From: an uncultured Verrucomicrobiota bacterium
GTDB lineage: Bacteria; Verrucomicrobiota; Verrucomicrobiia; Limisphaerales; UBA9464
Length of the DNA stretch: 64,000 bases
Assembly (NCBI GenBank): GCA_903922605.1
Contig: CAIXUG010000001.1
Span: 62,001-126,000, forward strand
Direction: 5' to 3'
A program made the position numbers and the translations under genes. Positions 1 to 64,000 of the stretch are shown piece after piece; the first letter of the stretch is position 1; each line of letters opens with the position of its first letter. The notes under the pieces were generated by a model that worked only from the letters and a program-made list of their open reading frames with translations, ran no database searches and was not told where the DNA came from.

Positions 1-2
1 TC

Positions 3-1109
3 GGGATCATCAAATCGAAGGGCGCGAAATCGATCATCAAGTCCAAGGCGATGACCGCCGAGGAGATCCATCTGAACGACGCGATGGAGCAGGCCGGCTA
101 CGAGGTCGTTGAGTCCGATCTCGGGGAGTTCATCGTCCAGCTCCGCCACGAGCCGCCGTACCACATCGTCTTCCCGGCGATGCACCTGACGCGCGACGAG
201 ATCAGCGACCTCTTCCAGCGAAAGCTCGGCAGTGCGCCGACCAACGAGCCCGAGGAGCTCACGATGATCGCCCGCCGCGCGCTGCGGGAAAAGTACCTCA
301 CGGCCGACATCGGCATCACCGGGGCGAACTTCGCCATTGCCGAGACGGGTATGATCTCGATCACGGAGAACGAGGGGAACGCCCGCCTCACCGCCGCGCT
401 GCCCAAGACGATGATCACGCTGCTCGGCATCGAGAAGGTGCTGCCGGAGTTGGCGGATCTCGCCCTCTTCCTGCCCATGCTGGCGACGGCCGGCGCGGGC
501 CAGACGATGACCGGCTACAACACGATGTACGGCGGTCCGCGCCAGCCGGGCGAGTGCGACGGTCCCAAGGAATTCCACGTGGTGCTGCTCGACAACCGCC
601 GCACCGAGCTGCTCGCCGATCCCGAACAGCGCGACGCGCTCCACTGCATCCGGTGCGGCGCGTGCCTGAACGTCTGCCCCATCTTCCGCAATGTCGGCGG
701 CCACACCTACGGCACGACCTACAGCGGCCCGGTCGGCAGCGTCATCACGCCGCATCTGCGCGGCCTGCAGGATTGGAAGCATCTCTCCGCCTCATCCTCG
801 CTGTGCGGAGCCTGCACGGAGGCGTGCCCGGTGAAGATCGATCTGCATCACCACCTGCTACACAACCGCCGCAACGCCGCCACCGGCAAGCCGTCGGTGC
901 TGGAGCGGCTCGCCTACCACGCCTTCGCCTTCGTCGCCAACCGGCCCGCGCTGTGGCTTTTCGGCAAGGAAGTGGCCCGGCTGTTCCAGCCTTTGCACGT
1001 CTTCGTGAAGGGCTCGTACCTCGACCCCGCCCGCCCCTGGACGGCGACACGCGACACGCCGGAGATGGCCCCGGAAAGCTTCAAGGAATGGTGGAGGAAC
1101 CGCCGATGA
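3..1109 (+). CDS. lutB: LutB-type lactate utilisation iron-sulfur protein, 5' end outside window
   Basis: Subunit of the LutABC L-lactate oxidation complex, predicted to be cytosolic and to carry two 4Fe-4S clusters. The frame is open from the window edge, so the N-terminal part (roughly 100 residues by family length) is missing; the internal ATG at position 51 lies inside the conserved region and is not the start. The LUD domain fills the first two thirds. Two cysteine clusters follow: CIRCGACLNVCP near nt 644-679 and CGACTEACP near nt 805-830, the usual ferredoxin-like arrangement of LutB. The stop overlaps the lutC start as ATGA, so the two are translationally coupled. lutA would be expected just upstream. 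Identification is by family motifs and the lutC partner. Confidence 0.93.
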   Translation, partial: GIIKSKGAKSIIKSKAMTAEEIHLNDAMEQAGYEVVESDLGEFIVQLRHEPPYHIVFPAMHLTRDEISDLFQRKLGSAPTNEPEELTMIARRALREKYLTADIGITGANFAIAETGMISITENEGNARLTAALPKTMITLLGIEKVLPELADLALFLPMLATAGAGQTMTGYNTMYGGPRQPGECDGPKEFHVVLLDNRRTELLADPEQRDALHCIRCGACLNVCPIFRNVGGHTYGTTYSGPVGSVITPHLRGLQDWKHLSASSSLCGACTEACPVKIDLHHHLLHNRRNAATGKPSVLERLAYHAFAFVANRPALWLFGKEVARLFQPLHVFVKGSYLDPARPWTATRDTPEMAPESFKEWWRNRR

Positions 1110-1795
1110 CCGAACGCGAAAAGATCCTCGGCCGCATCCGCGAGGCGCTGACGGTGGATGCCCCCCATCCCGGCACGCACGGCGGCCATGAGCCGGCCTT
1201 CCATTTCAAAGGCCGCCCGGTGCAGGTCGCCCAGCCGTGGCTGCCCCCCGATGGCAGCACCTTGGAAGAACAGGTCGCCCGCTTTCGCACCGCCAGCACG
1301 GAGCTGAAGACGGATTTTCACTTCGTCGAATCCGCCGAAGCCGCCGCCGCCGTGCTCGCGCGCATCCGTGACGCAGGCCATTGGAGACGCGTGGCCACGC
1401 ATAATGGCGAACTGACGACCACCGCCACCGCCGCCCTGGGCCTGCCGGTGCTCACCGTGGACGGCGGCTACGACGTCAATGCCCTCGAAGCCTGTGACGC
1501 CGGCATCACCGAATGCGACGCACTCGTGGCCCAGACCGGCAGCGTCGTCGTGAACTCCCGCAACGCGGGCGGCCGGGCACTGAGCGTGCTGCCGCCGCAC
1601 CACGTCGTGCTCGCCCGCCGCGAACAGATGGTCGGCGACCTGACAGCAGCCTTCGCCCTGATCAAGCAGCGCTACGGCGCGGATTATCCGAGCATGATCT
1701 CCTTCATCACCGGCCCCAGCCGCACCGGTGACATCGAGCGCATTCTCGTGCTGGGTGCCCACGGGCCGAAGCAGCTCACCGTGATCTGTCACTGA
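1106..1795 (+). CDS. lutC: LutC-type lactate utilisation protein (LUD domain)
   Basis: 229-residue LUD-domain protein, the third subunit of the LutABC lactate oxidation system. The start chosen is the ATG that overlaps the lutB stop (ATGA), giving MTEREKILGRIREAL, a typical LutC beginning; the open frame extends upstream only as an overlap inside lutB. The C-terminal half contains the conserved stretch DALVAQTGSVVV followed by GPSRTGDIERILVLGAHGP, characteristic of the LutC/YkgG family. It is the last gene of the operon in this window; a repeat-rich gap follows. No regulatory sequence is visible because the operon start lies outside. Confidence 0.93.
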   Translation: MTEREKILGRIREALTVDAPHPGTHGGHEPAFHFKGRPVQVAQPWLPPDGSTLEEQVARFRTASTELKTDFHFVESAEAAAAVLARIRDAGHWRRVATHNGELTTTATAALGLPVLTVDGGYDVNALEACDAGITECDALVAQTGSVVVNSRNAGGRALSVLPPHHVVLARREQMVGDLTAAFALIKQRYGADYPSMISFITGPSRTGDIERILVLGAHGPKQLTVICH

Positions 1796-1854
1796 TCGAC
1801 GTCTTGCATCGCCTGCACCACGTCGTGGTGAACGGTGATTTCCGGTCATCGGCA

Positions 1855-2090
1855 GGGCTGAAAGCCCGTCCAAAGAATGCCTGGGGTGAAGCGAGCCAGG
1901 CGAGCATAGCCCCAGGTTGCCCGGACAAAAGTGGTCGAGCGCTGCAAGCGCGTCCCAAAAATGGGCACCCTTCTTTGGGTCGGACCTTCAGCCCTCGGAC
2001 CGAATCTGAAAGCGCTTGCCCCGGGGCTGCGCTCACTGCGTTCGCTCCACCCCGGGCATTCCTCAGGCGCGCTTTCAGCGCTCTGGCCGT
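1855..2090. repeat. Imperfect large inverted repeat (dispersed palindromic element)
   Basis: Between lutC and the convergent membrane-protein gene lies a sequence with two long imperfect inverted arms. The left arm (about 1855-1905, GGCTGAAAGCCCGTCC then GAATGCCTGGGGTGAAGCG) matches the reverse complement of the right arm (about 2035-2088, ending GCGCGCTTTCAGCGCTCTGG). A further inner copy of the theme (GAGCGCTGCAAGCGCGTCCC) starts near 1938. All frames through it give low-complexity Arg/Pro/Ala peptides. It resembles the REP-like repeats common in this phylum; no transposase is present. Confidence 0.6.
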
Positions 2091-2102
2091 TGGAGGGACG
2101 GT

Positions 2103-3875
2103 TCAGAGTTCCGTAACCGCCACCTTGGCCAAGCCCAGCCGCAGCGGCAGCCAGCCGGCGAGGAAGCTGATGAGGACGAACACCGTCCACGCAAACGCGG
2201 CCTTGGCCGGCTCGAAATCCTCGGCGACGGAGGGATTCCAGCCCCACGGGCTGCCCACCGCCAGCAGCACGACCGAGGCGACGATGTAGAGGAAACTGAG
2301 CACCAGGCAGAAGGTGCCGCCAAAGCCGCTCACGATTTTGCTCGGGTTGGTCTCCCGGAAGTTCGGATAGAGCGCACCGACGCCGACGGCGAGCGCGTTC
2401 AGCACGAAGGTCATCACCGTGACGGTGGCCCCGAAAAACACCGTGCGCGCCGCGCCCAGGTTCAGCAGCGAGCAGGACAGCAGCGTCAGCGTCAGCATGA
2501 TGAGCAGCGTCGCCAGCGAAGCGCACCAGAACTTCAGCCGGACCACCCGCACCAGCCCGAGCGGCGCCAGGCCGACCAGCCAGACGCGCTTGCCCTCCAG
2601 CGAGAACTGCGGAAACACGAAGCGGGTGGTGATCGTGGCAAGGTTCAGCGCGCAGGCGCCGAGATTCAGGTAGCTCACCATCGAGATCCAGAACGGCGAG
2701 TCGAGCTGCCGGGTGAACTGGCGGAGATTGATGATGTACACGGTCAGCAGGCCGAACAGCATGGCGGTCTGGCCCCATTGCGTCGTGTCGCGCCAGAACA
2801 CGCGGAGATCCTTCGCCACCAGGGCCCGCACGTCGGAGGGGAAGACATTGCGCCAGCTCAGGACCGCATCGAGCCAGTGGCGCGGCCGCAGCAGCAGGCT
2901 GAGGCGCGAGATCTGCCGCTGGCGCTCCTGCAGGCGCTGAAACCACCGCCACCGCACGAAGATGCTCCCCCGGCTGTGGACGACGCTGGAGGCCTCATAA
3001 AAGGAATCACCCAGACGCGTGGTCGCCAACATCCCGAAGAACATGGCGTTGCTCAGCAGCACCAATGCGAAAAAGCCCGCCGCCGTAAGCGCACCCTCGG
3101 CCCAGTTCTGCACGCTCGCGCTGAGCCAGTAGCTTGGCAGCAGGGGGAACTGTGCGAAACTGGTGTTCTCCAGCAGCCGGTCGATGACGGCGAGCACACG
3201 CGTCTCGAGTTCGTCGTCCTTCACCGGTTCAGGCCGGAACTTGAAGAGCATGATCCCAACGACGGTGAGCAGCACCGCGATGAGCAGCATCTGGAAGGCC
3301 TTCCGGTCGAGATGCCGCGCCAGCAGGATGGACAGGCCCGCCCCGAACGCGCCGGGCAGCACGATGAACAGTCCTACCAGCATCACCACGGCCGGGTAGA
3401 AGTGCCACGCGACGTTGTTCACCAGCCCGTAAGCCGCCAGCAGCGGCGCGATCAGGAAGAGGAATGCCCACGAGGCCAGCAGTGTGCTTTCGATGAATTT
3501 CCACTGGAACACGGTGGATTTGGGTATCGGCAGCGTGAGCAAGAAGGCCGTCTCGCGATGCCGGAAGAGATTGGTGTAGCTGATGACGAGGTTCGAGATC
3601 AGCAGCAGCGCGAAGAGGAAGGCGAAGAGCAGGTACAGCAGGCGCTCCACGAGCAGGCCGCCCATGCCGGGGAACTTGCTGAGGAAGTGCAGCCCGAAGT
3701 GGAACAGCGAGAAGGCCAGCACCGCGTAGCCGACCAGGAACACCGCAATCAGCCCGAGCAGGAGCCACGACTGGTCCTTCAACGCCACGAGACGCCGCCA
3801 TACGGAGCGGGCATTGACCTCAAACAGCAGCCGGAGCGGGGCGACGGCATTGGACATCGGTTCCGGAATGTCCAT
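2103..3875 (-). CDS. Multi-pass membrane protein, putative ABC-2-type exporter permease
   Basis: 590-residue integral membrane protein with about a dozen hydrophobic segments in two blocks (first half roughly residues 35-220, second roughly 255-590). Segments such as QSWLLLGLIAVFLVGYAVLA and AAQ-free LLISNLVISYTNLFRHRET, followed by a short TLPIPKSTVFQWKF loop, recall the putative ABC exporter family of ABC-2-like permeases, in which a cytosolic RHRE-type motif precedes a coupling segment. No ATPase gene lies beside it, so its partner would be encoded elsewhere. The start is the ATG at 3875; a second ATG at 3857 is equally possible. Upstream lies gatA in the same orientation, separated by a perfect-armed hairpin. 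Function is inferred only from topology and weak family resemblance. Confidence 0.6.
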   Translation of the reverse strand: MDIPEPMSNAVAPLRLLFEVNARSVWRRLVALKDQSWLLLGLIAVFLVGYAVLAFSLFHFGLHFLSKFPGMGGLLVERLLYLLFAFLFALLLISNLVISYTNLFRHRETAFLLTLPIPKSTVFQWKFIESTLLASWAFLFLIAPLLAAYGLVNNVAWHFYPAVVMLVGLFIVLPGAFGAGLSILLARHLDRKAFQMLLIAVLLTVVGIMLFKFRPEPVKDDELETRVLAVIDRLLENTSFAQFPLLPSYWLSASVQNWAEGALTAAGFFALVLLSNAMFFGMLATTRLGDSFYEASSVVHSRGSIFVRWRWFQRLQERQRQISRLSLLLRPRHWLDAVLSWRNVFPSDVRALVAKDLRVFWRDTTQWGQTAMLFGLLTVYIINLRQFTRQLDSPFWISMVSYLNLGACALNLATITTRFVFPQFSLEGKRVWLVGLAPLGLVRVVRLKFWCASLATLLIMLTLTLLSCSLLNLGAARTVFFGATVTVMTFVLNALAVGVGALYPNFRETNPSKIVSGFGGTFCLVLSFLYIVASVVLLAVGSPWGWNPSVAEDFEPAKAAFAWTVFVLISFLAGWLPLRLGLAKVAVTEL

Positions 3876-3918
3876 GCCCGGAGGCCGGGGCGCAACTGGG
3901 AGTGCGTGTTCCTTTCTT

Positions 3919-4000
3919 ACTCTTAATCCTAATCTTAATCTTGTTCGTAATCGCGGAAAGCCAAGGGATTACGATCAAGATTAAGATTAGGATTAAGAGT
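3919..4000. repeat. Hexamer-built hairpin (solo copy of S23-type element arms)
   Basis: Inverted repeat with 34-nt arms, 3919-3952 and 3967-4000, matching at 33 of 34 positions around a 14-nt loop. The arms are made of hexamer units of the form TCYTAA (TCTTAA, TCCTAA, TCTTAA), and each C/T variation in one arm is matched in the other. It fills the gap between gatA and the downstream membrane-protein gene, beginning eight bases after the gatA stop. Composition is strikingly AT-rich against the GC-rich surroundings. Its arms share the same unit as the arms that flank the S23 gene at 16073-16555. Confidence 0.85.
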
Positions 4001-4007
4001 GCCGGTC

Positions 4008-5501
4008 TCACCCCAGCGGCGAACGCTCGTGATGCCAGCCCGTGCTCTGCTCGTAGGCGTGGGCGAGGCGGAACATCGTCTCCTCGCCGAAGGGTTTGCC
4101 GAGCAGTTGCAGGCCGAGGGGCAGGCGCGGCGTGGTCTCGGTCGGCTTCGTGAAGCCGCACGGCACGCTGATGCCGCAGATGCCCGCAAGGTTGCACGAG
4201 ATCGTGAAGATGTCGCTCAGGTACATCTGTAGCGGATCGTCGCTCTTCTCACCGACCTTGAAGGCCGCCGTCGGCGTCGTGGGCGTGAGGATGGCGTCCA
4301 CCGTCTCGAAGGCCTTCAGGAAGTCCTGCCGGATGAGCGTGCGGACCTTCTGCGCGCGGATGTAGTAGGCGTCGTAGTAGCCCGAGCTGAGCACATAGGT
4401 GCCGAGAATGATGCGGCGCTTCACTTCCGCGCCGAAACCGGCCCCGCGCGTCTTCGAGTTCAGTTCGGCGGGGTCTTTGCCATCGACCCGTGCCCCGTAG
4501 CGCACGCCGTCGAAGCGCGCCAGGTTCGCCGACGCCTCGGCGGGCGCGATGATGTAGTAGGTCGCCGCCGCGTAGTCGCTGTGCGGCAACGACACTTCGA
4601 CGACTTCCGCGCCGAGGGCCTGGTACTGCTTCACCGCCGCCTGCATCGCGGCATCCACCTCGGGATCGAGCCCGCCGATCATGTATTCCTTGGCGAGCCC
4701 AAGCTTCAGGCCCTTGAGCGGTTGCGGACCGGTGTTCTTTGCGAGGGCGGCCACATAATCCGGCACCGGTTGCGGAATGCTGGTGGAATCGCGGCGGTCA
4801 TGGCCGGCGATCACCTGCGTAAGCAGCGCGGCATCGTGCACGTCCTTGGCGAAAGGCCCAATCTGGTCGAGCGAGCTGGCAAAGGCGGTCAGGCCGTAGC
4901 GCGAGACGAGGCCGTAAGTCGGCTTCACGCCGACCACACCGCAGAGCGCGGCCGGCTGGCGGATGGAGCCTCCCGTGTCCGAACCGATGCTGGCGTATGC
5001 CATGTTCGCCGCGACGCTCGCCGCGCAGCCACCCGAGCTGCCGCCGGGAATGCGGGTGAGATCCCACGGGTTCAGCGTGGTCTGGAAGGCGGAGGTCTCG
5101 GTCGAGCTGCCCATCGCAAACTCGTCCATGTTCAGCCGGCCAAAGACGATCGCGCCGGCGGCCTTGAGCTTCTCCACGACGGTCGCGTCGTAGGGTGAGC
5201 GGTAGTTGCCCAGGATCTTCGAGGAGCAGTTCAGGGGCTGACCGCGATGCGCGAGCAGGTCCTTGAGCGCGATGGGCACGCCGAGCAGCGGCTTCTGCGC
5301 GTGGGTGACGCCGGCCGTCAGCTCAGCGTCGGCGGCCTCCGCCTGGGCATAGGCGTCGGTCACGTCGTAGCTCATGAAGGCGCGGACCTGGCCGTCCACC
5401 TGCGTCAGGTGGTCAAAGCAGGCGCGCAGCGCGGATTGGGCAGAGCACTCGCGACGGGCGAGCCGGGCGGTCAGTTCGGAAATGGTGAGGCGGTGCAGCA
5501 T
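4008..5501 (-). CDS. gatA: Aspartyl/glutamyl-tRNA amidotransferase subunit A
   Basis: 497-residue amidase of the GatCAB complex, which converts Glu-tRNA(Gln) and/or Asp-tRNA(Asn) to the amidated forms. The amidase-signature triad is intact: Lys80 in GVPIALKD, cis-Ser155 in IPGGSSGG and Ser179 in SDTGGSIRQP, spaced as in characterised GatA proteins. The start is the ATG giving MLHRLTISELTARL; a 12-residue upstream extension in frame looks non-coding and would run into gatC. It lies 25 bp downstream of gatC, forming a gatCA operon; gatB is not in the window. A strong hairpin directly follows the stop and could end or stabilise the transcript. Confidence 0.97.
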   Translation of the reverse strand: MLHRLTISELTARLARRECSAQSALRACFDHLTQVDGQVRAFMSYDVTDAYAQAEAADAELTAGVTHAQKPLLGVPIALKDLLAHRGQPLNCSSKILGNYRSPYDATVVEKLKAAGAIVFGRLNMDEFAMGSSTETSAFQTTLNPWDLTRIPGGSSGGCAASVAANMAYASIGSDTGGSIRQPAALCGVVGVKPTYGLVSRYGLTAFASSLDQIGPFAKDVHDAALLTQVIAGHDRRDSTSIPQPVPDYVAALAKNTGPQPLKGLKLGLAKEYMIGGLDPEVDAAMQAAVKQYQALGAEVVEVSLPHSDYAAATYYIIAPAEASANLARFDGVRYGARVDGKDPAELNSKTRGAGFGAEVKRRIILGTYVLSSGYYDAYYIRAQKVRTLIRQDFLKAFETVDAILTPTTPTAAFKVGEKSDDPLQMYLSDIFTISCNLAGICGISVPCGFTKPTETTPRLPLGLQLLGKPFGEETMFRLAHAYEQSTGWHHERSPLG

Positions 5502-5526
5502 CGGACGCGGGGGAGTTGGACAGCCA

Positions 5527-5808
5527 TCACTCCACAATCTTCGGCATCACAAACAGTCCACCTGCCTTGGCGGGGGCATTGGCGAGGGCCTCGTCGTGCG
5601 GGAGTGAACCGGTCGCCTCGTCGGGCCGGGTGACGTTCACCAGCGGGAAGGCATGGGCGGTCGGTTCGACGCCGGTCACGTCCACTTCCTTGAGCTTCGC
5701 GATGTAGCCGAGAATGTTCCCGAGCTGGACACCCAGCTTGCTCTCTTCGTCTTGTGACAGCTCGATCCGGGCAAGCTTCGCGACGTAGTGGATGTTGAAA
5801 TCGGACAT
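5527..5808 (-). CDS. gatC: Aspartyl/glutamyl-tRNA amidotransferase subunit C
   Basis: 93-residue GatC, the small subunit that wraps around GatA and helps assemble the GatCAB transamidosome. The N-terminal helix MSDFNIHYVAKLARIELSQD is the family hallmark, and the central GVEPTAHAFPLVNVTRPDE matches the conserved loop in which the protein binds GatA. Length is normal. It is the first gene of the gatCA pair, read toward lower coordinates, with gatA 25 bp downstream. The HPr-like gene ends 30 bp upstream in the same orientation, so all three may share a transcript. Confidence 0.96.
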   Translation of the reverse strand: MSDFNIHYVAKLARIELSQDEESKLGVQLGNILGYIAKLKEVDVTGVEPTAHAFPLVNVTRPDEATGSLPHDEALANAPAKAGGLFVMPKIVE

Positions 5809-5838
5809 GGAAAACAGGGGCCGGGGCGTAACGCCCGG

Positions 5839-6138
5839 TCATTCTTCGCCGAACTTGTTGTTCACCAGCGCCACCAGCTCAAGGAGCGCCTGTTCGGCCC
5901 CCTCACCCTCGCAGAGGATGCGCAGCTTGCTGCCGGGACCGGCGGCCAGCATCAGCAACCCCATGATGCTCTTGCCGTTGATGGTCTCACCGTCCTTTTC
6001 GACCATGATCTCACAGGCAAAACGGCTGGCGAGCTTGACGAACTGCGAAGACGGGCGCGCGTGAATGCCCTGCTTGTTCAGCACGGTCACGTCGCGAAAG
6101 TGGGCACTGGTGGATTTTCCGGGGGCGGTGGCGCTCAC
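5839..6138 (-). CDS. HPr family phosphocarrier protein
   Basis: 99-residue HPr-fold protein. With the GTG at 6138 as start, the phosphorylatable histidine is His26 in GIHARPS and the regulatory serine is Ser57 in NGKSIMGLL, 31 residues apart exactly as His15/Ser46 in classical HPr. Keeping Ser46 suggests control by HPr kinase. The open frame continues to 6219, but that part reads through a palindromic repeat and gives an unrelated 27-residue extension, so the GTG is preferred; no clear ribosome binding site is visible for either. No enzyme I or PTS permease lies nearby, so a regulatory role or a nitrogen-type PTS is possible. Confidence 0.9.
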   Translation of the reverse strand: MSATAPGKSTSAHFRDVTVLNKQGIHARPSSQFVKLASRFACEIMVEKDGETINGKSIMGLLMLAAGPGSKLRILCEGEGAEQALLELVALVNNKFGEE

Positions 6139-6210
6139 GTTGTGCCGTGAGCGTGCCGGGAATTTCGGCCGGTGCCAATTTGAATCCGGTCCCTGACAGC
6201 AGAGGGGCTT

Positions 6211-6290
6211 GATGAACAACCAAGGAACGAGGAAACAAAGACTGATTCCTCAGGGGAAATCTTGGTTCCTTCGTTCCTTTGTTGTTCATC
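6211..6290. repeat. Hairpin of short repeated units between divergent genes
   Basis: Arms 6211-6240 and 6261-6290 are inverted copies matching at 26 of 30 positions, with a 20-nt loop that contains a small inner stem. Repeated units are GTTCCT and GTTGTTC-like. It has the architecture of the other hexamer hairpins in this window (3919, 32750, 63756) but different unit sequence. It lies in the gap between HPr and the pseudouridine synthase, which are divergent, and adds spurious in-frame codons to both open frames. Confidence 0.75.
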
Positions 6291-6298
6291 ATCCGGCC

Positions 6299-6862
6299 GT
6301 GCTGCTGGCCTTCCACAAGCCCTACGGCGTGCTGTCGCAGTTCACCCCCGACGGCTCGCCGAACCGTCCGCTCGCCGAATTCGCCCTGCCGCCCCGGGTG
6401 TATCCGCTGGGCCGGTTGGACGCGGATTCCGAGGGGCTGCTGCTCCTGAGCGACGAGCCAGGCCTGAACACCCGCCTGCTGGATCCCGAACGCGGCCATC
6501 CGCGTACCTACTGGGCTCAGGTGGAACGGATTCCCTCCCCCGAGGCACTGGCGCAGCTCCAGCGCGGCGTGGTCATCCAGGATTATCGTACCCGCCCGTG
6601 CCGTGCCTGGTTGCCGGCCCCACAACCGTCCGTGCCGCCGCGCGATCCGCCGATCCGCTACCGTAAGAATGTGCCCGAGTGCTGGCTCGCGCTGGAATTG
6701 CACGAGGGCAAGAACCGCCAGGTGCGCCGGATGACAGCGGCGGTGGGGCATCCCACCCTGCGGCTTATCCGGGTGCAGATCGGGGAATTTTCCCTCGGCG
6801 ACCTGGCCGCGGGAGCCTGGCGGGAACTGACGCCGGCGGAGCGCCGGATGGTGCTGGCCTGA
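6299..6862 (+). CDS. RluE-like ribosomal large-subunit pseudouridine synthase
   Basis: 187-residue RsuA/RluE-family pseudouridine synthase lacking an S4 domain, as in RluE, which modifies U2457 of E. coli 23S rRNA. The catalytic motif is GRLDADSEGLLLLS with Asp41; the start of the domain is LLAFHKPYGVLSQF and the C-terminal KNRQVRRMTAAVGHPTLRL is the typical family signature. The GTG at 6299 is chosen because homologs begin at this point; an earlier ATG at 6212 would translate the inserted hairpin into a 29-residue leader. Downstream NUDIX and tadA genes run in the same direction. Substrate specificity is inferred from size and domain content. Confidence 0.9.
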   Translation: MLLAFHKPYGVLSQFTPDGSPNRPLAEFALPPRVYPLGRLDADSEGLLLLSDEPGLNTRLLDPERGHPRTYWAQVERIPSPEALAQLQRGVVIQDYRTRPCRAWLPAPQPSVPPRDPPIRYRKNVPECWLALELHEGKNRQVRRMTAAVGHPTLRLIRVQIGEFSLGDLAAGAWRELTPAERRMVLA

Positions 6863-6920
6863 ACTTGCTGCCATTGACGCGGCCGCTTGTCCCTGCCGAC
6901 GGCATCTGTTTCCCTCGGAC

Positions 6921-7430
6921 GTGCTCACGCTGCCGCACAAGATCGCCACGCTGCTCTACGTCTTCAACGAGGCGGACGAGGTGCTGCTGTTGCAGCGGGC
7001 CCAGGAACCGAATCTCGGCCTGTGGTCGCCGCCGGGCGGCAAGCTGAAGGCCGAAATGGGCGAATCGCCCTACGCCTGCGCCGGCCGAGAGGCCTTCGAG
7101 GAGTTTGGCCTGCGCCTGGGGCCGTCAGACCTGCATCTGACCGGCATCGTGAGCGAGCATGGCTTTCTCGGCACCGCCCACTGGCTGATGTTCCTGTTCG
7201 AGGTGAAGCTGCCGCTGGTGGAACTGCCGCCAGCGCACCGCGAGGGGCACTTCGGCTTTTTCAGCCGCGCGGCGCTGGCGGACCTCCCGCTGCCAGCCAC
7301 CGACCGCGAGCAGATCTGGCCGCTCTTCTGGCAACACCGGAACGGATTTTTCGCGGCGCACTGCCATTGCCATGCGGGCGGCACCAATATCTGGACCGTG
7401 GAAGAATCGCGGCCGGGCACCCCTTCCTGA
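6921..7430 (+). CDS. NUDIX hydrolase
   Basis: 169-residue NUDIX-fold protein starting at GTG. It should hydrolyse a nucleoside diphosphate linked to another moiety; the substrate cannot be read from sequence. The NUDIX box runs from PPGGKLKAEMGE through REAFEEFGL and carries a two-residue longer loop between the glycine and the first glutamate than the standard GX5E. The metal-binding REXXEE core is intact. The C-terminal tail HCHCHAGGTN is unusually rich in His/Cys. Only three bases separate it from tadA, suggesting one transcript; it begins 58 bp after the pseudouridine synthase. Confidence 0.9.
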   Translation: MLTLPHKIATLLYVFNEADEVLLLQRAQEPNLGLWSPPGGKLKAEMGESPYACAGREAFEEFGLRLGPSDLHLTGIVSEHGFLGTAHWLMFLFEVKLPLVELPPAHREGHFGFFSRAALADLPLPATDREQIWPLFWQHRNGFFAAHCHCHAGGTNIWTVEESRPGTPS

Positions 7431-7433
7431 GCC

Positions 7434-7943
7434 ATGATGACCGAACTTGAGGCCGACGAAATTTTCATGGGCGAGGCGCTCCGGCAGGCGCTGCGGGCCT
7501 ATGGGGCGGGCGAGGTGCCCGTCGGCGCCGTCATCGTGCGCGAGGGGAAGATCATCGCGCGCGCCTGGAACCAGGTGGAACTGCTGAAGGACGCCACCGC
7601 CCACGCCGAGATGCTCGCGCTCACGATGGCCGAGGATGCCGTCGGCGACTGGCGGCTGACGGACTGCACGCTCTACGTGACCAAGGAACCCTGCCCCATG
7701 TGCGCCGGGGCCGTCGTCCATTGCCGGCTGGCCCGCGTGGTGTTCGGGGCACCGGATGCGAAGGGCGGCGCAGCGGGAGGCGCCCTGAACCTGCTGCAAT
7801 TTCCGACACTGAACCATCGTTGCGACATCACGTCCGGCGTGCGGGGCGAGGAATGCGCCAGCGTGTTGAAGGCGTTCTTTGCGGAACGCCGCGCCGAACG
7901 GAAAGCCGAAGGCGGCGCGGAAGCCAACCCGGCGGATAACTGA
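7434..7943 (+). CDS. tadA: tRNA-specific adenosine(34) deaminase
   Basis: 169-residue cytidine-deaminase-fold enzyme that converts A34 to inosine in tRNA-Arg(ACG). Zinc and catalytic residues are present: His57 and Glu59 in ATAHAEM and Cys87/Cys90 in EPCPMCAGA. The ARVVFGAPDAKGGAAGG segment and the downstream LNHRCDI stretch are typical of TadA rather than other deaminases. The start could be either of two adjacent ATG codons (7434 or 7437). The C-terminal tail is extended by an Ala/Glu/Arg-rich stretch. It is the last gene of the pseudouridine synthase-NUDIX-tadA run, and a palindrome follows it. Confidence 0.94.
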   Translation: MMTELEADEIFMGEALRQALRAYGAGEVPVGAVIVREGKIIARAWNQVELLKDATAHAEMLALTMAEDAVGDWRLTDCTLYVTKEPCPMCAGAVVHCRLARVVFGAPDAKGGAAGGALNLLQFPTLNHRCDITSGVRGEECASVLKAFFAERRAERKAEGGAEANPADN

Positions 7944-7953
7944 GCCCGTTCTG

Positions 7954-7990
7954 ATTTCCAATTGGCAATTGGCAATCGCCAATTGGAAAT
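7954..7990. terminator. Perfect palindrome between convergent genes
   Basis: ATTTCCAATTGGC (7954-7966) and GCCAATTGGAAAT (7978-7990) form a perfect 13-bp stem around an 11-nt loop that itself repeats AATTGGC. It sits between the end of tadA and the end of the convergent CBM48 gene, so it could serve as a bidirectional terminator, although there is no T-run. The repeated CAATTGG unit also recalls the other unit-built hairpins in the window. Confidence 0.55.
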
Positions 7991-8002
7991 GGGCTGCGGC
8001 CG

Positions 8003-8338
8003 TCAGCTCACGAAGAGCATCGACACCTTCTCGCCCTTTTCGTTGCGGGCGAGGCCCTGGGCGCGCGGATCGTTCATCAGTTTGCCGTCCACCAGGAACT
8101 GGTAGTGGTGCCCGCCGTGGCCGAGCGTGACCGTGAGCTGCCACGAACCGTCGAAGCTCTTCCTCATCGGGTGGCTGGTCGGATCCCAATCGTTGAAATC
8201 ACCGACCAGGAAGGCCTCCTTTGCCTGCGGGGCAACGCAGAAGAAGTTGATGGGCTTGAGCGTGGCCTTGGCCTGCAGGCGGCGCAGAGGCGAGCTTTCC
8301 GGACGGAGCGAATGCATGTCGTTGACTGTCGTAATCAT
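8003..8338 (-). CDS. Small glycogen-binding (CBM48/AMPK-type) domain protein
   Basis: 111-residue protein made almost entirely of one E-set carbohydrate-binding domain of the CBM48/AMPK-beta type. The motif AFLVGDFNDWDPTSHPM with WQLTVTLGHGGHHYQFLVDG is the hallmark, including the tryptophan of FNDW expected to stack on alpha-glucan. No catalytic domain is attached. Similar stand-alone proteins may target partners to glycogen or starch; that role is inferred. No signal peptide is visible, so it is probably cytosolic. It converges with tadA. Confidence 0.85.
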   Translation of the reverse strand: MITTVNDMHSLRPESSPLRRLQAKATLKPINFFCVAPQAKEAFLVGDFNDWDPTSHPMRKSFDGSWQLTVTLGHGGHHYQFLVDGKLMNDPRAQGLARNEKGEKVSMLFVS

Positions 8339-8487
8339 GTTCTGGGCGCGTAAGTTGGACCGGGCGCGTCACAGTGCGTCGCGTTAAAAAGCCAAACCTT
8401 TCGCCGGGAGCAAGCGGAAGTTCCGGAAAAGTGATTTTTGCGGGCCACGATCACAGCTGTTACCTAGCCAGAACCATGCCGCCGGGG

Positions 8488-9783
8488 TCAGCGAAATTCA
8501 GCCAGGGCCTCGTTCGCCAGCTCGCGCACCGGTGCGTCCCGGTGATGGGTGGCCCGTTCGAGCAGGTCCAGGACCGGTGGGCCGGGATTTTCCAGCCGGG
8601 CGAGGATGTCCACCGCCTGCCAGGCCTCGAAATCGTTGAGCCGGTCGGCCATAAAGGCGAGGGCGACCGCGTTGGCCGGATCCATCCGCAGCAACAAATC
8701 GCTGGCCCATAGCCGTTCGTGCCATTCGTTCCAGGAGGCGTTCGTGTTGTTCTTGGCTGGCAGGGGTTCTTGCAGCTTTGCCTCCAGCCATGGCTTCAAC
8801 GGGGCGGGGTCCAGATTGAGCCGGCCGATGGCGGCCAAAGCATGGAAACGCACCACCGCTTCCTCGTCGTTCGCGGCCTGCAACAGATCCGGCCGCAGAA
8901 ACCTGGCATTCATCGATGGCAGCGACGCCCACGCCAGAAAATGAAGGGCCTTCAAACGCGGCTGATGATCCGCCTGCGGCTGAAGGCTCTGGTGGAATGC
9001 TTCCCGAGCCCAGGCTTCATCGCCAATCTGGATGATCGCAGCCAGTGCCTCAAAATTGGTCTCGGCCAGCCAGCGCTGGCGCAAACGCGGCAGGATCGCG
9101 CGGGCGGGTGGCCCGATCCGGTACCAGAACCGGATGGGCACCTCGCCCAATGGATCATCGAGCGCCACGAGGTTGGGCACTTCCCCGATGGCGTTGGTTC
9201 CCAAGTTCGCCAGCGCCCAAAACGCGGCCTCGCGGACAGGGCCGGACCGGCTGGCGAATGCCGTCCGCAGATAGGGTAGCTCCGTGGCGTCAAGGCCTCC
9301 CAGGATCTCGACGGCCCGGTGCCGGTTTGGTGGGTGGCTGTCACCCAGCTCATTCGTCAGTGTGGGAAGCACCAAGGAAGCGGGCGGATGGAGTTGCCAC
9401 AGCCACATCACGGCGTCGTCCGCCAGGAAGTCGCGGCGGAATTTGCGGTCGTCCAGATAATCTCGGAACGGTTTCGGTGCGGCGGACTCCAGCTTCGGGA
9501 AACGCGCAATGGCCGCTTTCCATGACCGGAAGGCCCAATCTTCGGTAAAAGCCTGTTCCAGCACATAAGGCACCGCATTGGTGCCCAAAGCCTGGAGCGC
9601 CCGCTGCACGTGCCGGCCACGGGGCTGCCGCCGTCCCTGGTCTGTCTGGTGGAACTCGTTGAACCAATAGGCCAGTGACCGGCCTTCGTAGCGAGGCAGA
9701 CGCAGCCACCACCAGCCGGCCAATAGCAGCCCGGCACTGCAGAGTGCCAGGAACTGACGGCGCCGGTGGAATGCCAGCTTCAT
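8488..9783 (-). CDS. Membrane-anchored HEAT-repeat protein
   Basis: 431-residue protein with an N-terminal hydrophobic segment (about residues 11-27, ALCSAGLLLAGWWWL) preceded by basic residues, an uncleaved anchor or signal peptide. The rest consists of alpha-helical HEAT-like units, for example RHRAVEILGGLDATELPYL, GPVREAAFWALANLGTNA and AVVRFHALAAIGRLNLDP, with the last ending PVRELANEALAEFR. No catalytic motif is recognisable; such proteins are usually scaffolds. It lies 30 bp downstream of the S1/P1 nuclease-like gene in the same orientation, so the two may be co-transcribed. Confidence 0.75.
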   Translation of the reverse strand: MKLAFHRRRQFLALCSAGLLLAGWWWLRLPRYEGRSLAYWFNEFHQTDQGRRQPRGRHVQRALQALGTNAVPYVLEQAFTEDWAFRSWKAAIARFPKLESAAPKPFRDYLDDRKFRRDFLADDAVMWLWQLHPPASLVLPTLTNELGDSHPPNRHRAVEILGGLDATELPYLRTAFASRSGPVREAAFWALANLGTNAIGEVPNLVALDDPLGEVPIRFWYRIGPPARAILPRLRQRWLAETNFEALAAIIQIGDEAWAREAFHQSLQPQADHQPRLKALHFLAWASLPSMNARFLRPDLLQAANDEEAVVRFHALAAIGRLNLDPAPLKPWLEAKLQEPLPAKNNTNASWNEWHERLWASDLLLRMDPANAVALAFMADRLNDFEAWQAVDILARLENPGPPVLDLLERATHHRDAPVRELANEALAEFR

Positions 9784-9813
9784 GGAGCCAGCGTCCGCAC
9801 GCCGGTCTTCCGG

Positions 9814-10845
9814 TCAAGGCGACTTCTTCGGCGCGGGCGGCTCATCGCTGCGCTGGGCGAGCTGCGAGCGCAGGTAGTTATCGATCGGGGCGCTTTCCCA
9901 CGCGGTGAACCACAGGTCGCCCAGCATCTGACCGCCCCGCAGCAGTTGCTGCGCGATGAAATCGCGTCCCTCGAGCCCACGTTCCCCGTTGCCGGAAAGG
10001 CGGCCTTCCTTTTCCAGTTGATAGGTCTTTTCCATCTCGCCGAACTGCTCGTTCAGGAAGGCCATCGTCACGGGGAAGACGTTGTCGTGCGACCCACCCA
10101 CGAGCCGCTCCCACACCGGCTTGGCGGGCCGCACGCGGGCGAACACGGGAGCCCGCTCCAGCCCGACCTTGCTGATGTAGCCGCCGTCGATCCAGCCGTG
10201 GAAGGTGCGGTTGGTCGTGTAGCCGTGGGGATTCGCCATCACCCAGCCGTTGTAGTTGCGCGTGGTGTGGAGCGGCTGGGCGGCGTCGCCCACAAAGTGG
10301 CCCATCACCCCCATGACATACACGGCGTCCGCGCGGGCGTTGGCAATTTCGTCCGGCGTGCCGCCGTACTGCTCAAAGGTCTTAAGGTAGCTGAAGATCG
10401 ACTTGAGCTTCGCGTAATCCTCGGTGATCCGCCACGGGAGCAGGCCGGGCAGCCAGCGGTTGTGGTCGGCGTCCTTCGCGGGATCGGCCCCGGGGAGCTT
10501 CGAGGGGTCCTTGGCCCGGACGACCGCGAGCTGGGCGACGAACTCGTGCCGGAACGCGCTGACAGTCGCCGGCGTCAGGCCGTAGGGCTCCAGATCTTCG
10601 AGGTCCAAGAAATGCTCGGGCGCGTTGATGTGCCGCAGCGTCGCGTCGGCCGTATTGCGCCAGCGGTCGGGCTCGCCGGCCAGAAACGCGATACGCTCGT
10701 GGGCTGCCGGCTCGCGGACGAAGGCGGGAAAATTGGTGGGCAGCGACGCGAGGGCCAGCTCGTTGACCAGGCGGTGGAGTTCATAGTCCCAGGCGCCGGC
10801 GCGAAAGACAGTGAGCAGCAGAAACAGCAGCGTGGTTGTTCGCAT
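9814..10845 (-). CDS. Secreted S1/P1-type zinc nuclease/phospholipase-C-fold protein
   Basis: 343-residue exported protein of the S1/P1 nuclease superfamily. The start giving MRTTTLLFLLLTVFRAGA provides a clean signal peptide. Cleavage after AGA would place Trp19 and His24 at positions 1 and 6 of the mature chain, matching the trinuclear-zinc N-terminus (W1, H6) of S1 and P1 nucleases. The second zinc motif GHFVGDAAQPLHTTRNYNG is clear (HXXXD and a following His). The C-terminal part is longer than in plant or fungal enzymes. An upstream in-frame extension to 10956 is not used because it lacks signal-peptide character. Likely role: extracytoplasmic nucleic-acid or phosphoester degradation. 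Confidence 0.85.
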   Translation of the reverse strand: MRTTTLLFLLLTVFRAGAWDYELHRLVNELALASLPTNFPAFVREPAAHERIAFLAGEPDRWRNTADATLRHINAPEHFLDLEDLEPYGLTPATVSAFRHEFVAQLAVVRAKDPSKLPGADPAKDADHNRWLPGLLPWRITEDYAKLKSIFSYLKTFEQYGGTPDEIANARADAVYVMGVMGHFVGDAAQPLHTTRNYNGWVMANPHGYTTNRTFHGWIDGGYISKVGLERAPVFARVRPAKPVWERLVGGSHDNVFPVTMAFLNEQFGEMEKTYQLEKEGRLSGNGERGLEGRDFIAQQLLRGGQMLGDLWFTAWESAPIDNYLRSQLAQRSDEPPAPKKSP

Positions 10846-11039
10846 GGCCCAAGAGCACCCGAGCGCCCCGGCGCTGGCAAGCGGGGGAACGTACATCTCC
10901 CTGTTTTTGCAGGGCGGAAGGCGGCGCCTTGGGGTGGTCAGGCCATCAAATCTCACGCGGCGGAGGTTGGCGGTTGTATCGCCTACTTTTGCATATTACA
11001 GTTTTCTGACGTCATTCAGCCAGCCCCTCATTAACCCGC

Positions 11040-11846
11040 ATGACCTCCACCAATGCCGACGTGAACCGGGCCACGCTGCACTGCTGGGGCGTGGGCGACG
11101 GCTGGCCTTCGGCAGAGCGGCGGCACTCCTCCTACCTGTACCATTTCGGCGACACCCGTTTGCTGGTCGATTGCGGTGACGGCGTGAATGCCGGCTTTTT
11201 CGCCAGTGGGCTGGAATATGAGGAACTCGATGGTGTGCTGCTGTCGCACCTGCACAGTGATCACGTGGGCGGCTTTTCGCTGTTCGTGCAGGACCTCTGG
11301 CTGAAACAGCGGCGGCGGCCCTTGCCCATCCACTTGCCCGGCTCCGGCATCGCCCCGCTGAAGGCGTGGCTGGAGGCAACCATCCTGCCGCCGGCACTGC
11401 TCGGCTTCCCAATCCGCTGGACTGCCCTGATCGCGGGCCGGAAATTCCGGGCCGGCAAGCTGAGCATCACGGCCTACCCCACGACCCATCTCGAATCGCT
11501 TCGCCGGGCTTTGCAGCCGCGCTATCCGCACGTCGGCTTCGAGGCGTTCAGCTTCCTGCTGGAGGCGCCGGGGGTACGCGTGGCCCACACTGCCGACCTC
11601 GGGGCGGCCACCGATCTCGTCCCTTTGCTCACCAAGCCGCTGGATCTCCTCGTGTGCGAGCTGGCGCACATCGAGTTGGAGCCCATGGCGGCTTTGCTGC
11701 GCGGACGGCCAATCGGGAAGATCGTGTTCATTCACCTCGCCAGTGAGTTCTGGGAAGACCTGCCAAAAACACGGAAACGGCTGAAGGCGCTGCTCGGCGG
11801 AATCCCGTTCACCATCGCCAAGGATGGTGACCGCTTCAGCGTGTAA
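11040..11846 (+). CDS. Metallo-beta-lactamase-fold hydrolase, RNase Z-like
   Basis: 268-residue MBL-fold protein. The metal-binding motif is HLHSDHVGG (His70, His72, Asp74, His75); further ligands are expected at TTH (near residue 150), in HTADLG and in IHLASEF. The arrangement resembles ribonuclease Z/MBL phosphodiesterases, without the long exosite insertion of true RNase Z, so tRNA processing is possible but not shown. No signal peptide is visible. The stop codon TAA lies at the junction with the downstream repeat element, whose terminal sequence begins TAATACC, so the original C-terminus may have been altered by insertion. Confidence 0.85.
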   Translation: MTSTNADVNRATLHCWGVGDGWPSAERRHSSYLYHFGDTRLLVDCGDGVNAGFFASGLEYEELDGVLLSHLHSDHVGGFSLFVQDLWLKQRRRPLPIHLPGSGIAPLKAWLEATILPPALLGFPIRWTALIAGRKFRAGKLSITAYPTTHLESLRRALQPRYPHVGFEAFSFLLEAPGVRVAHTADLGAATDLVPLLTKPLDLLVCELAHIELEPMAALLRGRPIGKIVFIHLASEFWEDLPKTRKRLKALLGGIPFTIAKDGDRFSV

Positions 11847-12040
11847 TACCATTTCCCGGTGATAATCGGACGAATGGGTAGGGACGGTGCGCTGCGCCGT
11901 CCCCGTCGCCGAGCGCAGCGTCAGGCGACGGAACGAACGTCCACGGCATCCGCACGCCTCTGCCGCCCCTACAGGGCGGGGACGGCGCAGCGCAGCGCGC
12001 CATCCCTGCCATTGCACCGTTTCTTTCCGGGAACTGGTAT
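11846..12040. mobile_element. MITE-like element with terminal inverted repeats, copy 1
   Basis: About 195 bp bounded by ATACCATTTCCCGG at the left and CCGGGAACTGGTAT at the right, an imperfect 14-bp terminal inverted repeat. Inside lie a second inverted pair (GTGCGCTGCGCCGTCCCC against GGGGACGGCGCAGCGC) and a core starting GTCGCCGAGCGCAGCGTCAG. The same element occurs at 40021-40218, with ends swapped relative to the core, and the core alone at 60312-60438. No transposase is encoded, so it would depend on one elsewhere. Confidence 0.85.
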
Positions 12041-12073
12041 AAGGCGCGGTCGCGCCACCGCAAACGCCCCGGC

Positions 12074-12940
12074 CTAGCCGGGGATGATCTGTTTGAGCAG
12101 CCCCGAGCGGTCGAGCGCCCAGATGCCTAGGAAGGAGGTCGCGTCAAAGAAACCGTGGGCCAGCACCGCCACCCAGAGCGAGCGATGCAGGGTCATCACC
12201 CAACCGAGCCCGATGCCGAGCAGGCCCGTCATCAGCACTCCTGCAGCCCCCTGCGGCAGGTGGCCCAGACCGAATATGACGGCCGCAAACAGGATGGCCA
12301 CCGTCTGGCCCCAGCGGTTCTGCCAGCGCGCCGGCAGCAGGCCCCGGAAGGCCGCCAACATGCCGGCCCGCCACAGCTCTTCGCGCAGGCCGGCCACCAC
12401 GAAGCTCACCAGCGTGACCGCCACCAGGAGGTAAAGCGGATTGTGCAGGGCATCGATCGAGAGAAGGTTTTCGATCTTGGGCCGAAACTGATCCAGCGCC
12501 ACCTCGCCTCCACTGGACAGCTTCTTCCAAACCGTCACCACCACCACCACGCCGGCGACCAAGCCGCCAACGGCCATCCGTAAGACAACCGACCATGCCG
12601 CCCCCAGACCCAGCGTCAGCCAAGGACGCCGCCAGCGGGCGAACAGATCGTCCAAAGACGCTCGGCCAAACATCCAGGCAAGGGCAAAGAGCAACGCAAA
12701 GATGCCTGCATTTTCCAGGCAGACCCACAGCAGCCCGCGCGTGGTATCGGGCAGGATGGCAGTCTGGCCCGAAGGTTCCTTGATCCCAAAACGCCCCAAC
12801 GCTTCCGCCAGCAGCCCCAGCGTGAGGGGATAGGACGCCAGTATCAGTAGCATCACCGCCCAGCGCCAGGCGGGCTTGGGCGTCGGGACGGGCAGTTCCG
12901 GCGGCGCGGAGTCCGCAGACAGGACGGGCGGTGCTTCCAT
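12074..12940 (-). CDS. CPBP-family intramembrane metalloprotease
   Basis: 288-residue membrane protein of the CPBP (CAAX protease and bacteriocin-processing, Rce1-like) family. Conserved motifs are AGLREELWRAG (Glu187, Glu188, Arg191), FGLGHLPQG (His227) and LAHGFFDATS (His262, Asp266), with about eight hydrophobic segments. The ATG at 12940 (MEAPPVLSAD) is chosen; the open frame continues into the marR gene but that part is a shadow. The N-terminus is a proline-rich cytosolic tail. It follows marR by 64 bp in the same orientation and might be co-regulated. Substrate unknown. Confidence 0.88.
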   Translation of the reverse strand: MEAPPVLSADSAPPELPVPTPKPAWRWAVMLLILASYPLTLGLLAEALGRFGIKEPSGQTAILPDTTRGLLWVCLENAGIFALLFALAWMFGRASLDDLFARWRRPWLTLGLGAAWSVVLRMAVGGLVAGVVVVVTVWKKLSSGGEVALDQFRPKIENLLSIDALHNPLYLLVAVTLVSFVVAGLREELWRAGMLAAFRGLLPARWQNRWGQTVAILFAAVIFGLGHLPQGAAGVLMTGLLGIGLGWVMTLHRSLWVAVLAHGFFDATSFLGIWALDRSGLLKQIIPG

Positions 12941-13004
12941 TGGTGGGCGATTAGCGACGAAAGGCCCGGTCCAGCGCAAAACAAAAGCGGCTCGCAGCGG
13001 ACTT

Positions 13005-13514
13005 TCAGCCGCGCCCGCGCGGTGCTTCTTCAGCGGCTTTGCGGCAGTTCGCGGCGACCAGGGCGAGCTGTTCGAGAAAATGTTCCCGCTCGCCCTCCGG
13101 CAGCACCCCCAGCACATCGGTCTGCAACGCGATGGCCAGCTCCCGCACCACCTCATAGCGCTCATTGCCGGCGGGCAGGAGGCGGATCCGGTAGGCCCGG
13201 CGATCACGCTCGTGCGGTTTGCGTTCGACCCAGCCCGCCTCCTCCATGCGCTCCAGCAGCGAGGCGACCGTGTTGGGGTCGCTCGACATCGCCAGCGTGA
13301 GATCGCGCTGGGTCAGGCCGCTCGGATCGCCCTCGATGAGCGTCCGCAGGGCGGTAAACTGGTCCGGGGTCACACCCGTGTGCGCGATGCGGCGGCGAAA
13401 GGCCTGGTTCAGCCCGTACCAGGCCCGGCGGAGCAATGGCGGCAGGCGCCGCCGCTGCGGCGAATCCAGCGGCAGGGGCGGCTCCGGAAGGTTAATTGCC
13501 TTTTTCGTGGCCAA
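13005..13514 (-). CDS. MarR-family transcriptional regulator
   Basis: 169-residue winged-helix regulator. The MarR core spans roughly residues 25-150: TPDQFTALRTLIE, then the recognition region GLTQRDLTLAMSSDPNTVASLLERMEEAGWVERKPHERDRRAYRIRLLPAG with the wing DRRAYRI. The likely start is TTG at 13514; the first 25 residues are Pro/Arg-rich and poorly conserved in such proteins. A perfect palindrome lies in the divergent gap toward the PQQ-propeller gene and is the obvious candidate operator. A ligand cannot be inferred, although a related palindrome in front of the PaaK-like ligase at 27 kb hints at an aromatic or fatty acid compound. Confidence 0.92.
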   Translation of the reverse strand: MATKKAINLPEPPLPLDSPQRRRLPPLLRRAWYGLNQAFRRRIAHTGVTPDQFTALRTLIEGDPSGLTQRDLTLAMSSDPNTVASLLERMEEAGWVERKPHERDRRAYRIRLLPAGNERYEVVRELAIALQTDVLGVLPEGEREHFLEQLALVAANCRKAAEEAPRGRG

Positions 13515-13609
13515 GCGGGGTGTGTTTAGCGTGGGCGCGCGGGTCTTGCCAAGGACTCCGCGCCAGTTCGTTGCAAAACGAGCCGGGCACCCTTCCGAGC
13601 TTCAGGACG

Positions 13610-13631
13610 ATTGATACGCACCCGTATCAAT
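13610..13631. promoter_or_regulatory. Candidate MarR operator palindrome
   Basis: ATTGATACG-CACC-CGTATCAAT is a perfect 9-bp inverted repeat with a 4-nt spacer, located in the divergent region about 95 bp upstream of marR and 65 bp upstream of the PQQ-propeller gene. MarR dimers bind such sites in their own promoter regions. The inner ATACG-N4-CGTAT recurs at 26930-26943. Confidence 0.6.
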
Positions 13632-13695
13632 TCGGTTGCCAGCGCCGGTCGCACGCGCCATGTTCGGCAGCGTTCGCCGAAAATCTTTTCGCCGT

Positions 13696-16062
13696 ATGAA
13701 CCGCTTTCTTGTCTCGGCCGCCTTCTCGCTGCTCGCATTTTCTCCCTCCTTCGCCGCCACCGGCTGGCTCACCTGGCGTGGACCCGCAGGAACCTCGGTT
13801 TCCACGGAAACGGGCCTGCCATCCAAACCGGACGCCAAGGCACCGCTTTGGAGCGTGGATTTTCCCGGCCAGAGCACACCCGTCATCGCGGACGGAAAGC
13901 TCTTCATCAACGGCTATGTCGGCGACGGGCCGGACTTGCAGGAGTTCACCGCCTGCTTTGACGCGGAAACCGGCAAGGAACTGTGGCGGCACGGCGAGAA
14001 CGACTTCCTGAGCGACACGGTTTATTCCCGCTACGCCACTTCCAGCCCGACCGTCGATGCCGAAACCGGCAATGTTTACGCGCTCCACACGCAGGGGCTG
14101 CTCTCGGCCTTCAGCGCCGACGGCAAGCTGCTGTGGCAGCACTCGATGATGGAGGAGTTTGGCCGGCTTACCTTTCCCAACTCACGCACGGCCACGCCGG
14201 TCGTGGACCATGAACTGGTCATCACACGCGGCGTCACCAGCTCGTGGGGTGCGCACGGCCCGGCCGGCGACCGCTTCTACGCGTTCGACAAGAAGACGGG
14301 CGCGCTCGTCTGGTCCAGCGCGCCCGGTGACCGGCCGCAGGACAACACCTTCTCGCAGCCTTGGCTGGACATGTGGGGCGGCAAGCGCGTGCTCTACAGC
14401 GCCGGCGGCGACTCGACCGTGCTGGCCATCAACGCCCGCACCGGCGAGCCGCTCTGGCGCTTTCCGTTCGCCAAGGCGGGTGCGAAGGGCGGCATCAATG
14501 CCGCGCTGATCCGCTATCACGACAGCCTCATCGCGCTGCACGAGTCGGAAAATCTCGACTCCTCCGAGATCGGCCGCATGGCCTCGTTCCGCATTCCGAA
14601 GCCGGAGGAAATTCACCCGACCAACTCGACCACACCGCACGTGCTGGACGGCAAGACCCTGGAGCAGTGGCGCAACGGCGTTGGCTCGCTGGCCAGTTCA
14701 CCCGTGCTGGTGGGTGACACCATCTACGAGGTCAACGGCACCGGTGAGCTGTGTGCGGTGGAAGCCATGACCGGCAAGATTCTGTGGAAAAAGAAGGTCG
14801 GCATCGAGCAGCGCCAGAGCACGCCATTCTACGCGGATGGCCTGCTGTACGTAGGCATGTATGTGACGATGAAGGACGCCAGCAACGCCACCTCCGCCGA
14901 TGCGGACAGCGTGGCCAACGGCGACCTCGTGGTGCTCAAGCCCGGTGCCGACAGCGTGGAGGAAGTCGGCCGTACCCAGGTGACGGGCCGCGTGTTTGGC
15001 TCGCCCATCGGCTACAACGGCAAGCTGTACCTGCAGACCGACAAGAAGCTCTACGCCTTCGGCAAAGCAGGGAACAACCCCGGCCTCAAGCCCGTTCCGA
15101 TGGCCGCCGACTGGCCCGCTCCGGGGCCGGCCAAGCAGCTACAGATCATCCCCTACGAATTGCTGCTTCGCCCCGGCCAAGCCCAATCCTTCCACGTGCG
15201 CACGCTGGATGCCAACGGATTCACGGTCCAGGAGGAGGTCGATCCGAAGACGCTCCATTGGGAGTCGTTCATTCCGCCCACCGCGCTGGTGAAGGCGACC
15301 ATGAAGGGCACCTTCAACCCCGACGGCCAGCTCGTGGCAGACAAGGTGCCGGTGGGCAGCGGCGGCCAGTTCAAGGCCACCCTCAAGCTCGCCGACGGGA
15401 CCGAGGTCACCGGCTACATCAAGGGTCGCGTACTGCCGGGCATCCCACTGAAGCAGAATTTCGAGACGTTCGCCGTGACGAATCTCACGACGAACACCGC
15501 TGAGCCGCCCACGCTGTTTGCCTATCCGCCGCTGCCGTGGAACTCGGCGCGCTTCCGCTTCGAAGTGCGGGTCAAGGACCCCACCGGCGGCACCAATCAG
15601 GCATTGGTTAAAACGATCGACAACCGGCTCTTCCAGCGCGGACAGGTCTTCTTCGGCTTCCCGGACATGACGAATTACACCGTCGAGGCCGACGTGCTGA
15701 GCGAAGGGAACAAACGCAAGATGTCCGAGGTCGGCCTGATCAACCAGCGCTACGCCATCATCCTCAAAGGCAACGCCCAGCAGCTCGAAGTGAACTCCAA
15801 CCAGGAGCGCGTTAAAGCCGCCGTCCAGTTCAAGTGGGTGCCCGAGACATGGTACCACCTCAAAACGCGCGTGGATATCGCGGCCGACGGTTCCGGCATC
15901 GTGCGCGCCAAGGCGTGGAAGAAGGGTGATCCCGAACCCGAGGCCTGGACCATTGAGGTGCCGCACAAACATGCCCATTCGCACGGATCGCCGGGACTTT
16001 ATGGCTTCTCCCCGCAGGACATGCGGGTGGCGATCGACAACATCAGCGTGACGGCGAACTGA
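13696..16062 (+). CDS. Secreted PQQ-like beta-propeller protein with C-terminal jelly-roll-like domain
   Basis: 788-residue exported protein. The start at 13696 gives a signal peptide (MNRFLVSAAFSLLAFSPSFA), after which the mature chain begins with the typical GWLTWRGPAGTSV of PQQ-like propellers. Repeats such as FTACFDAETGKELWRHGEN, STVLAINARTGEPLWRFPF and LCAVEAMTGKILWKKKV form the propeller (about residues 25-480). A linker with an Ig-like segment follows, then a domain (about 600-788) with YTVEADVLSE and WYHLKTRVDI of the LamG/DUF1080 type, often sugar- or ligand-binding. Function unknown; the family includes quinoprotein-like and BamB-like scaffolds but no dehydrogenase signature was seen. 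A paralog lies just beyond the S23 element. Confidence 0.85.
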   Translation: MNRFLVSAAFSLLAFSPSFAATGWLTWRGPAGTSVSTETGLPSKPDAKAPLWSVDFPGQSTPVIADGKLFINGYVGDGPDLQEFTACFDAETGKELWRHGENDFLSDTVYSRYATSSPTVDAETGNVYALHTQGLLSAFSADGKLLWQHSMMEEFGRLTFPNSRTATPVVDHELVITRGVTSSWGAHGPAGDRFYAFDKKTGALVWSSAPGDRPQDNTFSQPWLDMWGGKRVLYSAGGDSTVLAINARTGEPLWRFPFAKAGAKGGINAALIRYHDSLIALHESENLDSSEIGRMASFRIPKPEEIHPTNSTTPHVLDGKTLEQWRNGVGSLASSPVLVGDTIYEVNGTGELCAVEAMTGKILWKKKVGIEQRQSTPFYADGLLYVGMYVTMKDASNATSADADSVANGDLVVLKPGADSVEEVGRTQVTGRVFGSPIGYNGKLYLQTDKKLYAFGKAGNNPGLKPVPMAADWPAPGPAKQLQIIPYELLLRPGQAQSFHVRTLDANGFTVQEEVDPKTLHWESFIPPTALVKATMKGTFNPDGQLVADKVPVGSGGQFKATLKLADGTEVTGYIKGRVLPGIPLKQNFETFAVTNLTTNTAEPPTLFAYPPLPWNSARFRFEVRVKDPTGGTNQALVKTIDNRLFQRGQVFFGFPDMTNYTVEADVLSEGNKRKMSEVGLINQRYAIILKGNAQQLEVNSNQERVKAAVQFKWVPETWYHLKTRVDIAADGSGIVRAKAWKKGDPEPEAWTIEVPHKHAHSHGSPGLYGFSPQDMRVAIDNISVTAN

Positions 16063-16072
16063 GCCCGATTGG

Positions 16073-16555
16073 TTCTTAATCTTAATCCTAATCTTAATCT
16101 TAATCCCGTGTCCGCCCGCTTCGACCACGAAAGGCTGAACGTTTACCAGCGTTCACTCTCGTTCGTCGCTTGGGTATCCGGGATTTTGGAAAAGATCCCG
16201 GCGAAGCTTTCGGCGCATGCACAGCTGGACCGCGCCGCCACTTCCATCCCGCTAAATATCGCCGAGGGCAACGGTCGTCACACTTCGGTGGACCGTTGCC
16301 GTTTCTTCGACATCGTCCGGGGATCCGCATTGGAGTGTGCGGCCGCGTTGGATGTCCTGGTGGCTAGGAAGATTTTAACCGAGACGGATTCCGAGCCCGG
16401 CAAGCTGGCGTTGGTTGAGATTGTCTCGATGCTGGTGGGCTTAATTAGGAGCAATTCGGAGTCGCGGATGCATGAGGATGTCATCCCCTACCGGGTGAAT
16501 GTGGCGTGATTTAAATCGGACAGATTAAGATTATGATTAAGATCAAGATTATGAA
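16073..16555 (+). mobile_element. S23-encoding element with hexamer-built inverted arms (IVS-like)
   Basis: Left arm 16073-16105 and right arm 16523-16555 are inverted repeats matching at 29 of 33 positions, each built from TCYTAA/TTARGA hexamers. Between them lies a single complete S23-family gene that begins three bases after the left arm and ends 13 bp before the right arm. The element is inserted between two paralogous PQQ-propeller genes; its right arm overlaps the region just upstream of the second gene and supplies an in-frame MIKIKI leader. The layout copies that of intervening sequences in bacterial 23S rRNA genes, but this location is not in an rRNA gene. Confidence 0.75.
16108..16509 (+). 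CDS. Four-helix-bundle protein of the S23 family
   Basis: 133-residue protein of the S23 ribosomal/four-helix-bundle family, encoded in intervening sequences of 23S rRNA genes and also free in genomes; related folds include the Avd accessory protein of diversity-generating retroelements. Conserved features are the N-terminal FDHERLNVYQRSLSFV, the central DRAATSIPLNIAEGNGR and the following helix SALECAAALDVLV. GTG at 16108 is the chosen start because the upstream in-frame part translates the repeat arm into Leu/Asn repeats. No ribosome binding site is visible. The molecular role is unknown; nucleic-acid binding by a basic pentameric bundle is known only for relatives. No reverse transcriptase is nearby. 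Confidence 0.92.
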   Translation: MSARFDHERLNVYQRSLSFVAWVSGILEKIPAKLSAHAQLDRAATSIPLNIAEGNGRHTSVDRCRFFDIVRGSALECAAALDVLVARKILTETDSEPGKLALVEIVSMLVGLIRSNSESRMHEDVIPYRVNVA

Positions 16556-18203
16556 TGGGGCAGCGGCGACCCTGGCGGTGATGGTGGCTTGCGCCGCATC
16601 GGCCGAAGACTGGCCCCAATGGGGCGGCAACGACCCGGGCCGCAATTTCTATTCCCCCGCCACGGGCCTGCCCGACAAGTTCGAGCCGGGCAAGCTGAAG
16701 TCGGGCACCGAGGAGATCGACATTGCCACGACCAAGAATGTGAAGTGGGCCGTGAAGCTCGGCTCGCAGAGCTACGGCAACCCCGTCGTCGCCGGCGGCC
16801 ACGTTTACGTCGGCACCAACAATGAGTCGCCCCGGGACAAGAAGCATACCGGCGACCGCAGCTGCCTCTACTGCTTTGACGAGAAGACCGGCACGTTCCT
16901 CTGGCAGCTCGTCGTGCCCAAGCTGAAGTCCGGCAAGGTGAACGACTGGGAAAACCTTGGCCTGCTCGCTTCGCCGCTGGTCGTCGGCAACCGCCTGTAT
17001 GTCGTCACCAGCCGCTGCGAGGTGCTCTGCCTCGACACCGAGGGCATGGCCAATGGCAACGACGGCCCCTATACGGATGAGGCCAAGTACTTCGTGCTCG
17101 ACGCCGGCAAGCCGCCGATCGAGCCCGGCAAGACCGACGCCGACATCATCTGGCGCTACGACATGATGGATGAGCTGGGCGTGTTCCCGCACAACGCCTC
17201 AAACTGCTCCGTCATCATGGTGGATGGCATCCTCTACGTCTGCACCTCCAACGGGCAGGACTGGACGCACGTGAACATCCCCTCCCCCACTTCCCCGAGC
17301 TTCATCGCTCTGGATCCGAAGACCGGCAAGCTGCTCGCCGAGGATAACGCCGGCATCGGGCCGCGCATTTTCCATGGCCAATGGACCTCGCCCTCGACCG
17401 CGAAAGTGAATGGCAAGCAGCTCGTGTTCTTCGGTGGCGGCGACGGCGTGCTTTACGCCTTCGACGCCAAGCCGCAGAAGGGCGACGGCTCGAAGATCAT
17501 CCCGGTGCTGCCCGGCGCGGTGCTCGACCGCGACGAGGACAAGGACACCGACTACATTAAGAAAGTTTTCTGGGCCGACCTGAATCCGCCCGAGTACAAG
17601 ACCGACAAGACCGGCAAGCCCTACAAGTATCCGGCCGCCGAAGGCCCGAGCGAAATCAACGCCACGCCGGTCTTCTACAAGAACCGCATTTACGTGGCCA
17701 CCGGCCAGGACCCCGAGCACGGCGAGGGCGTCGGCCACCTGGTCTGCCTCGACGCGACCAAGACGGGTGACATCACCAAGAGCGGTGTCATCTGGGATTA
17801 CAAGGGCATCCACCGCTCCATCTCCAGCGTGAGCATCGACCCGGCGACCGGGCTGCTGTTCATCGGTGATTTTTCCGGGTTCGTGCACTGCCTCGACGCC
17901 GAGACCGGCAAGCTGAACTGGACCTACGACATGAAGGCCCACATGTGGGGCTCCACGATGGTCGCGGACGGCAAGGTGTACGTCGGTGACGAGGACGGCG
18001 ACTTCGTGGTGCTCGCCGCCAAGGGCGGCAGCAAGGCGGAGGTCCTCAGCGAGACCAACCTCGGCGCGCCGGTTTACAGCACCGCCGTCATCGCCAACGG
18101 CACGATGTATGTCGCCAGCCAGACCCATCTCTTCGCCGTCGGGGCGAATGCCAAGCCGGTGGCCGGCGACGCTCCGAAAAAGGACGAAGTTCAGGTCAAG
18201 TGA
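16551..18203 (+). CDS. Secreted PQQ-like beta-propeller protein
   Basis: 550-residue exported propeller protein. The start at 16551 gives MNGAAATLAVMVACAASA as signal peptide, then EDWPQWGGNDPGRNF, a typical beginning of PVC-group PQQ-like proteins. An ATG at 16533 lies inside the S23 element arm and would add six residues (MIKIKI). Propeller blades include VVAGGHVYVGTNNE, SCLYCFDEKTGTFLWQLV, VVGNRLYVVTSRCEVLCLDTEG, FVHCLDAETGKLNWTYDM and VADGKVYVGDEDGDFVVLA. Several conserved cysteines (C-LYC-F, CEVLC) may form disulfides. Not a clear dehydrogenase. Downstream, 65 bp away, begins a sensor kinase in the same orientation. Confidence 0.85.
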   Translation: MNGAAATLAVMVACAASAEDWPQWGGNDPGRNFYSPATGLPDKFEPGKLKSGTEEIDIATTKNVKWAVKLGSQSYGNPVVAGGHVYVGTNNESPRDKKHTGDRSCLYCFDEKTGTFLWQLVVPKLKSGKVNDWENLGLLASPLVVGNRLYVVTSRCEVLCLDTEGMANGNDGPYTDEAKYFVLDAGKPPIEPGKTDADIIWRYDMMDELGVFPHNASNCSVIMVDGILYVCTSNGQDWTHVNIPSPTSPSFIALDPKTGKLLAEDNAGIGPRIFHGQWTSPSTAKVNGKQLVFFGGGDGVLYAFDAKPQKGDGSKIIPVLPGAVLDRDEDKDTDYIKKVFWADLNPPEYKTDKTGKPYKYPAAEGPSEINATPVFYKNRIYVATGQDPEHGEGVGHLVCLDATKTGDITKSGVIWDYKGIHRSISSVSIDPATGLLFIGDFSGFVHCLDAETGKLNWTYDMKAHMWGSTMVADGKVYVGDEDGDFVVLAAKGGSKAEVLSETNLGAPVYSTAVIANGTMYVASQTHLFAVGANAKPVAGDAPKKDEVQVK

Positions 18204-18268
18204 CGCGCTGGCGGCCGGAACCTGCCTGACCGGTTCCGGGGTGGCGGTGCCACGCCCGACCGCCTAGT

Positions 18269-21200
18269 GTGGCGCGAGTGCTGTCCCTGTTCCTCAGCGC
18301 CCGCCAGAGCCGGCTGTGGGTTCTCGCCCTGCTGGGCTGGTGCCTGCGGGCGGGCGCGGCCGAGTATCGCGTGGACGTGTGGCAGACCGACGACGGCCTG
18401 CCGCACAACACCATCACCGCGCTCACGCAGACGCGCGATGGCTATCTCTGGCTCGGCACTCAGAACGGGTTGGTGCGCTTCGATGGCGTGCGGTTCGCCC
18501 TGTTCGACACGCACAACACCCCGGCACTGCCCAGCGACCGCATCGTCCAACTGCTGGAGGATTCCGCCGGCACCCTCTGGATCGGCACGGAGCTGGGCGG
18601 CGTGGTCGGCCTGCGCCACGGCGTTTTCACCACCCACCTCGCGCCCGGCCTCGGCACCGCGCACAACTATGCCCGCAGCTTCGCCTCCGATGCCCGCGGA
18701 ACGCTGTGGATGGCCTCCTGTGAGTGGCAGCTGCTGAGCCTGTCCCATGGAAATTTTACGCGGGCGAACGCGGCCTGGAACTTGGCGGGCAACGAATGCT
18801 ACAGTGTCGCCAGCGCTCCCAATGGTGTGTGGATCGGCACCGGCGTGGAACTGGCATTTCACGATGGTACCGCTTTCCGCCAGGTCTGGAGCACCAACCA
18901 GGAACCGGACTTCCGTGTGGAATATCTCGGACCCAGCCGGCTCGGGGGCTGCTGGGTCGCGGCCAATCGCCGCCTGCGCCGGTTTGACCACGGAGGCTGG
19001 GCCGCCGATCTCGGGGCCTACGCGTGGACCAACCGGCCCGTGTACGACCTCTACGAGGATCGCCGGGGCCGCGTATGGGTCGCCACGCTGGGCGCGGGCG
19101 TTCACCGCTGCGAACCGGGGCGCACGCTCTCGCTCACCACCAAGGACGGCTTGCCGACCGACTTCATCCGCTGCGTCTGTGAGGATCGCGAGGGTAATGT
19201 GTGGCTCGGCACCGAGGGCGGTGGCCTTTGCCGGCTGAAAGCGGCGGCGTTTCAGGTGATCGGCCAGCGTGAAGGTCTGCCCTCGGAACAGGTGCTTGCC
19301 GTCAGCGAGGCCGGTGACAGCGGCATGTGGGTGGGCACCAACGGCGACGGTCTCACCCACCTCAAGGACGGACACGTGGAGCGCATCGGCGCGGAACAGG
19401 GCCTGGGCAACGGGCACGTGTGGAGCGTGCTGGAAGACCGACAGGGTACGGTATGGGCCGGTACCTGGGGTGGATTGTTCGCCCGCTCCCCCGGTGGTCA
19501 TTTCAACGGACTTTCGGACAATCAGCGGATCAGTTGGGAGGTGCTCGGCCTCTTTGAGGACGGCCCATCGCTGTGGGTCGGACAACAGGGATTGGGCGGA
19601 GTCGCCCGCCTGGAGGCGGGCGTGCCGGTTATGCCGCCGCTGGCCGGTCTGCCGGATGCTGGCGATGTCCGGGCCGTCGCCAAGACCACCGACGGAGCGT
19701 ATTGGTTTGGCACCAGCGGGCACGGGCTGTTTCGCTGGCACGACGGGCAGGTCCTCCACTTGGGGCGTACCAACGGGCTTGGCTCGGACACGGTGTGGTC
19801 GCTTCATGCCGATGACGATGGGGCCCTGTGGATCGGCACCTATCGCGGCGGGCTCGTGCGCTGGCAGGCGGGAACGCTCGCGCATGTAAACGAAACGCTT
19901 GGGCTGCCGGATAGCAACATCTGCCAGATCATCGAGGATAACCGGGGCAATCTCTGGTTTGGCACCTACGACGGCATCTGGCGGGTGAGCAAGGGGGCCC
20001 TGCGCCGCACGTTGGATGGCCAGCAGCTAGGGGCGACGTGGTTCGGTCTCACCAAGGCCGACGGGCTCCCCAGCGCGCAGTGCAGCGGCGGGTTTCAGCC
20101 TTCAGGCTGCCGCTCGCGAGATGGCCGGCTGTGGTTTCCCACACCCAAGGGCCTGGTCGTGGTGGACCCTGAAAAAGTGGTGCTCAATCCGCTGCCGCCG
20201 CCCGTGGTGCTGGAGACGGTCCGGGCCAACGGGCATCCGGTCGCGTTATCCGCCCCCGAGGACGGTTCAACCATGCGGCTCGAATTTCCGCCGGGCACGC
20301 GCCAACTGGAGTTTCGCTACACAGCCCTGAGCCTCACCGCCCCCGCAAAGGTCCGGTTCCGGCACCAGCTCACCGGGGTAGACCACGATTGGAGCGCACC
20401 GGAGACGGCCCGCAGCGCCAGCTACAACCTTGCCGGCCCCGGACGGCATCGCTTCCAGGTCATCGCCGCCAACAACGACGGGCTTTGGAATGACACCGGC
20501 ATCACCGTGGACCTCGTCGTGCTGCCGCAGCCGTGGGAGACCGGCTGGTTCGCCGCCGGTGCCGTTTTGCTGGCGGTGCTGGTGGTGGCCGGCACGGCAC
20601 GTCATTTGGTCCGGCGTTCGTGGAAGCTCCGCCTGGAACGCGCCGAGCACGAACGCGCCCTCGAGCGCGAGCGCTCGCGCATCGCCCGTGACTTGCACGA
20701 TGATCTCGGTGCCGGCCTCACCCAAGTCACGCTGCTGGGTGAACTGGCCGGGGACACGCATGCACCTGAGGGAGAACAGCGCACCCATCTCGACGCACTC
20801 AAAGCGCGCACCCGGCAATTGAGCCGGTCGCTGGATGAAATCGTCTGGGCAGTGAACCCGCGCTGCGATTCGCTGCCCGCCCTCGCCACCTATCTGACCC
20901 AGTTTGCCCGCGAATTTTTTGTGGGCGGCCAGCCTCGGCTGCGGCTCGACATCCCCGTGGATCTGCCACCTATTCCGCTCGCCGTTGACGTGCGTCATCA
21001 TCTTTTCCTGGCGGCGAAGGAGGCCTTCAACAACATCGCGAAACACGCGCACGCCACCGAAGTGAACCTCCGCCTGCGGCTGGAGGAGGACCGGCTCACC
21101 ATCACCGTGTCCGACGACGGCGGCGGATTCGACCCACAGCGCGGCGCCGGGGGCCGCAGCGGGCTTGCCAACCTCCGCCAGCGGCTCGCCGACATCGGCG

Positions 21201-21298
21201 GCACTTGTGTGGTGACCACCGCGCCCGGAGCCGGCACCCGGATCGAGTTCCGCCTCCGGCTGGCCGGAACGCCGGGCAATCACCCAACCGCGGGATGA
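18269..21298 (+). CDS. Sensor histidine kinase with Reg_prop beta-propeller ectodomain
   Basis: 1009-residue membrane kinase starting at GTG. After a signal/anchor segment (about residues 10-28), two seven-bladed propellers are formed by ligand-binding sensor repeats such as DGYLWLGTQNGLVRFDG and EGNVWLGTEGGGLCRLK (about 35-640), then a Y_Y_Y domain (about 665-750), a transmembrane helix (about 759-782), a HisKA_3 domain with phospho-accepting His near 810 in RIARDLHDDLGAGL, and a HATPase domain with NNIAKHAHAT, SDDGGGFDP and GLANLRQRL. This is the architecture of periplasmic polysaccharide sensors of the Bacteroidetes HTCS type but with a NarX-like kinase and no fused DNA-binding domain. The partner regulator follows 39 bp downstream. 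Confidence 0.95.
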   Translation: MARVLSLFLSARQSRLWVLALLGWCLRAGAAEYRVDVWQTDDGLPHNTITALTQTRDGYLWLGTQNGLVRFDGVRFALFDTHNTPALPSDRIVQLLEDSAGTLWIGTELGGVVGLRHGVFTTHLAPGLGTAHNYARSFASDARGTLWMASCEWQLLSLSHGNFTRANAAWNLAGNECYSVASAPNGVWIGTGVELAFHDGTAFRQVWSTNQEPDFRVEYLGPSRLGGCWVAANRRLRRFDHGGWAADLGAYAWTNRPVYDLYEDRRGRVWVATLGAGVHRCEPGRTLSLTTKDGLPTDFIRCVCEDREGNVWLGTEGGGLCRLKAAAFQVIGQREGLPSEQVLAVSEAGDSGMWVGTNGDGLTHLKDGHVERIGAEQGLGNGHVWSVLEDRQGTVWAGTWGGLFARSPGGHFNGLSDNQRISWEVLGLFEDGPSLWVGQQGLGGVARLEAGVPVMPPLAGLPDAGDVRAVAKTTDGAYWFGTSGHGLFRWHDGQVLHLGRTNGLGSDTVWSLHADDDGALWIGTYRGGLVRWQAGTLAHVNETLGLPDSNICQIIEDNRGNLWFGTYDGIWRVSKGALRRTLDGQQLGATWFGLTKADGLPSAQCSGGFQPSGCRSRDGRLWFPTPKGLVVVDPEKVVLNPLPPPVVLETVRANGHPVALSAPEDGSTMRLEFPPGTRQLEFRYTALSLTAPAKVRFRHQLTGVDHDWSAPETARSASYNLAGPGRHRFQVIAANNDGLWNDTGITVDLVVLPQPWETGWFAAGAVLLAVLVVAGTARHLVRRSWKLRLERAEHERALERERSRIARDLHDDLGAGLTQVTLLGELAGDTHAPEGEQRTHLDALKARTRQLSRSLDEIVWAVNPRCDSLPALATYLTQFAREFFVGGQPRLRLDIPVDLPPIPLAVDVRHHLFLAAKEAFNNIAKHAHATEVNLRLRLEEDRLTITVSDDGGGFDPQRGAGGRSGLANLRQRLADIGGTCVVTTAPGAGTRIEFRLRLAGTPGNHPTAG

Positions 21299-21337
21299 CA
21301 TGACGCTTCCGTACCGCCATTTTCACGGTCTCGTTGG

Positions 21338-22015
21338 ATGAACAGCCACTCCGCCACAATCCAGATCGCGCTCGTCGAGGATCACGCCGAGCTGCGTGAA
21401 TCCTGGGCGCAGGTCATCAACCGCGCCCCCGGTTTCCGCTGCACCGGCACCTACGCCACCGGCGAGGCCGCACTTACCGCACTGCCGACGTTGCGTCCGG
21501 CGGTGGTGCTGATGGACCTGAACCTACCGGGCATCTCCGGCGTCGAATGCACCGCCCGCCTCAAGGCCGCGCTGCCCAAGATGCAGATCCTCGTGCTCAC
21601 CGTGTACGGTGAAACCGACCGCATCTTCGACGCCCTGCGCGCCGGCGCGAGCGGCTACATGCTCAAGCGCACCACGCCGCAGGAACTGCTCGCCGCCGTT
21701 CAGGAGGTCGTGGCCGGTGGCGCGCCCATGTCGCCCGAGATCGCGCGCAAGGTCGTGGAATCCTTCCGCCGCATCTCCCCGGTGCCGCGCGGCGAAAACG
21801 AGCTGACCCCGCGCGAACGCGAGGTGCTGTCGCTGCTCAGCGAGGGCCTGACCGACAAGGAAATCGCCGACCGCGTGAGTGTGAGTTACGAAACCGTCCG
21901 CAGCCACATGAAGCACATCTACGACAAGCTGCACGTCCACTCGCGCACTGAGGCCGTGGTCCGCTTCCTCTCGTCCGAAGGCGCAGGTGCCGTCTCGCAG
22001 CGCCAATCCCGTTGA
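21338..22015 (+). CDS. NarL/FixJ-family response regulator
   Basis: 225-residue two-domain regulator and the obvious partner of the upstream HisKA_3 kinase. The receiver domain has acidic pocket residues in LVEDHAE, phospho-acceptor Asp60 in VLMDLNLPG, Thr88 and Lys110. A LuxR-type helix-turn-helix (about residues 155-215) contains ELTPREREVLSLLSEGLTDKEIADRVSVSYETVRSHMKHIYDKL. The gene lies in an apparent three-gene run (kinase, regulator, spherulin-4-like protein), the last starting 21 bp downstream, so its target could include the secreted hydrolase; that is inference. Confidence 0.95.
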   Translation: MNSHSATIQIALVEDHAELRESWAQVINRAPGFRCTGTYATGEAALTALPTLRPAVVLMDLNLPGISGVECTARLKAALPKMQILVLTVYGETDRIFDALRAGASGYMLKRTTPQELLAAVQEVVAGGAPMSPEIARKVVESFRRISPVPRGENELTPREREVLSLLSEGLTDKEIADRVSVSYETVRSHMKHIYDKLHVHSRTEAVVRFLSSEGAGAVSQRQSR

Positions 22016-22036
22016 ACCGCCGTTGAATCCTTTGCC

Positions 22037-23023
22037 ATGAACCGCCCGCTGCTTCCCCTGCTCCTCCTGTCCGCCATGGCTTCACCCGCCATGGCCGGAG
22101 GCCTCTCGCTGATGGTGCCCGCCTATTTCGATCCCCAACCCGGCGGTGATTGGGACCGGCTGGCCGTGGCGGCCAAACGCGTGCCGCTGGTCGCCATCAT
22201 GAATCCGAACAGCGGCCCGGGCACTTCTGCCAGTGCGCAATATACCCGCGCCATCCAGGCGGTGCGCACCGCCAGCGGCCGTGTCACCGGCTACGTTTCC
22301 ACGGCCTACGGCAAACGACCGACCGCCGACGCCGAGGCCGACATCCTGCGCTACCACCAGTGGTACACCATCGACGGCTTCTTCCTCGACGAGATGAGCA
22401 ACGACGGTGGCACCAACTCCGTCGCCTACTACCAGGAACTGCACGACTACATCGTGCGCCTGAAAGCCACCTACCAAGTCACCGGCAATCCCGGCACCCA
22501 GACACAGGAGATCTATATCACCAAGCCCACGGTGGACACGCTGGTCACCTTCGAGAATGGCAGCGGCTATGCGGGCTACGTGCCGTCGGCGTGGAACAAG
22601 AAATATCCCGCATACCGCTTCTGCCACCTGCTGCACAGCGTGGCCAGCACCGCCACGCTCACCAACACGGTGCAGCTCGCGCAGGCGCGCAACGCCGGTT
22701 TCCTCTATGTGACCGACGACGTGCTCGACAACCCATGGGATACCCTGCCGACCTACTGGGATACGGAGCTCAACCTGATCGAGACCGCCAATCGTGCGGC
22801 GGCGGAAATTCAGCCGCCGAAGGTGGACCTGAAGCGCACGGGCGCAGATGCCGGCCGCCTCGAAGTGAATGGCCCGGCGGGTCGCTATGTGGTCTCGCGC
22901 TCGCTGAACCTTCCGACCTGGTCGCCCCTCACGACCAATCTCACCTTCACCGGCCAGGTGGTCTTTGATCCGGTGCTCTTCACGGCGGCCGCCAGCACCT
23001 TCTTCCGTGCCAGCATCGAATAG
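22037..23023 (+). CDS. Secreted spherulation-specific family 4 protein
   Basis: 328-residue exported protein with signal peptide MNRPLLPLLLLSAMASPAMA. The body is a TIM-barrel-like domain of the spherulin-4 family: LMVPAYFDPQPGGDWDRL, VPLVAIMNPNSGPG, GYVSTAYGKRPTADAEADI and IDGFFLDEMSNDG, the latter holding the acidic residues expected in the active site. Characterised relatives (Sph3 of Aspergillus, GH135) cleave galactosaminogalactan, so a glycoside hydrolase on an amino-sugar polymer is plausible. A short beta-rich C-terminal extension follows. It begins 21 bp after the response regulator gene and may be co-transcribed with it. Confidence 0.85.
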   Translation: MNRPLLPLLLLSAMASPAMAGGLSLMVPAYFDPQPGGDWDRLAVAAKRVPLVAIMNPNSGPGTSASAQYTRAIQAVRTASGRVTGYVSTAYGKRPTADAEADILRYHQWYTIDGFFLDEMSNDGGTNSVAYYQELHDYIVRLKATYQVTGNPGTQTQEIYITKPTVDTLVTFENGSGYAGYVPSAWNKKYPAYRFCHLLHSVASTATLTNTVQLAQARNAGFLYVTDDVLDNPWDTLPTYWDTELNLIETANRAAAEIQPPKVDLKRTGADAGRLEVNGPAGRYVVSRSLNLPTWSPLTTNLTFTGQVVFDPVLFTAAASTFFRASIE

Positions 23024-23091
23024 ACGGCTGGCGAAAGGATGAGGCGGCGACCGGAGACCGGCCGCCGCCCGTTCTCACTCAACACCACACT

Positions 23092-25746
23092 TCACTGCGT
23101 GAGCCGGTAAAACTGCGCCGCCGCACTCGGCGTGATTTCGAGGCCACTGGCCGCGTCGGGCACATCCGCCCAGTCACCGACCGTGGCGGAGGCGCGGGAC
23201 TGCAGCCGGCCCTGGCCGGTCCAGGAGATGACGAGCTTGCCACCTGCCTCCGGGGCGATGACCAACGGCCCCAGGTCGCCCGGGGTCACGCTGACGAAGG
23301 TGTATTCCAGGCCGCCGCTGTCGGGGGCCGTGTCGGTGGTGACGAAGCTGGTGTTCTCAGTCTCCAGGAAGAACTTGATGGTGTCGGCCACGAACACCGG
23401 CAACTGATCGGTGTCATACTTCGCGGAGCGCGAGATGCGCAGCTCGAAGTCCGTCCCCTGTCCGGTCGGCAGCATGGCAAAGTCCAGCCCGTCAATGGCG
23501 CCCTCATTGAACGCACCGTTCTTCTGCTGATAGCCCGTCCCCTGCTGGATGAGCATCTCCGAGCCGATCCCGTAGGTGCCGAAGCCCGCGTTGTTCGGAT
23601 CGGCATCCACGAAGATGTTGTTCAGGTAGGTACCAGGATCGCCGGGGGCATACAGCGTGAAGCGGATGTAAAGGTACTGGTCGTCGTTCGCGACCCAGAT
23701 GTCCTTGAAGTCGGTGCCCGCCGCCGGTGCTTCGTTGGCGTCGCTGTAGGCCACCGCCACGTCGCCCCAGTCGTCAAACGAGCCGTCGATGACGATGGTC
23801 GAGCGGAACTTCATCTGCGACGCGGCCGCGATGGTATTGCCGAATCGGTCCTGCACGCCGGTAACCGACAACGTGTATTCGGTGAGCAGTGTCTGCTTGG
23901 AAGTGACCAGCGTCACTACCGCCGGATTGTCGGTGCTAAGGGTGGCGGAAGTCACCGTCAGACCGCTGATCGTGTAATGGCTCTTGTCGCCACCCGTGGT
24001 TGCATCCACCGGCTCCGAGAAGGTCACGGTCACCACGTTGGGCGAGCCGCTCACGGAGGCCAGGGTCGGCGGCGTCTCGTCTTTCAGCACCGTGAGCTTG
24101 GCGGTGCGACTCAGCAGCAGCGGCACCGCGGGATTGCTGACCTGCACGGCATAGTCGCCGGCATCATCCGGACCCACTGCGGGAATGGTGTACGTGGCCG
24201 CAGTGGCGTCCGTGATTGGGAAGCCGCCCTTGAGCCACTGGTAGGTGATCGTCGGTGAACCGGCCACGGCGACCGTGAAAGTGGCCGGTGAACCTTCGGC
24301 GATGGTGAGGTCGGCAGGCAGGGTGGCATCGGTGATCGTGACCGGCGTGACGTTGACCGTGAGCTGCGCGGCACGGGTGGTCACCGTGCCGCCCGGATTG
24401 GTCACGTGCAGCGAGTAGGTACCCTCATCCGATTTGAGCACGGGGTTGAGCGTGTAGGCCGGCCCGTTTGCACCGGGAATCGGATCGTTGCCCTTGCGCC
24501 ATTCGTAAGTCAGCGGCGGCGTGCCCAGCACTTCCGCCGTGAAGGTCGTCGTGTCGCCAGCGGTCACCGTGCGGTCGGCCGGTTCCGCCGGGTTCACCAG
24601 GCTGACCGGATACGACGGTGTCGCCGTGAGTGAGAGGCCGAAGACGAGATCGGCCGGCGTGGCGGCGGACTGATGCAGCTCCACCGCGAGCACATTGTCG
24701 CCCGTCACGAGCGGCGCGCCGGAAATGCCAAAGACTTCCACCTGCCCCACCGTGGCCGGTCCGCCCGTGGCCGCCATGCCAAAACCGACCGTGCCATCCG
24801 GCAGCCGCACGCGACGCACCTCCGCGCCGTTCAGGTAGATGACGGCTCCATCGCTCAGGTAGTTGCTGACCGCGAAGACGAGATTCTGCGGGCTGAAGTT
24901 CCATGGAAACGTGGTTCGCAGGTACACCGTGCCGGCCCCAATGGCGAACGGGGTTGCGATGGCCGCCGGATAGCTGCCTGCCGCCGGCGTATAGCCAAAG
25001 AGTCCGGTGCCGCTCTTCCAGCCGGCCCCGGAATCGTCGAAGTCGGCTTCCTTCCAGGCCGTGCCCAGATCGTTGCCGGAATCGTTCACGCGCCAGGTGG
25101 TGCCGGTGAGCGTGGTGAGGGCCTGTGGGGTCGTCAGTGGCGGCGGGGCTGGCGCAAAGGTGTAAACGAGGCCTTCCGTGTCGGGCGCGGTTTCTTTGCG
25201 CGCAAAATTGGAATCCTCCGCCTCGAGCAGGAGCGCGAGGGTGTCGCTGACGAAGACCGGTGCACCGTCGCTGCCATACGTCGCGTTGCGCGCGATGCGC
25301 ACTTCAAACTCCGTGGCCTCACCCGTGGGCGCAGCCAGCCAGCCAAGCCCATTGACGCCGCCCTCGTTAAAACCGCCGCCGCGTTCGTCGTAACCCGCGC
25401 CGCCCTGGATCAACAGCTCCGAGCCGACGACAGCCTGGTAGCCCGTGTCAGTGCTGGCATCGGTGTCCACGAAGATGTTCGCATTGGAAAGGAAGGGATT
25501 CGCGGCCCGCTCCAGCGTGAAACGCACGTAGAGGTAGTTGTCGTCGTTCGCGATGTAGATGCGCCGGTAGTCTGCCGAATCGGTCGAGTCGGCGGGGTCT
25601 TCGTAGGCGAGCGGCACTCCGGCCCAGTCGCCGAAGGAGCCGTCAATCGTGATGGTCTTGTAGGTGCCGGCCTGGGCCGTCAGGACGGCGGCACTCAGCG
25701 CCGCCAGCCCCGCACAGCACCGCCGGAGAAGAACAGAGGTAAGCAT
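23092..25746 (-). CDS. Large secreted multidomain protein with two CBM9-like and several Ig-like domains
   Basis: 884-residue exported protein. The start at 25746 gives signal peptide MLTSVLLRRCCAGLAALSAA. A CBM9/DOMON-like domain (ITIDGSFGDWAGVPLAYED ... NYLYVRFTLE, about residues 25-175) is followed by a lectin-like segment, two Ig-like domains with FTAEVLGTPPLTYEWRKGND and FTVAVAGSPTITYQWLKGG, a Big-type domain with VTFSEPVDATTGGDKSHYTI, and a second copy of the CBM9-like domain (IVIDGSFDDWGDVAVAYSD) near the C-terminus (about 670-830). The two terminal copies are an internal duplication. No catalytic site is seen; surface adhesion or polysaccharide binding is inferred. It is divergent from the prepilin gene. 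Confidence 0.8.
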   Translation of the reverse strand: MLTSVLLRRCCAGLAALSAAVLTAQAGTYKTITIDGSFGDWAGVPLAYEDPADSTDSADYRRIYIANDDNYLYVRFTLERAANPFLSNANIFVDTDASTDTGYQAVVGSELLIQGGAGYDERGGGFNEGGVNGLGWLAAPTGEATEFEVRIARNATYGSDGAPVFVSDTLALLLEAEDSNFARKETAPDTEGLVYTFAPAPPPLTTPQALTTLTGTTWRVNDSGNDLGTAWKEADFDDSGAGWKSGTGLFGYTPAAGSYPAAIATPFAIGAGTVYLRTTFPWNFSPQNLVFAVSNYLSDGAVIYLNGAEVRRVRLPDGTVGFGMAATGGPATVGQVEVFGISGAPLVTGDNVLAVELHQSAATPADLVFGLSLTATPSYPVSLVNPAEPADRTVTAGDTTTFTAEVLGTPPLTYEWRKGNDPIPGANGPAYTLNPVLKSDEGTYSLHVTNPGGTVTTRAAQLTVNVTPVTITDATLPADLTIAEGSPATFTVAVAGSPTITYQWLKGGFPITDATAATYTIPAVGPDDAGDYAVQVSNPAVPLLLSRTAKLTVLKDETPPTLASVSGSPNVVTVTFSEPVDATTGGDKSHYTISGLTVTSATLSTDNPAVVTLVTSKQTLLTEYTLSVTGVQDRFGNTIAAASQMKFRSTIVIDGSFDDWGDVAVAYSDANEAPAAGTDFKDIWVANDDQYLYIRFTLYAPGDPGTYLNNIFVDADPNNAGFGTYGIGSEMLIQQGTGYQQKNGAFNEGAIDGLDFAMLPTGQGTDFELRISRSAKYDTDQLPVFVADTIKFFLETENTSFVTTDTAPDSGGLEYTFVSVTPGDLGPLVIAPEAGGKLVISWTGQGRLQSRASATVGDWADVPDAASGLEITPSAAAQFYRLTQ

Positions 25747-25942
25747 GGTTTGAAGGTTTGGACCGTTGACGCCGCAGGCACCACCGACACCCGTCGGCGA
25801 TGATTTGCGACTCCCCGTAGTGTGCACGTCCGGCCAGAGGAAGAATCCCCTGTTCGCGGCATGAAGTCGCGACTCCATTCCGCTAGTGATCTTGGGAAGC
25901 GAACCCGTCCACCAGCCTGGCTCCGGTTCGTTTCCCAAGAAA

Positions 25943-26665
25943 ATGAAACCCGCTTTCGACCGTCCCAAAACGCGCTGCAATCGTGCGTTCACCCTCATCG
26001 AGCTGCTGGTCGTCATCGCTATCATCGCCATCCTTGCCGGAATGCTGCTGCCCGCGCTCAGTAAGGCCAAAGAGCAGGCGCAACGCACCGCCTGTCTGAA
26101 CAACCAGAAACAGATCATGCTCGGGGTGTCGCTCTACACGGGGGACAACAACGACTTCCTGCCTTTCCCCAACTGGGGTTTCGACCCGGGCTTTGCCGGC
26201 TGGCTCTATCTGCCGATGCTCAACGGCCAGCCACCCGCGATCACCAACCGTGATTTTGTGGACCGCGGACTGCTCCGTCGCTACGTGCGCGAGGACAAGC
26301 CGTACTTCTGCCCGCTCGACCGGACCAACACCGCCGTCTTCCGCCTGCGCGCGCAGAAGCTTTCCAGCTACATCATGAACGGCAGCATCAGCGAGTTTCA
26401 GCCGCAGCGGAAGACCTTCAAACAGTCGGTGATGCGGCCGGACGGCATCATCCTGTGGCAGGCGGACGAACGGAGCTTCTCCGATTTCAACGACGCTTCC
26501 AGCACACCCAGCGAAAGGATCACGCGCATCCACAACGGGGGCACGACGGTCGGCGTCATCAGCGGCAGCGTGGAGTCTATCAAGCTGCTCGCCTTTCAGC
26601 AGGAAGCCGGACGCGGCCCGAGCCGGCTGTGGAACGTCCCCGGGCTGTCGAAGGGAGGCCAATGA
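25943..26665 (+). CDS. Type IV prepilin-like protein (DUF1559-like)
   Basis: 240-residue pseudopilin-type protein. The N-terminal leader ends [20 protein letters not shown], a prepilin peptidase/methylation site (cleavage before Phe, with Ala in place of the usual Gly) followed by the hydrophobic pilin helix and [19 protein letters not shown], typical of the very abundant PVC-group prepilins. The globular part contains FCPLDRTN and SYIMNGSIS, and ends with the [12 protein letters not shown] strand seen in this family. The ATG at 25943 is chosen; an earlier ATG at 25886 adds 19 unrelated residues. Its role in this phylum is generally unknown. Confidence 0.9.
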
Positions 26666-26704
26666 GAATGGCCATCCGATTGCTCAAGGCATGACCTCCA
26701 CGCG

Positions 26705-26868
26705 GTAGGGATGGCGCGCCGCGCCGTCCGTGGTAGGCCGGGCTGCCAGCCCGCTGAAAAATCAGGGACTCACGAAAGAAATCGACGGGCTGGCAGCCCG
26801 TCTTACCGTGTCGGGCCAGCGGCCCAACCTACTCGGCGACGGGGAGCGGCGCAGCGCGCCGGCCCTAC
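26705..26868. repeat. Nested palindromic repeats
   Basis: An outer element starts GTAGGGATGGCGCGCC and ends GCGCGCCGGCCCTAC, related to the ends of the repeat at 60312-60438. Nested inside (26732-26807) is another inverted repeat, GGTAGGCCGGGCTGCCAGCC against its mate ending CCCGTCTTACC. The arrangement suggests insertion of one palindromic element into another. It lies between the prepilin and PaaK-like genes. Confidence 0.65.
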
Positions 26869-26927
26869 CCTTTCGTGATTACCCATTCGTGATTTCGGCA
26901 GAATCGGGATAACTTCCCATTTTCAAA

Positions 26928-26949
26928 CGATACGGACACGTATTATCGT
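26928..26949. promoter_or_regulatory. Candidate operator sharing the marR palindrome core
   Basis: ACGATACGGACACGTATTATCGT-like sequence in front of the PaaK-like gene contains the perfect inverted repeat ATACG-GACA-CGTAT (26930-26943), the same half-sites and spacer length as in the marR palindrome at 13610-13631. It ends about 25 bp before the chosen ATG, a position suited to repression. Confidence 0.45.
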
Positions 26950-26968
26950 GCCCGCCGAAATTCGATTT

Positions 26969-28051
26969 ATGCCGATCCCTACTGTCGCTCCCGAAGCCGT
27001 CGCCGCCGCCCAGGCGCAGCTCGACGCGCACCTGCTCGAAATCATCCAGTGGCACTTCAGCCCCGAGACCGGCTCGCCCTTCTGGCTCGACTGGGCCGGC
27101 AAGAATTTCGACCCGCGCAAAGAGGTGAAGAGCTTCGCGGACGTGATGAAGTTCCCGCACTTCCAGGACGAGTTCCTGCGCGACCTCCAGCCCGAGGTCT
27201 GGGTGCCGGCGGCGTTCAAGGGCAAGCCCTTCAACATCTTCGAGACCGGCGGCACCACGGGCATGCCCAAGCAGCGCATCGGCTGGAATGACTACAAGGT
27301 CGATTACTCCGAGTTCAGCGAGAAGATCTCCGACGCCCACTTCCCGCGTGGCGGCGCGTGGCTGATGATGGGCCCGACCGGCCCGCGCCGGCTCCGCCTG
27401 GCCATCGAGCACCTCGCCAACGTGCGCGGCAGCTCGTGCTACTTCATCGACCTCGATCCGCGCTTCGTGAAGAAGCTCATCACGAACAAGCAATATGACG
27501 TCGCCAAGCAGTACATGGCCCACGTCGTGGACCAGGCGGCGATGATCCTCAAGAATCGCAAGGTGACCGGCCTCTTCACCACCCCGAAGCTGCTCGAGGC
27601 GCTCGCCGAACGGGAGAACCTCTGGGACGCCGGTATCCGCGGTGTGTTCTGCGGCGGCACTTCCATGAAACCGCAGGAAGTGCGCTTCATCGTCGAGGAG
27701 CTGCTCGAAAACCGCATCGGCTTCTACCCGACCTATGGCAACACCCTCATGGGTCTGGCCGCCAGCGTGCCGCTCCAGCCGGAGGACAATTTCAGCGTCA
27801 CCTATTATTCTCCGCAGCCGCGCGCGGTGCTCCGGGTGGTGAAGCCAGATGCGACCACCGAGCTGGTGAACTACGGCGAGCTGGGACGAGTCGAACTGAC
27901 CACGCTCACGAAGGAATTCTTCATGCCCCGCTTCCTCGAACGCGACGAGGCCTTCCGCCGCGCACCGCGCCCGCCCTATGCCTGGGATGGCGTCGGTGAC
28001 GTGCGCCCCTTTGGCGCCATGACCGCGAACATCGTCGAAGGGGTTTACTGA
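26969..28051 (+). CDS. Phenylacetate-CoA ligase-like AMP-forming enzyme
   Basis: 360-residue member of the PaaK branch of adenylate-forming enzymes. The ATP-binding signature ETGGTTGMPKQRIG, the GVFCGGTSMKPQEVRF segment and FYPTYGNTLMGLA (A5-like motif) are clear; RAVLRVVKPD and ELGRVELTTL correspond to the hinge region. It is shorter than PaaK (about 430 residues), mainly in the C-terminal domain, where the catalytic lysine is not obvious, so it may adenylate without CoA transfer or be a divergent family. An in-frame GTG at 26948 would add seven residues but lies inside the candidate operator. Substrate unknown; probably an aromatic or other carboxylic acid. Confidence 0.8.
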   Translation: MPIPTVAPEAVAAAQAQLDAHLLEIIQWHFSPETGSPFWLDWAGKNFDPRKEVKSFADVMKFPHFQDEFLRDLQPEVWVPAAFKGKPFNIFETGGTTGMPKQRIGWNDYKVDYSEFSEKISDAHFPRGGAWLMMGPTGPRRLRLAIEHLANVRGSSCYFIDLDPRFVKKLITNKQYDVAKQYMAHVVDQAAMILKNRKVTGLFTTPKLLEALAERENLWDAGIRGVFCGGTSMKPQEVRFIVEELLENRIGFYPTYGNTLMGLAASVPLQPEDNFSVTYYSPQPRAVLRVVKPDATTELVNYGELGRVELTTLTKEFFMPRFLERDEAFRRAPRPPYAWDGVGDVRPFGAMTANIVEGVY

Positions 28052-28080
28052 GCGGGCCGGAGCCCTATCCTCGTCCCACG

Positions 28081-28623
28081 ATGCAGTCGGAGAGGATCAC
28101 GACGCTGGCCGAGAAACTGGGCACGACCACCCACCTATCGCCGCTGCTCATGAAGGCGCGGCGGCTGGGTCTGAGCGCCCGGGAACTGGAGCAGCTCGCG
28201 GTAGAGCGGGGATGCACCCATTACTCGGGAAATGGGGAAAGTCCGTCACCACCAGTTTCGGCGTCTGCATTTTCGAATGAGGAACTGGCGGTCGCGCTGC
28301 TGAATCCCGCCCTTGCCTACGATCCTCACTCTATCCGCTGTGGTGCCGCCATGTTGAGCGCCCCCGGCAACCGGCCACTGAGGCTTGCGCGCCTGCTGCG
28401 GATGGAACGCGCGGAGCAACCCGCGCGGCAGATCGCTGAAGCCGGTCGCCGCTATGAGCCGGACAATCCATTCTGGGTTGATCTGCTGGACGCGCTTCCC
28501 GCTTCGCCGGTTCCCAAGTCGGGTGTCCTGCCGCATCCGACCCGCTATATCACCATGACCGGGTTCACCCGTTCCGGTCCGGGTCTGGTGACCCATTGGG
28601 TCCGTCCAGCCACCCAAAGATGA
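28081..28623 (+). CDS. Uncharacterised protein coupled to a nucleotidyltransferase-like gene
   Basis: 180-residue protein I do not recognise. The N-terminal part (about residues 1-60) is helical with MKARRLGLSARELEQLAVERG, reminiscent of a small helical or HTH-type segment; then a Ser/Pro linker (GESPSPPVSAS), and a helical region containing EELAVALLNPALAYDPHSIRCGAAMLS and ARLLRMERAEQPARQIAEAG. No signal peptide or membrane segment. Its stop overlaps the start of the next gene as ATGA. Translational coupling to a DUF6036-like nucleotidyltransferase-fold gene suggests a two-component cassette, possibly toxin-antitoxin-like, with this protein as the partner. Confidence 0.7.
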   Translation: MQSERITTLAEKLGTTTHLSPLLMKARRLGLSARELEQLAVERGCTHYSGNGESPSPPVSASAFSNEELAVALLNPALAYDPHSIRCGAAMLSAPGNRPLRLARLLRMERAEQPARQIAEAGRRYEPDNPFWVDLLDALPASPVPKSGVLPHPTRYITMTGFTRSGPGLVTHWVRPATQR

Positions 28624-29186
28624 CCAACGCCGAACGCATTCTGTCGGCGCTCGACTCCGGGCTGGATCACCCGGTGCAACTGGTAATCTATGGTCGTGCC
28701 GCATTGGCCCTCGGCTTCAATGATCCGCCGGCGGCGACGAAATTCTCCCTCGATGTTGATGCCATCATTCCGCTTTCCATGGTCGACTCCATGAGGGAGG
28801 ACACAGGTTTTTGGGATGCGCAGGAGAATGCAAACCGTGTACTGGAGCCAGAAGGTCTTTACATCACCCACCTCTTCGAAGCCGACCAGGTCTTCCTCCG
28901 CGTCGACTGGGAACGACACCTGGTTCCCGTAACCCGTCCAGCTACGCGTTGGCTCCAGCTCTTTCGTCCAGCAACTCTGGATCTCATCCTCACCAAGATG
29001 ATGCGGGGCAACGATCCGCAGGACATGGCGGATGTGGATTTTCTGATCCGCCACGACCGGATCACGGCGGACCAGCTCGAAGGCGCACTCAACGCCGTCG
29101 TGCTGCCCGATCTGGTGGAATTGCGCGACGCTTTCGCGCAGGCCCGGCCGCGCGTTCGCGAACTGGCCCGACTCGCCGGCTTCTGA
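28620..29186 (+). CDS. DUF6036-like nucleotidyltransferase-fold protein
   Basis: 188-residue protein of the DUF6036/AbiEii-like nucleotidyltransferase type. Hallmarks are the early VIYGRAALALGF (the GG/GxA-type strand-turn that holds nucleotide in this superfamily) followed by KFSLDVDAIIPLS with the D-x-D acidic pair, and later PATLDLILTKMMRGNDPQDMADVDFLI, where the conserved Lys and the DxxDxxFL segment are seen in these proteins. The start is the ATG overlapping the preceding stop. Such proteins often act in abortive-infection or toxin-antitoxin modules; that function is inferred, not shown. Confidence 0.78.
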   Translation: MTNAERILSALDSGLDHPVQLVIYGRAALALGFNDPPAATKFSLDVDAIIPLSMVDSMREDTGFWDAQENANRVLEPEGLYITHLFEADQVFLRVDWERHLVPVTRPATRWLQLFRPATLDLILTKMMRGNDPQDMADVDFLIRHDRITADQLEGALNAVVLPDLVELRDAFAQARPRVRELARLAGF

Positions 29187-29368
29187 TCTGTCGGGCTTCT
29201 TCAAGGCGGCTGTGGGTGGCGCCGCCGGTGACATCCTTGTGACATCTGCTGTCGCGCAGGGGAGACGTCCAATTGGAGCTTGGCAAACCACGACCGACCT
29301 GCATTAGTGCAAACACTTGATAGAAGTGGCTCCCTTGAGCCGGCCCAGAATACCCAACCGCTGTCGCC

Positions 29369-29989
29369 ATGAAGACCTCACTCCTGCTGACCGCCACTGC
29401 CATCGCCGGGCTCGTCAATGCCTCCGCGTCCGTCTTCGTCACCAATCTTGGCAACACCAGCACCAGCTCGGATACCGCCCTCGCATTCGCTGGCAGCAGC
29501 CAAGTGAAAGTGGCACAGATGTTCACGGTGGGCGTTGATGATGCCACCCTCACCGGTGTGACGCTGAACATTGGGACTTCCATTCCCGGCGGCACCTTCC
29601 ATGTGGATCTTTTCAGTGATGCCTCGGGCGTCCCCGGCACTTCGCTGACCACCCTCAGCGGCAGCACCACGCCTTCTGGGAACTCCACCTACACTCCCGC
29701 CGGCAGCGTGCCGCTGACCAATGGCAGTTCCTACTGGGTCGTCGCCTACAATGTCTCGGCCGGGTTCTCGGGATATAATGTCAACGAAACGTCCGACCTC
29801 TCGGCCTCGACCTTGGGAGGCTGGGCGCTGGGCGGCGTATCCACCTTTAGCGGCGGCAGTTGGGCGGTACCCGACACCGCCAAGCATGCACTGATCCAGA
29901 TCACCGCCGTGCCTGAACCGGCGGAGACAGCCGGGCTCATCGGCCTGGCGCTGGCAGGTTTCGCCCTGTGGCGGAAACGGCAGGACTGA
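29369..29989 (+). CDS. PEP-CTERM secreted protein (choice-of-anchor type)
   Basis: 206-residue exported protein with signal peptide MKTSLLLTATAIAGLVNASA and a C-terminal sorting signal VPEPAETAGLIGLALAGFAL followed by WRKRQD, the PEP-CTERM layout (motif, hydrophobic helix, basic end) recognised by exosortase. The middle is a beta-rich domain like the choice-of-anchor R family: VAQMFTVG, FHVDLFSDASGVPGTSLTTL and GSSYWVVAYNV. Surface or extracellular-matrix location is predicted. No exosortase gene is in the window. A T-rich terminator hairpin follows directly. Confidence 0.9.
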   Translation: MKTSLLLTATAIAGLVNASASVFVTNLGNTSTSSDTALAFAGSSQVKVAQMFTVGVDDATLTGVTLNIGTSIPGGTFHVDLFSDASGVPGTSLTTLSGSTTPSGNSTYTPAGSVPLTNGSSYWVVAYNVSAGFSGYNVNETSDLSASTLGGWALGGVSTFSGGSWAVPDTAKHALIQITAVPEPAETAGLIGLALAGFALWRKRQD

Positions 29990-30011
29990 GCGGTCGCGTT
30001 TGCGTCTGATC

Positions 30012-30041
30012 AGCCCGCCCTTAAAACAGGTGGGCTTTTTT
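30012..30041 (+). terminator. Rho-independent terminator
   Basis: AGCCCGCC and GGTGGGCT form a stem with one mismatch around a TTAAAACA-type loop, followed directly by TTTTTT. It lies 22 bp after the PEP-CTERM gene on the same strand. Confidence 0.85.
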
Positions 30042-30089
30042 GTGTCGAAGCGGAGCGGCCCCCTGACTCCGCGAGGTTTTGGTTCAGCG

Positions 30090-30249
30090 CCCGCCCTCAC
30101 CCAATCCCTCCCCCGGGGAAAGGGGACAGGCAGCGCAGCCGCCCCATTGTACAGGCACACGTCCAGCCTATGCCCGCCGCCGGCCATCGCCGGGACACGA
30201 GCGAAGTTTCCACCCTCTCCTCGGGGGAGAGGGCCGGGGTGAGGGCGGG
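30090..30249. repeat. CCCTCTCCCC-type dispersed repeat with inverted ends
   Basis: CCCGCCCTCACCC (from 30090) and its inverse within GGGGTGAGGGCGGG (ending 30249) bound about 160 bp; inside the right arm is CTCCTCGGGGGAGAGGGCCG. The same sequence type is found at 53575-53610 and inside a coding region at 57516-57630. It is one of the abundant GC-rich palindromic repeats of environmental bacteria; no protein is encoded. Confidence 0.75.
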
Positions 30250-30275
30250 CCAACCACTTTCCCCACCCGCCCACG

Positions 30276-30296
30276 AAAAAGCCCCGTCGAAGGGGC
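30276..30296 (-). terminator. Rho-independent terminator of the PEP-CTERM gene at 30330
   Basis: On the minus strand GCCCC-TTCGAC-GGGGC is followed by TTTTT, about 35 bp past the stop of the minus-strand PEP-CTERM gene. Confidence 0.8.
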
Positions 30297-30329
30297 GGGG
30301 CCATGCGCGGAAAGGTATTCGTGACGGCC

Positions 30330-30989
30330 TCAGCCCACCGGGGCCGACGCCTGTCGGCCACGGCGCACCAGGGCGAAAACACCCAGGCCCAGCCCGGCCA
30401 CGGCGGCGTATTCGGCGGGCTCGGGCACCGCCGTGATGGAGGCCGTGAGGATGTCCCCTCCTAGGTCGTTGATTACCAAACCACCGGGTATACCCACCAA
30501 GCCGATGGTATAGGGGAAAGTATCACTGGGAACGAGGAAGCCAACGAAGGTAGTGGCACTGGGCGCGTGGGCATCCAAGGCGGGCGTGGTCGAGCCAAAA
30601 ACGTCAAAAAAACCGGTCCCGCCGCTGAGATCGGCGAGTCCTGCCGCATAGTGTCCGGCACCGTTCGTATCGAGAAGCACGACATTGAGGCCGGCACTGG
30701 GAATCCCGGCATATGTGCCATGCCCGGCGAGGGTGAGGGTCAAGGCGGTGACTGAATAGCTGCCAGCGCCGACAACAGAGGTAATTTGGTTGGCCGAGGG
30801 GTCGGCATTGAAGGTGGCCGCTATGGAAAAGGCCGTATCGCCACCGAGGGCGACGCCATCAAGGGTGGTATTGGGGCTAAAGCTGCCGGTAAGGTTCTCG
30901 ACCAGGAAGAACTGGGCGCGGGCCGTGGTGGCGGCGAGCGCAAGGGCCGCGAGCGCGGCCAGTCGTAGGGGGGTAATGGAGCGGTTCAT
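30330..30989 (-). CDS. PEP-CTERM secreted protein
   Basis: 219-residue exported protein. The start at 30989 (MNRSITPLRLAALAALALAA) gives the signal peptide; an ATG 12 bp upstream is also possible. The C-terminus has the VPEPAEYAAVAGLGLGVFAL sorting helix followed by VRRGRQASAPVG, an unusually long basic tail shared with the neighbour at 31539. The central domain is beta-rich and Gly/Thr-rich (GHGTYAGIPSAGLNVVLLDT) with no recognised catalytic motif. A terminator follows. Probable surface protein of unknown function. Confidence 0.88.
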   Translation of the reverse strand: MNRSITPLRLAALAALALAATTARAQFFLVENLTGSFSPNTTLDGVALGGDTAFSIAATFNADPSANQITSVVGAGSYSVTALTLTLAGHGTYAGIPSAGLNVVLLDTNGAGHYAAGLADLSGGTGFFDVFGSTTPALDAHAPSATTFVGFLVPSDTFPYTIGLVGIPGGLVINDLGGDILTASITAVPEPAEYAAVAGLGLGVFALVRRGRQASAPVG

Positions 30990-31154
30990 GGAGGTGTCCA
31001 ATCGGGGTTGGGTGACTGATTAAAGGCTGACAAATGGAACAAAATGAGTGGCTTTACATATTAGCAAGGCAATTTGCCAATAATCGGCGGGAGGAGGCGC
31101 ATCTTTTCATCGTGGGTGGTGACGACTGAATCCAAGCCGGCGGCGCCGCGCGGG

Positions 31155-31289
31155 GTAGCGCAGATTTGCAATCTGCTGTATCGCAGGTTTGCAACCTGCA
31201 CCGGCCTCAGGCTTTCCAGTCCGCGTTGGAGAATTCCAACCCCTGCCGATTGAAAATCGGCGATACAGCAGAGTACAACTCTGCGCTAC
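31155..31289. repeat. Chain of small hairpins bounded by GTAGCGCAGA inverted ends, copy 1
   Basis: GTAGCGCAGA at the left and TCTGCGCTAC at the right bound 135 bp. Inside are consecutive 7-bp hairpins with three-base loops: GCAGATT-TGC-AATCTGC, GCAGGTT-TGC-AACCTGC, GCCGATT-GAA-AATCGGC and GCAGAGT-ACA-ACTCTGC, plus a central GTTGGA/TCCAAC stem. The second copy is at 40878-41010. The paired bases differ between copies but keep pairing. No protein is encoded. Confidence 0.85.
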
Positions 31290-31454
31290 CTCCAGCGGCC
31301 TTCAGCGACGGGCGGCCTGCCCGGCGATTCAGGCTCTACGTTGGGCTGGGCCATTCAGGGCACTTCAGCCGATACCAGCCACGATCAAAAGAGGCTCCCG
31401 GCGAGAGGCCACCGCTTCCCTTCGCCCCGGAATTGTGCAATGGTGGGAGAAGAC

Positions 31455-31550
31455 GTGAGCCAGTCGCCCATTATCCCGGAAGTGCTGCCACCGGATGCGC
31501 CGGTGCCGCCTTTGCGGTTGGCCACCCCTTTATCGACCTCAGCCCACTGA
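31455..31550 (+). pseudogene. 5' fragment of the gene at 32350
   Basis: Thirty-one codons starting at GTG read SQSPIIPEVLPPDAPVPP before diverging; this is a near match to the first codons of the intact membrane-protein gene at 32350 (SEPIIIPEVLPPDAPVPP). The rest of the gene is absent, replaced by the convergent PEP-CTERM gene. It marks a local duplication or rearrangement. Confidence 0.7.
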
Positions 31551-32084
31551 GGTGGCCGCCTTACGCCCACGCCGCACCAGGGCGAAAACGCCCAGGGCCA
31601 GCCCGGCCACGGCGGCGTATTCGGCGGGCTCTGGCACAGGTGCCACGGTGAAGGAGAAATTGCCCGAAAACGTGCCGCCGCCGCCCGCCGTGTCTTGCAG
31701 GTCAGTGAAGGCGAAGTTCACCACCTGGTCTCCGCCGATTCCCCCGTTGGTGTATTGCCCCGAAAGGGAATCCGCCGCAAAAGGAGAGATGATGACTTGA
31801 AAATAGGTGGGATTGCTCGGAGTTCCCGGCGTGCCGGTGCCAAACGAATCAAAGACAATCGGGTCGGAAAACGACCGTTGGAGCGTCAACTGGTTATCGC
31901 CGGCGGGCAGGTCGGCGAAAAAGGTTGGCAAACCAGTTTCCGGTCCCGAGATGCCGGACGCACTAAAGCTGCCCGCCAAGGACGTCGGGGTGTCGGTGGT
32001 GATGAAGATTGAGGCGCGGACGGTTGCGGCGAACCCACAGGCAACCACACAGCCAAGGGCCAAATTGCCAAGGGGAAATTTCAT
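31539..32084 (-). CDS. PEP-CTERM secreted protein
   Basis: 181-residue exported protein with signal peptide MKFPLGNLALGCVVACGFAA and the C-terminal sorting segment VPEPAEYAAVAGLALGVFAL ending VRRGRKAATSVG, nearly identical to that of the gene at 30330 although the ectodomains differ. The mature part is beta-rich, with LPAGDNQLTLQRSFSDPIVFDSFGTG and a Gly-rich stretch DTAGGGGTFSGNF. Shared C-terminal and variable N-terminal parts suggest shuffling of anchor modules. Its 3' end overlaps the gene fragment at 31455 on the opposite strand by a few codons. Confidence 0.88.
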   Translation of the reverse strand: MKFPLGNLALGCVVACGFAATVRASIFITTDTPTSLAGSFSASGISGPETGLPTFFADLPAGDNQLTLQRSFSDPIVFDSFGTGTPGTPSNPTYFQVIISPFAADSLSGQYTNGGIGGDQVVNFAFTDLQDTAGGGGTFSGNFSFTVAPVPEPAEYAAVAGLALGVFALVRRGRKAATSVG

Positions 32085-32349
32085 GCGCTGAGGCTATCGA
32101 GGGGCTGTTCCCTAAGAAACCTACGCCAAAATGAGGATAGTGCTTAGTTTAATGTGCTGACCTGGATAAGCGCATTCCGCACTGGTTTGGCTCATTGCCC
32201 AGGAGCGGTTTTGGAAATCCTGTCACCGCAAAAGCCCATTCTCCAATCAGCAGGAAATGGCACCTGGCCTGAGTCCGACGGCTCTGATCGACTGCCGGTT
32301 CCGACAGTTCCTTGCCGTAAGGAACAATTCGTGTCACATGAAAGGTGTC

Positions 32350-32736
32350 ATGAGCGAACCGATCATCATCCCGGAAGTGCTGCCGCCGGATGCGCCGGTT
32401 CCTCCGGCCATTCCCCCACCATTAGCGCCGCCAGCCAGTCGGGCACCGTTCCATCCGCTCTCCGCCACGCTGCTCATCATCGTCGACAACCTGTGGATGC
32501 TGGAAGAATGGACGGTCATCGTCCTGCCGATCACGATTCCGCTGAGCTTCCTCAGCGTGTTTTTCCCGGTCTATTGGATTCAGCGCCGCAAGCAGGGCGA
32601 TTCCCGCGGCAAGGCGTTCTGGAAAGCGCTGTTTCTCGGCGTGGTGGCGGCGGTGCCATTTTCCGTCACCGGAACCCCGGTCGGGCTCGCGTTGCTGGCC
32701 TGGGCCGGCCTGAAGCATCCGTGGAAAACGACGTAG
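32350..32736 (+). CDS. Small two-segment membrane protein with proline-rich N-terminus
   Basis: 128-residue protein of unknown function. A proline-rich stretch (IIIPEVLPPDAPVPPAIPPP) is followed by two or three hydrophobic segments (about residues 38-60 and 85-118: WTVIVLPITIPLSFLSVFFP and LFLGVVAAVPFSVTGTPVG). The ATG at 32350 is preferred because AAGG lies 6-9 bp upstream and because the duplicated fragment at 31455 starts at the equivalent codon; ATG at 32338 is an alternative. Similar small membrane proteins appear as uncharacterised in the phylum. It is followed by a hexamer hairpin and the convergent priA gene. Confidence 0.7.
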   Translation: MSEPIIIPEVLPPDAPVPPAIPPPLAPPASRAPFHPLSATLLIIVDNLWMLEEWTVIVLPITIPLSFLSVFFPVYWIQRRKQGDSRGKAFWKALFLGVVAAVPFSVTGTPVGLALLAWAGLKHPWKTT

Positions 32737-32749
32737 GATTGTTCCCTTC

Positions 32750-32843
32750 CTGCTCCTGCTCATGCTCTTACTCTTGCTCCTCCGTTAACAAGGCGATGGG
32801 TGATGGGAAACGGAGCAAGAACGAGAGTAAGAGCAGGAGCAAG
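32750..32843. repeat. Hexamer-built hairpin, NTGCTC type
   Basis: Left arm 32750-32786 consists of units CTGCTC, CTGCTC, ATGCTC, TTACTC, TTGCTC; right arm 32809-32843 carries the reverse complement with a shift of one unit (GGAGCAAGA ... GAGTAAGAGCAGGAG). The loop is about 22 nt. The unit differs from the NTAATC of the other copies only in its two middle bases. It lies between convergent genes (the small membrane protein and priA) and could act as a shared 3' structure. Confidence 0.8.
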
Positions 32844-32862
32844 ATTCTAAGTGCGACCACCA

Positions 32863-35124
32863 CTAAGCGAGATTCACCGGATCGACATCCACCGTCAGCG
32901 TCAGGTCGTCGGGCAGGGTAAGTTCCGTTTGCAGCCGCGTCAGTTCCGCGCTGAGCCGTGACATCGCGCGCGTGCGGAGCATCACGTGATAGCGGAAGAA
33001 GGATTCCGCCCGGGCGAGCGGGGCCGGAGCGGGACCGGCGATCGTCACGTCCTTCCAACCGGCGAGGTGCTCATCGAGCCAGCGCCGGATGTGTTCGGCG
33101 GTGAACTTCACCTTTTCCTCGTTGCGGCCCTTCAGCGTCAGCAGCGCCACCCGGGCGAAGGGCGGGTAGCGCAACTGCTCGCGGAACTCGATCTCCTGGT
33201 CGTAGAAGCCGAGGAAGTCATGCCGGCGGGCGTACTGGATCGCCGGATGAAACGGCGTGAAGCTCTGCACGAAAACCTCGCCCTCCACATCGCCGCGCCC
33301 GGCCCGGCCGCTGACCTGCGTGAGCAGTTGAAAGGTCCGCTCGCCCGAGCGGAAATCCGGCAGGTGCAACGACAGGTCCGCGTGGATGATCCCGACCAGC
33401 GTCACGTTCGGGAAATGCAGTCCCTTCGCGATCATCTGGGTGCCCACCAGGATGTCGATCTTGCCGAGGCGGAAGTCGGTGAGGATGCGCCGGTAGTCGT
33501 CCTTGCGCTTGAGCGTGTCGGAATCCATCCGCTGCACGCGGGCCTTGGGGAAGAGCTTCGCGAGGGTGTCCTCTACGCGTTCCGTGCCGACGCCCGAATA
33601 GCGGATCGCGGGATTGCCGCACTGGGGCGCCGGACATTTCTTGGGGACAGGTTCCTCGTGCCCGCAGATGTGGCAGAGCAGCCGTTGCGACTGGCGGTGA
33701 AAGGTCAGCGAGACGCTGCAGTTCGGACAGCCGGCAACGTAGCCACACTTCTCGCACTGGAGCGAGGTCGAGTAACCCCGGCGGTTCAGGAATAGCATCG
33801 TCTGCTCGCCGCGCTCCAGCCGCTGCGTGATGGCCTCGCGCAACTGCTGCGAGAAGATCGGCACCGAGGCCTTGCCCTTCGTGTCCTCGTGCCGCATGTC
33901 CACAACACGGACTACCGGCAGCTTCATTTCCGTGGCGCGTGAAGGCAGCTCGAGCAGCGCGTATTTGCCGCGCTTGGCGTTGTAGTAAGTCTCGAGCGAT
34001 GGCGTTGCCGAGCCCAGCACGACGACCGCGCCCTCCCGCTGGCCGCGCAGCACCGCCACATCGCGCGCGTGATAGCGCGGGGCCTCCTCCTGCTTGTAGG
34101 AATGCTCGTGCTCCTCGTCCACGATGATGAGACCCAACGGGTCCACCGGCGCGAAGATCGCCGAACGGGCGCCGATGACGATCTTGGCGCGGCCCTGCCG
34201 GATCTTGTGCCATTCGTCGTGCCGCTCGCCGCCGCTCAGGTGCGAGTGCAGCACGGCCACCAAGGTCTGGAGCGGACCGGATGAAAAGCGCGCCTTGAAG
34301 CGCTCGACCGTCTGCGGGGTCAGCGCGATTTCCGGCACCAGCACAATCGCGCCCAAGCCCCGCTCCAACGCGTGCGCGATTGCCTGGAGGTACACCTCGG
34401 TCTTGCCCGAGCCGGTGACGCCGTGCAGCAGGAAGGTGCCTGGTGTTGATGTTGTGTCATGTTCCTTTGTTGCCGCTGGAGGCTTCGCCAGGGCCAACAT
34501 CGCCGACTGGATCGCGGTCAAGGCCTTCGCCTGATCCGCATTCAGCGCCAATGGTTGCGTGGGCACGATCTGCTCTTTCGCATAGGGATCGCGCTCGTCC
34601 ACCTTCGGCGCAATCAGGACCAGGCCACGATCTTCCAGTTTGCGGATCGTTTCGGCGGTGATCTCGCCGAGCCGCTGCAGTTCCTGCAAGGGCAGTTCCC
34701 GCCATTCCTCGATGATCTGCCAGATGGCCTGCTGGCGTTTGGTGAGTTGGGGAAATTCGGCCGGTGGCGTCAGCGCATGGACGTAGAGCAGCTCCCGCCA
34801 GCCGTCCTTTTCCTGCCGGACCGCCTCGGGCACCACGCTCTTCAGCGCGGTCTCGACCGGGCAGCAGTAGTACTCGGCCATCCAGCGGGCCAGCGCCAGC
34901 ACCTTGGGCGTGACCAGGCTCTGCACGCCGATGACCTTGGTGATCGGCTTGAGGTGGGTATGCGTGGATTCCTCGGCGAGCGCCGTCACCACGCCCAGCA
35001 CCTGCCGGTGGCCGAAGGGCACCTTGACCCGCGTGCCCACCTCCACCCGCCCGGCCAGCTCGGCCGGGATGGCGTAATCAAACTCCCGGCGGAGGGCGAG
35101 ATCGAGGGTGACACAGGCGACCAT
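32863..35124 (-). CDS. priA: Primosomal protein N' (replication restart helicase)
   Basis: 753-residue PriA, the superfamily-2 helicase that reloads the replisome at stalled forks. The N-terminal 3'BD domain starts ACVTLDLALRREFDYAIP; Walker A is GVTGSGKTEVYL, the DEAH-type box is IIVDEEHEHSY, and the zinc-binding region has paired cysteines (CEKCGYVAGCPNCSVSL, CHICGHEEPVPKKCPAPQCG). Motifs VGTQMIAKGLHFPNVTLVGI and QVSGRAGRGDVEGEV complete the helicase core. Length is normal. The ATG at 35124 is chosen; TTG just before it is possible. A terminator hairpin that belonged to an ancestral tRNA-Glu gene abuts the start codon. Confidence 0.97.
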   Translation of the reverse strand: MVACVTLDLALRREFDYAIPAELAGRVEVGTRVKVPFGHRQVLGVVTALAEESTHTHLKPITKVIGVQSLVTPKVLALARWMAEYYCCPVETALKSVVPEAVRQEKDGWRELLYVHALTPPAEFPQLTKRQQAIWQIIEEWRELPLQELQRLGEITAETIRKLEDRGLVLIAPKVDERDPYAKEQIVPTQPLALNADQAKALTAIQSAMLALAKPPAATKEHDTTSTPGTFLLHGVTGSGKTEVYLQAIAHALERGLGAIVLVPEIALTPQTVERFKARFSSGPLQTLVAVLHSHLSGGERHDEWHKIRQGRAKIVIGARSAIFAPVDPLGLIIVDEEHEHSYKQEEAPRYHARDVAVLRGQREGAVVVLGSATPSLETYYNAKRGKYALLELPSRATEMKLPVVRVVDMRHEDTKGKASVPIFSQQLREAITQRLERGEQTMLFLNRRGYSTSLQCEKCGYVAGCPNCSVSLTFHRQSQRLLCHICGHEEPVPKKCPAPQCGNPAIRYSGVGTERVEDTLAKLFPKARVQRMDSDTLKRKDDYRRILTDFRLGKIDILVGTQMIAKGLHFPNVTLVGIIHADLSLHLPDFRSGERTFQLLTQVSGRAGRGDVEGEVFVQSFTPFHPAIQYARRHDFLGFYDQEIEFREQLRYPPFARVALLTLKGRNEEKVKFTAEHIRRWLDEHLAGWKDVTIAGPAPAPLARAESFFRYHVMLRTRAMSRLSAELTRLQTELTLPDDLTLTVDVDPVNLA

Positions 35125-35125
35125 C

Positions 35126-35159
35126 AAAGAAACCGCCCGTGAAGGTCTTTCACGGGCGG
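35126..35159 (-). terminator. Terminator hairpin of the ancestral tRNA-Glu gene
   Basis: On the minus strand CCGCCCGTGAA and TTCACGGGCGG form a perfect 11-bp stem with a 5-nt loop, followed by TTTCTTT. It comes directly after the tRNA-Glu 3' fragment (35164-35199), so it looks like the original terminator of the tRNA gene, now separated from the functional gene by the inserted island. Confidence 0.8.
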
Positions 35160-35163
35160 CGAA

Positions 35164-35199
35164 ATTGGTAGCGCGTACCGGAATCGAACCCGTCTTTCA
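35164..35199 (-). other. tRNA-Glu 3' fragment, probable attachment site
   Basis: These 36 bp repeat 40624-40659 in the same orientation with one mismatch. On the minus strand they read from the 3' anticodon stem through the T-arm to the encoded CCA. The mismatch (35179) breaks one T-stem pair, as expected for a fragment no longer under selection. The 5' half of a tRNA is absent. Confidence 0.88.
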
Positions 35200-36260
35200 A
35201 TACACCACATATATTATGCCATTTTAGCGCTTTTTGAACGGAACAGTGGGAAGTTTCAGTGGTAATGCTGCTCACTTTGCCGCACCCAGAAAGGGTGCCT
35301 CGGTCGCACTGATTATGGCAACCATCTTCAAGCGCCCCAACTCTCCTTTATGGTGCGCGTGCTAAGGGCCGGGTATCGGGACCGACTAGCCTAGTCACTC
35401 ACACGATGGTTGGCCCCGTCATAAACGCAGGCGGCCACGTTGGAGGCTCCGTTTTTTAGCAGCACCAACCGGCTTCAAGCGTCGGAGGGGCCGAGGAAGA
35501 GCCGCTGGACTGATCGGCAACGGATCGCCACCATCACGCCGGCTGCCCGGGCCAAAGTCCGCCCGCCGTTTCGTCAAATCGCGCCACAAATGGCAGGACC
35601 CAGATTCACGACTTCTATGCTTGCAGGGGATTTTCGGGGCATGATCTGACATGCCCTCCCTTTCATTAGAAACCGGGTAGGCGATGGGAAATCACCACCT
35701 GATCAAAAGGCCTTAACCATCATTTTTGCTAATATAACACTCCATTTCGAAGCCGTTCACCCTCCCGTCCCCCTTTTGAAGCCTTCCGCCATTTGTTTCA
35801 ACTTTGAGTCTGATGAACTCGGCAAAACTTCCCGGCGCAAGTCCAGCTCTTTTTCACAAACGATAAGACGCTTCGAGAGGGATTTGACTTTCCAAAGCAA
35901 ATATACTAATGCCGATAGTATCAGTATTTCAGTTCCAAGTTCTGTTTTCATGTTTGCTCACTTGTTGCGGTGCACTGACAGGTAGCGCCTTCCCAAGCGC
36001 TGGTTTGAAGGTTTATGCCCGGCTTACCTCCCCCCTCCCACCGGAGCCAGGGATGTACAATTTCGCGCCACGAAGGCCATCGGGTTCTGATAACCAGACG
36101 GCCGTGAGCACTAAATACTTGTAGTGCCACTGGCGATCAGCTTCCAACGCCGAGCATCCTTGGCTAGCAAAGATGTCACAGCATAGGACCTATGACGTTA
36201 ATGCGCAAGCGTCACGCGGATCACCCAGCACGCGCATAGACGCAGCACTTTCTATACAAA
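35200..36260. other. AT-richer gap without convincing genes
   Basis: About 1.06 kb at the left end of the island. Only short open frames occur and most lack family resemblance; the one with gene-like composition is listed separately at 35757-35951. No integrase or transposase remnant could be recognised by eye. Confidence 0.6.
35757..35951 (-). CDS. Possible small membrane protein with coiled-coil tail
   Basis: 64-residue open frame: a hydrophobic segment (about residues 7-19, TEILILSALVYLLW) followed by a charged, heptad-like helix (KSLSKRLIVCEKELDLRREV). This is a coherent layout for a small single-pass protein, but there is no clear ribosome binding site and no family is recognised. It lies in the AT-richer part of the island. 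Confidence 0.35.
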   Translation of the reverse strand: MKTELGTEILILSALVYLLWKVKSLSKRLIVCEKELDLRREVLPSSSDSKLKQMAEGFKRGTGG

Positions 36261-37280
36261 ATGGATTTTCCCCTTCCAAACTTGGTTTTCTTTGGCTGGC
36301 CTTCGCATCTCGGCGGAGCGGCCACCAAGCTGGCCCATTTGCTCATCCTGCTCCACCGCCATTCTAAAATTACCGTGGTGCCCAACGAGAGGAGATTTCT
36401 GCATCAGAAGCAATGGACCCGCTGGATGGACGGGTTGGGCATCAAATACTGCTTGATCGATCAGCTGGCCAAGCCTTCGGCGGGCTATGGGCTCGCCCTC
36501 TCCAACCAGCGCTTTTTCGTCGATCGCATCTGCCTGAAAGCCAAGGAACTGGGGCTCAAGATCGTCTGGTCGAGTGAGATGATGTGGCACCATGAAGGAG
36601 AGGTCGATGCGGCACGGACCGGCCTGGTGGATCGGGTGCTGTACGTCTCGGAAGTGCAGAAGGCAGCCCTGTCCGAAAACTACGGTTCGTTACCGTCGGC
36701 GATGACCGGCAACTATATCGATCCCTCCTTCTTCCCGTTGCACGAACGGCGTAACGTCCAATTTACAATCGGCCGGCTTTCACGACTGTTACCAGAAAAG
36801 TATCCGGAGGATTTTCCGGTGTGTTATGAGTGCCTGGACATTCCCGAGTGCCGTTTCCGGGTCATGGCGTGGGATGACCAGCTCTCGCAGCGCTATAAAT
36901 GGCACAAATTTGACCACCGTTGGAGCCTGTTGCGGCCGGAACAGGAGAAGCAGGCCGAGTTTTTACACAGTCTTAACCTGTTTGTTTATCCCCTGGGCCA
37001 TTTCTTTACCGAGTCCTGGGGACGTTCGACGGTCGAGGCGATGCTTACGGGTTGCATTCCGCTCGTTCCACCCGGTCACCATCTGGACCGTCTGATAATT
37101 TCCGGTGAAACCGGCTTCATCTGCGATGACTTCCGCGAATACCAGCGGCAGGCGCTGGAACTGTATCACGACTGTGGCCTGCGATCCCGCATGGCCCGAC
37201 AGTGCCGCGATCATGCGGTCAGCCGTCTCTGCCAGACGGAAGGGCATCGCCGGATCTGCCTGGAGGAGGTTTTTGCATGA
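36261..37280 (+). CDS. Glycosyltransferase (GT-B fold, GT4-like)
   Basis: 339-residue cytosolic glycosyltransferase. The N-terminal strand NLVFFGWPSHLGGAATKLAH has the Gly-rich loop of GT-B enzymes, and the C-terminal half holds TIGRLSRLLPEKYPEDF, then FVYPLGHFFTESWGRSTVEAMLTGCIPLVP, the E-x7-E-like donor-binding signature, and GETGFICDD. It likely adds a sugar to a surface glycan; the sugar is unknown. It overlaps by ATGA with a truncated downstream gene, implying a former glycan operon carried by the island. No ribosome binding site is obvious. Confidence 0.85.
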   Translation: MDFPLPNLVFFGWPSHLGGAATKLAHLLILLHRHSKITVVPNERRFLHQKQWTRWMDGLGIKYCLIDQLAKPSAGYGLALSNQRFFVDRICLKAKELGLKIVWSSEMMWHHEGEVDAARTGLVDRVLYVSEVQKAALSENYGSLPSAMTGNYIDPSFFPLHERRNVQFTIGRLSRLLPEKYPEDFPVCYECLDIPECRFRVMAWDDQLSQRYKWHKFDHRWSLLRPEQEKQAEFLHSLNLFVYPLGHFFTESWGRSTVEAMLTGCIPLVPPGHHLDRLIISGETGFICDDFREYQRQALELYHDCGLRSRMARQCRDHAVSRLCQTEGHRRICLEEVFA

Positions 37281-37441
37281 GTCCCCGGTACTGTTACTGG
37301 TCGGTGGTGGATGGTGACTACAGCACCATGATGGCGGCCGTGATCCAGTCGGCGCGCAAAGCAGGGGTTTTCCGGAACTTCCACGTCTGGTCGGACCGGG
37401 AGATTCCCGGTGCCATCAATCATCCGGCGGCGATCGGTTAA
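37277..37441 (+). pseudogene. Truncated glycosyltransferase-like gene (N-terminal remnant)
   Basis: 54 codons starting at the ATG that overlaps the stop of the upstream glycosyltransferase. The peptide begins SPRYCYWSVVDGDYSTMMAA and continues VIQSARKAGVFRNFHVWSD, the look of the first strand-helix-strand of a nucleotide-sugar transferase, then stops after GAINHPAAIG. Full-length relatives should be several hundred residues, so this is a remnant cut off by deletion or rearrangement inside the island. Confidence 0.6.
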
Positions 37442-37583
37442 TGCTTCGGTTCAAAAAATGATATGTGTCTGACACTGCCACACCATGACTGACATTGACT
37501 TTCATGCCGAACTCATCTCTAGTGAAAGCCGCAAAGATCAACGGCATCCTTGAAATGCCGGACCAATCTTTTCCAAGGACTTT

Positions 37584-39560
37584 ATGCAACTCAATACCGA
37601 TCGCTTCCGCTGGTGTCTCTCCGTCGTCCTCCTAGGCTGGCTCGGCGGCAGGCTTCTTGCCGACGCCCCGACCAACTGGTTTTCGGTGGTGCCGGCCGGC
37701 ACCGGCAAAACCGTCTTCGGATTGCATGCGGTGAAAGGGGAGGTGCTGGTGGCCCCCGGCCGTACCGGCTCGATCTTCAACTCGTTCGATGGCAGCCTCT
37801 GGGCGGAGGCCACCAACAAGCTGGCCCGCCCAGTCTGGGACTACGTCGAGGTGGGCGGCACCGTTTACGGGGCGGCCGGCGGTGATGGCAGTATCCTCAC
37901 CTCCGACGACGGCATCACCTGGGCCAATCACAGTGTCAACGTGACGCATGAATGGCGGTCGCTGATTTATGGGGGCGGACAGTTTCTGGCCGTTGGCGAC
38001 GGGATCATTGACACCTCGACCGACAGTACCAACTGGACGTTGCAAAATGTGGCTCCATTTGACCGGCCGATCCCCGATTTCTGCGGCGCAGCCTTTGTGA
38101 ATGACCATTTTGTGGCGCTCAGCGCTCCGCGCGGCGCCTGGCTTTCCCCGGATGGCGTCAATTGGACCCAGCAGCCCATCGATCCCGGCCCCAACCCGAT
38201 CGCCGAAGACACCGAGTTTCTGACCCTTCGTTACCTGAACGGAAAGTGCTTCGCGCTGGGGCGGGGAAATGACGTCGGCATCGGTGTGATTGCGACCTCG
38301 GACGATGGCGGAAGCAGCTGGACGACGCAGAAGCCGAACGGTTCAACCCAGTTCAACGACATGGCGTTTGCCAACAACCGCTATGTTGTCGTCGGCTCGG
38401 GTGCGGTGGGGTATTCCGAAGACGGTCTGAACTGGAATTTTGATTATGCGTTCACTTCCGCCAACCTCGTCGGGGTGGCCTATCTGAAGGGCCAGTTTGT
38501 CGCCCTCAGTTCGGACGGGTTCCCGTTCACTTCCGCAGATGGCATTCACTGGGATTCGCCCAACTTCGGGGCCAACAACCTGACGGCGGTGACGGCCACG
38601 GATTCGGGCTTCGTCGCCGTCGGTTGGCGAGGGGCGATCCTGACCTCCACTAACGGAATCGACTGGACCCGCCAAAACAGCGGAACCCTGCAGGATCTCT
38701 TCGGGGTCGGAGCGGGTGGAGGACTGGTGGTCGCCACCGGGGCCCAGGCCGACATCCTGACCAGCCCCGATGGGCAGGCTTGGACCCTTCGGTATTCCAA
38801 CACGAACGTTCAGCCCTACTACCTGAAGGGCGTCGCCTACGGCCAGGGAACCTTCGTGACCGCCGGAGGCTTTCTGAGTTCCACCAATGGCCTTTCCTGG
38901 ACAGATAACTCTGATGGCGGCCCGAACCACCAGCTCGGCGTGATTTTCGACGGCACCACCTTTTTCCAGTACGGACCGTTCCCGCTCCTGAGTTCCACCA
39001 ACGGCACGGAGTGGCCGGCAAACCTCGAAGCGGTGCGCGGGCAGGGCATGGCCTATGGCGGAGGTCACTATGTCTGCGTGGATGACCCCGCCGTCTATGT
39101 GTCCACCAACGGGGTGCGCTGGACATCGGTGAATCTTCCCAGTCCCAACCTGCTCGCCATCACCTATGCCGAGGGGGCCTTCGTCGCGGTGGGACGCGCC
39201 GGCAAGGTGGCCTATTCCACCAATGGCACGAATTGGACCACCGGCAAGATCAATACCACCTTCGACCTGCACAGCATCGCCTACAAGGATGGCACCTATG
39301 TCGCCGTGGGCGATTCCGGCACGCTCTTCTACAGCACCCGGGAGGGCGAACGTCTGACCCTGCAGCGGTTCCTGAACGCGCACGGATTTCAGTTCGGTTT
39401 CTCCGGCACTCCGGGCAAACCCTATAAGGTGCAGTACACTACCGATCTGCAGACCTGGCAGGACCTCGGTTCGATCACTCCAAGCCGAACAGTGGAGCGC
39501 GTGCTGGATAGAAGCGCTGCGGACTCTTCGTCCCGCCAATATCGCGTCGTGGAACAGTAA
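37584..39560 (+). CDS. Secreted BNR/sialidase-type repeat protein
   Basis: 658-residue exported protein starting at ATG 37584 with AAGGA 5-9 bp upstream. A signal peptide (about residues 10-27, CLSVVLLGWLGGRLLA) precedes a long array of beta-propeller repeats of the type SILTSDDGITWANHSV, SPDGVNWTQQ, TSTNGIDWTRQNSGT and YSTNGTNWTTG, each with the Asp-box-like S-x-D/N-G-x-x-W pattern. The C-terminus has a verrucomicrobial F5/8-like tail FGFSGTPGKPYKVQYTTDLQ. No sialidase arginine triad was found, so catalysis is not claimed. It is the largest cargo gene of the tRNA-Glu island. Confidence 0.82.
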   Translation: MQLNTDRFRWCLSVVLLGWLGGRLLADAPTNWFSVVPAGTGKTVFGLHAVKGEVLVAPGRTGSIFNSFDGSLWAEATNKLARPVWDYVEVGGTVYGAAGGDGSILTSDDGITWANHSVNVTHEWRSLIYGGGQFLAVGDGIIDTSTDSTNWTLQNVAPFDRPIPDFCGAAFVNDHFVALSAPRGAWLSPDGVNWTQQPIDPGPNPIAEDTEFLTLRYLNGKCFALGRGNDVGIGVIATSDDGGSSWTTQKPNGSTQFNDMAFANNRYVVVGSGAVGYSEDGLNWNFDYAFTSANLVGVAYLKGQFVALSSDGFPFTSADGIHWDSPNFGANNLTAVTATDSGFVAVGWRGAILTSTNGIDWTRQNSGTLQDLFGVGAGGGLVVATGAQADILTSPDGQAWTLRYSNTNVQPYYLKGVAYGQGTFVTAGGFLSSTNGLSWTDNSDGGPNHQLGVIFDGTTFFQYGPFPLLSSTNGTEWPANLEAVRGQGMAYGGGHYVCVDDPAVYVSTNGVRWTSVNLPSPNLLAITYAEGAFVAVGRAGKVAYSTNGTNWTTGKINTTFDLHSIAYKDGTYVAVGDSGTLFYSTREGERLTLQRFLNAHGFQFGFSGTPGKPYKVQYTTDLQTWQDLGSITPSRTVERVLDRSAADSSSRQYRVVEQ

Positions 39561-39712
39561 CGCTCATTAACTGCTCAAGCTGGCAACAGGACTCCTACGC
39601 GTCGCTGGCCTACCGCTGGTGGCGGCTCTGCTTATTCCCATTTTGGGTTGATAATATTATTTTATGACATTCTAAAGTTAGATTGTATACCGATTGGGCA
39701 GGAGATTTCGCC

Positions 39713-39997
39713 ATGAAGCCCAAAAACTCAGCCGCTCCTGCCCGGCCCAGTTTCGCCAGGGCATTTCTGCCGTTTTGGATCACCGCCTGCCTGAGCGGGT
39801 TGGTTTTCTGTGCCAACTACCACCACCGTCATGCGCCACTGACGTTTTTGGGGCTACAAGTGCCAGCCGATGGGCTGCAATCGGAGGAGGGTTTTACGCT
39901 GATGATCAACGGAAAACCCCACAATCCCACGAAGCCGGTAACTCTCGGGTCAAGGACATATCCATCACAACCCCATATACCGAACCGGATAAGCTAA
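39713..39997 (+). CDS. Truncated small membrane-anchored protein
   Basis: 94-residue frame starting at ATG with GGAG 9-12 bp upstream, one of the few good ribosome binding sites here. An N-terminal hydrophobic segment (about residues 16-35, FLPFWITACLSGLVFCANY) is followed by PEGA-like LTFLGLQVPADGLQSEEGF and TLMINGKPHNPTKPVTLGSR. The frame ends 24 bp before a MITE, and the tail (YPSQPHIPNRIS) looks non-native, so the gene was probably cut short by insertion or an earlier frameshift. Function unknown. Confidence 0.5.
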   Translation: MKPKNSAAPARPSFARAFLPFWITACLSGLVFCANYHHRHAPLTFLGLQVPADGLQSEEGFTLMINGKPHNPTKPVTLGSRTYPSQPHIPNRIS

Positions 39998-40020
39998 AGT
40001 GCTTCGTCTGGTACGGTCTC

Positions 40021-40218
40021 ATACCAGTTCCCGGAAAGAAACGGTGCAATGGTAGGGATGGCGCGCTGCGCTGCGCCGTCCCCGTCGCCGAGCGTAGCGT
40101 CAGGCGACGGAACGAACGTCCACGGCATCCGCACGCCTCTGCCGCCCCTACAGGGCGGGGATGGCGCGCTGCTGCATCGTCCCCACCCATTCGTCCGATT
40201 ATCATCGGGAAATGGTAT
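40021..40218. mobile_element. MITE-like element with terminal inverted repeats, copy 2
   Basis: ATACCAGTTCCCGG at the left and CGGGAAATGGTAT at the right bound about 198 bp. Compared with copy 1 (11846-12040) the outer ends are swapped while the core reads in the same direction, so the core has been inverted relative to the ends. It lies near the right end of the tRNA-Glu island and follows a truncated gene. Confidence 0.85.
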
Positions 40219-40625
40219 TAGGACACTACCCCGGCGCGTGATTTTCTGTCGCGTATGGTTGCTTTGGCGCAGATGCAGCGGGCCGGGTCGAATCCAAGGG
40301 AACCGCCCGCAGGGAAGACCGTGCTTCAGGATGCCGCTCTCGTTTCCGAAGGTGAGCGAAAGCGTACAGTCGATATTGCCTGGGCCAAAATCTCCAGGAA
40401 CATGAAGCGTGAGCGCAAGCCGCCTGACGTCGGCCAAAGCTGAGGAAAAGCGCCGCAGGAAAACTGCCCACAAAATAGTTTGGAAGGTGGATAGAAACCG
40501 GAGCTGGAAAACCTGCACTTTTGCAGGTATTTTGAGCGTTCGACTTCCCAAAAAACTTCCCCCACTCACCTGCTCGAACTTTTCCCCACCCACTATCCTG
40601 TTGATTAAGTGCGGGTTACGAACAT
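40219..40625. other. Non-coding gap at the right end of the island
   Basis: About 400 bp between the MITE and tRNA-Glu. Short open frames exist on both strands, none with recognisable composition or motif. No integrase fragment could be recognised. Confidence 0.5.
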
Positions 40626-40700
40626 TGGTAGCGCGTACGGGAATCGAACCCGTCTTTCAGCCTTGAGAGGGCTATGTCCTAGCCGATAGACGAACACGCC
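40626..40700 (-). tRNA. tRNA-Glu (anticodon CTC)
   Basis: 75 nt on the minus strand including an encoded CCA. The acceptor GGCGTGT pairs with ACGCGCT; the anticodon stem TAGCC/GGCTG encloses the loop CTCTCAA with anticodon CTC; the T-arm is ACGGG-TTCGATT-CCCGT. The D-arm GTCTATCGGCTAGGAC is typical of tRNA-Glu. Its 3' 36 bp are repeated at 35164-35199, so this copy was restored by an integrated element. Confidence 0.95.
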
Positions 40701-40877
40701 AATGACGCCCTCTTGGTAAAGGTGGAAGTGTCCAGCCGTCAATGAGGAAACGGAGAAGGTCGCCTTGGCGGCCGCACCTTTCATCGTGACTGACGGCCGG
40801 GCGACGCGTTAAACGGTGCTACTCAATGGAGGCGCGCGGTCGCCGGATGCGCATCCGGCCACCGGAGCCCTCCCGGA

Positions 40878-41010
40878 GTAGCGCAGATTTTTAATCTGCT
40901 GTTTCGCAGGTATCCGACCTGCAAGGCGCGAAAACGAAGGAGGCATCCCTGTTTTCGGAAGCCCTGCCGACTGCAAGTCGGCGGTACAGCAGAGTGCAAC
41001 TCTGCGCTAC
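40878..41010. repeat. Chain of small hairpins bounded by GTAGCGCAGA inverted ends, copy 2
   Basis: 133 bp with the same termini as 31155-31289. Hairpins are GCAGATT-TTT-AATCTGC, GCAGGT-ATCCG-ACCTGC, a central CGAAAAC/GTTTTCG stem, GCCGACT-GCA-AGTCGGC and GCAGAGT-GCA-ACTCTGC. The third stem differs from copy 1 on both sides of the pair, preserving base pairing. Confidence 0.85.
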
Positions 41011-41045
41011 CTCCGCGCCGCACCGCCGACTTGGGCCAGACGCCA

Positions 41046-41561
41046 TCATTTGCGCCGGCTGACCAAGAGCAGGCCTCCGAGGCCGAGGGCAGCCAAGGCC
41101 ACCGTGGCAGGCTCGGGAGCGGCAACGAGCTTACCCCCGGTGAAGCCAAAGAGTTCAGATGCCACGCTCGGCACACCACCGGCACCCCCGAGGCTGATAA
41201 CAACGGTCTGAGCAGGCAGGTAATGTCCCGAAAGCATGGCTTGTTCATAGGTGGTCGCCGTCGTCTTGTCCCAGACTTCAATCGTAATGGTGGCTGTGTT
41301 GCCCGCCTGCCCAGGAAGACCGATGACGTGTCCGACAAACAAGCCCGGCTGGAGGAATGGGTAGATTCCATTGCCTGTCACAGCACCATCGTAAAGGAAC
41401 TGCACGGCACCATTGGCGGTCGCCAGCTTCGTGGTCCCATCCACGTCGTAGATATACTGACGGACGCCGCCGATGATGTTGGAGGCGGCAAAGGTGCCAT
41501 CGGTCGCAGACGCACCAAAAGCGGCGGTTCCAGCCATGACTGCGATAAGCATCTGTTTCAC
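41046..41561 (-). CDS. PEP-CTERM protein, tandem paralog 1
   Basis: 171-residue exported protein, last of five tandem paralogs read toward lower coordinates. Start is GTG. Signal peptide MKQMLIAVMAGTAAFGASA, then the family block DGTFAASNIIGGVRQYIYDVDG, GAVQFLYDGAVTGNGIYPFL, VIGLPGQAGNTATITIEVWD and VVISLGGAGGVPS, and the sorting tail APEPATVALAALGLGGLLLV before SRRK. The most divergent member in the loops (PFLQPGLFVGHVIG). Predicted to be anchored or secreted via exosortase; function unknown. Follows paralog 2 by 46 bp. Confidence 0.9.
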   Translation of the reverse strand: MKQMLIAVMAGTAAFGASATDGTFAASNIIGGVRQYIYDVDGTTKLATANGAVQFLYDGAVTGNGIYPFLQPGLFVGHVIGLPGQAGNTATITIEVWDKTTATTYEQAMLSGHYLPAQTVVISLGGAGGVPSVASELFGFTGGKLVAAPEPATVALAALGLGGLLLVSRRK

Positions 41562-41607
41562 GACAATGGATTGCCTACCGCTCAGGGATGGGTTCCGACA
41601 ACTGCCC

Positions 41608-42111
41608 TCACTTGCGGCGGCTCACGAAGAGCAGGCCACCGAGACCGAGGATCGCCAAGGCCACCGTGGAAGGCTCGGGTGTGTAGATTACCCCGCCGGT
41701 GTAACCAGTGAGTTGGGCCGGCAAGGCGGGCGGCGAACCGGCACCTCCGAGGACGATGCTCACGGTCTGCGACAGGCGACCATACGCGGTCTCGAACGTT
41801 GCCCCCGACGCCTTGTCCCACACATCAACCGTGATCGCGACCCTGTCACCGGCCTCACCGGGAATGCCGATCACACCAGCGCTGAAAAGCCCATCGACCA
41901 GGAAGCCGTAGGTCCCGGCACCAACCACAGCCCCTTTGTAAACGAACTGCACAGCGCCCCGATCTTTCGGCAACTTCTCCCCACCCCAATCATAGAGATA
42001 GACATACTCGCGAACGCCACTGATGACGGCGGAGGCGTAAAAGGTGCCATCTCTCGCAGACGCACCGAAAGCGGCGGTTCCAGCCATGACTGCGATGTGG
42101 ATCTGTTTCAT
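41608..42111 (-). CDS. PEP-CTERM protein, tandem paralog 2
   Basis: 167-residue member of the tandem family, ATG start at 42111 (MKQIHIAVMAGTAAFGASA). Conserved blocks are DGTFYASAVISGVREYVYLYD, GAVQFVYKGAVVGAGTYGFL, VIGIPGEAGDRVAITVDVWD and VSIVLGGAGSPPA; the sorting tail is YTPEPSTVALAILGLGGLLF before VSRRK. It carries an insertion WGGEKLPKDR also seen in paralog 4 as a related KLPKER stretch, which indicates that paralogs 2 and 4 are closest. The upstream frame into paralog 3 is a shadow. Confidence 0.9.
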   Translation of the reverse strand: MKQIHIAVMAGTAAFGASARDGTFYASAVISGVREYVYLYDWGGEKLPKDRGAVQFVYKGAVVGAGTYGFLVDGLFSAGVIGIPGEAGDRVAITVDVWDKASGATFETAYGRLSQTVSIVLGGAGSPPALPAQLTGYTGGVIYTPEPSTVALAILGLGGLLFVSRRK

Positions 42112-42155
42112 AATAAGGATTTTCCGCCGCTCGGGTTGGTTTCCAACCACCGCAA

Positions 42156-42650
42156 TCACTTGCGGTGGGCGATGAAGCACAGGCTTCCCAAGCCGAGGGC
42201 GGCCAAAGCGATCGTGGAAGGCTCAGGACACTCAGACTGACCGTTGAAGCCGGTGAGCGGAGCCGGCGGAGCCGCCGGTGAACCGGCCCCACCGAGGGTG
42301 ATGGTCACCGTCGACGACCAAGTATAAGTCGCGCTGTCGAACGTCGCACCCGTCGTCTTGTCCCACACATCAACCGTGATCGCGACCGTGTTACCGGCCT
42401 GGTCAGGAATCCTGATCGTACCCGCACTGAAGGTTCCATCGGCCAGAAAGCCATAAACCCCCGCGCCCACCACCGCTCCATTGTACACGAACTGAACGGC
42501 GCCATTAGCCTTGGCCAGCTTAGTTCCATCACATTCGTAAACGTAATAACGGACTCCACCGATGACGTTGGAGCCGGAAAAAGTGCCATCGGTCGCAGAC
42601 GCACCGAAAGCGGCGGTTCCGGCCACGACTGCCAAAAGGATCTGTTTCAT
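42156..42650 (-). CDS. PEP-CTERM protein, tandem paralog 3
   Basis: 164-residue member, ATG at 42650 (MKQILLAVVAGTAAFGASA). Blocks: DGTFSGSNVIGGVRYYVYECDG, GAVQFVYNGAVVGAGVYGFL, TIRIPDQAGNTVAITVDVWD, VTITLGGAGSPAAPPAPLTG. The sorting segment is SECPEPSTIALAALGLGSLC with a Cys just before PEP and a C-terminal FIAHRK, slightly different from its neighbours. Spacers between paralogs 1-4 are 44-46 bp and share sequence (ATGGTTTCCGACAA-like), showing duplication of gene plus spacer. Confidence 0.9.
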   Translation of the reverse strand: MKQILLAVVAGTAAFGASATDGTFSGSNVIGGVRYYVYECDGTKLAKANGAVQFVYNGAVVGAGVYGFLADGTFSAGTIRIPDQAGNTVAITVDVWDKTTGATFDSATYTWSSTVTITLGGAGSPAAPPAPLTGFNGQSECPEPSTIALAALGLGSLCFIAHRK

Positions 42651-42696
42651 AAGAAGGGATTGCCAACGCGTCGGGGATGGTTTCCGACAACTGCCC

Positions 42697-43215
42697 TCAC
42701 TTGCGGCGGATGACGAAGAGCAGGCCGCCGAGACCGAAGGCGGCCAAGGCGAGCGTGGAGGGTTCGGGCGTGTAAATCGTGTACATAATCCCACCCGTGT
42801 AACCCGTGAGCGGGGCCGCCGTGACGGGCGGTGAACCGGCCCCACCGAGGGTGATGGTCACGGTCTGCGACAGGGTAGCCGTCGCGATATCGAACGTCGC
42901 CCCCGACGCCTTATCCCACACGTCGACCGTGATCGCAACCGAGTTACCAGCCTGACCAGGGATGCTGATCGTACCAGCACTGAAAGTACCCGCGGCCAAG
43001 AAGCCGTAGGTACCGGCACCGACCACCGCCCCGTTGTACACGAACTGCACAGCGCCCCGTTCTTTCGGCAACTTCGTCAACGTTCTATCGATGTCAGAAA
43101 GATAGATATACTCGCGAACCCCACCAATGATGTTGGAGGCGGCAAAGGTGCCATCGGCGGCGGACGCCCCGAAAACAACCGCTCCCGCTGCCAACGCAAA
43201 TAAAGTCTTCTTCAT
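42697..43215 (-). CDS. PEP-CTERM protein, tandem paralog 4
   Basis: 172-residue member, ATG at 43215 (MKKTLFALAAGAVVFGASA). Blocks: DGTFAASNIIGGVREYIYLSD, a longer insert DRTLTKLPKER, GAVQFVYNGAVVGAGTYGFL, TISIPGQAGNSVAITVDVWD and VTITLGGAGSPPVTAAPLTG; sorting tail YTPEPSTLALAAFGLGGLLF before VIRRK. It is the promoter-proximal gene of the four-gene block 4-3-2-1, separated from paralog 5 by 121 bp that contain a strong terminator. Confidence 0.9.
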   Translation of the reverse strand: MKKTLFALAAGAVVFGASAADGTFAASNIIGGVREYIYLSDIDRTLTKLPKERGAVQFVYNGAVVGAGTYGFLAAGTFSAGTISIPGQAGNSVAITVDVWDKASGATFDIATATLSQTVTITLGGAGSPPVTAAPLTGYTGGIMYTIYTPEPSTLALAAFGLGGLLFVIRRK

Positions 43216-43283
43216 AAGAATCGTGAAAGGACCGCCTTGAGGATGTGATGAAGCAACGGCACGGCGCTTTCCCTGTCAATGGG

Positions 43284-43318
43284 AAAACAAAAAAGGCCGC
43301 TCTTTGCAGAGCGGCCTT
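43284..43318 (-). terminator. Rho-independent terminator after paralog 5
   Basis: On the minus strand AAGGCCGCTCT and AGAGCGGCCTT form a perfect 11-bp stem with a four-base loop, followed by TTTTTTGTTTT. It lies just past the stop of the gene ending at 43337, so that gene forms its own unit. Confidence 0.92.
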
Positions 43319-43336
43319 CTTGAAAGTACGACGCAA

Positions 43337-43831
43337 TTACTTGCGGCGGCTGATGAACAGCAGACCACCGAGGCCGAGGGCGGCCAAGGCAATGGTGGAG
43401 GGCTCAGGCGCAAGCGTACCACCGGTGAAACCGGTGAGCGGGGCCGCCGTGGCCGGAGGGACACCGCCACCACCGAGGGTGATGGTCACCGTCTGCGTCA
43501 GGGTCTGAGTGGCGACATCAAACGTCGCACCCGACGTCTTGTCCCACACATCAACCGTGATCGCAACCGAGTTACCAGCCTGACCAGGGATGCTGATCGT
43601 GCCGGCACTGAAAGTACCAGGGGCCAAGAAGCCATAGGTTCCGGTGCCAACCACAGCACCGTTGTAAACAAACTGAACGGCACCATTGGCCGTGGCGAGC
43701 TTGGTCCCGTCAGTATCGAAAATGTACTGACGAACGCCATTGATGACGTTGGACGCGGCGAAGGTGCCATCAGCAGCGAACGCACTGAAAACCGTGGCAG
43801 TCGCTGCGAGTGTGAGCAGAATTTTTTTCAT
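43337..43831 (-). CDS. PEP-CTERM protein, tandem paralog 5
   Basis: 164-residue member, ATG at 43831 (MKKILLTLAATATVFSAFA). Blocks: DGTFAASNVINGVRQYIFDTDG, GAVQFVYNGAVVGTGTYGFL, TISIPGQAGNSVAITVDVWD and VTITLGGGGVPPATAAPLTG; sorting tail APEPSTIALAALGLGGLLFI before SRRK. It has its own terminator and probably its own promoter in the 52-bp gap to the upstream secreted-protein gene, or reads through from it. The sequence TISIPGQAGNSVAITVDVWD is identical to that of paralog 4. Confidence 0.9.
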   Translation of the reverse strand: MKKILLTLAATATVFSAFAADGTFAASNVINGVRQYIFDTDGTKLATANGAVQFVYNGAVVGTGTYGFLAPGTFSAGTISIPGQAGNSVAITVDVWDKTSGATFDVATQTLTQTVTITLGGGGVPPATAAPLTGFTGGTLAPEPSTIALAALGLGGLLFISRRK

Positions 43832-43883
43832 TGGTTTATTAAGAGTTCTAACCGGGTTGAAGATGAATCGTCAATTCAACGTT

Positions 43884-44558
43884 TCAGTTCACAGTGAACG
43901 TACGATTCCAGGTGGTCTGACCAGCGGAGGAATAGAACACAGCCTGACCAACGGCAACCTGGGGAGCATTGCTGTCCGACGTGGTCCAGATTCCGCCCGC
44001 CGAAGGATTGGCCGGGTCATTGGCGAGGAACTGGAAGCCATCGTAACCGGCGGCACCCTTGTAGAGGTACACCGTGTCACCGTCGCCGGCAACCAGACCG
44101 AGCGCGTCGAGAGCGCCCGCCTGCGGAACCTGGGAAGCCTTGATGGACAGACCCGAGGGAACCGGGTTGCTCAGGCTGCCCTGAAGAACCTCACCCACGA
44201 AGACAACCGACGTGGCGGCAGTGCCAACGTCGATGAAGAAGCCGTTGCCGGGCGCCAGAGTCGCATCCGCAGTCCAGATGCCACCGGCGGACGGATTGGC
44301 AGGATCATTCGCGAGGAACTGCGAGCTCGCATAGGTGGTGCCGTTGTACTGATACAGCGTCGTGCCATCGGGCACAGCGGGGATCACGTCGGCGATCTTG
44401 TTGCCGGCCTTGTTGTCGAGGGTGTTGGCGATCAAGTTCAGACCTGCATTCAGGCTGAGCTTGGTGTAGCCGACAATGTTGCTGCTGACGGCGCCAAAGG
44501 CGGAAGTCGCCCCGAGGCACACTGCAGCGGCAGTGAGGAGAAGAGATTGAGTCTTCAT
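43884..44558 (-). CDS. Secreted protein with two homologous repeats
   Basis: 224-residue exported protein, start at 44558 giving signal peptide MKTQSLLLTAAAVCLGATSAFG. The mature part begins AVSSNIVGYTKLSLNAGLN, the start of a widespread uncharacterised verrucomicrobial secreted family. Two copies of a repeat, each with LYQYNGTTYASSQFLANDPANPSAGGIWT or its variant (LYKGAAGYDGFQFLANDPAN), end in APGNGFFIDV and AVGQAVFYSS. No PEP-CTERM tail, so it is probably released. It lies 52 bp upstream of paralog 5 in the same orientation. Function unknown. Confidence 0.85.
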   Translation of the reverse strand: MKTQSLLLTAAAVCLGATSAFGAVSSNIVGYTKLSLNAGLNLIANTLDNKAGNKIADVIPAVPDGTTLYQYNGTTYASSQFLANDPANPSAGGIWTADATLAPGNGFFIDVGTAATSVVFVGEVLQGSLSNPVPSGLSIKASQVPQAGALDALGLVAGDGDTVYLYKGAAGYDGFQFLANDPANPSAGGIWTTSDSNAPQVAVGQAVFYSSAGQTTWNRTFTVN

Positions 44559-44949
44559 ATGGTTTAGTTTGTTTCCGTGTGTGCAGTGACCGTGCCGAAA
44601 GACTAGGGCATACGTCAACAGTTTTTTTCTGTCCAACGAGCTCTGCCGTTACAGACATAGCGGATTCTGGTCCGTTGTCTTTAGGAAAGTGGCCCGTTCG
44701 CCCATTTTTAACTTTTCCCCGTGAAATCGCCGATTCCAACCGCCGCCGGCCAATCCTGATCCGAAGCTGACTAGGTATCCGAACCCTTTGAAATCATCCT
44801 AAGATCCTTTCAATCATCTAGTTACGATCTGTTTCAACGGGAGCGGCGGGTGATCCGATAAGCCGTTCTTTCAGGAAGAGTTTTGCGAAGCAGGCTGGTA
44901 GGGTCTGATTTTCCAGGAGCGAGGCAGCAGGTTCCGGGTACCCACAAAA
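44559..44949. other. Intergenic region, nothing recognised
   Basis: About 390 bp upstream of the secreted-protein gene. It should hold that gene's promoter, but no clear -35/-10 or sigma-54 site could be picked out with confidence. Open frames are short and unconvincing. Confidence 0.4.
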
Positions 44950-45051
44950 GTAGGACGGGCGGCCCGCCCGGCTTCCAAATCTTTGCCTGTCTGGCCGGCA
45001 GGTCGCTGACGCAGAAGATAAAACAGAACACGGGCGCGCCGCCCGTCCTAC
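44950..45051. repeat. Palindromic repeat overlapping the Rsm22-like stop codon
   Basis: GTAGGACGGGCGGC (44950-44963) and GCCGCCCGTCCTAC (45038-45051) are perfect 14-bp inverted ends of a 102-bp element. Its right end supplies the TAG stop of the Rsm22-like gene on the minus strand. Confidence 0.8.
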
Positions 45052-46064
45052 TTGGACGGTGGCCAGCGCGTGCCGGCATGGGCACGTGCATTTTCGGTAT
45101 GCCAGTGAAACAGCGGAACCGCCTCCGAATCTTCCGCCAGATCGGCGAACAGCTCCGGCAAGTCCCGTTTTTGCAGCATCAGCTCCCGGACGGAGGTGCT
45201 GGAGCAGTCGTAGAGCTTCAAATAACCCTTGTAGAGGCGCGGTACGCCGAGCATTCGGGAGATCCCCGGAGGCAGGGGCGGGCAGTCGGGTGAACCCGGC
45301 TTGCGCTCCAGCACGAGGAAACTGTAGGGCAGGCTGCGGAGATCGATGCCCGCGCGCCGGGCAAAACGGGTCCAGCCGGAATCCGCGAAGATGGCCGGCG
45401 GGGGTGGGGCGAAATTATGGCACCAATGCCGTTCGTTGCCGGGAGCCAGCAGCCCGCACGCCTCGCAGTGGGTGCAGGGGGCCACGACCACAAACTGCTC
45501 CCGCAACGCTTCCCGGACGGCAATGAGTTCCCGGCTGTCGGCATGCGTCCCCGGCTCCACCCAGATCACGGCCTGGGCGCGCCGGGCCAGTCCCAGCAGC
45601 TGCCGGCGCTGATTGTCCGGCAGCTCGTTCAGCACATGGCTGACCACCAGCGTGCCGGGTGATTCTAGAGTGGCCAGTTCGGCACGCGCCAGACGGGCGG
45701 CGGCCAAGTTGGGGAACTCTTCCCGGGCGCGGGACAGGGCGAATTCCTCGGCCAAGGCCGACCGGTCATGCACCAGCAGTTTCGTAAACCGCTCCGTGCC
45801 AAAGGTCTCGATCACCCGCCGGCCCGCGACGCCGCTGCCACAACCAAAGTCGAGCACCGGCCCTTGGGGCGGCTGCCAGCCACGGAGCCGCAGCTCGCGC
45901 AGCACGGCATCCCATTTCCAACCGATGCGCTCGCCAAACGTCACATCGTAATTGGCCAGATCGCTCCGCGAACGCCAGTAGGCGCCCGCGCCGGCCGACT
46001 TTCCCTGAAGGAAGGTTTCCCGGAGCCGGTCCAGCGCCGCCCAATCCAACGTGTCGGGGTCCAT
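45048..46064 (-). CDS. Rsm22-like ribosomal small-subunit methyltransferase family protein
   Basis: 338-residue SAM-dependent methyltransferase-fold protein resembling the Rsm22 family associated with small-subunit ribosome maturation. Motif I is PVLDFGCGSGVAG, and SHVLNELPDNQRRQLL and VIWVEPGTHADS follow. The cysteine cluster CTHCEACGLLAPGNERHWCHNF matches the metal-binding (possibly Fe-S) region of Rsm22. The ATG at 46064 is chosen, just after the stop of the upstream methyltransferase; a TTG overlapping that stop is an alternative. The last codon and stop lie in a repeat element, so the C-terminus may be slightly altered. Confidence 0.82.
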   Translation of the reverse strand: MDPDTLDWAALDRLRETFLQGKSAGAGAYWRSRSDLANYDVTFGERIGWKWDAVLRELRLRGWQPPQGPVLDFGCGSGVAGRRVIETFGTERFTKLLVHDRSALAEEFALSRAREEFPNLAAARLARAELATLESPGTLVVSHVLNELPDNQRRQLLGLARRAQAVIWVEPGTHADSRELIAVREALREQFVVVAPCTHCEACGLLAPGNERHWCHNFAPPPPAIFADSGWTRFARRAGIDLRSLPYSFLVLERKPGSPDCPPLPPGISRMLGVPRLYKGYLKLYDCSSTSVRELMLQKRDLPELFADLAEDSEAVPLFHWHTENARAHAGTRWPPSK

Positions 46065-46069
46065 AGCGT

Positions 46070-47314
46070 TCAAGGCGCGGCCAGGTCAAAACCCAACCGA
46101 CTGGCCAACGCCTGCCGACGCACGCCATAAAGCGCCGCCAGCTCGCGGACACGCCGGGCGGCGGCTTCACGGTCAAAGGGCCGCGTGCGCTTCTCCGCCG
46201 TGATGAGCAGGTTTTTGCCGGTGTGCTCGGGGCTGATGAATTCCATCACATTCGTGGCGTAGCCGGCCCATTCGAGCAGCGCGGCCCGCAGGGCGTCGGT
46301 GACGAATTCGGCCTGCCGCTCGCGGAAGATGCCGTGCCGCAGCGCCTCTGCGAGTGCCGGGGGCGGCACCAATTGGGGACGCACCTCCTGGTGGCAGCAG
46401 GGTGCCACCAGCAACAGGGCCGCCTCGGCCGCCACCCCACGGGCCAGGGCATCATCGGTCGCCGTATCGCAGGCGTGCAGGGCGACGAGGATGTGGGTGT
46501 GTTCCAACGGGGCGTCCGCAATGTTCCCGGCGATGAATTCGAGGCCTTCAAGCCCCGATTCATGGGCCGCCCGGTTGCTGAGCGCGACCAGCTCCGGACG
46601 GGCTTCCACACCGCAGACCCGGACCGGTCGCCCCGTAATGCGCCGCAGGCAATCGTAGGCCGCGAACGTCAGGTAGCCCTTGCCGCAGCCCATATCTACC
46701 AGGCCCAGCGGGCCCTCGGCAGGCAACGGAGCCTCGCTGAGCAGCGGAGCCAACAGTTCCACGAAGCGGTTGATTTGCCGGAACTTCGCCTCCATGCCGG
46801 CGCGCACCTTGCCCTCAGCGGTGGTGACTCCCAGCGCCTGCAGCCAGCCGGTCTGGGCGGGGATTGGCCGGGCTTTGTCGCGGTCATGGCTTTGGTCGGG
46901 TGAGACCGGTTGGGCGGCCTCGGTCGGCGGTCCCACATGCAGCTGCGGCGGGCGGTTTGGCCGGAATTCGAGGTGGACCGTGGCCGACGTGGTGAAGAGG
47001 TGCGCCGTGGCAAAGCGGTGGCCGATGAGTTCCTCCAACTGCGTCAACGCCTCGTCCGGCGGATGATTCTTGGTCACATCCCGCGTGTCGTGCCGCCACA
47101 CGAAGGCCAGCCGCAGCCCCGCGCGCAGACGGACGGGCCGGACGGACAGCTGCCGCAACGTCGCATCCCCGCCCTGGGGTCCGCCCAGGGTCAGGCGCAC
47201 CAGGGAGCCGTCGGCCACCGCCTTTTGCAGGCGGGCCCCGAATTCATCGCGCGCTCCGGAAATCACGCGCCCAGTCTCCGCGCCACGGCGGGTCACGACA
47301 AGCCTGCGCCGCAC
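46070..47314 (-). CDS. SAM-dependent methyltransferase
   Basis: 414-residue protein starting at GTG. An N-terminal region (about residues 1-150) of unknown fold precedes a methyltransferase domain (about 180-370) with motif I LVDMGCGKGYLTFAAYD, then VCGVEARPELVALSN, and the segment HILVALHACDTATDDALARG followed by LLVAPCCHQEV. This H-A-C-D and PCCHQ pattern fits the methyltransferase 32 family, whose members include tRNA- and rRNA-related enzymes. The conserved cysteines may bind metal. It is directly upstream of the Rsm22-like gene, so the pair probably acts on RNA. Substrate not determined. Confidence 0.8.
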   Translation of the reverse strand: MRRRLVVTRRGAETGRVISGARDEFGARLQKAVADGSLVRLTLGGPQGGDATLRQLSVRPVRLRAGLRLAFVWRHDTRDVTKNHPPDEALTQLEELIGHRFATAHLFTTSATVHLEFRPNRPPQLHVGPPTEAAQPVSPDQSHDRDKARPIPAQTGWLQALGVTTAEGKVRAGMEAKFRQINRFVELLAPLLSEAPLPAEGPLGLVDMGCGKGYLTFAAYDCLRRITGRPVRVCGVEARPELVALSNRAAHESGLEGLEFIAGNIADAPLEHTHILVALHACDTATDDALARGVAAEAALLLVAPCCHQEVRPQLVPPPALAEALRHGIFRERQAEFVTDALRAALLEWAGYATNVMEFISPEHTGKNLLITAEKRTRPFDREAAARRVRELAALYGVRRQALASRLGFDLAAP

Positions 47315-47520
47315 GTCACCTGAAATGTCCTCAAGCGAAACGGCATTTTTGCCGCTGCATGGGTGACATGGCGTCCGCGCCCGGGTCCGGCGACCCCCTG
47401 AAACATCCGCCCCGACGGTGGCAGGGTTAACATATTAATTCGCATTCTAATATTTTAATCTGGCAAAAGCCGCATTTGCCGCTTGCGGGCTTCGGCCCGG
47501 CCCGGGACACATGTAGAACG

Positions 47521-50500
47521 ATGAAAACCCCGACCGCCCCCATGCCGGGCGGCCTGCTCAGCTTTCTGCTGTTTTTCAGCGCGATTGCCGCCTTGGCCGG
47601 GGAAGCACCGGCCCGGCGGCTGGGCGAGGAATTTCTGGTCCGCACCTGGGGGACTGAGGAAGGTCTGCCCTATCCGGCTGTGAAGACTCTGCTGCAGTCT
47701 TCCGACGGATATCTCTGGGTGGGCACCTATCGCGGGCTGACCCGCTTCAACGGGCACGAGTTCCGCATGGTCGAGGAGGAGGGTTCCACCAACCTTACGG
47801 CCGGCTGCGTGGCCCTGACCCTGTCGCCCACGGGGGACCTGTGGTGCGGGGGATCGGGTGCCGTCTTCCGGCGGCAGGGGCGCAGGTGGGAGGAATTCGG
47901 GGCCTCCCGGGGGGTGCCCAACTCGTTCGTGACGTCGCTGGTGTTTGACGGACAAGGACAGCTCTTCGCCCGTGCCACTGACCGCCTGCTCCGTTTTCAA
48001 AACGACCATTTCGAAGCGGTGCCCTGGCCGCCCACGGGCAAGGATCAGCCCTCCGCCCTGACCCGCGACACCCAGGGTGCCCTGTGGGTGATGGGGGACA
48101 GCCAATTGACCCGGCAGCAGGGCACAAACTGGCAGACCGTGATCGGGCCCGGTGAAGCCCTTGCTTCGTCCTTGCTTGCGATCGCGCCGTCCCCGGACGG
48201 GGGAATATGGCTCGCGGACACCAAGCGCATCCGCAAATGGCGCGCCGGCCAGTGGGAGCGGAAGTGGGATCTGCCCGCCAATCTGGCCGGAGTCACCTGC
48301 CTGCATGAAGACCGCTTCGGACGACTGTGGATCACCGCTTATAGCCGTGGGTTGGCCGTGCTGTCCCCCGATGGCTCGGTCATCCGGGGCACCACCGCCG
48401 ACGGCCTGATGAACAACGCCCTGACCACGGTCATCGAGGACCGCGAGGGCAACTTCTGGGCGGGCTCGAATGGCGGTGGCGTCACGCGACTGCGCCAGCG
48501 CACCGTCCGGGTGTTCGAGGAGGACGCCGGGCTGATCCAGAGTGTCGTCAACACCCTGATGCCCCAGCCCGACGGCTCGCTGCTGGTGGCGACCCATGGG
48601 AGTGGGGTGCAAACCCTGCGCAACGGACACTTTGAGCCGCCCCTGATCAGCGGCGATCACGGGCTCAACACGGGCTCCTGGGTCTTTGCCCTGGCTGCGG
48701 AACCCCAGGGGCCGACCTGGTATGGGCTCTACACGGAAGGGCTTTACCGCCAGCAGGGCGGGCAGCTCGAGCATGTGCCGTTGCCCGGCCTCGACAAATC
48801 CTCGGTGGACGCCCTGCTGTACGATTCCGCCGGCCGGCTGTGGGTGGCCAGTGAAGGCAGTCTCTTCTCCCACGAGGCCGGCCGCTGGCGGCAGTTCGGG
48901 ACGGAAGCCGGCCTGGTTCCCCGGGGAACCAACGGCACCGACATCGAAGTCATGAGCGAAGACGGCGTGGGCACCATCTGGCTGCTCACCGAGCGCGGGG
49001 AGGTCCGTGCGTGGCGGGATGGGCAGGCCCGCCCGGCTCCCCTGCCCCGGCTCGCCCCGGGCGACTCGTTCACCGCCCTGCAGGCCGCCCGGGATGATGG
49101 CATCTGGCTGGGCACCCAGAATGGCCAGCTCATCCACTGGCAGACCAACCGTACCACGGTGTTCGGGGTCACGAACGGGCTGCCGGGAATCGCCGTCGTG
49201 GCGATTGTCGAGGACAACGCATACGACGTCTGGCTGGGCACGGACGATGGCATCATCCGGGTGCGGCGCGACTCGCTTGACCGGGTTGCGGCCGGCCAGG
49301 CCACCGAGCTGGACTGCCTGATGCTGGACCGGGCCGACGGTCTCGCGAGCAACCAGTGCCGCCGGATGATGAGCAACCTGGCGGACCGCAGCGAAGACGG
49401 CCGGCTCTGGTTTTCCACGATGAAGGGCGTCGTGATGATTGACCCGGCCCAGGTCCCGCCCCGTCCCGCCCCACCCCTGGTATTCATCGAGCGGGTGCAG
49501 GCGGACCGTCATCTGTTTGACCAGCCGGACGCGCAGCAGGCGCTCCGAATCCCGGCCGGCACCAAGCGGCTGCAGATGCATTACGCCGCCCTCAACCTCG
49601 GCACCCCGGAGCGCACCCGCTTCCAGACCCGCATCCTCCCTGACGAGCACGATTGGGTCGGCGTGCCCGACTCCCAGCACGCCTGGGAAACCGAGCTGAT
49701 CGATCCCAAGCCCGGCCATTACCGCTTCGAGGTGCGTGCCGCGGACAAAGACGGCCAGTGGCGTGGGCAGCCCGCCGGTCTGGACTTCGTGGTGGAACCC
49801 TTCTTCTGGCAGACGGGATGGTTCCAGGCGGTCGGCGTTGGTCTCATCGCCGGGCTGGGCGGCGCGGTCATGTGGGTGGGGCAGCGCCGCCGGTCCCGTC
49901 GGGAGACCGAACGCCGCCAGCACTCGGAGCAGCTGGCCAGTGCCCGCGCGCGCGCCGAGGCCATGGAACAGGCCAAGCAGGCCGCCGACGCGGCCAGCGA
50001 GGCCAAGAGCGAGTTCCTGGCGACGATGAGCCACGAAATCCGCACGCCGCTCAATGGCGTCATCGGCTACAGCGACCTGCTGCTGGATTCGCCGCTCGGT
50101 TCGGAGCAGCGCGAATTCGTGCAGGCCGTGCGGCAGTCGGGCGAACTGCTGCTGTCGCTCATCAACGACATCCTCGACTTCTCGCGCATCGAGGCGGGGC
50201 ATTTGCAGCTGAACGTGACGGTATTCGATTTCCGGGAGATCGTGATCGAGGTGCTGGAGATGCTGGCCGCCCGCGCCAATGAAAAGGGCCTCGAGCTCGC
50301 CTACGAGGCCCCGCCCAAACGCAGCATTCGCGTCCGTGCCGACCCGGTGCGCGCCCGTCAGGTGCTCATCAATCTGGCCGGCAACGCGGTCAAATTCACC
50401 CACTCCGGTCACGTGCTGGTAAAAATCGACCTGACGGAAGGCCCGGCCCCGATGCTCCGCTGCACCGTGTCCGACACCGGCATCGGCATCGCACCGGAAG

Positions 50501-51576
50501 CCCAGGGCCGGCTCTTCAACCGCTTCACCCAGGTGGATGGCAGCATCACCCGCCGCTTCGGCGGCTCGGGGCTGGGACTGGCCATCGCCAAGCGGCTGGT
50601 GGAGCTGATGGGAGGCGGTATCGGACTGCATAGCGAGGCCGGCAGCGGCTCCAGCTTCTGGTTCACCCTGCCCCCCGGGTCGGAGAGCGATCCCACCACC
50701 TACCAGAAACTGCCGCCGGTCGCGAAAGACCACCGGGTCCTGGTGGTCGAACCGGCGGAGATCGGCCGGCGTATGCTGGTCTCGCACCTCAAGATCGGGG
50801 GGATGCAGGTCGAAACCGCCCTGAACGGCCAGGCGGCCCTGACCCGGCTGCGGGCGGCGGCGGAATCCGGCCGGCCTTTCCAAGCCGTCGTGATCGCCGA
50901 GCAGCTTGGCGATTTTGACGCCTTCGAGTTCACCGCCGCCATCCGGACGCTGCCCCCGCTGGCCCGGCTGGGCATCGTGCGCCTGCACCGCCCCGGCGTG
51001 CGGTCCCAGCAACTGCCGCTGACCGATGGGACCGTGGTCGAGCTTGGCAAACCGGTGCTGCGCCCGACCTTGCTCATTCAGGCGGTGCTCCAGGCCAGCT
51101 CATCTGCCGTCCACCCAGCAACCCCTTCCTCTGCATTGACGGGCGGCCTACCGGTATCCTCCACCCGGTTCCATGCCCTCATCGCCGAAGACAATGAATT
51201 GAACCGCACCGTGCTGGCCGAAATGCTCCGCCGCTTCGGCTGGACCTGTGACTTCGCCACCGACGGCGAAATGGCGGTGAACCTCGCCACCGGGTTTCGC
51301 TTCGACCTCATCCTCATGGACTGCCACATGCCCACGGTCGACGGCTTCGAGGCCACCCGGCGTATCCGTGAAGCGGAAGTTGCCGCCGGCTGGGGCCGCA
51401 CCCCGATCATCGCCGTGACGGCCGACCCGATGGCCAACCGGAATGGGCGCTGCCAGGCGGACGGCATGGACGAATGCCTGCTCAAGCCGTTCCGGCGCAG
51501 CGAGCTGGAAGCCGCCGTCGAACGCCTGGTGTCCGGTGCCAGTTTCGCCGGCCCGGAGGCCACCGATCCCGAATAA
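47521..51576 (+). CDS. Hybrid sensor histidine kinase with Reg_prop ectodomain and two receiver domains
   Basis: 1351-residue membrane hybrid kinase. Signal/anchor at residues 10-27, two seven-bladed propellers of sensor repeats (about 35-655; for example [17 protein letters not shown]), a Y_Y_Y domain (about 690-755), a transmembrane helix (about 766-787), HisKA with His near 838 in [16 protein letters not shown], a HATPase with DTGIGI and [12 protein letters not shown], a degenerate receiver (about 1078-1195, VVIAEQ in place of the phospho-acceptor Asp strand) and a canonical receiver with Asp near 1267 in LILMDCHMP. The start at 47521 is preferred over an upstream frame extension. No DNA-binding output is attached. 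A truncated-architecture paralog follows. Confidence 0.93.
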
Positions 51577-51713
51577 GACGACGGGGCGGGCAGGTAACGC
51601 TCCTAAGGTGACTTTCCGGTCACATTGCGAATTGCAACGGTTCTTGCTTACGGGAAATACTCGGTGTTCGCACGGTTGAGGCTGCGTTTTGCGGCGCTAA
51701 ACTGGTGTGTCGC

Positions 51714-53486
51714 ATGCTTGATCAGACAGCCAACCCCACCTGGCCACTCTGGGCTGCCGGGCTGGTGTTGATTGTTCTCGGCGCCAGTCTGGGCTGGCTG
51801 CTTCGCGCCCTCAGCCAGCCTACGCAATCCGATTCCCGACCGGCAAAGCCACAGCCGGCACCCGCACCGGTCGCCCCCGAGAGCACGCCTGCGCCCGAAC
51901 CGCTGACACCGGCGCGCCGGGAGCTGCTCACCGTCGTCAATCACGAGATCCGCACCCCGCTCAACGGCATCATCGGCTATACGGAACTGCTGCTCGAAAC
52001 CGCCCTGCTGGCCGACCAGCGCGAGTTTGCCATGAACGTGCGCCAGTCCGCCGAGGTGCTGGTCGCCCTGCTCAACGACATCAGCGACTACGCCCGCCTG
52101 CAGGATGGCCAGCTGGAACTGCACGCCGCGCCCTTTGATTTCACGGAGATCCTGCTGCCGGCCATGGAGCTGTTTGCCCAGCGGAGCGCGGAAAAGGGCC
52201 TGGAGCTGGCCCACAACCTCGGCCCGAACCCGCACCTGCGCGTCCATGCCGACGCGGCGCGCACCCGGCAGGTGCTCCTGAACCTGCTCAGCAACGCGGT
52301 CAATTTCACTTCCGAAGGCCAGATCGTGGTGCGCGTCGAAATGCTCTTCGGGATGCTCAAATGCACTGTCAGCGACACCGGCTGCGGCATCACACCGGAA
52401 GCCCAGGCCCGCCTCTTCAACCAGTCGGCCACGGCCAATGGTTTCTCCGCCCGCCAGCTGGGCACTGAGGGTGTTGGCCTCAGTATCTCCAAGGGACTGG
52501 TGGAACTGATGGGGGGCAAGCTGGGCTTCACCAGCCGTCCCGGTCAGGGTTCCGACTTCTGGTTCCAACTGCCCCTGGCCGATGAGGGTCAAGCCAACAA
52601 GGAAGTGCGTCCCGAAAGTGCTCCGGCAGCCACAGACAGCCTGCGGGTGCTGGTCGTCGAGCCGTCCACCGCGTCACGTGAGATGATTGTGAATCACCTC
52701 AGCGCCGCCCGCTTCGTGGTGGACGCCACCGACACGGCCCAGGATGCCCTGCGGCGGCTGTATCAGGCCTCCCTCGCGGGCCGCCCGTTCCAAACCGTCG
52801 CCTTTGCCGAGAAGCTCCCCGACCAAGCTGGCCGGGCGTTTGCCCGGGCGTTGCGCGCCGACGCCGAGCTGCAATCGACCGGGCTGGTGTGCCTGCGTCG
52901 TCCCGGCGTGCGTCCGACGGGACCGGGCTCGCTGACCAGCCTCGGCGTCATGGATGTCACCAAGCCCGCGCTGAGTCCCGCCACGCTTGTCAATGCGGTC
53001 CGCGTTGCGCCCACCTTGCGACCGGCACCCGACAACACACAATTGACGCTGGTGCCCGAGGAGGAATCGCCCCGGATCAGCGCCCCGCCCAAGGCAGTGC
53101 TGGGCCACGCCCTGCTCGTGGAAGACAACGAGCTGAACCAGCGCGTGCTTCTCGAGATGCTGCGGCGGGCCGGCTGGTCCTGCCAGGTCACCGACAACGG
53201 CGCCGAGGGCGTACGCCTCGCCTGCCTGAACCGGTACGACCTCATCCTGATGGACTGCCACTTGCCCGAGGTGGACGGCTTCAACGCCACCCGGCAGATC
53301 CGGCAGAACGAGATGGCCACGCGCACCCCGCGCACGCCCATCGTCGCCGTCACCGCCGAGGTGCTGAGCGACAGCCGGGCCCGCTGCCTCGCCGCCGGCA
53401 TGGACGACTGCCTTACCAAACCCATCCGGCGCTCGGAACTGGAGGAGGCCCTCAAACGGTGGGGCCAGAAGCCGGCCGTCGGCTGA
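51714..53486 (+). CDS. Hybrid histidine kinase lacking the propeller sensor
   Basis: 590-residue paralog of the preceding gene without a periplasmic sensor. One N-terminal transmembrane helix (about residues 9-31), a proline-rich linker, HisKA with His77 in [17 protein letters not shown], a HATPase (LLNLLSNAVNFTS, DTGCGITPE, GVGLSISKGLVELMGG), a degenerate receiver (about 300-430, VAFAEKLPD in place of the Asp strand) and a canonical C-terminal receiver with LILMDCHLPEVDG. The degenerate receiver shares RRPGVRPTG-type wording with its neighbour. ATG at 51714; GTG at 51705 possible. It probably shares phosphotransfer partners with the upstream kinase. Confidence 0.92.
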   Translation: MLDQTANPTWPLWAAGLVLIVLGASLGWLLRALSQPTQSDSRPAKPQPAPAPVAPESTPAPEPLTPARRELLTVVNHEIRTPLNGIIGYTELLLETALLADQREFAMNVRQSAEVLVALLNDISDYARLQDGQLELHAAPFDFTEILLPAMELFAQRSAEKGLELAHNLGPNPHLRVHADAARTRQVLLNLLSNAVNFTSEGQIVVRVEMLFGMLKCTVSDTGCGITPEAQARLFNQSATANGFSARQLGTEGVGLSISKGLVELMGGKLGFTSRPGQGSDFWFQLPLADEGQANKEVRPESAPAATDSLRVLVVEPSTASREMIVNHLSAARFVVDATDTAQDALRRLYQASLAGRPFQTVAFAEKLPDQAGRAFARALRADAELQSTGLVCLRRPGVRPTGPGSLTSLGVMDVTKPALSPATLVNAVRVAPTLRPAPDNTQLTLVPEEESPRISAPPKAVLGHALLVEDNELNQRVLLEMLRRAGWSCQVTDNGAEGVRLACLNRYDLILMDCHLPEVDGFNATRQIRQNEMATRTPRTPIVAVTAEVLSDSRARCLAAGMDDCLTKPIRRSELEEALKRWGQKPAVG

Positions 53487-53574
53487 AAATTCTGTAGCCG
53501 CCAGGGCCTGCTGACGAATCGTCTGTGCCCTTCCACTCCGACGGCAGCTTCCGCCGAAAGACAGACGACGAGTC

Positions 53575-53610
53575 TCCCTCTCCCATGGGGAGAGGGCCGG
53601 GGTGAGGGGG
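53575..53610. repeat. CCCTCTCCC-type palindromic repeat between convergent genes
   Basis: CCCTCTCCC and GGGGAGAGGG form a hairpin followed by GGGGTGAGGGGG, the same repeat type as at 30090 and inside the DUF1549 gene. Placement between the convergent kinase and DUF1501 genes would suit a terminator. Confidence 0.7.
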
Positions 53611-53651
53611 AAGGCGACTTGCGCCCGGCCGAACCGGCCACACAGCGTGCT

Positions 53652-55061
53652 TCAAGCGATCACACCGGAGACCACTTCGCCTTCCGCGATGGGCAGCGGG
53701 CGCTGCTGGTGGTTCATCACCTCGGTGTGCGGATCGATGCCGAGCAGATGGAACACGGTCGCCGCCAGGTCATCCGGCCGGACCGGTTTGTCGGCCGGAT
53801 ACATCCCCTGCTTGTCGCTCGCGCCATAGACAAAGCCCCGCTTCACACCGCCACCCGCAAGCAGGGTCGTGTAGCAGTGCGGCCAGTGGTCGCGGCTGGT
53901 CTGCTTGTTCAGCTCCGGCGTGCGCCCAAACTCGCCCATCCAGACCACCAGCGTCGTGTCGAGCAGGCCGCGCTCGTCGAGGTCGTTCAGGAACACCGGC
54001 AGCGTCTGGTTCGTTATGGGCAGGTGATACTTCTCCACGATGGGATACATGTGGGTATTGTTGAACCCGTGTGTGTCCCAGCCGCCGCTGTCCGTGCTCT
54101 GCCCGCCGATGTTGTCGCTGAAATACACCGTGACGAACTTCACGCCCGCCTCGACCAGCCGCCGCGCCAGCACCAGCCCCTGGCCGTAGGTCGTGCGCCC
54201 GTAACGGTCACGCAGCTTCTCCGGTTCCTTGGAGAGATCGAAGGCGCTGCGCAGCTTGTCACTGTGCAGCATGGTGAGGGCCTTCTCGTAATAGGCGTCC
54301 ATGCCGCGCGCGGCGCTGGCGTAGTCGAGCAGGCGCGACTGGCCGTCGATCATCTTCTGCAGCTCGCGACGCGCGGTCAGCCGCTCGAAGCTCACGCCGG
54401 CGGGCAGGCTCAGTTCCGGCAGGCTGAAGTCGGCGGCGTTCGGATCGCGCAGCACGAGCAGCGGATCGTGCTGCTTGCCGAGGAAGCTCGCGTGCTGGCC
54501 GGGCGTGATCGCCCCGTCGCGGCAGACGTGCGGATACGCCACGAAGGTCGGCAGCTCACCGCTGATCGGAGCGAGGGCATCCACCACCGAGCCGTAGGCC
54601 GGTGCCAGATCCAGCGTGTCGCGCAAGCGGATGTCGTCCACCGGCGGCGCATGGCCCGTGAGCGCGTAATAGCTCGCCGAATTGTGGTTCAGCATCTTGT
54701 GGGTCATGGACCGGATGAGCGTCACCTTGTCCATGACCTTCGCGACGTCGGGCAGCCGTTCGCTCACCTGGATGCCATCGGCATTGGATGCGATGGGCTT
54801 GTGCGGGCTGCGATATTTGTCCGACGCGTCCGGCTTCATGTCGAACATGTCGATCTGCGACGGCCCGCCAAACTGGTAGAGGAAGATGACCGACTTCGCC
54901 TTGGCCTTCGGCGTAGACACGGCGGTACCGGGCGCAATCGCCTCGGCCGCCAGCAGCTTGGGCAGCGTCATGCCGAGCAGGCCGAGCCCGCCGACCTTGA
55001 TCAGCGTGCGGCGCGAAAACTTCTCGGCGGAATGGAAGCCGGGGCAGGCGGAGGAGGTCAT
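53652..55061 (-). CDS. DUF1501 domain secreted protein (sulfatase-like fold)
   Basis: 469-residue protein of the DUF1501 family, found with DUF1549/DUF1553 proteins throughout Planctomycetes and Verrucomicrobia. The N-terminus is a twin-arginine signal (FSRRTLIKVGGLGLLGMTL) that would export a folded protein. Conserved segments are FLYQFGGPSQIDMFDMKPD, MTHKMLNHNSASYYALTG, GGWDTHGFNNTHMYP, VWMGEFGRTPELN and RDHWPHCYTTLLAGGGV, with the alkaline-phosphatase-like metal-ligand pattern. The start at 55061 overlaps the stop of the upstream gene (ATGA). Activity is unknown. A truncated copy of its first codons lies upstream at 56177. Confidence 0.9.
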   Translation of the reverse strand: MTSSACPGFHSAEKFSRRTLIKVGGLGLLGMTLPKLLAAEAIAPGTAVSTPKAKAKSVIFLYQFGGPSQIDMFDMKPDASDKYRSPHKPIASNADGIQVSERLPDVAKVMDKVTLIRSMTHKMLNHNSASYYALTGHAPPVDDIRLRDTLDLAPAYGSVVDALAPISGELPTFVAYPHVCRDGAITPGQHASFLGKQHDPLLVLRDPNAADFSLPELSLPAGVSFERLTARRELQKMIDGQSRLLDYASAARGMDAYYEKALTMLHSDKLRSAFDLSKEPEKLRDRYGRTTYGQGLVLARRLVEAGVKFVTVYFSDNIGGQSTDSGGWDTHGFNNTHMYPIVEKYHLPITNQTLPVFLNDLDERGLLDTTLVVWMGEFGRTPELNKQTSRDHWPHCYTTLLAGGGVKRGFVYGASDKQGMYPADKPVRPDDLAATVFHLLGIDPHTEVMNHQQRPLPIAEGEVVSGVIA

Positions 55062-55579
55062 TTCTTGAATCGTATGTTCCGAAGAACGAGTTGGACGATG
55101 GGGTGAGGCCACGACTCGAATCCAGACAGTCCGGGCTGAACGGTGAGAATGCTGGTCTTAAAGGTTTTCTTCTCGTTGGGGACGGTCATCAACGCATCCA
55201 CGTCGAGGGGCTGCTTGGTGTTGTTGTGGATATGAAGCATCATCATGGCGGTGCCGCCGGCATCAACCTCCTGGGTGAACTTGAGGGTGACATCTGCCTT
55301 TTTTACGTCCGGCTGGTATTTGACCGCGCGGATTGAGCCGTCTTGGATGTCGAGGGTAAGTCCGAATTCGTCGCCCTTGAAGAGATATACGTTGTCCTCG
55401 TGGACGTACGCCATCTTCGTGAACTCCTTCTCGTAAAAGTGTTCCTTATCGATTTGGAGTTTGAGGGTGAACGGCTCGCGGAAAACCGCCTCCTCGGCTG
55501 GCTTCTTGGCGGCATCATCCGCAGCGAACGCGCCGGTGAAGTAAGTCAGGAGGAGAACTGTTGTGAGGAGTGCCTTCAT
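55058..55579 (-). CDS. Small exported protein coupled to DUF1501
   Basis: 173-residue exported protein with signal peptide MKALLTTVLLLTYFTGAFA. The mature chain is rich in beta-strand patterns (FREPFTLKLQIDKEHFYEK, DNVYLFKGDEFGLTLDI, ADVTLKFTQEVDAGGTAMMMLHIHNNT) and ends FESWPHPIVQLVLRNIRFKK. No family is recognised; it resembles small uncharacterised periplasmic proteins. The ATGA overlap with DUF1501 indicates translational coupling and a shared task. It lies between mazF and DUF1501. Confidence 0.72.
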   Translation of the reverse strand: MKALLTTVLLLTYFTGAFAADDAAKKPAEEAVFREPFTLKLQIDKEHFYEKEFTKMAYVHEDNVYLFKGDEFGLTLDIQDGSIRAVKYQPDVKKADVTLKFTQEVDAGGTAMMMLHIHNNTKQPLDVDALMTVPNEKKTFKTSILTVQPGLSGFESWPHPIVQLVLRNIRFKK

Positions 55580-55595
55580 GGTGGGTTTTGGGCGT

Positions 55596-55925
55596 TCAAC
55601 CGTCCCCGTAAAGTTCGGAAACCAGCCGGCGCAGCTCCGCAGCGGTGGCCGGCTTCAACGTGTCCAGCCGCCGGCCCAGGCGTTGACGACTAATGGTTCG
55701 GATCTGGTCCACGGCGATTTCAGCGGGTTTGCCCGCACAAGTGAGCTGAATCCGGCTGCGCCATCGCGGATGCAGCTTGGTCGTCAGCGGACAGACTACC
55801 ACGGTTTCAAGCGCGGTATTCATTGCATCCGGACTGACCACAACTACCGGGCGTGTCTTCGCCATCTCGCCTCCTTGGGTGGGGTCGAGATTGGCCAGCA
55901 GAATGTCGTAACGCTTAGAGGTCAC
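55596..55925 (-). CDS. MazF/PemK-type endoribonuclease toxin
   Basis: 109-residue toxin of the MazF/PemK/CcdB-fold family, an mRNA interferase cleaving single-stranded RNA at short motifs. GTG start, MTSKRYDILLANLDPTQGGE with the conserved G-E and KTRPVVVVSPD; the catalytic arginine and threonine/serine stretch are in KTRPVVVV and VVVCPLTTKL, and AVDQIRTISRQRLG is the C-terminal hallmark. Length is normal. It overlaps mazE by 11 bp, as usual in such pairs, with the antitoxin gene first. It interrupts the otherwise conserved DUF1549-DUF1501 arrangement. Confidence 0.9.
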   Translation of the reverse strand: MTSKRYDILLANLDPTQGGEMAKTRPVVVVSPDAMNTALETVVVCPLTTKLHPRWRSRIQLTCAGKPAEIAVDQIRTISRQRLGRRLDTLKPATAAELRRLVSELYGDG

Positions 55926-56163
55926 GCAATCCGTCCCCGGTCGTGGTTTCGAGGTCTGACCAGTCTTCTTTCTCGGCGGCCATCTCCTTGAAGGTTTCCG
56001 CCCAGGAAAGCTTCTTTTCCTGCAACGGCCGCAGGACGAGTTCGTCGGACTTTTCCTCGAGAATTACCGTCCGGCTCATGCCATATTTCTTGATCACACC
56101 CGCCGGCAGCCGGATGCCCCGGGAATTGCCAATCTGGCAGAGCGTGAGTTCGTGCGTCTTCAT
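55915..56163 (-). CDS. MazE/AbrB-type antitoxin
   Basis: 82-residue antitoxin with an N-terminal SpoVT/AbrB swapped-hairpin DNA-binding domain: LTLCQIGNSRGIRLPAGVIKKYG and RTVILEEKSDELVLRPL. The C-terminal acidic tail (KEDWSDLETTTGDGLRDL) is the toxin-binding segment typical of MazE. The first gene of the pair; it should repress its own promoter. Overlap with mazF by 11 bp supports coupled translation. Confidence 0.9.
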   Translation of the reverse strand: MKTHELTLCQIGNSRGIRLPAGVIKKYGMSRTVILEEKSDELVLRPLQEKKLSWAETFKEMAAEKEDWSDLETTTGDGLRDL

Positions 56164-56176
56164 GTAATTACTGTGC

Positions 56177-56309
56177 TCACATCCGGTTGCCGAAGCAAGC
56201 GGCTTCGGCTGTCAGCAACTTGGGCAAGGTGAGGTCAAGCATGCCGATCCCGCCCACCTTGAGCCGCGTGCGGCGCGAGAATTTCTCGGCAGAGTGGAAG
56301 CCGGGGATT
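56177..56309 (-). pseudogene. DUF1501 5' fragment (Tat-signal remnant)
   Basis: On the minus strand the peptide FHSAEKFSRRTRLKVGGIGM followed by LDLTLPKLLTAEA is a close copy of the first codons of the DUF1501 gene at 55061 (FHSAEKFSRRTLIKVGGLGL). After TAEA it diverges and stops at 56177. The twin-arginine pair survives. It lies between the small membrane protein and mazE, marking where a DUF1501 gene once followed the DUF1549 gene. Confidence 0.75.
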
Positions 56310-56343
56310 GTATGGTCGCCGTCATGACCGAATTCAAAATTCT

Positions 56344-56658
56344 TCATTGGCTGATTTTCGGATCGAGGTCCTGTAAAATCGAGGGCTTGGGCTGTTTGGA
56401 GCGCCAAAGCCGAAAACCGCCGGCAAAAACCAGGGCTCCAATAGCGGCCACCCCAGCAATCCAGCGCATCTGCGCGACCGGGTTGGTATAGAAGTAACTA
56501 CCGTCGGGTTGGTAATCCACGCTCTGCTTTCCCACCAAGGTCTCGATGCCAAGCAGGATCTCCAGACCGGGAAACACAATCCAAGGGCTAGTCAGGATGG
56601 CCCCAAGGCCAGTCAGCATGATCAAGGCTCCACAGAGGCGTTTCAAAGTCGGCTTCAT
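56344..56658 (-). CDS. Small membrane protein coupled to the DUF1549 gene
   Basis: 104-residue protein with two hydrophobic segments (about residues 9-38, LCGALIMLTGLGAILTSPWI, and 68-87, AGVAAIGALVFAGGFRLW). The start ATG overlaps the stop of the DUF1549/DUF1553 gene as ATGA, so it is translationally coupled. A short periplasmic loop contains KQSVDYQPDGSYFYTNPVA. No family recognised. Perhaps an accessory subunit of the exported DUF1549 protein; this is inference from coupling alone. Confidence 0.68.
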   Translation of the reverse strand: MKPTLKRLCGALIMLTGLGAILTSPWIVFPGLEILLGIETLVGKQSVDYQPDGSYFYTNPVAQMRWIAGVAAIGALVFAGGFRLWRSKQPKPSILQDLDPKISQ

Positions 56659-59117
56659 TTCCGCAGCACAAATTCCTTCGCGTTCAGGAGGCCCCAAAGG
56701 ATGTCCTCCATTGCGGCGCGCTTGTTGGGCGCGGTGTCGAGCAGCGCCACCAGCTTTACCGACTCCGGCTGGCTTGGGGCGCGGGTCAGGACGTTCCAGA
56801 ACAGCTCGTTCACTAACTCGCTGGACGGCTTGCCGGAGGCGAGTAGCGGTCCCAGCCGGTTGTCTTTTTCCCCAATGAAATCCTGCACCGTCGGGCCGCT
56901 GATGAGCGCGAAGGCCTGGGTCATCGTCGGCTCGCTGGAGCGCTCGCATTCGCTCGGGGTCTGGCGCGGCGGCTTGCCGAAGGCGACGAGGAACTGGTCG
57001 AGCGGGCTGCTCTTTCGGCGCGCGCCCGTCTTCAGCAGCGGCATCTGGCCGGCGCGGGTTCCCTCGGGGAAGCCGGCGAACTCCAGCGGCACGCCCGCCG
57101 CTTCGCTCTGTGCGTCCAGGAGCTGCTCCGCTGTGAGCCGGCGAACGACGTTGTGCGAGTAGTTCACCATATCATCCTCGCTGCCCTTCGTCGGCTCGGA
57201 GGAGGCCTGATAGGTCCGCGAACCCATCACCAGCCGGATGACATGCCGCAGGTCGTAGCGGGACCTCACCAGCTCCGCCGTGAGCACGTCGAGCAGCGCG
57301 GGATGCGACGCGGGGTTCGTCGAGCGGAAGTCATCAATCGGGTCCACCAGCCCCCGGCCCATCAGGTGGAACCAGATGCGGTTCGCCTGCGAGCGTGCGA
57401 AGAGCGGGTTGTTGGTCGAAGTGAGCCAAACCGCCAACGCATCGAGGTCCGTCGGTCCCGTGATCGCGTTCGTCGGCCAAGCAATGCCGGGAATAACCGA
57501 AACAGCCGATGCCTTGCCCTCTCCGCTCCCGGAGGGAGAGGAGAGGGTGGGGTGAGGTGAGGGCGAAGACGCATGACCGCTGGCAGCCTCACCCCTCACC
57601 CCGACCCTCTCCCCGTTGAGGGGAGAGGGAGTGGCGGCCGTCGAGACCAAGACAGCGTTTTGTTTGGCCCATTCGCCCACCGGTGTCGGCACCCCGAGGA
57701 AGCGCGGCACCGACGTCTTCTTCGTGCGCGGGTTCTGGTGTTCGCCGGAATTCTTCACGAACACGACCTGCTCACCCTTGAACTCGTGGCTGTCGTTTTC
57801 GTCCTGCCGGCGGTTCTCCAGCACCTGGAAATCCACGCGCTCAAACAGCGCCGTCCAATCGTGGTAATTGTCCTGCGTCCAGTGCTCGTAGGGATGGTTG
57901 TGGCACTGGGCGCACTGCAGCCGCGTGCCCAGCCACACCTGCGCGGCGGCCTCGGCGCGTTCCACGGGTGTGCGGAGGTTGCGATAATAGTTCGCCGCCG
58001 GATTCGCGTAGGTGCTGCCCCGGGCGGAAACCAGCTCGCGCGCAAACTGGTCGATCGGCTCATGCGAGGCGATGGAGGTCCGCAGCCAGTCGTAGAAGAG
58101 CCGCGCGCCCTTGCGATCCAGGGTGCGCTCGTCGAGGCGCAGCAGGTCGGCCCACTTCATGGCCCAGGATTCGGCGAACTCGGGCCGCTCCAGCAGCGTG
58201 TCCACCAGCCGCGAACGCTTGTCCTTCGCCGGGTCGGCAACAAACAGGCGGGCGTCATCCGCCGTCGGCAGGATGCCCAGCAGGTCCAGATACGCGCGGC
58301 GCAGGAACACCTCGTCGGTGCAGGGGCCGGCGGGATTCAGCCGCAGCTGCTTCAGCTTGGCGTAGACCTGCTCGTCCACGGCGTTGGCCGGCTTCGGAAA
58401 CTTGCGCGCGCTGAACTCAGGGTGTCGCGGCACAAAGGCCAGCCGCACCGGTGCCTGCTGGTCGAGGTAGCGCACGAGCACCGTCGTCTCGCCGTCGCTT
58501 TTGCGAATTACGCGGCCATCCGGGGCGACCTCGGCCACGGCCACGTTCGACACCTCGTAAACGGCCAGCGTCGTGACATCGCGCCGGAGGCCATCGGCAA
58601 ACACCGCCGTGGCCGTGATCTGCGCGTTCGTCTTGGGCGCGTAATAGTAATCGTCGCGCGGGGTGACCTCCAGGCGGGCAAGCTTCGGAGCCGAGGCATC
58701 GTCGGGCGAGCGGGCGGCGATCCAGCGGCGCAGGATTTCGTATTCGCGCGAGCCTTTCTTCAGCCGGGCACCGCCCTCATGCGCCACATCGGTCGTGGGC
58801 TTGAGCAGCAGAAGGCTGTCAGCAGGCGCACCAAAATCGAGCCGGCGTCCGGCGAGGCCGTTGATGAGGGTGGCATAATCCGTCTCGGGATCTTCCCCGC
58901 GCAGCGAGAGCTTGAAGCCGCCCTTGCCATTCCGGTTGCCGTGACAGGGACCGCTCGCACAACCGGCCTTGGCCAGCACCGCCATCACGTCGCGACGAAA
59001 GGAGACCGGCTCCTCGGCCGCCGGATGCGCGGCGTTCACACTGACCGTCACGCCAAGCCACACCGCCCACGCCAAGGCGGATCGCCAGAGGAGGCTTTGC
59101 TGTGGTGAACGGGGCAT
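56655..59117 (-). CDS. DUF1549/DUF1553 protein with cytochrome-like N-terminal region
   Basis: 820-residue exported protein of the planctomycete cytochrome-associated DUF1549/DUF1553 type. A signal segment (about residues 7-28) precedes SFRRDVMAVLAKAGCASGPC followed by HGNRNGKGGFKLSLRG, an atypical heme-c-like C-x3-C-H region; then an Ig-like region, DUF1549 with AVDEQVYAKLKQLRL and DEVFLRRAYLDLLGILP, a C-x2-C-H motif (LQCAQCHNHPYEHW), and DUF1553 with ARSQANRIWFHLMGRGLVDP. A 38-codon repeat-derived insertion (57516-57630) splits the two domains. ATG at 59117 is preferred; ATG at 59126 possible. Expected to be periplasmic; enzymatic role unknown. Confidence 0.9.
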   Translation of the reverse strand: MPRSPQQSLLWRSALAWAVWLGVTVSVNAAHPAAEEPVSFRRDVMAVLAKAGCASGPCHGNRNGKGGFKLSLRGEDPETDYATLINGLAGRRLDFGAPADSLLLLKPTTDVAHEGGARLKKGSREYEILRRWIAARSPDDASAPKLARLEVTPRDDYYYAPKTNAQITATAVFADGLRRDVTTLAVYEVSNVAVAEVAPDGRVIRKSDGETTVLVRYLDQQAPVRLAFVPRHPEFSARKFPKPANAVDEQVYAKLKQLRLNPAGPCTDEVFLRRAYLDLLGILPTADDARLFVADPAKDKRSRLVDTLLERPEFAESWAMKWADLLRLDERTLDRKGARLFYDWLRTSIASHEPIDQFARELVSARGSTYANPAANYYRNLRTPVERAEAAAQVWLGTRLQCAQCHNHPYEHWTQDNYHDWTALFERVDFQVLENRRQDENDSHEFKGEQVVFVKNSGEHQNPRTKKTSVPRFLGVPTPVGEWAKQNAVLVSTAATPSPLNGERVGVRGEAASGHASSPSPHPTLSSPSGSGEGKASAVSVIPGIAWPTNAITGPTDLDALAVWLTSTNNPLFARSQANRIWFHLMGRGLVDPIDDFRSTNPASHPALLDVLTAELVRSRYDLRHVIRLVMGSRTYQASSEPTKGSEDDMVNYSHNVVRRLTAEQLLDAQSEAAGVPLEFAGFPEGTRAGQMPLLKTGARRKSSPLDQFLVAFGKPPRQTPSECERSSEPTMTQAFALISGPTVQDFIGEKDNRLGPLLASGKPSSELVNELFWNVLTRAPSQPESVKLVALLDTAPNKRAAMEDILWGLLNAKEFVLRK
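57516..57630. repeat. Palindromic repeat inserted in-frame in the DUF1549/DUF1553 gene
   Basis: About 115 bp of CCCTCTCC-type repeat with two facing arms (CCCTCTCCGCTCCCGGAGGG and GACCCTCTCCCCGTTGAGG), related to 30090 and 53575. It is read through as Ser/Gly/Pro-rich peptide TPSPLNGERVGVRG ... HPTLSSPSGSGEG without a stop or frameshift. The family does not normally have residues here. Confidence 0.8.
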
Positions 59118-59183
59118 CGTCGGCATTGAACCACTGAGGGACGATGCCGGCCAAGCCATTCTTCAGCCAGAGGTCGCAAAGGT

Positions 59184-60227
59184 TCACTTCCCCCGCGTCG
59201 AATAGGTTTTCTGGTGGCCCGTGGCCGGGATTTCGAAAGTGTAGCTCTTCCCGTCGGCCGCCACGCGGCAGTGGATGTAGTTGCCGTCGCATTTCGCGGC
59301 GAGGTTCGCGATGAACTCGTCCGGGGTGTTGTTCGTCACGCCGTCCTCGCGGACGTTTTTGTGCATCTGGTATTGCGTCTGCAACGTGGGCAGGGCGCGC
59401 AGGTTCGTGATGACTTCGGCCGCCGTGCCCTTGGTCGGACCGTTGTTCATCACGCTCACGGTCGGGTTCAGCGCCCGCAGAAGCAATGGGTTGTTGCTCG
59501 CATCGAGGCCGTGATGCGTGACCTGGTAGATGTCCACCGTCGGCACCAGCGGCACCGGCCAGACGAGCTTCGCCTCGATGTTCCAGCTCAGGTCGCCGCC
59601 GTCGTAGAAGCGGAACGGGCCAAACGCGAGAATCCACGCAGAGCTGTTCGCGTTGTCCGAGGTGTCCACCGGCTTGGCCGCCGGGAGGGCCTCGTTCGTC
59701 CAGTGCCTGAGTTCCTTCCCCGGCGCTGTCCAACGCTCCTGCCGGGTGATCTGGCAGCGCATCTCCAGCGGCAGGGTGCCGGATTTCAGCGGCAGTGCGA
59801 GACCAGGCTGCACGACGTGGCGTTCCTTCACCTGCATGGCGCGGTACGGCTTGCTCGTCAGCGGCCACGTGGAGGTTTTGTTGCCATCCGGATCGGCATC
59901 GGGGATGCCATTGTCCCAGACATTCACGATGGGCATGAGCGCAGCCAGTTCCGCCGCGCCGCCGAAATGGTCCACGTGGAAATGGGTCGTGATGTAGTGG
60001 TCGATGTGGTCGAGCTTGGCGACCTCGGTGGCCACCTTGTGGATGCGCCCCGAATCGCGGCCGCCGGGATTGCCCGAATCAATCAGCACGCTCTCGCCCG
60101 CGGGGGTGACAATCAGCGTCGAACCCCCGCCTTCGGAATCGATCCAGTAGAGATCCAACGCGCCGTCGCTGGAACCGGCGAATGCGGGGAGCGCGGCACA
60201 GGCGAACAGCAAGGAGAGGAAGCGCAT
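59184..60227 (-). CDS. Secreted metallo-beta-lactamase-fold hydrolase, ComEC-like
   Basis: 347-residue exported MBL-fold protein with signal peptide MRFLSLLFACAALPAFA. The N-terminal part LDLYWIDSEGGGSTLIVTPA and VLIDSGNPGG resemble the ComEC/Rec2-type hydrolase domain; the metal motif is THFHVDHFGGAAELA. Further expected ligands lie in FYDGGDLSWN and QVTHHGLDASNN. It stands alone, without the ComEC channel, and is a common secreted type in this phylum. The start at 60227 is chosen over a longer frame that runs through a repeat. The substrate is unknown (nucleic acid or another phosphodiester). Confidence 0.85.
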   Translation of the reverse strand: MRFLSLLFACAALPAFAGSSDGALDLYWIDSEGGGSTLIVTPAGESVLIDSGNPGGRDSGRIHKVATEVAKLDHIDHYITTHFHVDHFGGAAELAALMPIVNVWDNGIPDADPDGNKTSTWPLTSKPYRAMQVKERHVVQPGLALPLKSGTLPLEMRCQITRQERWTAPGKELRHWTNEALPAAKPVDTSDNANSSAWILAFGPFRFYDGGDLSWNIEAKLVWPVPLVPTVDIYQVTHHGLDASNNPLLLRALNPTVSVMNNGPTKGTAAEVITNLRALPTLQTQYQMHKNVREDGVTNNTPDEFIANLAAKCDGNYIHCRVAADGKSYTFEIPATGHQKTYSTRGK

Positions 60228-60311
60228 GTGGGAGACATAAGCCGCGGCGGCCGTTCGCGCAATTGGGCAGATGTCGTGCGGAATGCGGTCTGGCTGACTG
60301 AGCCAAACCCG

Positions 60312-60438
60312 GTAGGGACCGTGCGCTGCGGGGTCCCCGCCCTGAAGGGGCGGAAGAGCCGTGCGGATGCTGGAGACGTTCGTTCCGTCGCCTGACGCTC
60401 TGCTCGGCGACGGAGACGGCACAGCGCGCCATCCCTAC
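60312..60438. repeat. Core of the MITE-like element, copy 3, without outer ends
   Basis: Bounded by GTAGGGA (60312-60318) and TCCCTAC (60432-60438). On the minus strand it contains GTCGCCGAGCAGAGCGTCAG, GCGACGGAACGAACG and the GGGCGGGGACC stretch of the core of the elements at 11846 and 40021, but lacks the ATACCA-type ends. It begins three bases after the end of the arginyltransferase-like gene. Confidence 0.8.
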
Positions 60439-60440
60439 CC

Positions 60441-61229
60441 TCAGGCCGAGCGGAAGCAGCTCGCCTGGGCCAGTTCGACCGGAGGTTCAGGCTGAAAGGC
60501 TAGGAATTCGGCCGTCTCCAGCCGGTGTTTATCCACGGGCGTGGTCCGGATCAGGTGCTTCAGCTCGTCGAGGTTCCGCGACCAGCGGAAGCCGTTGAAG
60601 AATTCCAGCGGTTCGAACTGCGCCTTGTACAACGCCCGCTCGGAATAGCAGGTGCCGAGGTGCAGGTGCGCCCAGCCGGTTTGCGCGAAGTGCTCGACCG
60701 CCCGCGTCATCATGGCCATGCCCACGTGCTTCGTCTCGGGCGTGAGGTGGTAGAAGGCGTAGTAGTAGAACGCCACGCGCGGCGCCTCGAGGAACAGCAG
60801 CGCTGTACCCGCCTCGGCGCCGGTCGCGGCATCGGTGAAATGGAGCAGGTGGCTGATGACGCGCCCGTTCATCAGCCGGTCGAGCCTTTCGCCCGGCATC
60901 ACGCCGGCCCCAAACTTCGTCTCGGCGAAAGCGAGCCACGCTTCGCGCCGGGCGGGCGAATAGTCAAACTCCGCACGCGGGATCAGCTCGCAGCGCAACG
61001 ACTCCGCTTTGCGGAGAACGCGGCGGTTCTCGGAGTTCGGTTTCCACTCCGCCAGCGGCACACGCAGCTGGCGCACGAGATAGAAGCGCTCCAGCTGCGG
61101 CGTGCCCGGCAGAAAGCCCGCCGCGAACGCATCCGCCGGCGTTTCGCCCGGCTCCAGGAACCCCCACACGACGTAGGGATAGAGATAGTGCGCGTAGTCC
61201 GGGGCGGCTTCGGAGAAGAGCAGCTTCAT
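60441..61229 (-). CDS. Arginyltransferase-like GNAT-fold protein
   Basis: 262-residue protein whose C-terminal half resembles the catalytic domain of arginyl- or leucyl-tRNA protein transferases and other GNAT proteins: YYYAFYHLTPETKHVGMAMM, then HLHLGTCYSERALYKAQFEP and FFNGFRWSRNLDELKHLI, matching the Y-K-x-x-F-x-P-x-E pattern. The N-terminal half is less conserved (YLYPYVVWGFLEPGETP). The N-end-rule zinc/cysteine motif of true Ate1 is not seen, so tRNA-dependent aminoacyl transfer is plausible but unproven. It follows the alanine racemase gene by 11 bp. The start is the ATG at 61229. Confidence 0.65.
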   Translation of the reverse strand: MKLLFSEAAPDYAHYLYPYVVWGFLEPGETPADAFAAGFLPGTPQLERFYLVRQLRVPLAEWKPNSENRRVLRKAESLRCELIPRAEFDYSPARREAWLAFAETKFGAGVMPGERLDRLMNGRVISHLLHFTDAATGAEAGTALLFLEAPRVAFYYYAFYHLTPETKHVGMAMMTRAVEHFAQTGWAHLHLGTCYSERALYKAQFEPLEFFNGFRWSRNLDELKHLIRTTPVDKHRLETAEFLAFQPEPPVELAQASCFRSA

Positions 61230-61240
61230 CGCCGGGAAAA

Positions 61241-62389
61241 TCAGGGGCCGAGGTAAACTCGCGGCAGGCGGGACCGCCAGCCGGTGAGCGCGTCGTAGCT
61301 CACACTGCGCTTCAGCGCGGCGATGTCGTGGGCCGTGATCTCGACGCCGCCCTGCCGGCCCATCAGCACGGTCTCGTCGCCCACCTCTGCAGCGGGAACG
61401 TCGGTCAGGTCGATCATGAGGGCATCCATCGTGATACCGCCGACGATGGGCACCCGCTGCGCATGCACGAGCGCCGAGCCTTCGTTTCGCACGCGCGGGA
61501 AGCCGTCGCCGTAACCAAGCGAGAGCACACCGATCCGGCTGGGCCGCTCCGCGCGCCAGCGCATCCCATAGCCGACGGTGTCGCCGGGTTCGAGGTCCTG
61601 CACCGCGACGATACGGGCCTTCACCGCCATCACCGGCCGCAATCCCGGCAGCCGCCGGCACACCGACGAAGGGAATACGCCCTGCGCGAGCAGGCCGACG
61701 CGCACGAGGTCGAAGTGAGCGTCCGGCAGATCGAGGAAGCCGCCCGAGTTGCAGTGATGCAGGAGCGGCGGCTGCACTCCGGCGTCCCGCAGCGTGGTCA
61801 CGCACTCCTTAAACCGGGCGTGTTGGGTACGGGCAAACGCCTTCTCCAGTTCGTCGCTCTGTGCGAAGTGGCTCAGCGCGCCGACATAGTCCAGTCCCTG
61901 AAGCGCCGCCAGTTCACGGCTCCATTCCGCCGCGCGCCGCCACGGCAGGCCGAAGCGGTTCATGCCGGTGTTGATCTTGAGGTGTACCGGCACCGGCCGG
62001 CCGCGCTGACGCCCCAGCGCGGCGAGCTGCTGTGCGATCTCGACGCGACCGACGCACGTTTCCAGGCCAAGTTCCAGCACCCACGGAAGTTCGTCCGGCA
62101 ACCGTTCGCCGAGCAGCAGGATCGGGGCGCGGATGCCCGCGTCGCGCAACTCCACCGCCTCGCCCAGCGTGAACACGGCGAGCTGGTCCGCGCCGTTCGC
62201 CAGCGCCACCTGCGAGGCGCGGACCGCCCCCAGCCCGTAGGCATCGTCCTTCACGACGTAGAGCAGGCGTGTAGGGGCGGGCAGCTCGGCGCGGATCAGG
62301 CGGAAGTTCTGCGCAAGCGCGGCCAGGTCCACCTCGACCCAGGCGGAGCGAGGCAGGTTGGCGGTGCGGCGTAGCAAAGGGGCGCTCAT
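61241..62389 (-). CDS. alr: Alanine racemase (PLP-dependent, fold III)
   Basis: 382-residue PLP enzyme interconverting L- and D-alanine for peptidoglycan. The PLP lysine is Lys47 in VVKDDAYGLG (canonically VVKANAYG) and the catalytic tyrosine is Tyr274 in TVGYGMRW; GGITMDALMIDLTD is the C-terminal active-site motif, and HHCNSGGFLDLP, SLGYGDGFPR are typical. The substitutions around the lysine (D-D for A-N) and in GLLAQGVFPS suggest a divergent subtype, perhaps not the housekeeping enzyme. The ATG overlaps the stop of the ATP-grasp gene (ATGA). Together with its neighbours it forms a three-gene operon. Confidence 0.9.
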   Translation of the reverse strand: MSAPLLRRTANLPRSAWVEVDLAALAQNFRLIRAELPAPTRLLYVVKDDAYGLGAVRASQVALANGADQLAVFTLGEAVELRDAGIRAPILLLGERLPDELPWVLELGLETCVGRVEIAQQLAALGRQRGRPVPVHLKINTGMNRFGLPWRRAAEWSRELAALQGLDYVGALSHFAQSDELEKAFARTQHARFKECVTTLRDAGVQPPLLHHCNSGGFLDLPDAHFDLVRVGLLAQGVFPSSVCRRLPGLRPVMAVKARIVAVQDLEPGDTVGYGMRWRAERPSRIGVLSLGYGDGFPRVRNEGSALVHAQRVPIVGGITMDALMIDLTDVPAAEVGDETVLMGRQGGVEITAHDIAALKRSVSYDALTGWRSRLPRVYLGP

Positions 62390-63657
62390 TCGTTTCCCGG
62401 GGGCCAGAGGGATTGGCCGACATCCGTACGGTAATAGCTTCCGAGCGAATGGATCCGGCGGATGTTCGCGTAGGCGGTGGCGATCGCCTTATCGAGTGTG
62501 CCGGCGAGCGCGGCGACGTCGCCGAGCCGGTGGCCGGTCGCCTCCAGCACGCCGTCGGCGCGGGCGGCCACTTCCTGCCACCAGACGTCGCACGTAAATT
62601 CCCCATCCACCGTCACCGGCACGCGCGGGCCGGTGAGCTGCGTGAAGGGATAGCCGTAGCCCGCCAGCGTGAGGTTGCAGCCGTAGGTGAGCCCGTCACG
62701 CCAGCGCGGCACGAGCGATTCGTTGCGCGCGCAGCGAACGAACGTGTCGAGCGGGTTCGCGAGCATGCGGGCGATCATGGGTCCGCTGGTGACGCCGAGG
62801 CGCACATTGTACTCCAGCACGTGCCAGCGGCCCTCGTGAAGCATCGCGGTGACCTGCACCGGGCCACGGAAACCCACTTCGCGGAACCACGGACGCAACG
62901 GCGCCAATAGTTCGCGCACGAGGCCGTATTTGTCACCGGGATCGCGCTCGACCAACCCGCCGAGCGGCGCGCCGGCCACAATGCCCAGATTGCCGTCGAA
63001 GGCGCGCTTGTACTCCTGGTTGGTGACGAGCGGATAGATCTCGCCACCGCTCACGAGCGCAATGTGCCCGGCCTCGCGGCGGCCGAGATATTCCTGGAGA
63101 AAGATTCCTTCCGCGTCATCCAGCCGGGGCAGCCAGGCGAGGGTGTCCGCGACGGATTCGCAGACGATGGTGTGGATGGGACTGGTGGGCGAACACAGGG
63201 GGTTCTTGATGACGAAGGGCCGCTGTTCACGCCGCACCAGGGCTTCGGCCTCGGCCCGCGTCCGCACGAACCAGGCCCGCGCAAAGGGCACGCCGAAGCG
63301 CCCGCACAACTCGCGGGCAAAGTCCCGCTCTCGCTCCAGCCGCAGCGCCTCGCCGGTGGAGCAGAGCAACGGCGGGTTCAGCGAAAGAAATTCGTCCGTC
63401 CACGGCTTGAGCGCCCACTCAATGGACATGGGCACGATGAGGTCCGGCTGTTCGCGTCGGAGATACGCGCACGGGTTCGGCTCGGCGGCGGCGGCGACAC
63501 ACGGGCCTTCGCCCAGCGGACCGTGGTGCGCGTAGTCGCGCGTGAGGTAGGCGCTCACCTCCGCGCCGTCTTCGCGCAGCCGGCGCATCATCGCCTGCGT
63601 AAACGCACCGACGCCCAGCACCGACACCCGTGTTGTCCCGTTTGCTTCGACTGCCAT
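62386..63657 (-). CDS. PurD-like ATP-grasp ligase
   Basis: 423-residue ATP-grasp protein related to phosphoribosylamine-glycine ligase (PurD). An N-terminal Rossmann-like domain starts TTRVSVLGVGAFTQAMMRR; the ATP-grasp domain includes RPFVIKNPLCSPTSPIHTIV, IFLQEYLGRREAGHIALVSG and HVLEYNVRLGVTSGPMI, which parallels the PurD E-x-N-x-R-x-G-x-P metal motif. The PurD GPNTGGMGA loop is replaced by GNLGIVAGAPLGGLVE, so it is unlikely to be the purine enzyme. It starts the operon with an alanine racemase and an arginyltransferase-like protein, hinting at an amino-acid or dipeptide ligase activity. The start is ATG 63657. Confidence 0.78.
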   Translation of the reverse strand: MAVEANGTTRVSVLGVGAFTQAMMRRLREDGAEVSAYLTRDYAHHGPLGEGPCVAAAAEPNPCAYLRREQPDLIVPMSIEWALKPWTDEFLSLNPPLLCSTGEALRLERERDFARELCGRFGVPFARAWFVRTRAEAEALVRREQRPFVIKNPLCSPTSPIHTIVCESVADTLAWLPRLDDAEGIFLQEYLGRREAGHIALVSGGEIYPLVTNQEYKRAFDGNLGIVAGAPLGGLVERDPGDKYGLVRELLAPLRPWFREVGFRGPVQVTAMLHEGRWHVLEYNVRLGVTSGPMIARMLANPLDTFVRCARNESLVPRWRDGLTYGCNLTLAGYGYPFTQLTGPRVPVTVDGEFTCDVWWQEVAARADGVLEATGHRLGDVAALAGTLDKAIATAYANIRRIHSLGSYYRTDVGQSLWPPGNE

Positions 63658-63755
63658 GAATCCGCCCGAACGCTAGGAACCGGCGGCCGGGAGTCAAAGG
63701 GCTTTCCAGCCTGAGTTGCTCACCGGGAGGAGGCGTATCGCGCCGGAGGGGCGGG

Positions 63756-63856
63756 TTCATAATCGTAATCCTAATCCTAATCTTCCTCTTCCCCTTTAAC
63801 GCTACGCCTTCACGGCGAAGATGAAGATTACGATTATGAAGAAGATTAAGAGGAAA
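63756..63856. repeat. Hexamer-built hairpin, NTAATC type
   Basis: The left arm (63756-63794) has units ATAATC, GTAATC, CTAATC, CTAATC, TTCCTC. The outer 15 bp TTCATAATCGTAATC pair perfectly with GATTACGATTATGAA (63826-63840); beyond, a second GAAGATTAAGAGG stretch continues the theme to 63856. The loop contains CCTTCACGG. It lies between the ATP-grasp gene start and the end of the next upstream gene. Confidence 0.7.
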
Positions 63857-63862
63857 ACCCAA

Positions 63863-64000
63863 TCAGGGCGCGGACTTCGGAGTAGGCGCCGCGAGGAGCC
63901 ACGCGAGCAGCCCGGCAACGTCCGCCTGCGTGAGCCCGGCTTCCAGACCTTCGGGCATGAGGGAGCGGCCCTCGGATTTGAGTCCGGTCAGTCGCGCGCG
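63863..64000 (-). CDS. C-terminus of a probable heme-domain protein (5' part outside window)
   Basis: The last 45 codons of a minus-strand gene: LTGLKSEGRSLMPEGLEAGL followed by TQADVAGLLAWLLAAP. This matches the end of the cytochrome-c-like C-terminal domain in large PVC-group dehydrogenase-domain proteins, where SLMPEGLE and a helix leading to WLL are conserved. The gene continues past the window edge, so product and length cannot be confirmed. Confidence 0.55.
   Translation of the reverse strand, partial: RARLTGLKSEGRSLMPEGLEAGLTQADVAGLLAWLLAAPTPKSAP

Follow-up and report, generated by a model that had tools for sequence, protein, structure and literature searches.

The window analysed here, a stretch of 64,000 nucleotides from an uncultured Verrucomicrobiota bacterium, carries a short gene of the S23 (23S_rRNA_IVP) family enclosed by two facing arrays of a hexamer, which reads 5'-GATTAN-3' on the right arm and as its complement on the left arm (Table 1). 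The arms, 33 nt each and separated by 417 nt, pair at 29 of 33 positions (88% complementary), and the GTG start codon lies three bases past the left arm. The initial annotation had described a single S23 gene between 33-bp arms of which 29 positions pair, and the profile matches and arm coordinates confirm it: the product matches Pfam 23S_rRNA_IVP (PF05635) at 3.8e-21, with 75.7 bits for a curated cut-off of 33.8, and TIGR02436, 'four helix bundle protein', at 2.9e-20, with 72.5 bits for a cut-off of 24. The complementarity score of the flanks is 26, while the maximum among 60 dinucleotide shuffles is 15. The hexamer is strongly constrained at all but its last position; in 559 units from stretches of the genomes G000 and G003, the commonest base at positions 1–5 has a frequency of 0.88–0.99, and position 6 is nearly free (A 0.43, C 0.22, G 0.19, T 0.15).

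Table 1. Position of the S23 unit, its neighbours and the solo hairpins in the window.
Feature	Position	Strand	Remarks
Upstream neighbour	13636..16062	+	PQQ/BamB-like beta-propeller gene; site marker, outside the unit
Left arm	16073..16105	-	facing array of five GATTAN hexamers (TTAATC on the + strand)
S23 gene	16108..16509	+	S23 / 23S_rRNA_IVP four-helix-bundle gene, GTG start, 133 aa
Right arm	16523..16555	+	facing array of five hexamers (GATTAN, one GATCAA)
Downstream neighbour	16533..18203	+	PQQ/BamB-like beta-propeller gene; site marker, outside the unit
Solo hairpin	3919..4000	.	GATTAN, 14-nt loop; other sequence at that site in the sister G003
Solo hairpin	32748..32844	.	GAGCAN units; GATTAN hairpin at the same site in G003
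Solo hairpin	63757..63851	.	GATTAN; site occupied in G003, stem changed

The list of open reading frames and the profile search revealed only the S23 gene between the arms, and no transposase, nuclease or reverse transcriptase was seen inside the unit. The window contains no rRNA match, and the unit is therefore not inside 23S or 16S rRNA. It lies between two collinear beta-propeller genes, in agreement with the earlier description of two paralogous neighbours. The downstream frame, listed from its first ATG (16533), starts within the right arm, of which positions 16533–16555 provide possible ATG starts and N-terminal codons (MIKIKIM...) for this gene. As RNA, the unit has a predicted folding energy of -202.4 kcal/mol (shuffles -173 +/- 6.5, z = -4.48) with the arms as the closing stem, as expected if the transcript closes as a stem around the gene. 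The predicted model of the S23 protein (11-row alignment, mean pLDDT 70.7) has its best structure matches in the S23 crystals 2gsc and 2rld, of five chains each, consistent with the four-helix-bundle fold; the next best are structures of DGR Avd (4dwl, 8ub7).

The window site and the gene-less hairpins in related genomes

We compared the site between the beta-propeller genes in eight genomes of the window genus, the initial annotation having proposed a search for empty sites. S23 with GATTAN arms is present in G000, G003, G001 and G006. G005 has S23 with degenerate arms and no match to the array pattern genome-wide, G002 has one array without S23, G007 has no insert, and G004 has a two-gene insert (L098 883-1447) whose second gene is PemK/MazF-like. 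S23 is found at the site in five genomes of this genus and also in four genomes of another genus (G024, G025, G030 and G032), with hexamer-like arms of shifted sequence in three of them and weak arms in G024. Since the site is occupied in two genera and empty or altered in some relatives, the window copy is, on this sequence comparison, an old, fixed resident that was lost in some relatives, and no recent arrival. No end duplication was recognised at the window copy in the comparison with relatives, and none can be defined there because the intergenic sequences of the relatives differ too much. The layout at this site differs in G001 (L057 1249-1938), where an array of 16 units borders the S23 unit on one side and an additional complete hairpin borders it on the opposite side.

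The abundance of the word was followed in the same genomes with the pattern GAKYAN. It has 159 matches in G000, 123 in G003, 43 in G001 and 6 in G006 (54% complete), all with GATTAN-armed S23; 20 in G002, where S23 is missing beside the left-over array; and 0 and 2 in G004 and G007, which have neither S23 nor array at the site. With one mismatch allowed, a GATTAN-like pattern matches 111 + 83 times genome-wide versus 5 + 1 times for the reversed control, and solo GATTAN hairpins do occur in the window as had been claimed (Table 1). In regions of G000 and G003 picked for holding arrays, we read 64 array clusters, which comprise 50 facing pairs, 14 single arrays and no back-to-back pair. Five units make up 71 of 111 arrays, and the commonest loop of the facing pairs is 14 nt (16/50). 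Besides the S23 unit, no facing arrays stand 120–2500 bases apart in the G000 stretches; one such pair was found in G003 and shows no S23 similarity.

Flanks common to G000 and G003 were recognised at 15 of 37 G000 loci and 15 of 27 G003 loci, lower bounds since the flanks were matched among the fetched array regions only. At some of these 15 shared sites a single array was detected, and on the compared contigs one hairpin is found in G000 only and one in G003 only. The solo stems at 11 shared sites total 380 pairs, of which 246 are unchanged, 87 broken, 26 changed on one side and 6 on both, and 15 have gaps. Strong compensatory evolution of the stems was rejected on these figures: with 6 double changes for 87 broken pairs, the hairpins are kept and pair-by-pair compensation is weak. 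The window also contains, at 6210-6291, a solo hairpin of a 7-8-nt CTTCGTT-like word, which adds another word class to this genome and is also present in G003 (C49 61269-61350). Two GC-rich palindromes ending in CCTAC (26732-26807 and 44948-45053) resemble GTAG-type REP elements in appearance.

Complementary flanks of S23 genes and their arm words

Whether arms accompany S23 genes elsewhere was a point raised by the initial annotation. Among the best matches returned, a non-random sample in which related genomes are not independent, flanks complementary with a score of at least 14 were found at 27 of 30 loci of the hexamer subfamily (19 of the 30 from other families of the order), at 34 of 38 other S23 genes of related genomes, and at 81 of 93 S23 loci on plasmids and in named genomes that represent many phyla, versus 8 of 326 windows shifted by 600–800 bases. 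The loci below the threshold number 3/30 (L110, L115 and L176), 4/38 and 12/93. The median period-6 score of the hexamer subfamily is 20 of 24, and the 38 other genes mostly have 7-8-nt words, such as TCTCCTG, CGAAAAC, ACTGGCTC and GATCTCC. The named loci belong to Verrucomicrobia, Bacteroidales, Desulfobacterales, Gammaproteobacteria, Lentisphaeria, Nitrospirota and others. They derive from a scan of named contigs with a heptamer-class S23, in which 289 loci were confirmed, 80 kept and 79 used (one being too short), and from plasmids, for the most part cyanobacterial, of which 14 of the 21 S23-bearing records were read; five of the 93 (L228, L229, L231, L240 and L241) duplicate loci among the 38. 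No relative was found in viral contigs scanned with one heptamer-class S23. A gammaproteobacterial order, reached from one Wenzhouxiangella contig and assigned as an order by inference, has S23 in 115 of 299 genomes; complementary flanks occur there at 27 of 30 returned loci and at 18 of 20 further loci hand-picked from the listed places (45/50), with a higher control rate of 19/112.

The arms are usually periodic. At least 75% periodicity is reached by 87 arms, with period 7 in 73 and period 8 in 13, and arm length peaks at four to five heptamers or five to six hexamers. The periodicity medians are 0.72 and 0.76 versus 0.54 in shifted windows (control 95th percentile 0.71); periodicity alone discriminates less well than complementarity, only 12% of the S23 loci exceeding the controls' 99th percentile. 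Most of the S23 frames listed are open, with no internal stop. The idea that only one S23 subfamily has arms came from a detector tuned to GATTA, which recognised arms at one of eight S23 genes of G000. It was ruled out by a word-free complementarity test, in which the intended controls turned out mostly to have 7-8-nt arms, and for this reason shifted windows were taken as controls. Among the S23 loci read, genes enclosed by mutually complementary flanks, usually tandem copies of a 6-8-nt word, are the wider rule. The hexamer, which had been proposed as the word of the unit, is so in the window as GATTAN, but it is one version only, most other S23 units read having heptamers. The papers listed in searches of the open-access literature included none on array-enclosed S23 genes outside rRNA. 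On cyanobacterial plasmids, S23 lies inside CRISPR operons at three loci (L216, L218 and L225): cas6 and cas4 flank it in both Anabaena sp. 90 and Pseudanabaena galeata, while in Picosynechococcus 7003 its neighbours are cas10 and a gene of the Cmr3 family.

We then related the arm word to the S23 protein at 63 loci of the Verrucomicrobia set, words being counted as shared at a cosine > 0.3. Arm words are common to 48% of 301 pairs of similar S23 genes taken from different genomes and sites, compared with 0.1% of 1369 pairs of dissimilar S23 and 2% of 50 dissimilar pairs within one genome; the observed correlation was reached in 0 of 1000 label permutations. The similar pairs nearly all belong to the hexamer subfamily, so that the test is strong in setting hexamers apart from all others but tells little about those other subfamilies, where the one informative pair does not share its word. 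As judged from these pairs, hexamer arms track the S23 subfamily and not the host genome. In the order, represented by 320 genomes, 40 of the 57 genomes with hexamer-subfamily S23 contain hexamer arrays of both orientations, versus 44 of the 263 without (Fisher p 7e-15, uncorrected for relatedness). Arrays without detected hexamer-subfamily S23 occur in 44 genomes and S23 without hexamer arrays in 17, the S23 absences being soft because at most 13 first-look candidates were scored per genome.

For heptamers, a CTT pattern has matches in 15 of 16 genomes of the named loci, with the reversed control commoner in nine. Solo heptamer arrays include the word of the genome's own S23 arms in 5/7 listed genomes and do not in 2/7: both have CTTTNGN in Desulfospira, and CTTAAAA/CTTAACA in Desulfatitalea and three Bacteroidales, the Bacteroidales having other words too. 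The arms of XCC0516, the Xanthomonas S23 (2gsc), were approached through relatives up to 66/99 identical. Among these XCC0516-like loci (56–66 of 99 residues equal), six of them from the 30 returned loci of the gammaproteobacterial order and 14 from its 20 further ones, 17 of 20 have GGGAATC or GGGATTC. The expectation that they carry the published Xanthomonas word was not retained, since the exact GGGAATC prevails in only four and its one-letter variant GGGATTC in thirteen.

Copies, deletions and end duplications outside rRNA

The genome G090 has 13 matches to a hexamer-subfamily S23 unit of about 500 bp, located at unrelated sites and in some cases cut by contig ends. Compared with one copy by BLAST, their main pieces are 87–97% identical and the homology stops at the unit ends, the arrays lying inside the copied unit. 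Three of them (L372, L373 and L374) lack the same ~158 bp within S23 at three different sites, and a deletion derivative therefore seems to have multiplied. The initial annotation had suggested that solo hairpins would be internal-deletion derivatives or ancestors of the unit; the gene-less hairpins are best read as derivatives of S23 units.

Outside the arrays, the G090 units have inverted tips (GTGCGCATCTCAGATTTTTC...), which match 67 + 78 times in G090 and 12 + 11 times in G089, with no match for the reversed control. Of 24 tip pairs among the listed places, 17 span 226–352 bp and four about 490–540 bp. Perfect direct repeats of 8-10 bp were found at the ends in 5 of 16 entries (15 distinct elements, L366 and L383 being one element entered twice; the right end of L370 is misplaced), whereas 2 of 240 swapped-end controls have direct repeats scoring at least 7. 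The five elements are a full-length S23 unit (L362), the S23-deleted L372 and three others of 226–348 bp. Two further entries score 6 and one scores 5, and in nine of the 16 the score stays below 6. Inverted tips with target-site duplication occur in elements of G090, and the duplications that the initial annotation had suggested looking for are found there, whereas none was recognised around the S23 unit of the window.

The outermost ~20 bp of the G090 units are also the tips of a multi-copy IS-like element in G089, where they bound two different insides that are broken off at contig ends; no complete transposon with these tips was found assembled, and no transposase gene was readable in G089. 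G136 has five copies, L375 among them, that are 86–92% identical to L375, as well as a sixth copy with a different hexamer and 71% identity; the G090/G089 tip was not seen at their ends. In G106, an S23 unit (L166) is flanked by ~30-bp direct repeats (TTCATCACAGGCGCATCTCGCGTTTTTCGC) resembling the G090 tip. The G090 copies at unrelated sites, their shared deletion and the end duplications demonstrate that S23 units with arrays can move and were copied to new sites in G090. The view of the unit as resembling an rRNA intervening sequence (IVS) that moves outside rRNA is borne out by these copies. As to independent insertion, the units were copied, though perhaps not by themselves: the tips in G090 match an IS-like repeat in G089.

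Interpretation and relation to known systems

We consider it probable that these units are minimal mobile S23 elements with clade-specific arms and gene-less hairpin derivatives, served by an enzyme acting in trans, and that the window copy is a fixed one. In each element a single S23 gene is enclosed by the two arms of a long stem, and these arms are facing arrays of a 6-8-nt word, often in about five copies. Since the arm word goes with the S23 clade, the S23 protein may bind its own arms, as RNA or as a single-stranded DNA hairpin, and selection would maintain this pairing of S23 with its arms. Solo hairpins built from that word would be derivatives that spread through the genome in dependence on S23, in the manner of REPINs accompanied by a RAYT gene. 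For one genome, G090, insertion with a duplication of ~9 bases is documented. The strand-transfer enzyme there would be an IS enzyme, probably supplied in trans, because the G090 tips match the IS-like repeat of its sister genome G089. The pentamer and the about five units per array suggest that one S23 subunit could correspond to each word. In the RNA, the stem might moreover let the unit be processed without harm, by analogy with rRNA IVSs.

A broader reading, which we hold tentatively and rate at somewhat less than an even chance, is that S23 and its facing arrays constitute an unrecognised two-part class of mobile DNA, in which a homopentamer would read an array of about five words of its own clade, the known heptamers and hexamers would largely be derivatives, and rRNA IVSs would be a domesticated landing site. 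It is made less likely by the XCC0516-like arms, most of which are one letter off the published GGGAATC. If true, the class would span many bacterial phyla and would largely explain the repeats described decades ago in cyanobacteria, Xanthomonas and others. We know of no established role for S23/four-helix-bundle genes or for short tandem repeats, both common in bacteria; the link between S23 and arrays would give them one testable origin and connect rRNA IVSs to them. It would define a mobile system that joins a short repeated word to one small protein with no catalytic domain known, and, as word and protein can be swapped between clades, the function of S23 is directly testable by binding.

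The mobility of the units might instead be owed entirely to ordinary IS transposases, with S23 units as MITE-like cargo, the arrays as internal sequence and S23 as a neutral or cost-reducing passenger. The tips shared with a multi-copy IS-like element and the ~9 bp end duplications in G090, of a size typical of some IS enzymes, argue for this, but the G136 copies end without the tip, most of the S23 loci read have facing arrays, whose presence follows the S23 subfamily, and most listed S23 frames have no internal stop; we regard this account as rather unlikely. Part of the case for a passenger comes from Coxiella, of which the report, in the part used here, states that S23p is probably not made in vivo (PMC4990558). 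The same Coxiella IVS, with heptamers before S23p (PMC4990558), is a precedent for a different proposal, namely that the stem is an RNA processing device cut by RNase III, whose harmless excision, instead of mobility, is conserved. Such rRNA IVSs are known, the arms form the closing stem of the predicted fold and the window unit stands between collinear genes; this proposal nevertheless leaves the new-site copies with end duplications and the solo hairpins unexplained, and we find it unlikely as a full account, although processing could coexist with mobile elements by limiting their harm.

Two further accounts give the arrays to the host. It is improbable that they are short tandem repeats produced by slippage and folding-back, with S23 inserting into pre-existing hairpin loops: the 37 S23-less array regions of G000 for one S23 unit of the GATTAN word, and the 44 array-bearing genomes in which no hexamer-subfamily S23 was detected, would fit, but the arm words follow the S23 subfamily across genomes and sites, the G090 arrays are part of the ~500-bp copied unit, and free slippage would give neither the five-unit peak nor pairs that always face each other. 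That host-maintained bidirectional terminators or regulatory hairpins are involved we consider very improbable, for even though hairpins are kept at the 15 sites common to G000 and G003, no T-run is visible past the arms in three window stretches read, presence differs between sister species and the link with S23 is left unexplained.

The mobile elements that we favour share with rRNA IVSs the protein family, the format of a 0.4-0.5 kb selfish unit and ends that pair as a long stem around S23, as where Leptospira has an rRNA IVS with an S23 gene. The Coxiella IVS is described as a selfish element processed by RNase III, with tandem heptamers (GACAGAT) just upstream of the S23p gene (PMC4990558, in part). 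Unlike rRNA IVSs, the window unit is outside rRNA and has facing tandem arrays on both sides; some relatives contain several copies of S23 units, and the word also forms hairpins that enclose no gene. Avd of DGRs works with RNA and the reverse transcriptase as a pentamer, and the predicted S23 model appears similar to it in fold, whereas neither a reverse transcriptase nor a template repeat was seen between the arms. The short gene-less G090 copies resemble MITEs in their inverted tips and end duplications; unlike MITEs, S23 units carry a gene, mostly as an open frame, and no common tip beyond the arrays was noticed at the other loci read.

Short repeats were reportedly described in the STRR work of 1990. 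Published heptamers, of the same length as S23-arm words and dispersed in intergenic DNA, include GGGAATC and GGGGA(T/C)T in Xanthomonas and Nostoc and TAACTGA in Beggiatoaceae and cyanobacteria (PMC4692102, PMC4679880). GGGAATC forms 70-75 convergent pairs per Xanthomonas genome (PMC4692102). The portions of these reports drawn on here discuss slippage, G-quadruplexes or regulation (PMC4692102, PMC4679880), state of TAACTGA that 'no mechanism is evident' (PMC4679880), and returned no mention of S23 or four-helix proteins in a term search of the text of both.

In REPIN-RAYT systems, as far as the cited part of the report describes them, a gene is tied to repeats of which many gene-less inverted pairs (hairpins) lie elsewhere (PMC3116915). 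The S23 elements likewise associate a gene with repeats, and many gene-less inverted pairs are dispersed in the window genome. S23, however, is a four-helix bundle and no tyrosine transposase, it is the only gene between the arms, and its repeat consists of 6-8-nt words in tandem instead of a single palindrome. With these differences, REPINs would be, by analogy, the nearest working counterpart of the S23 elements.
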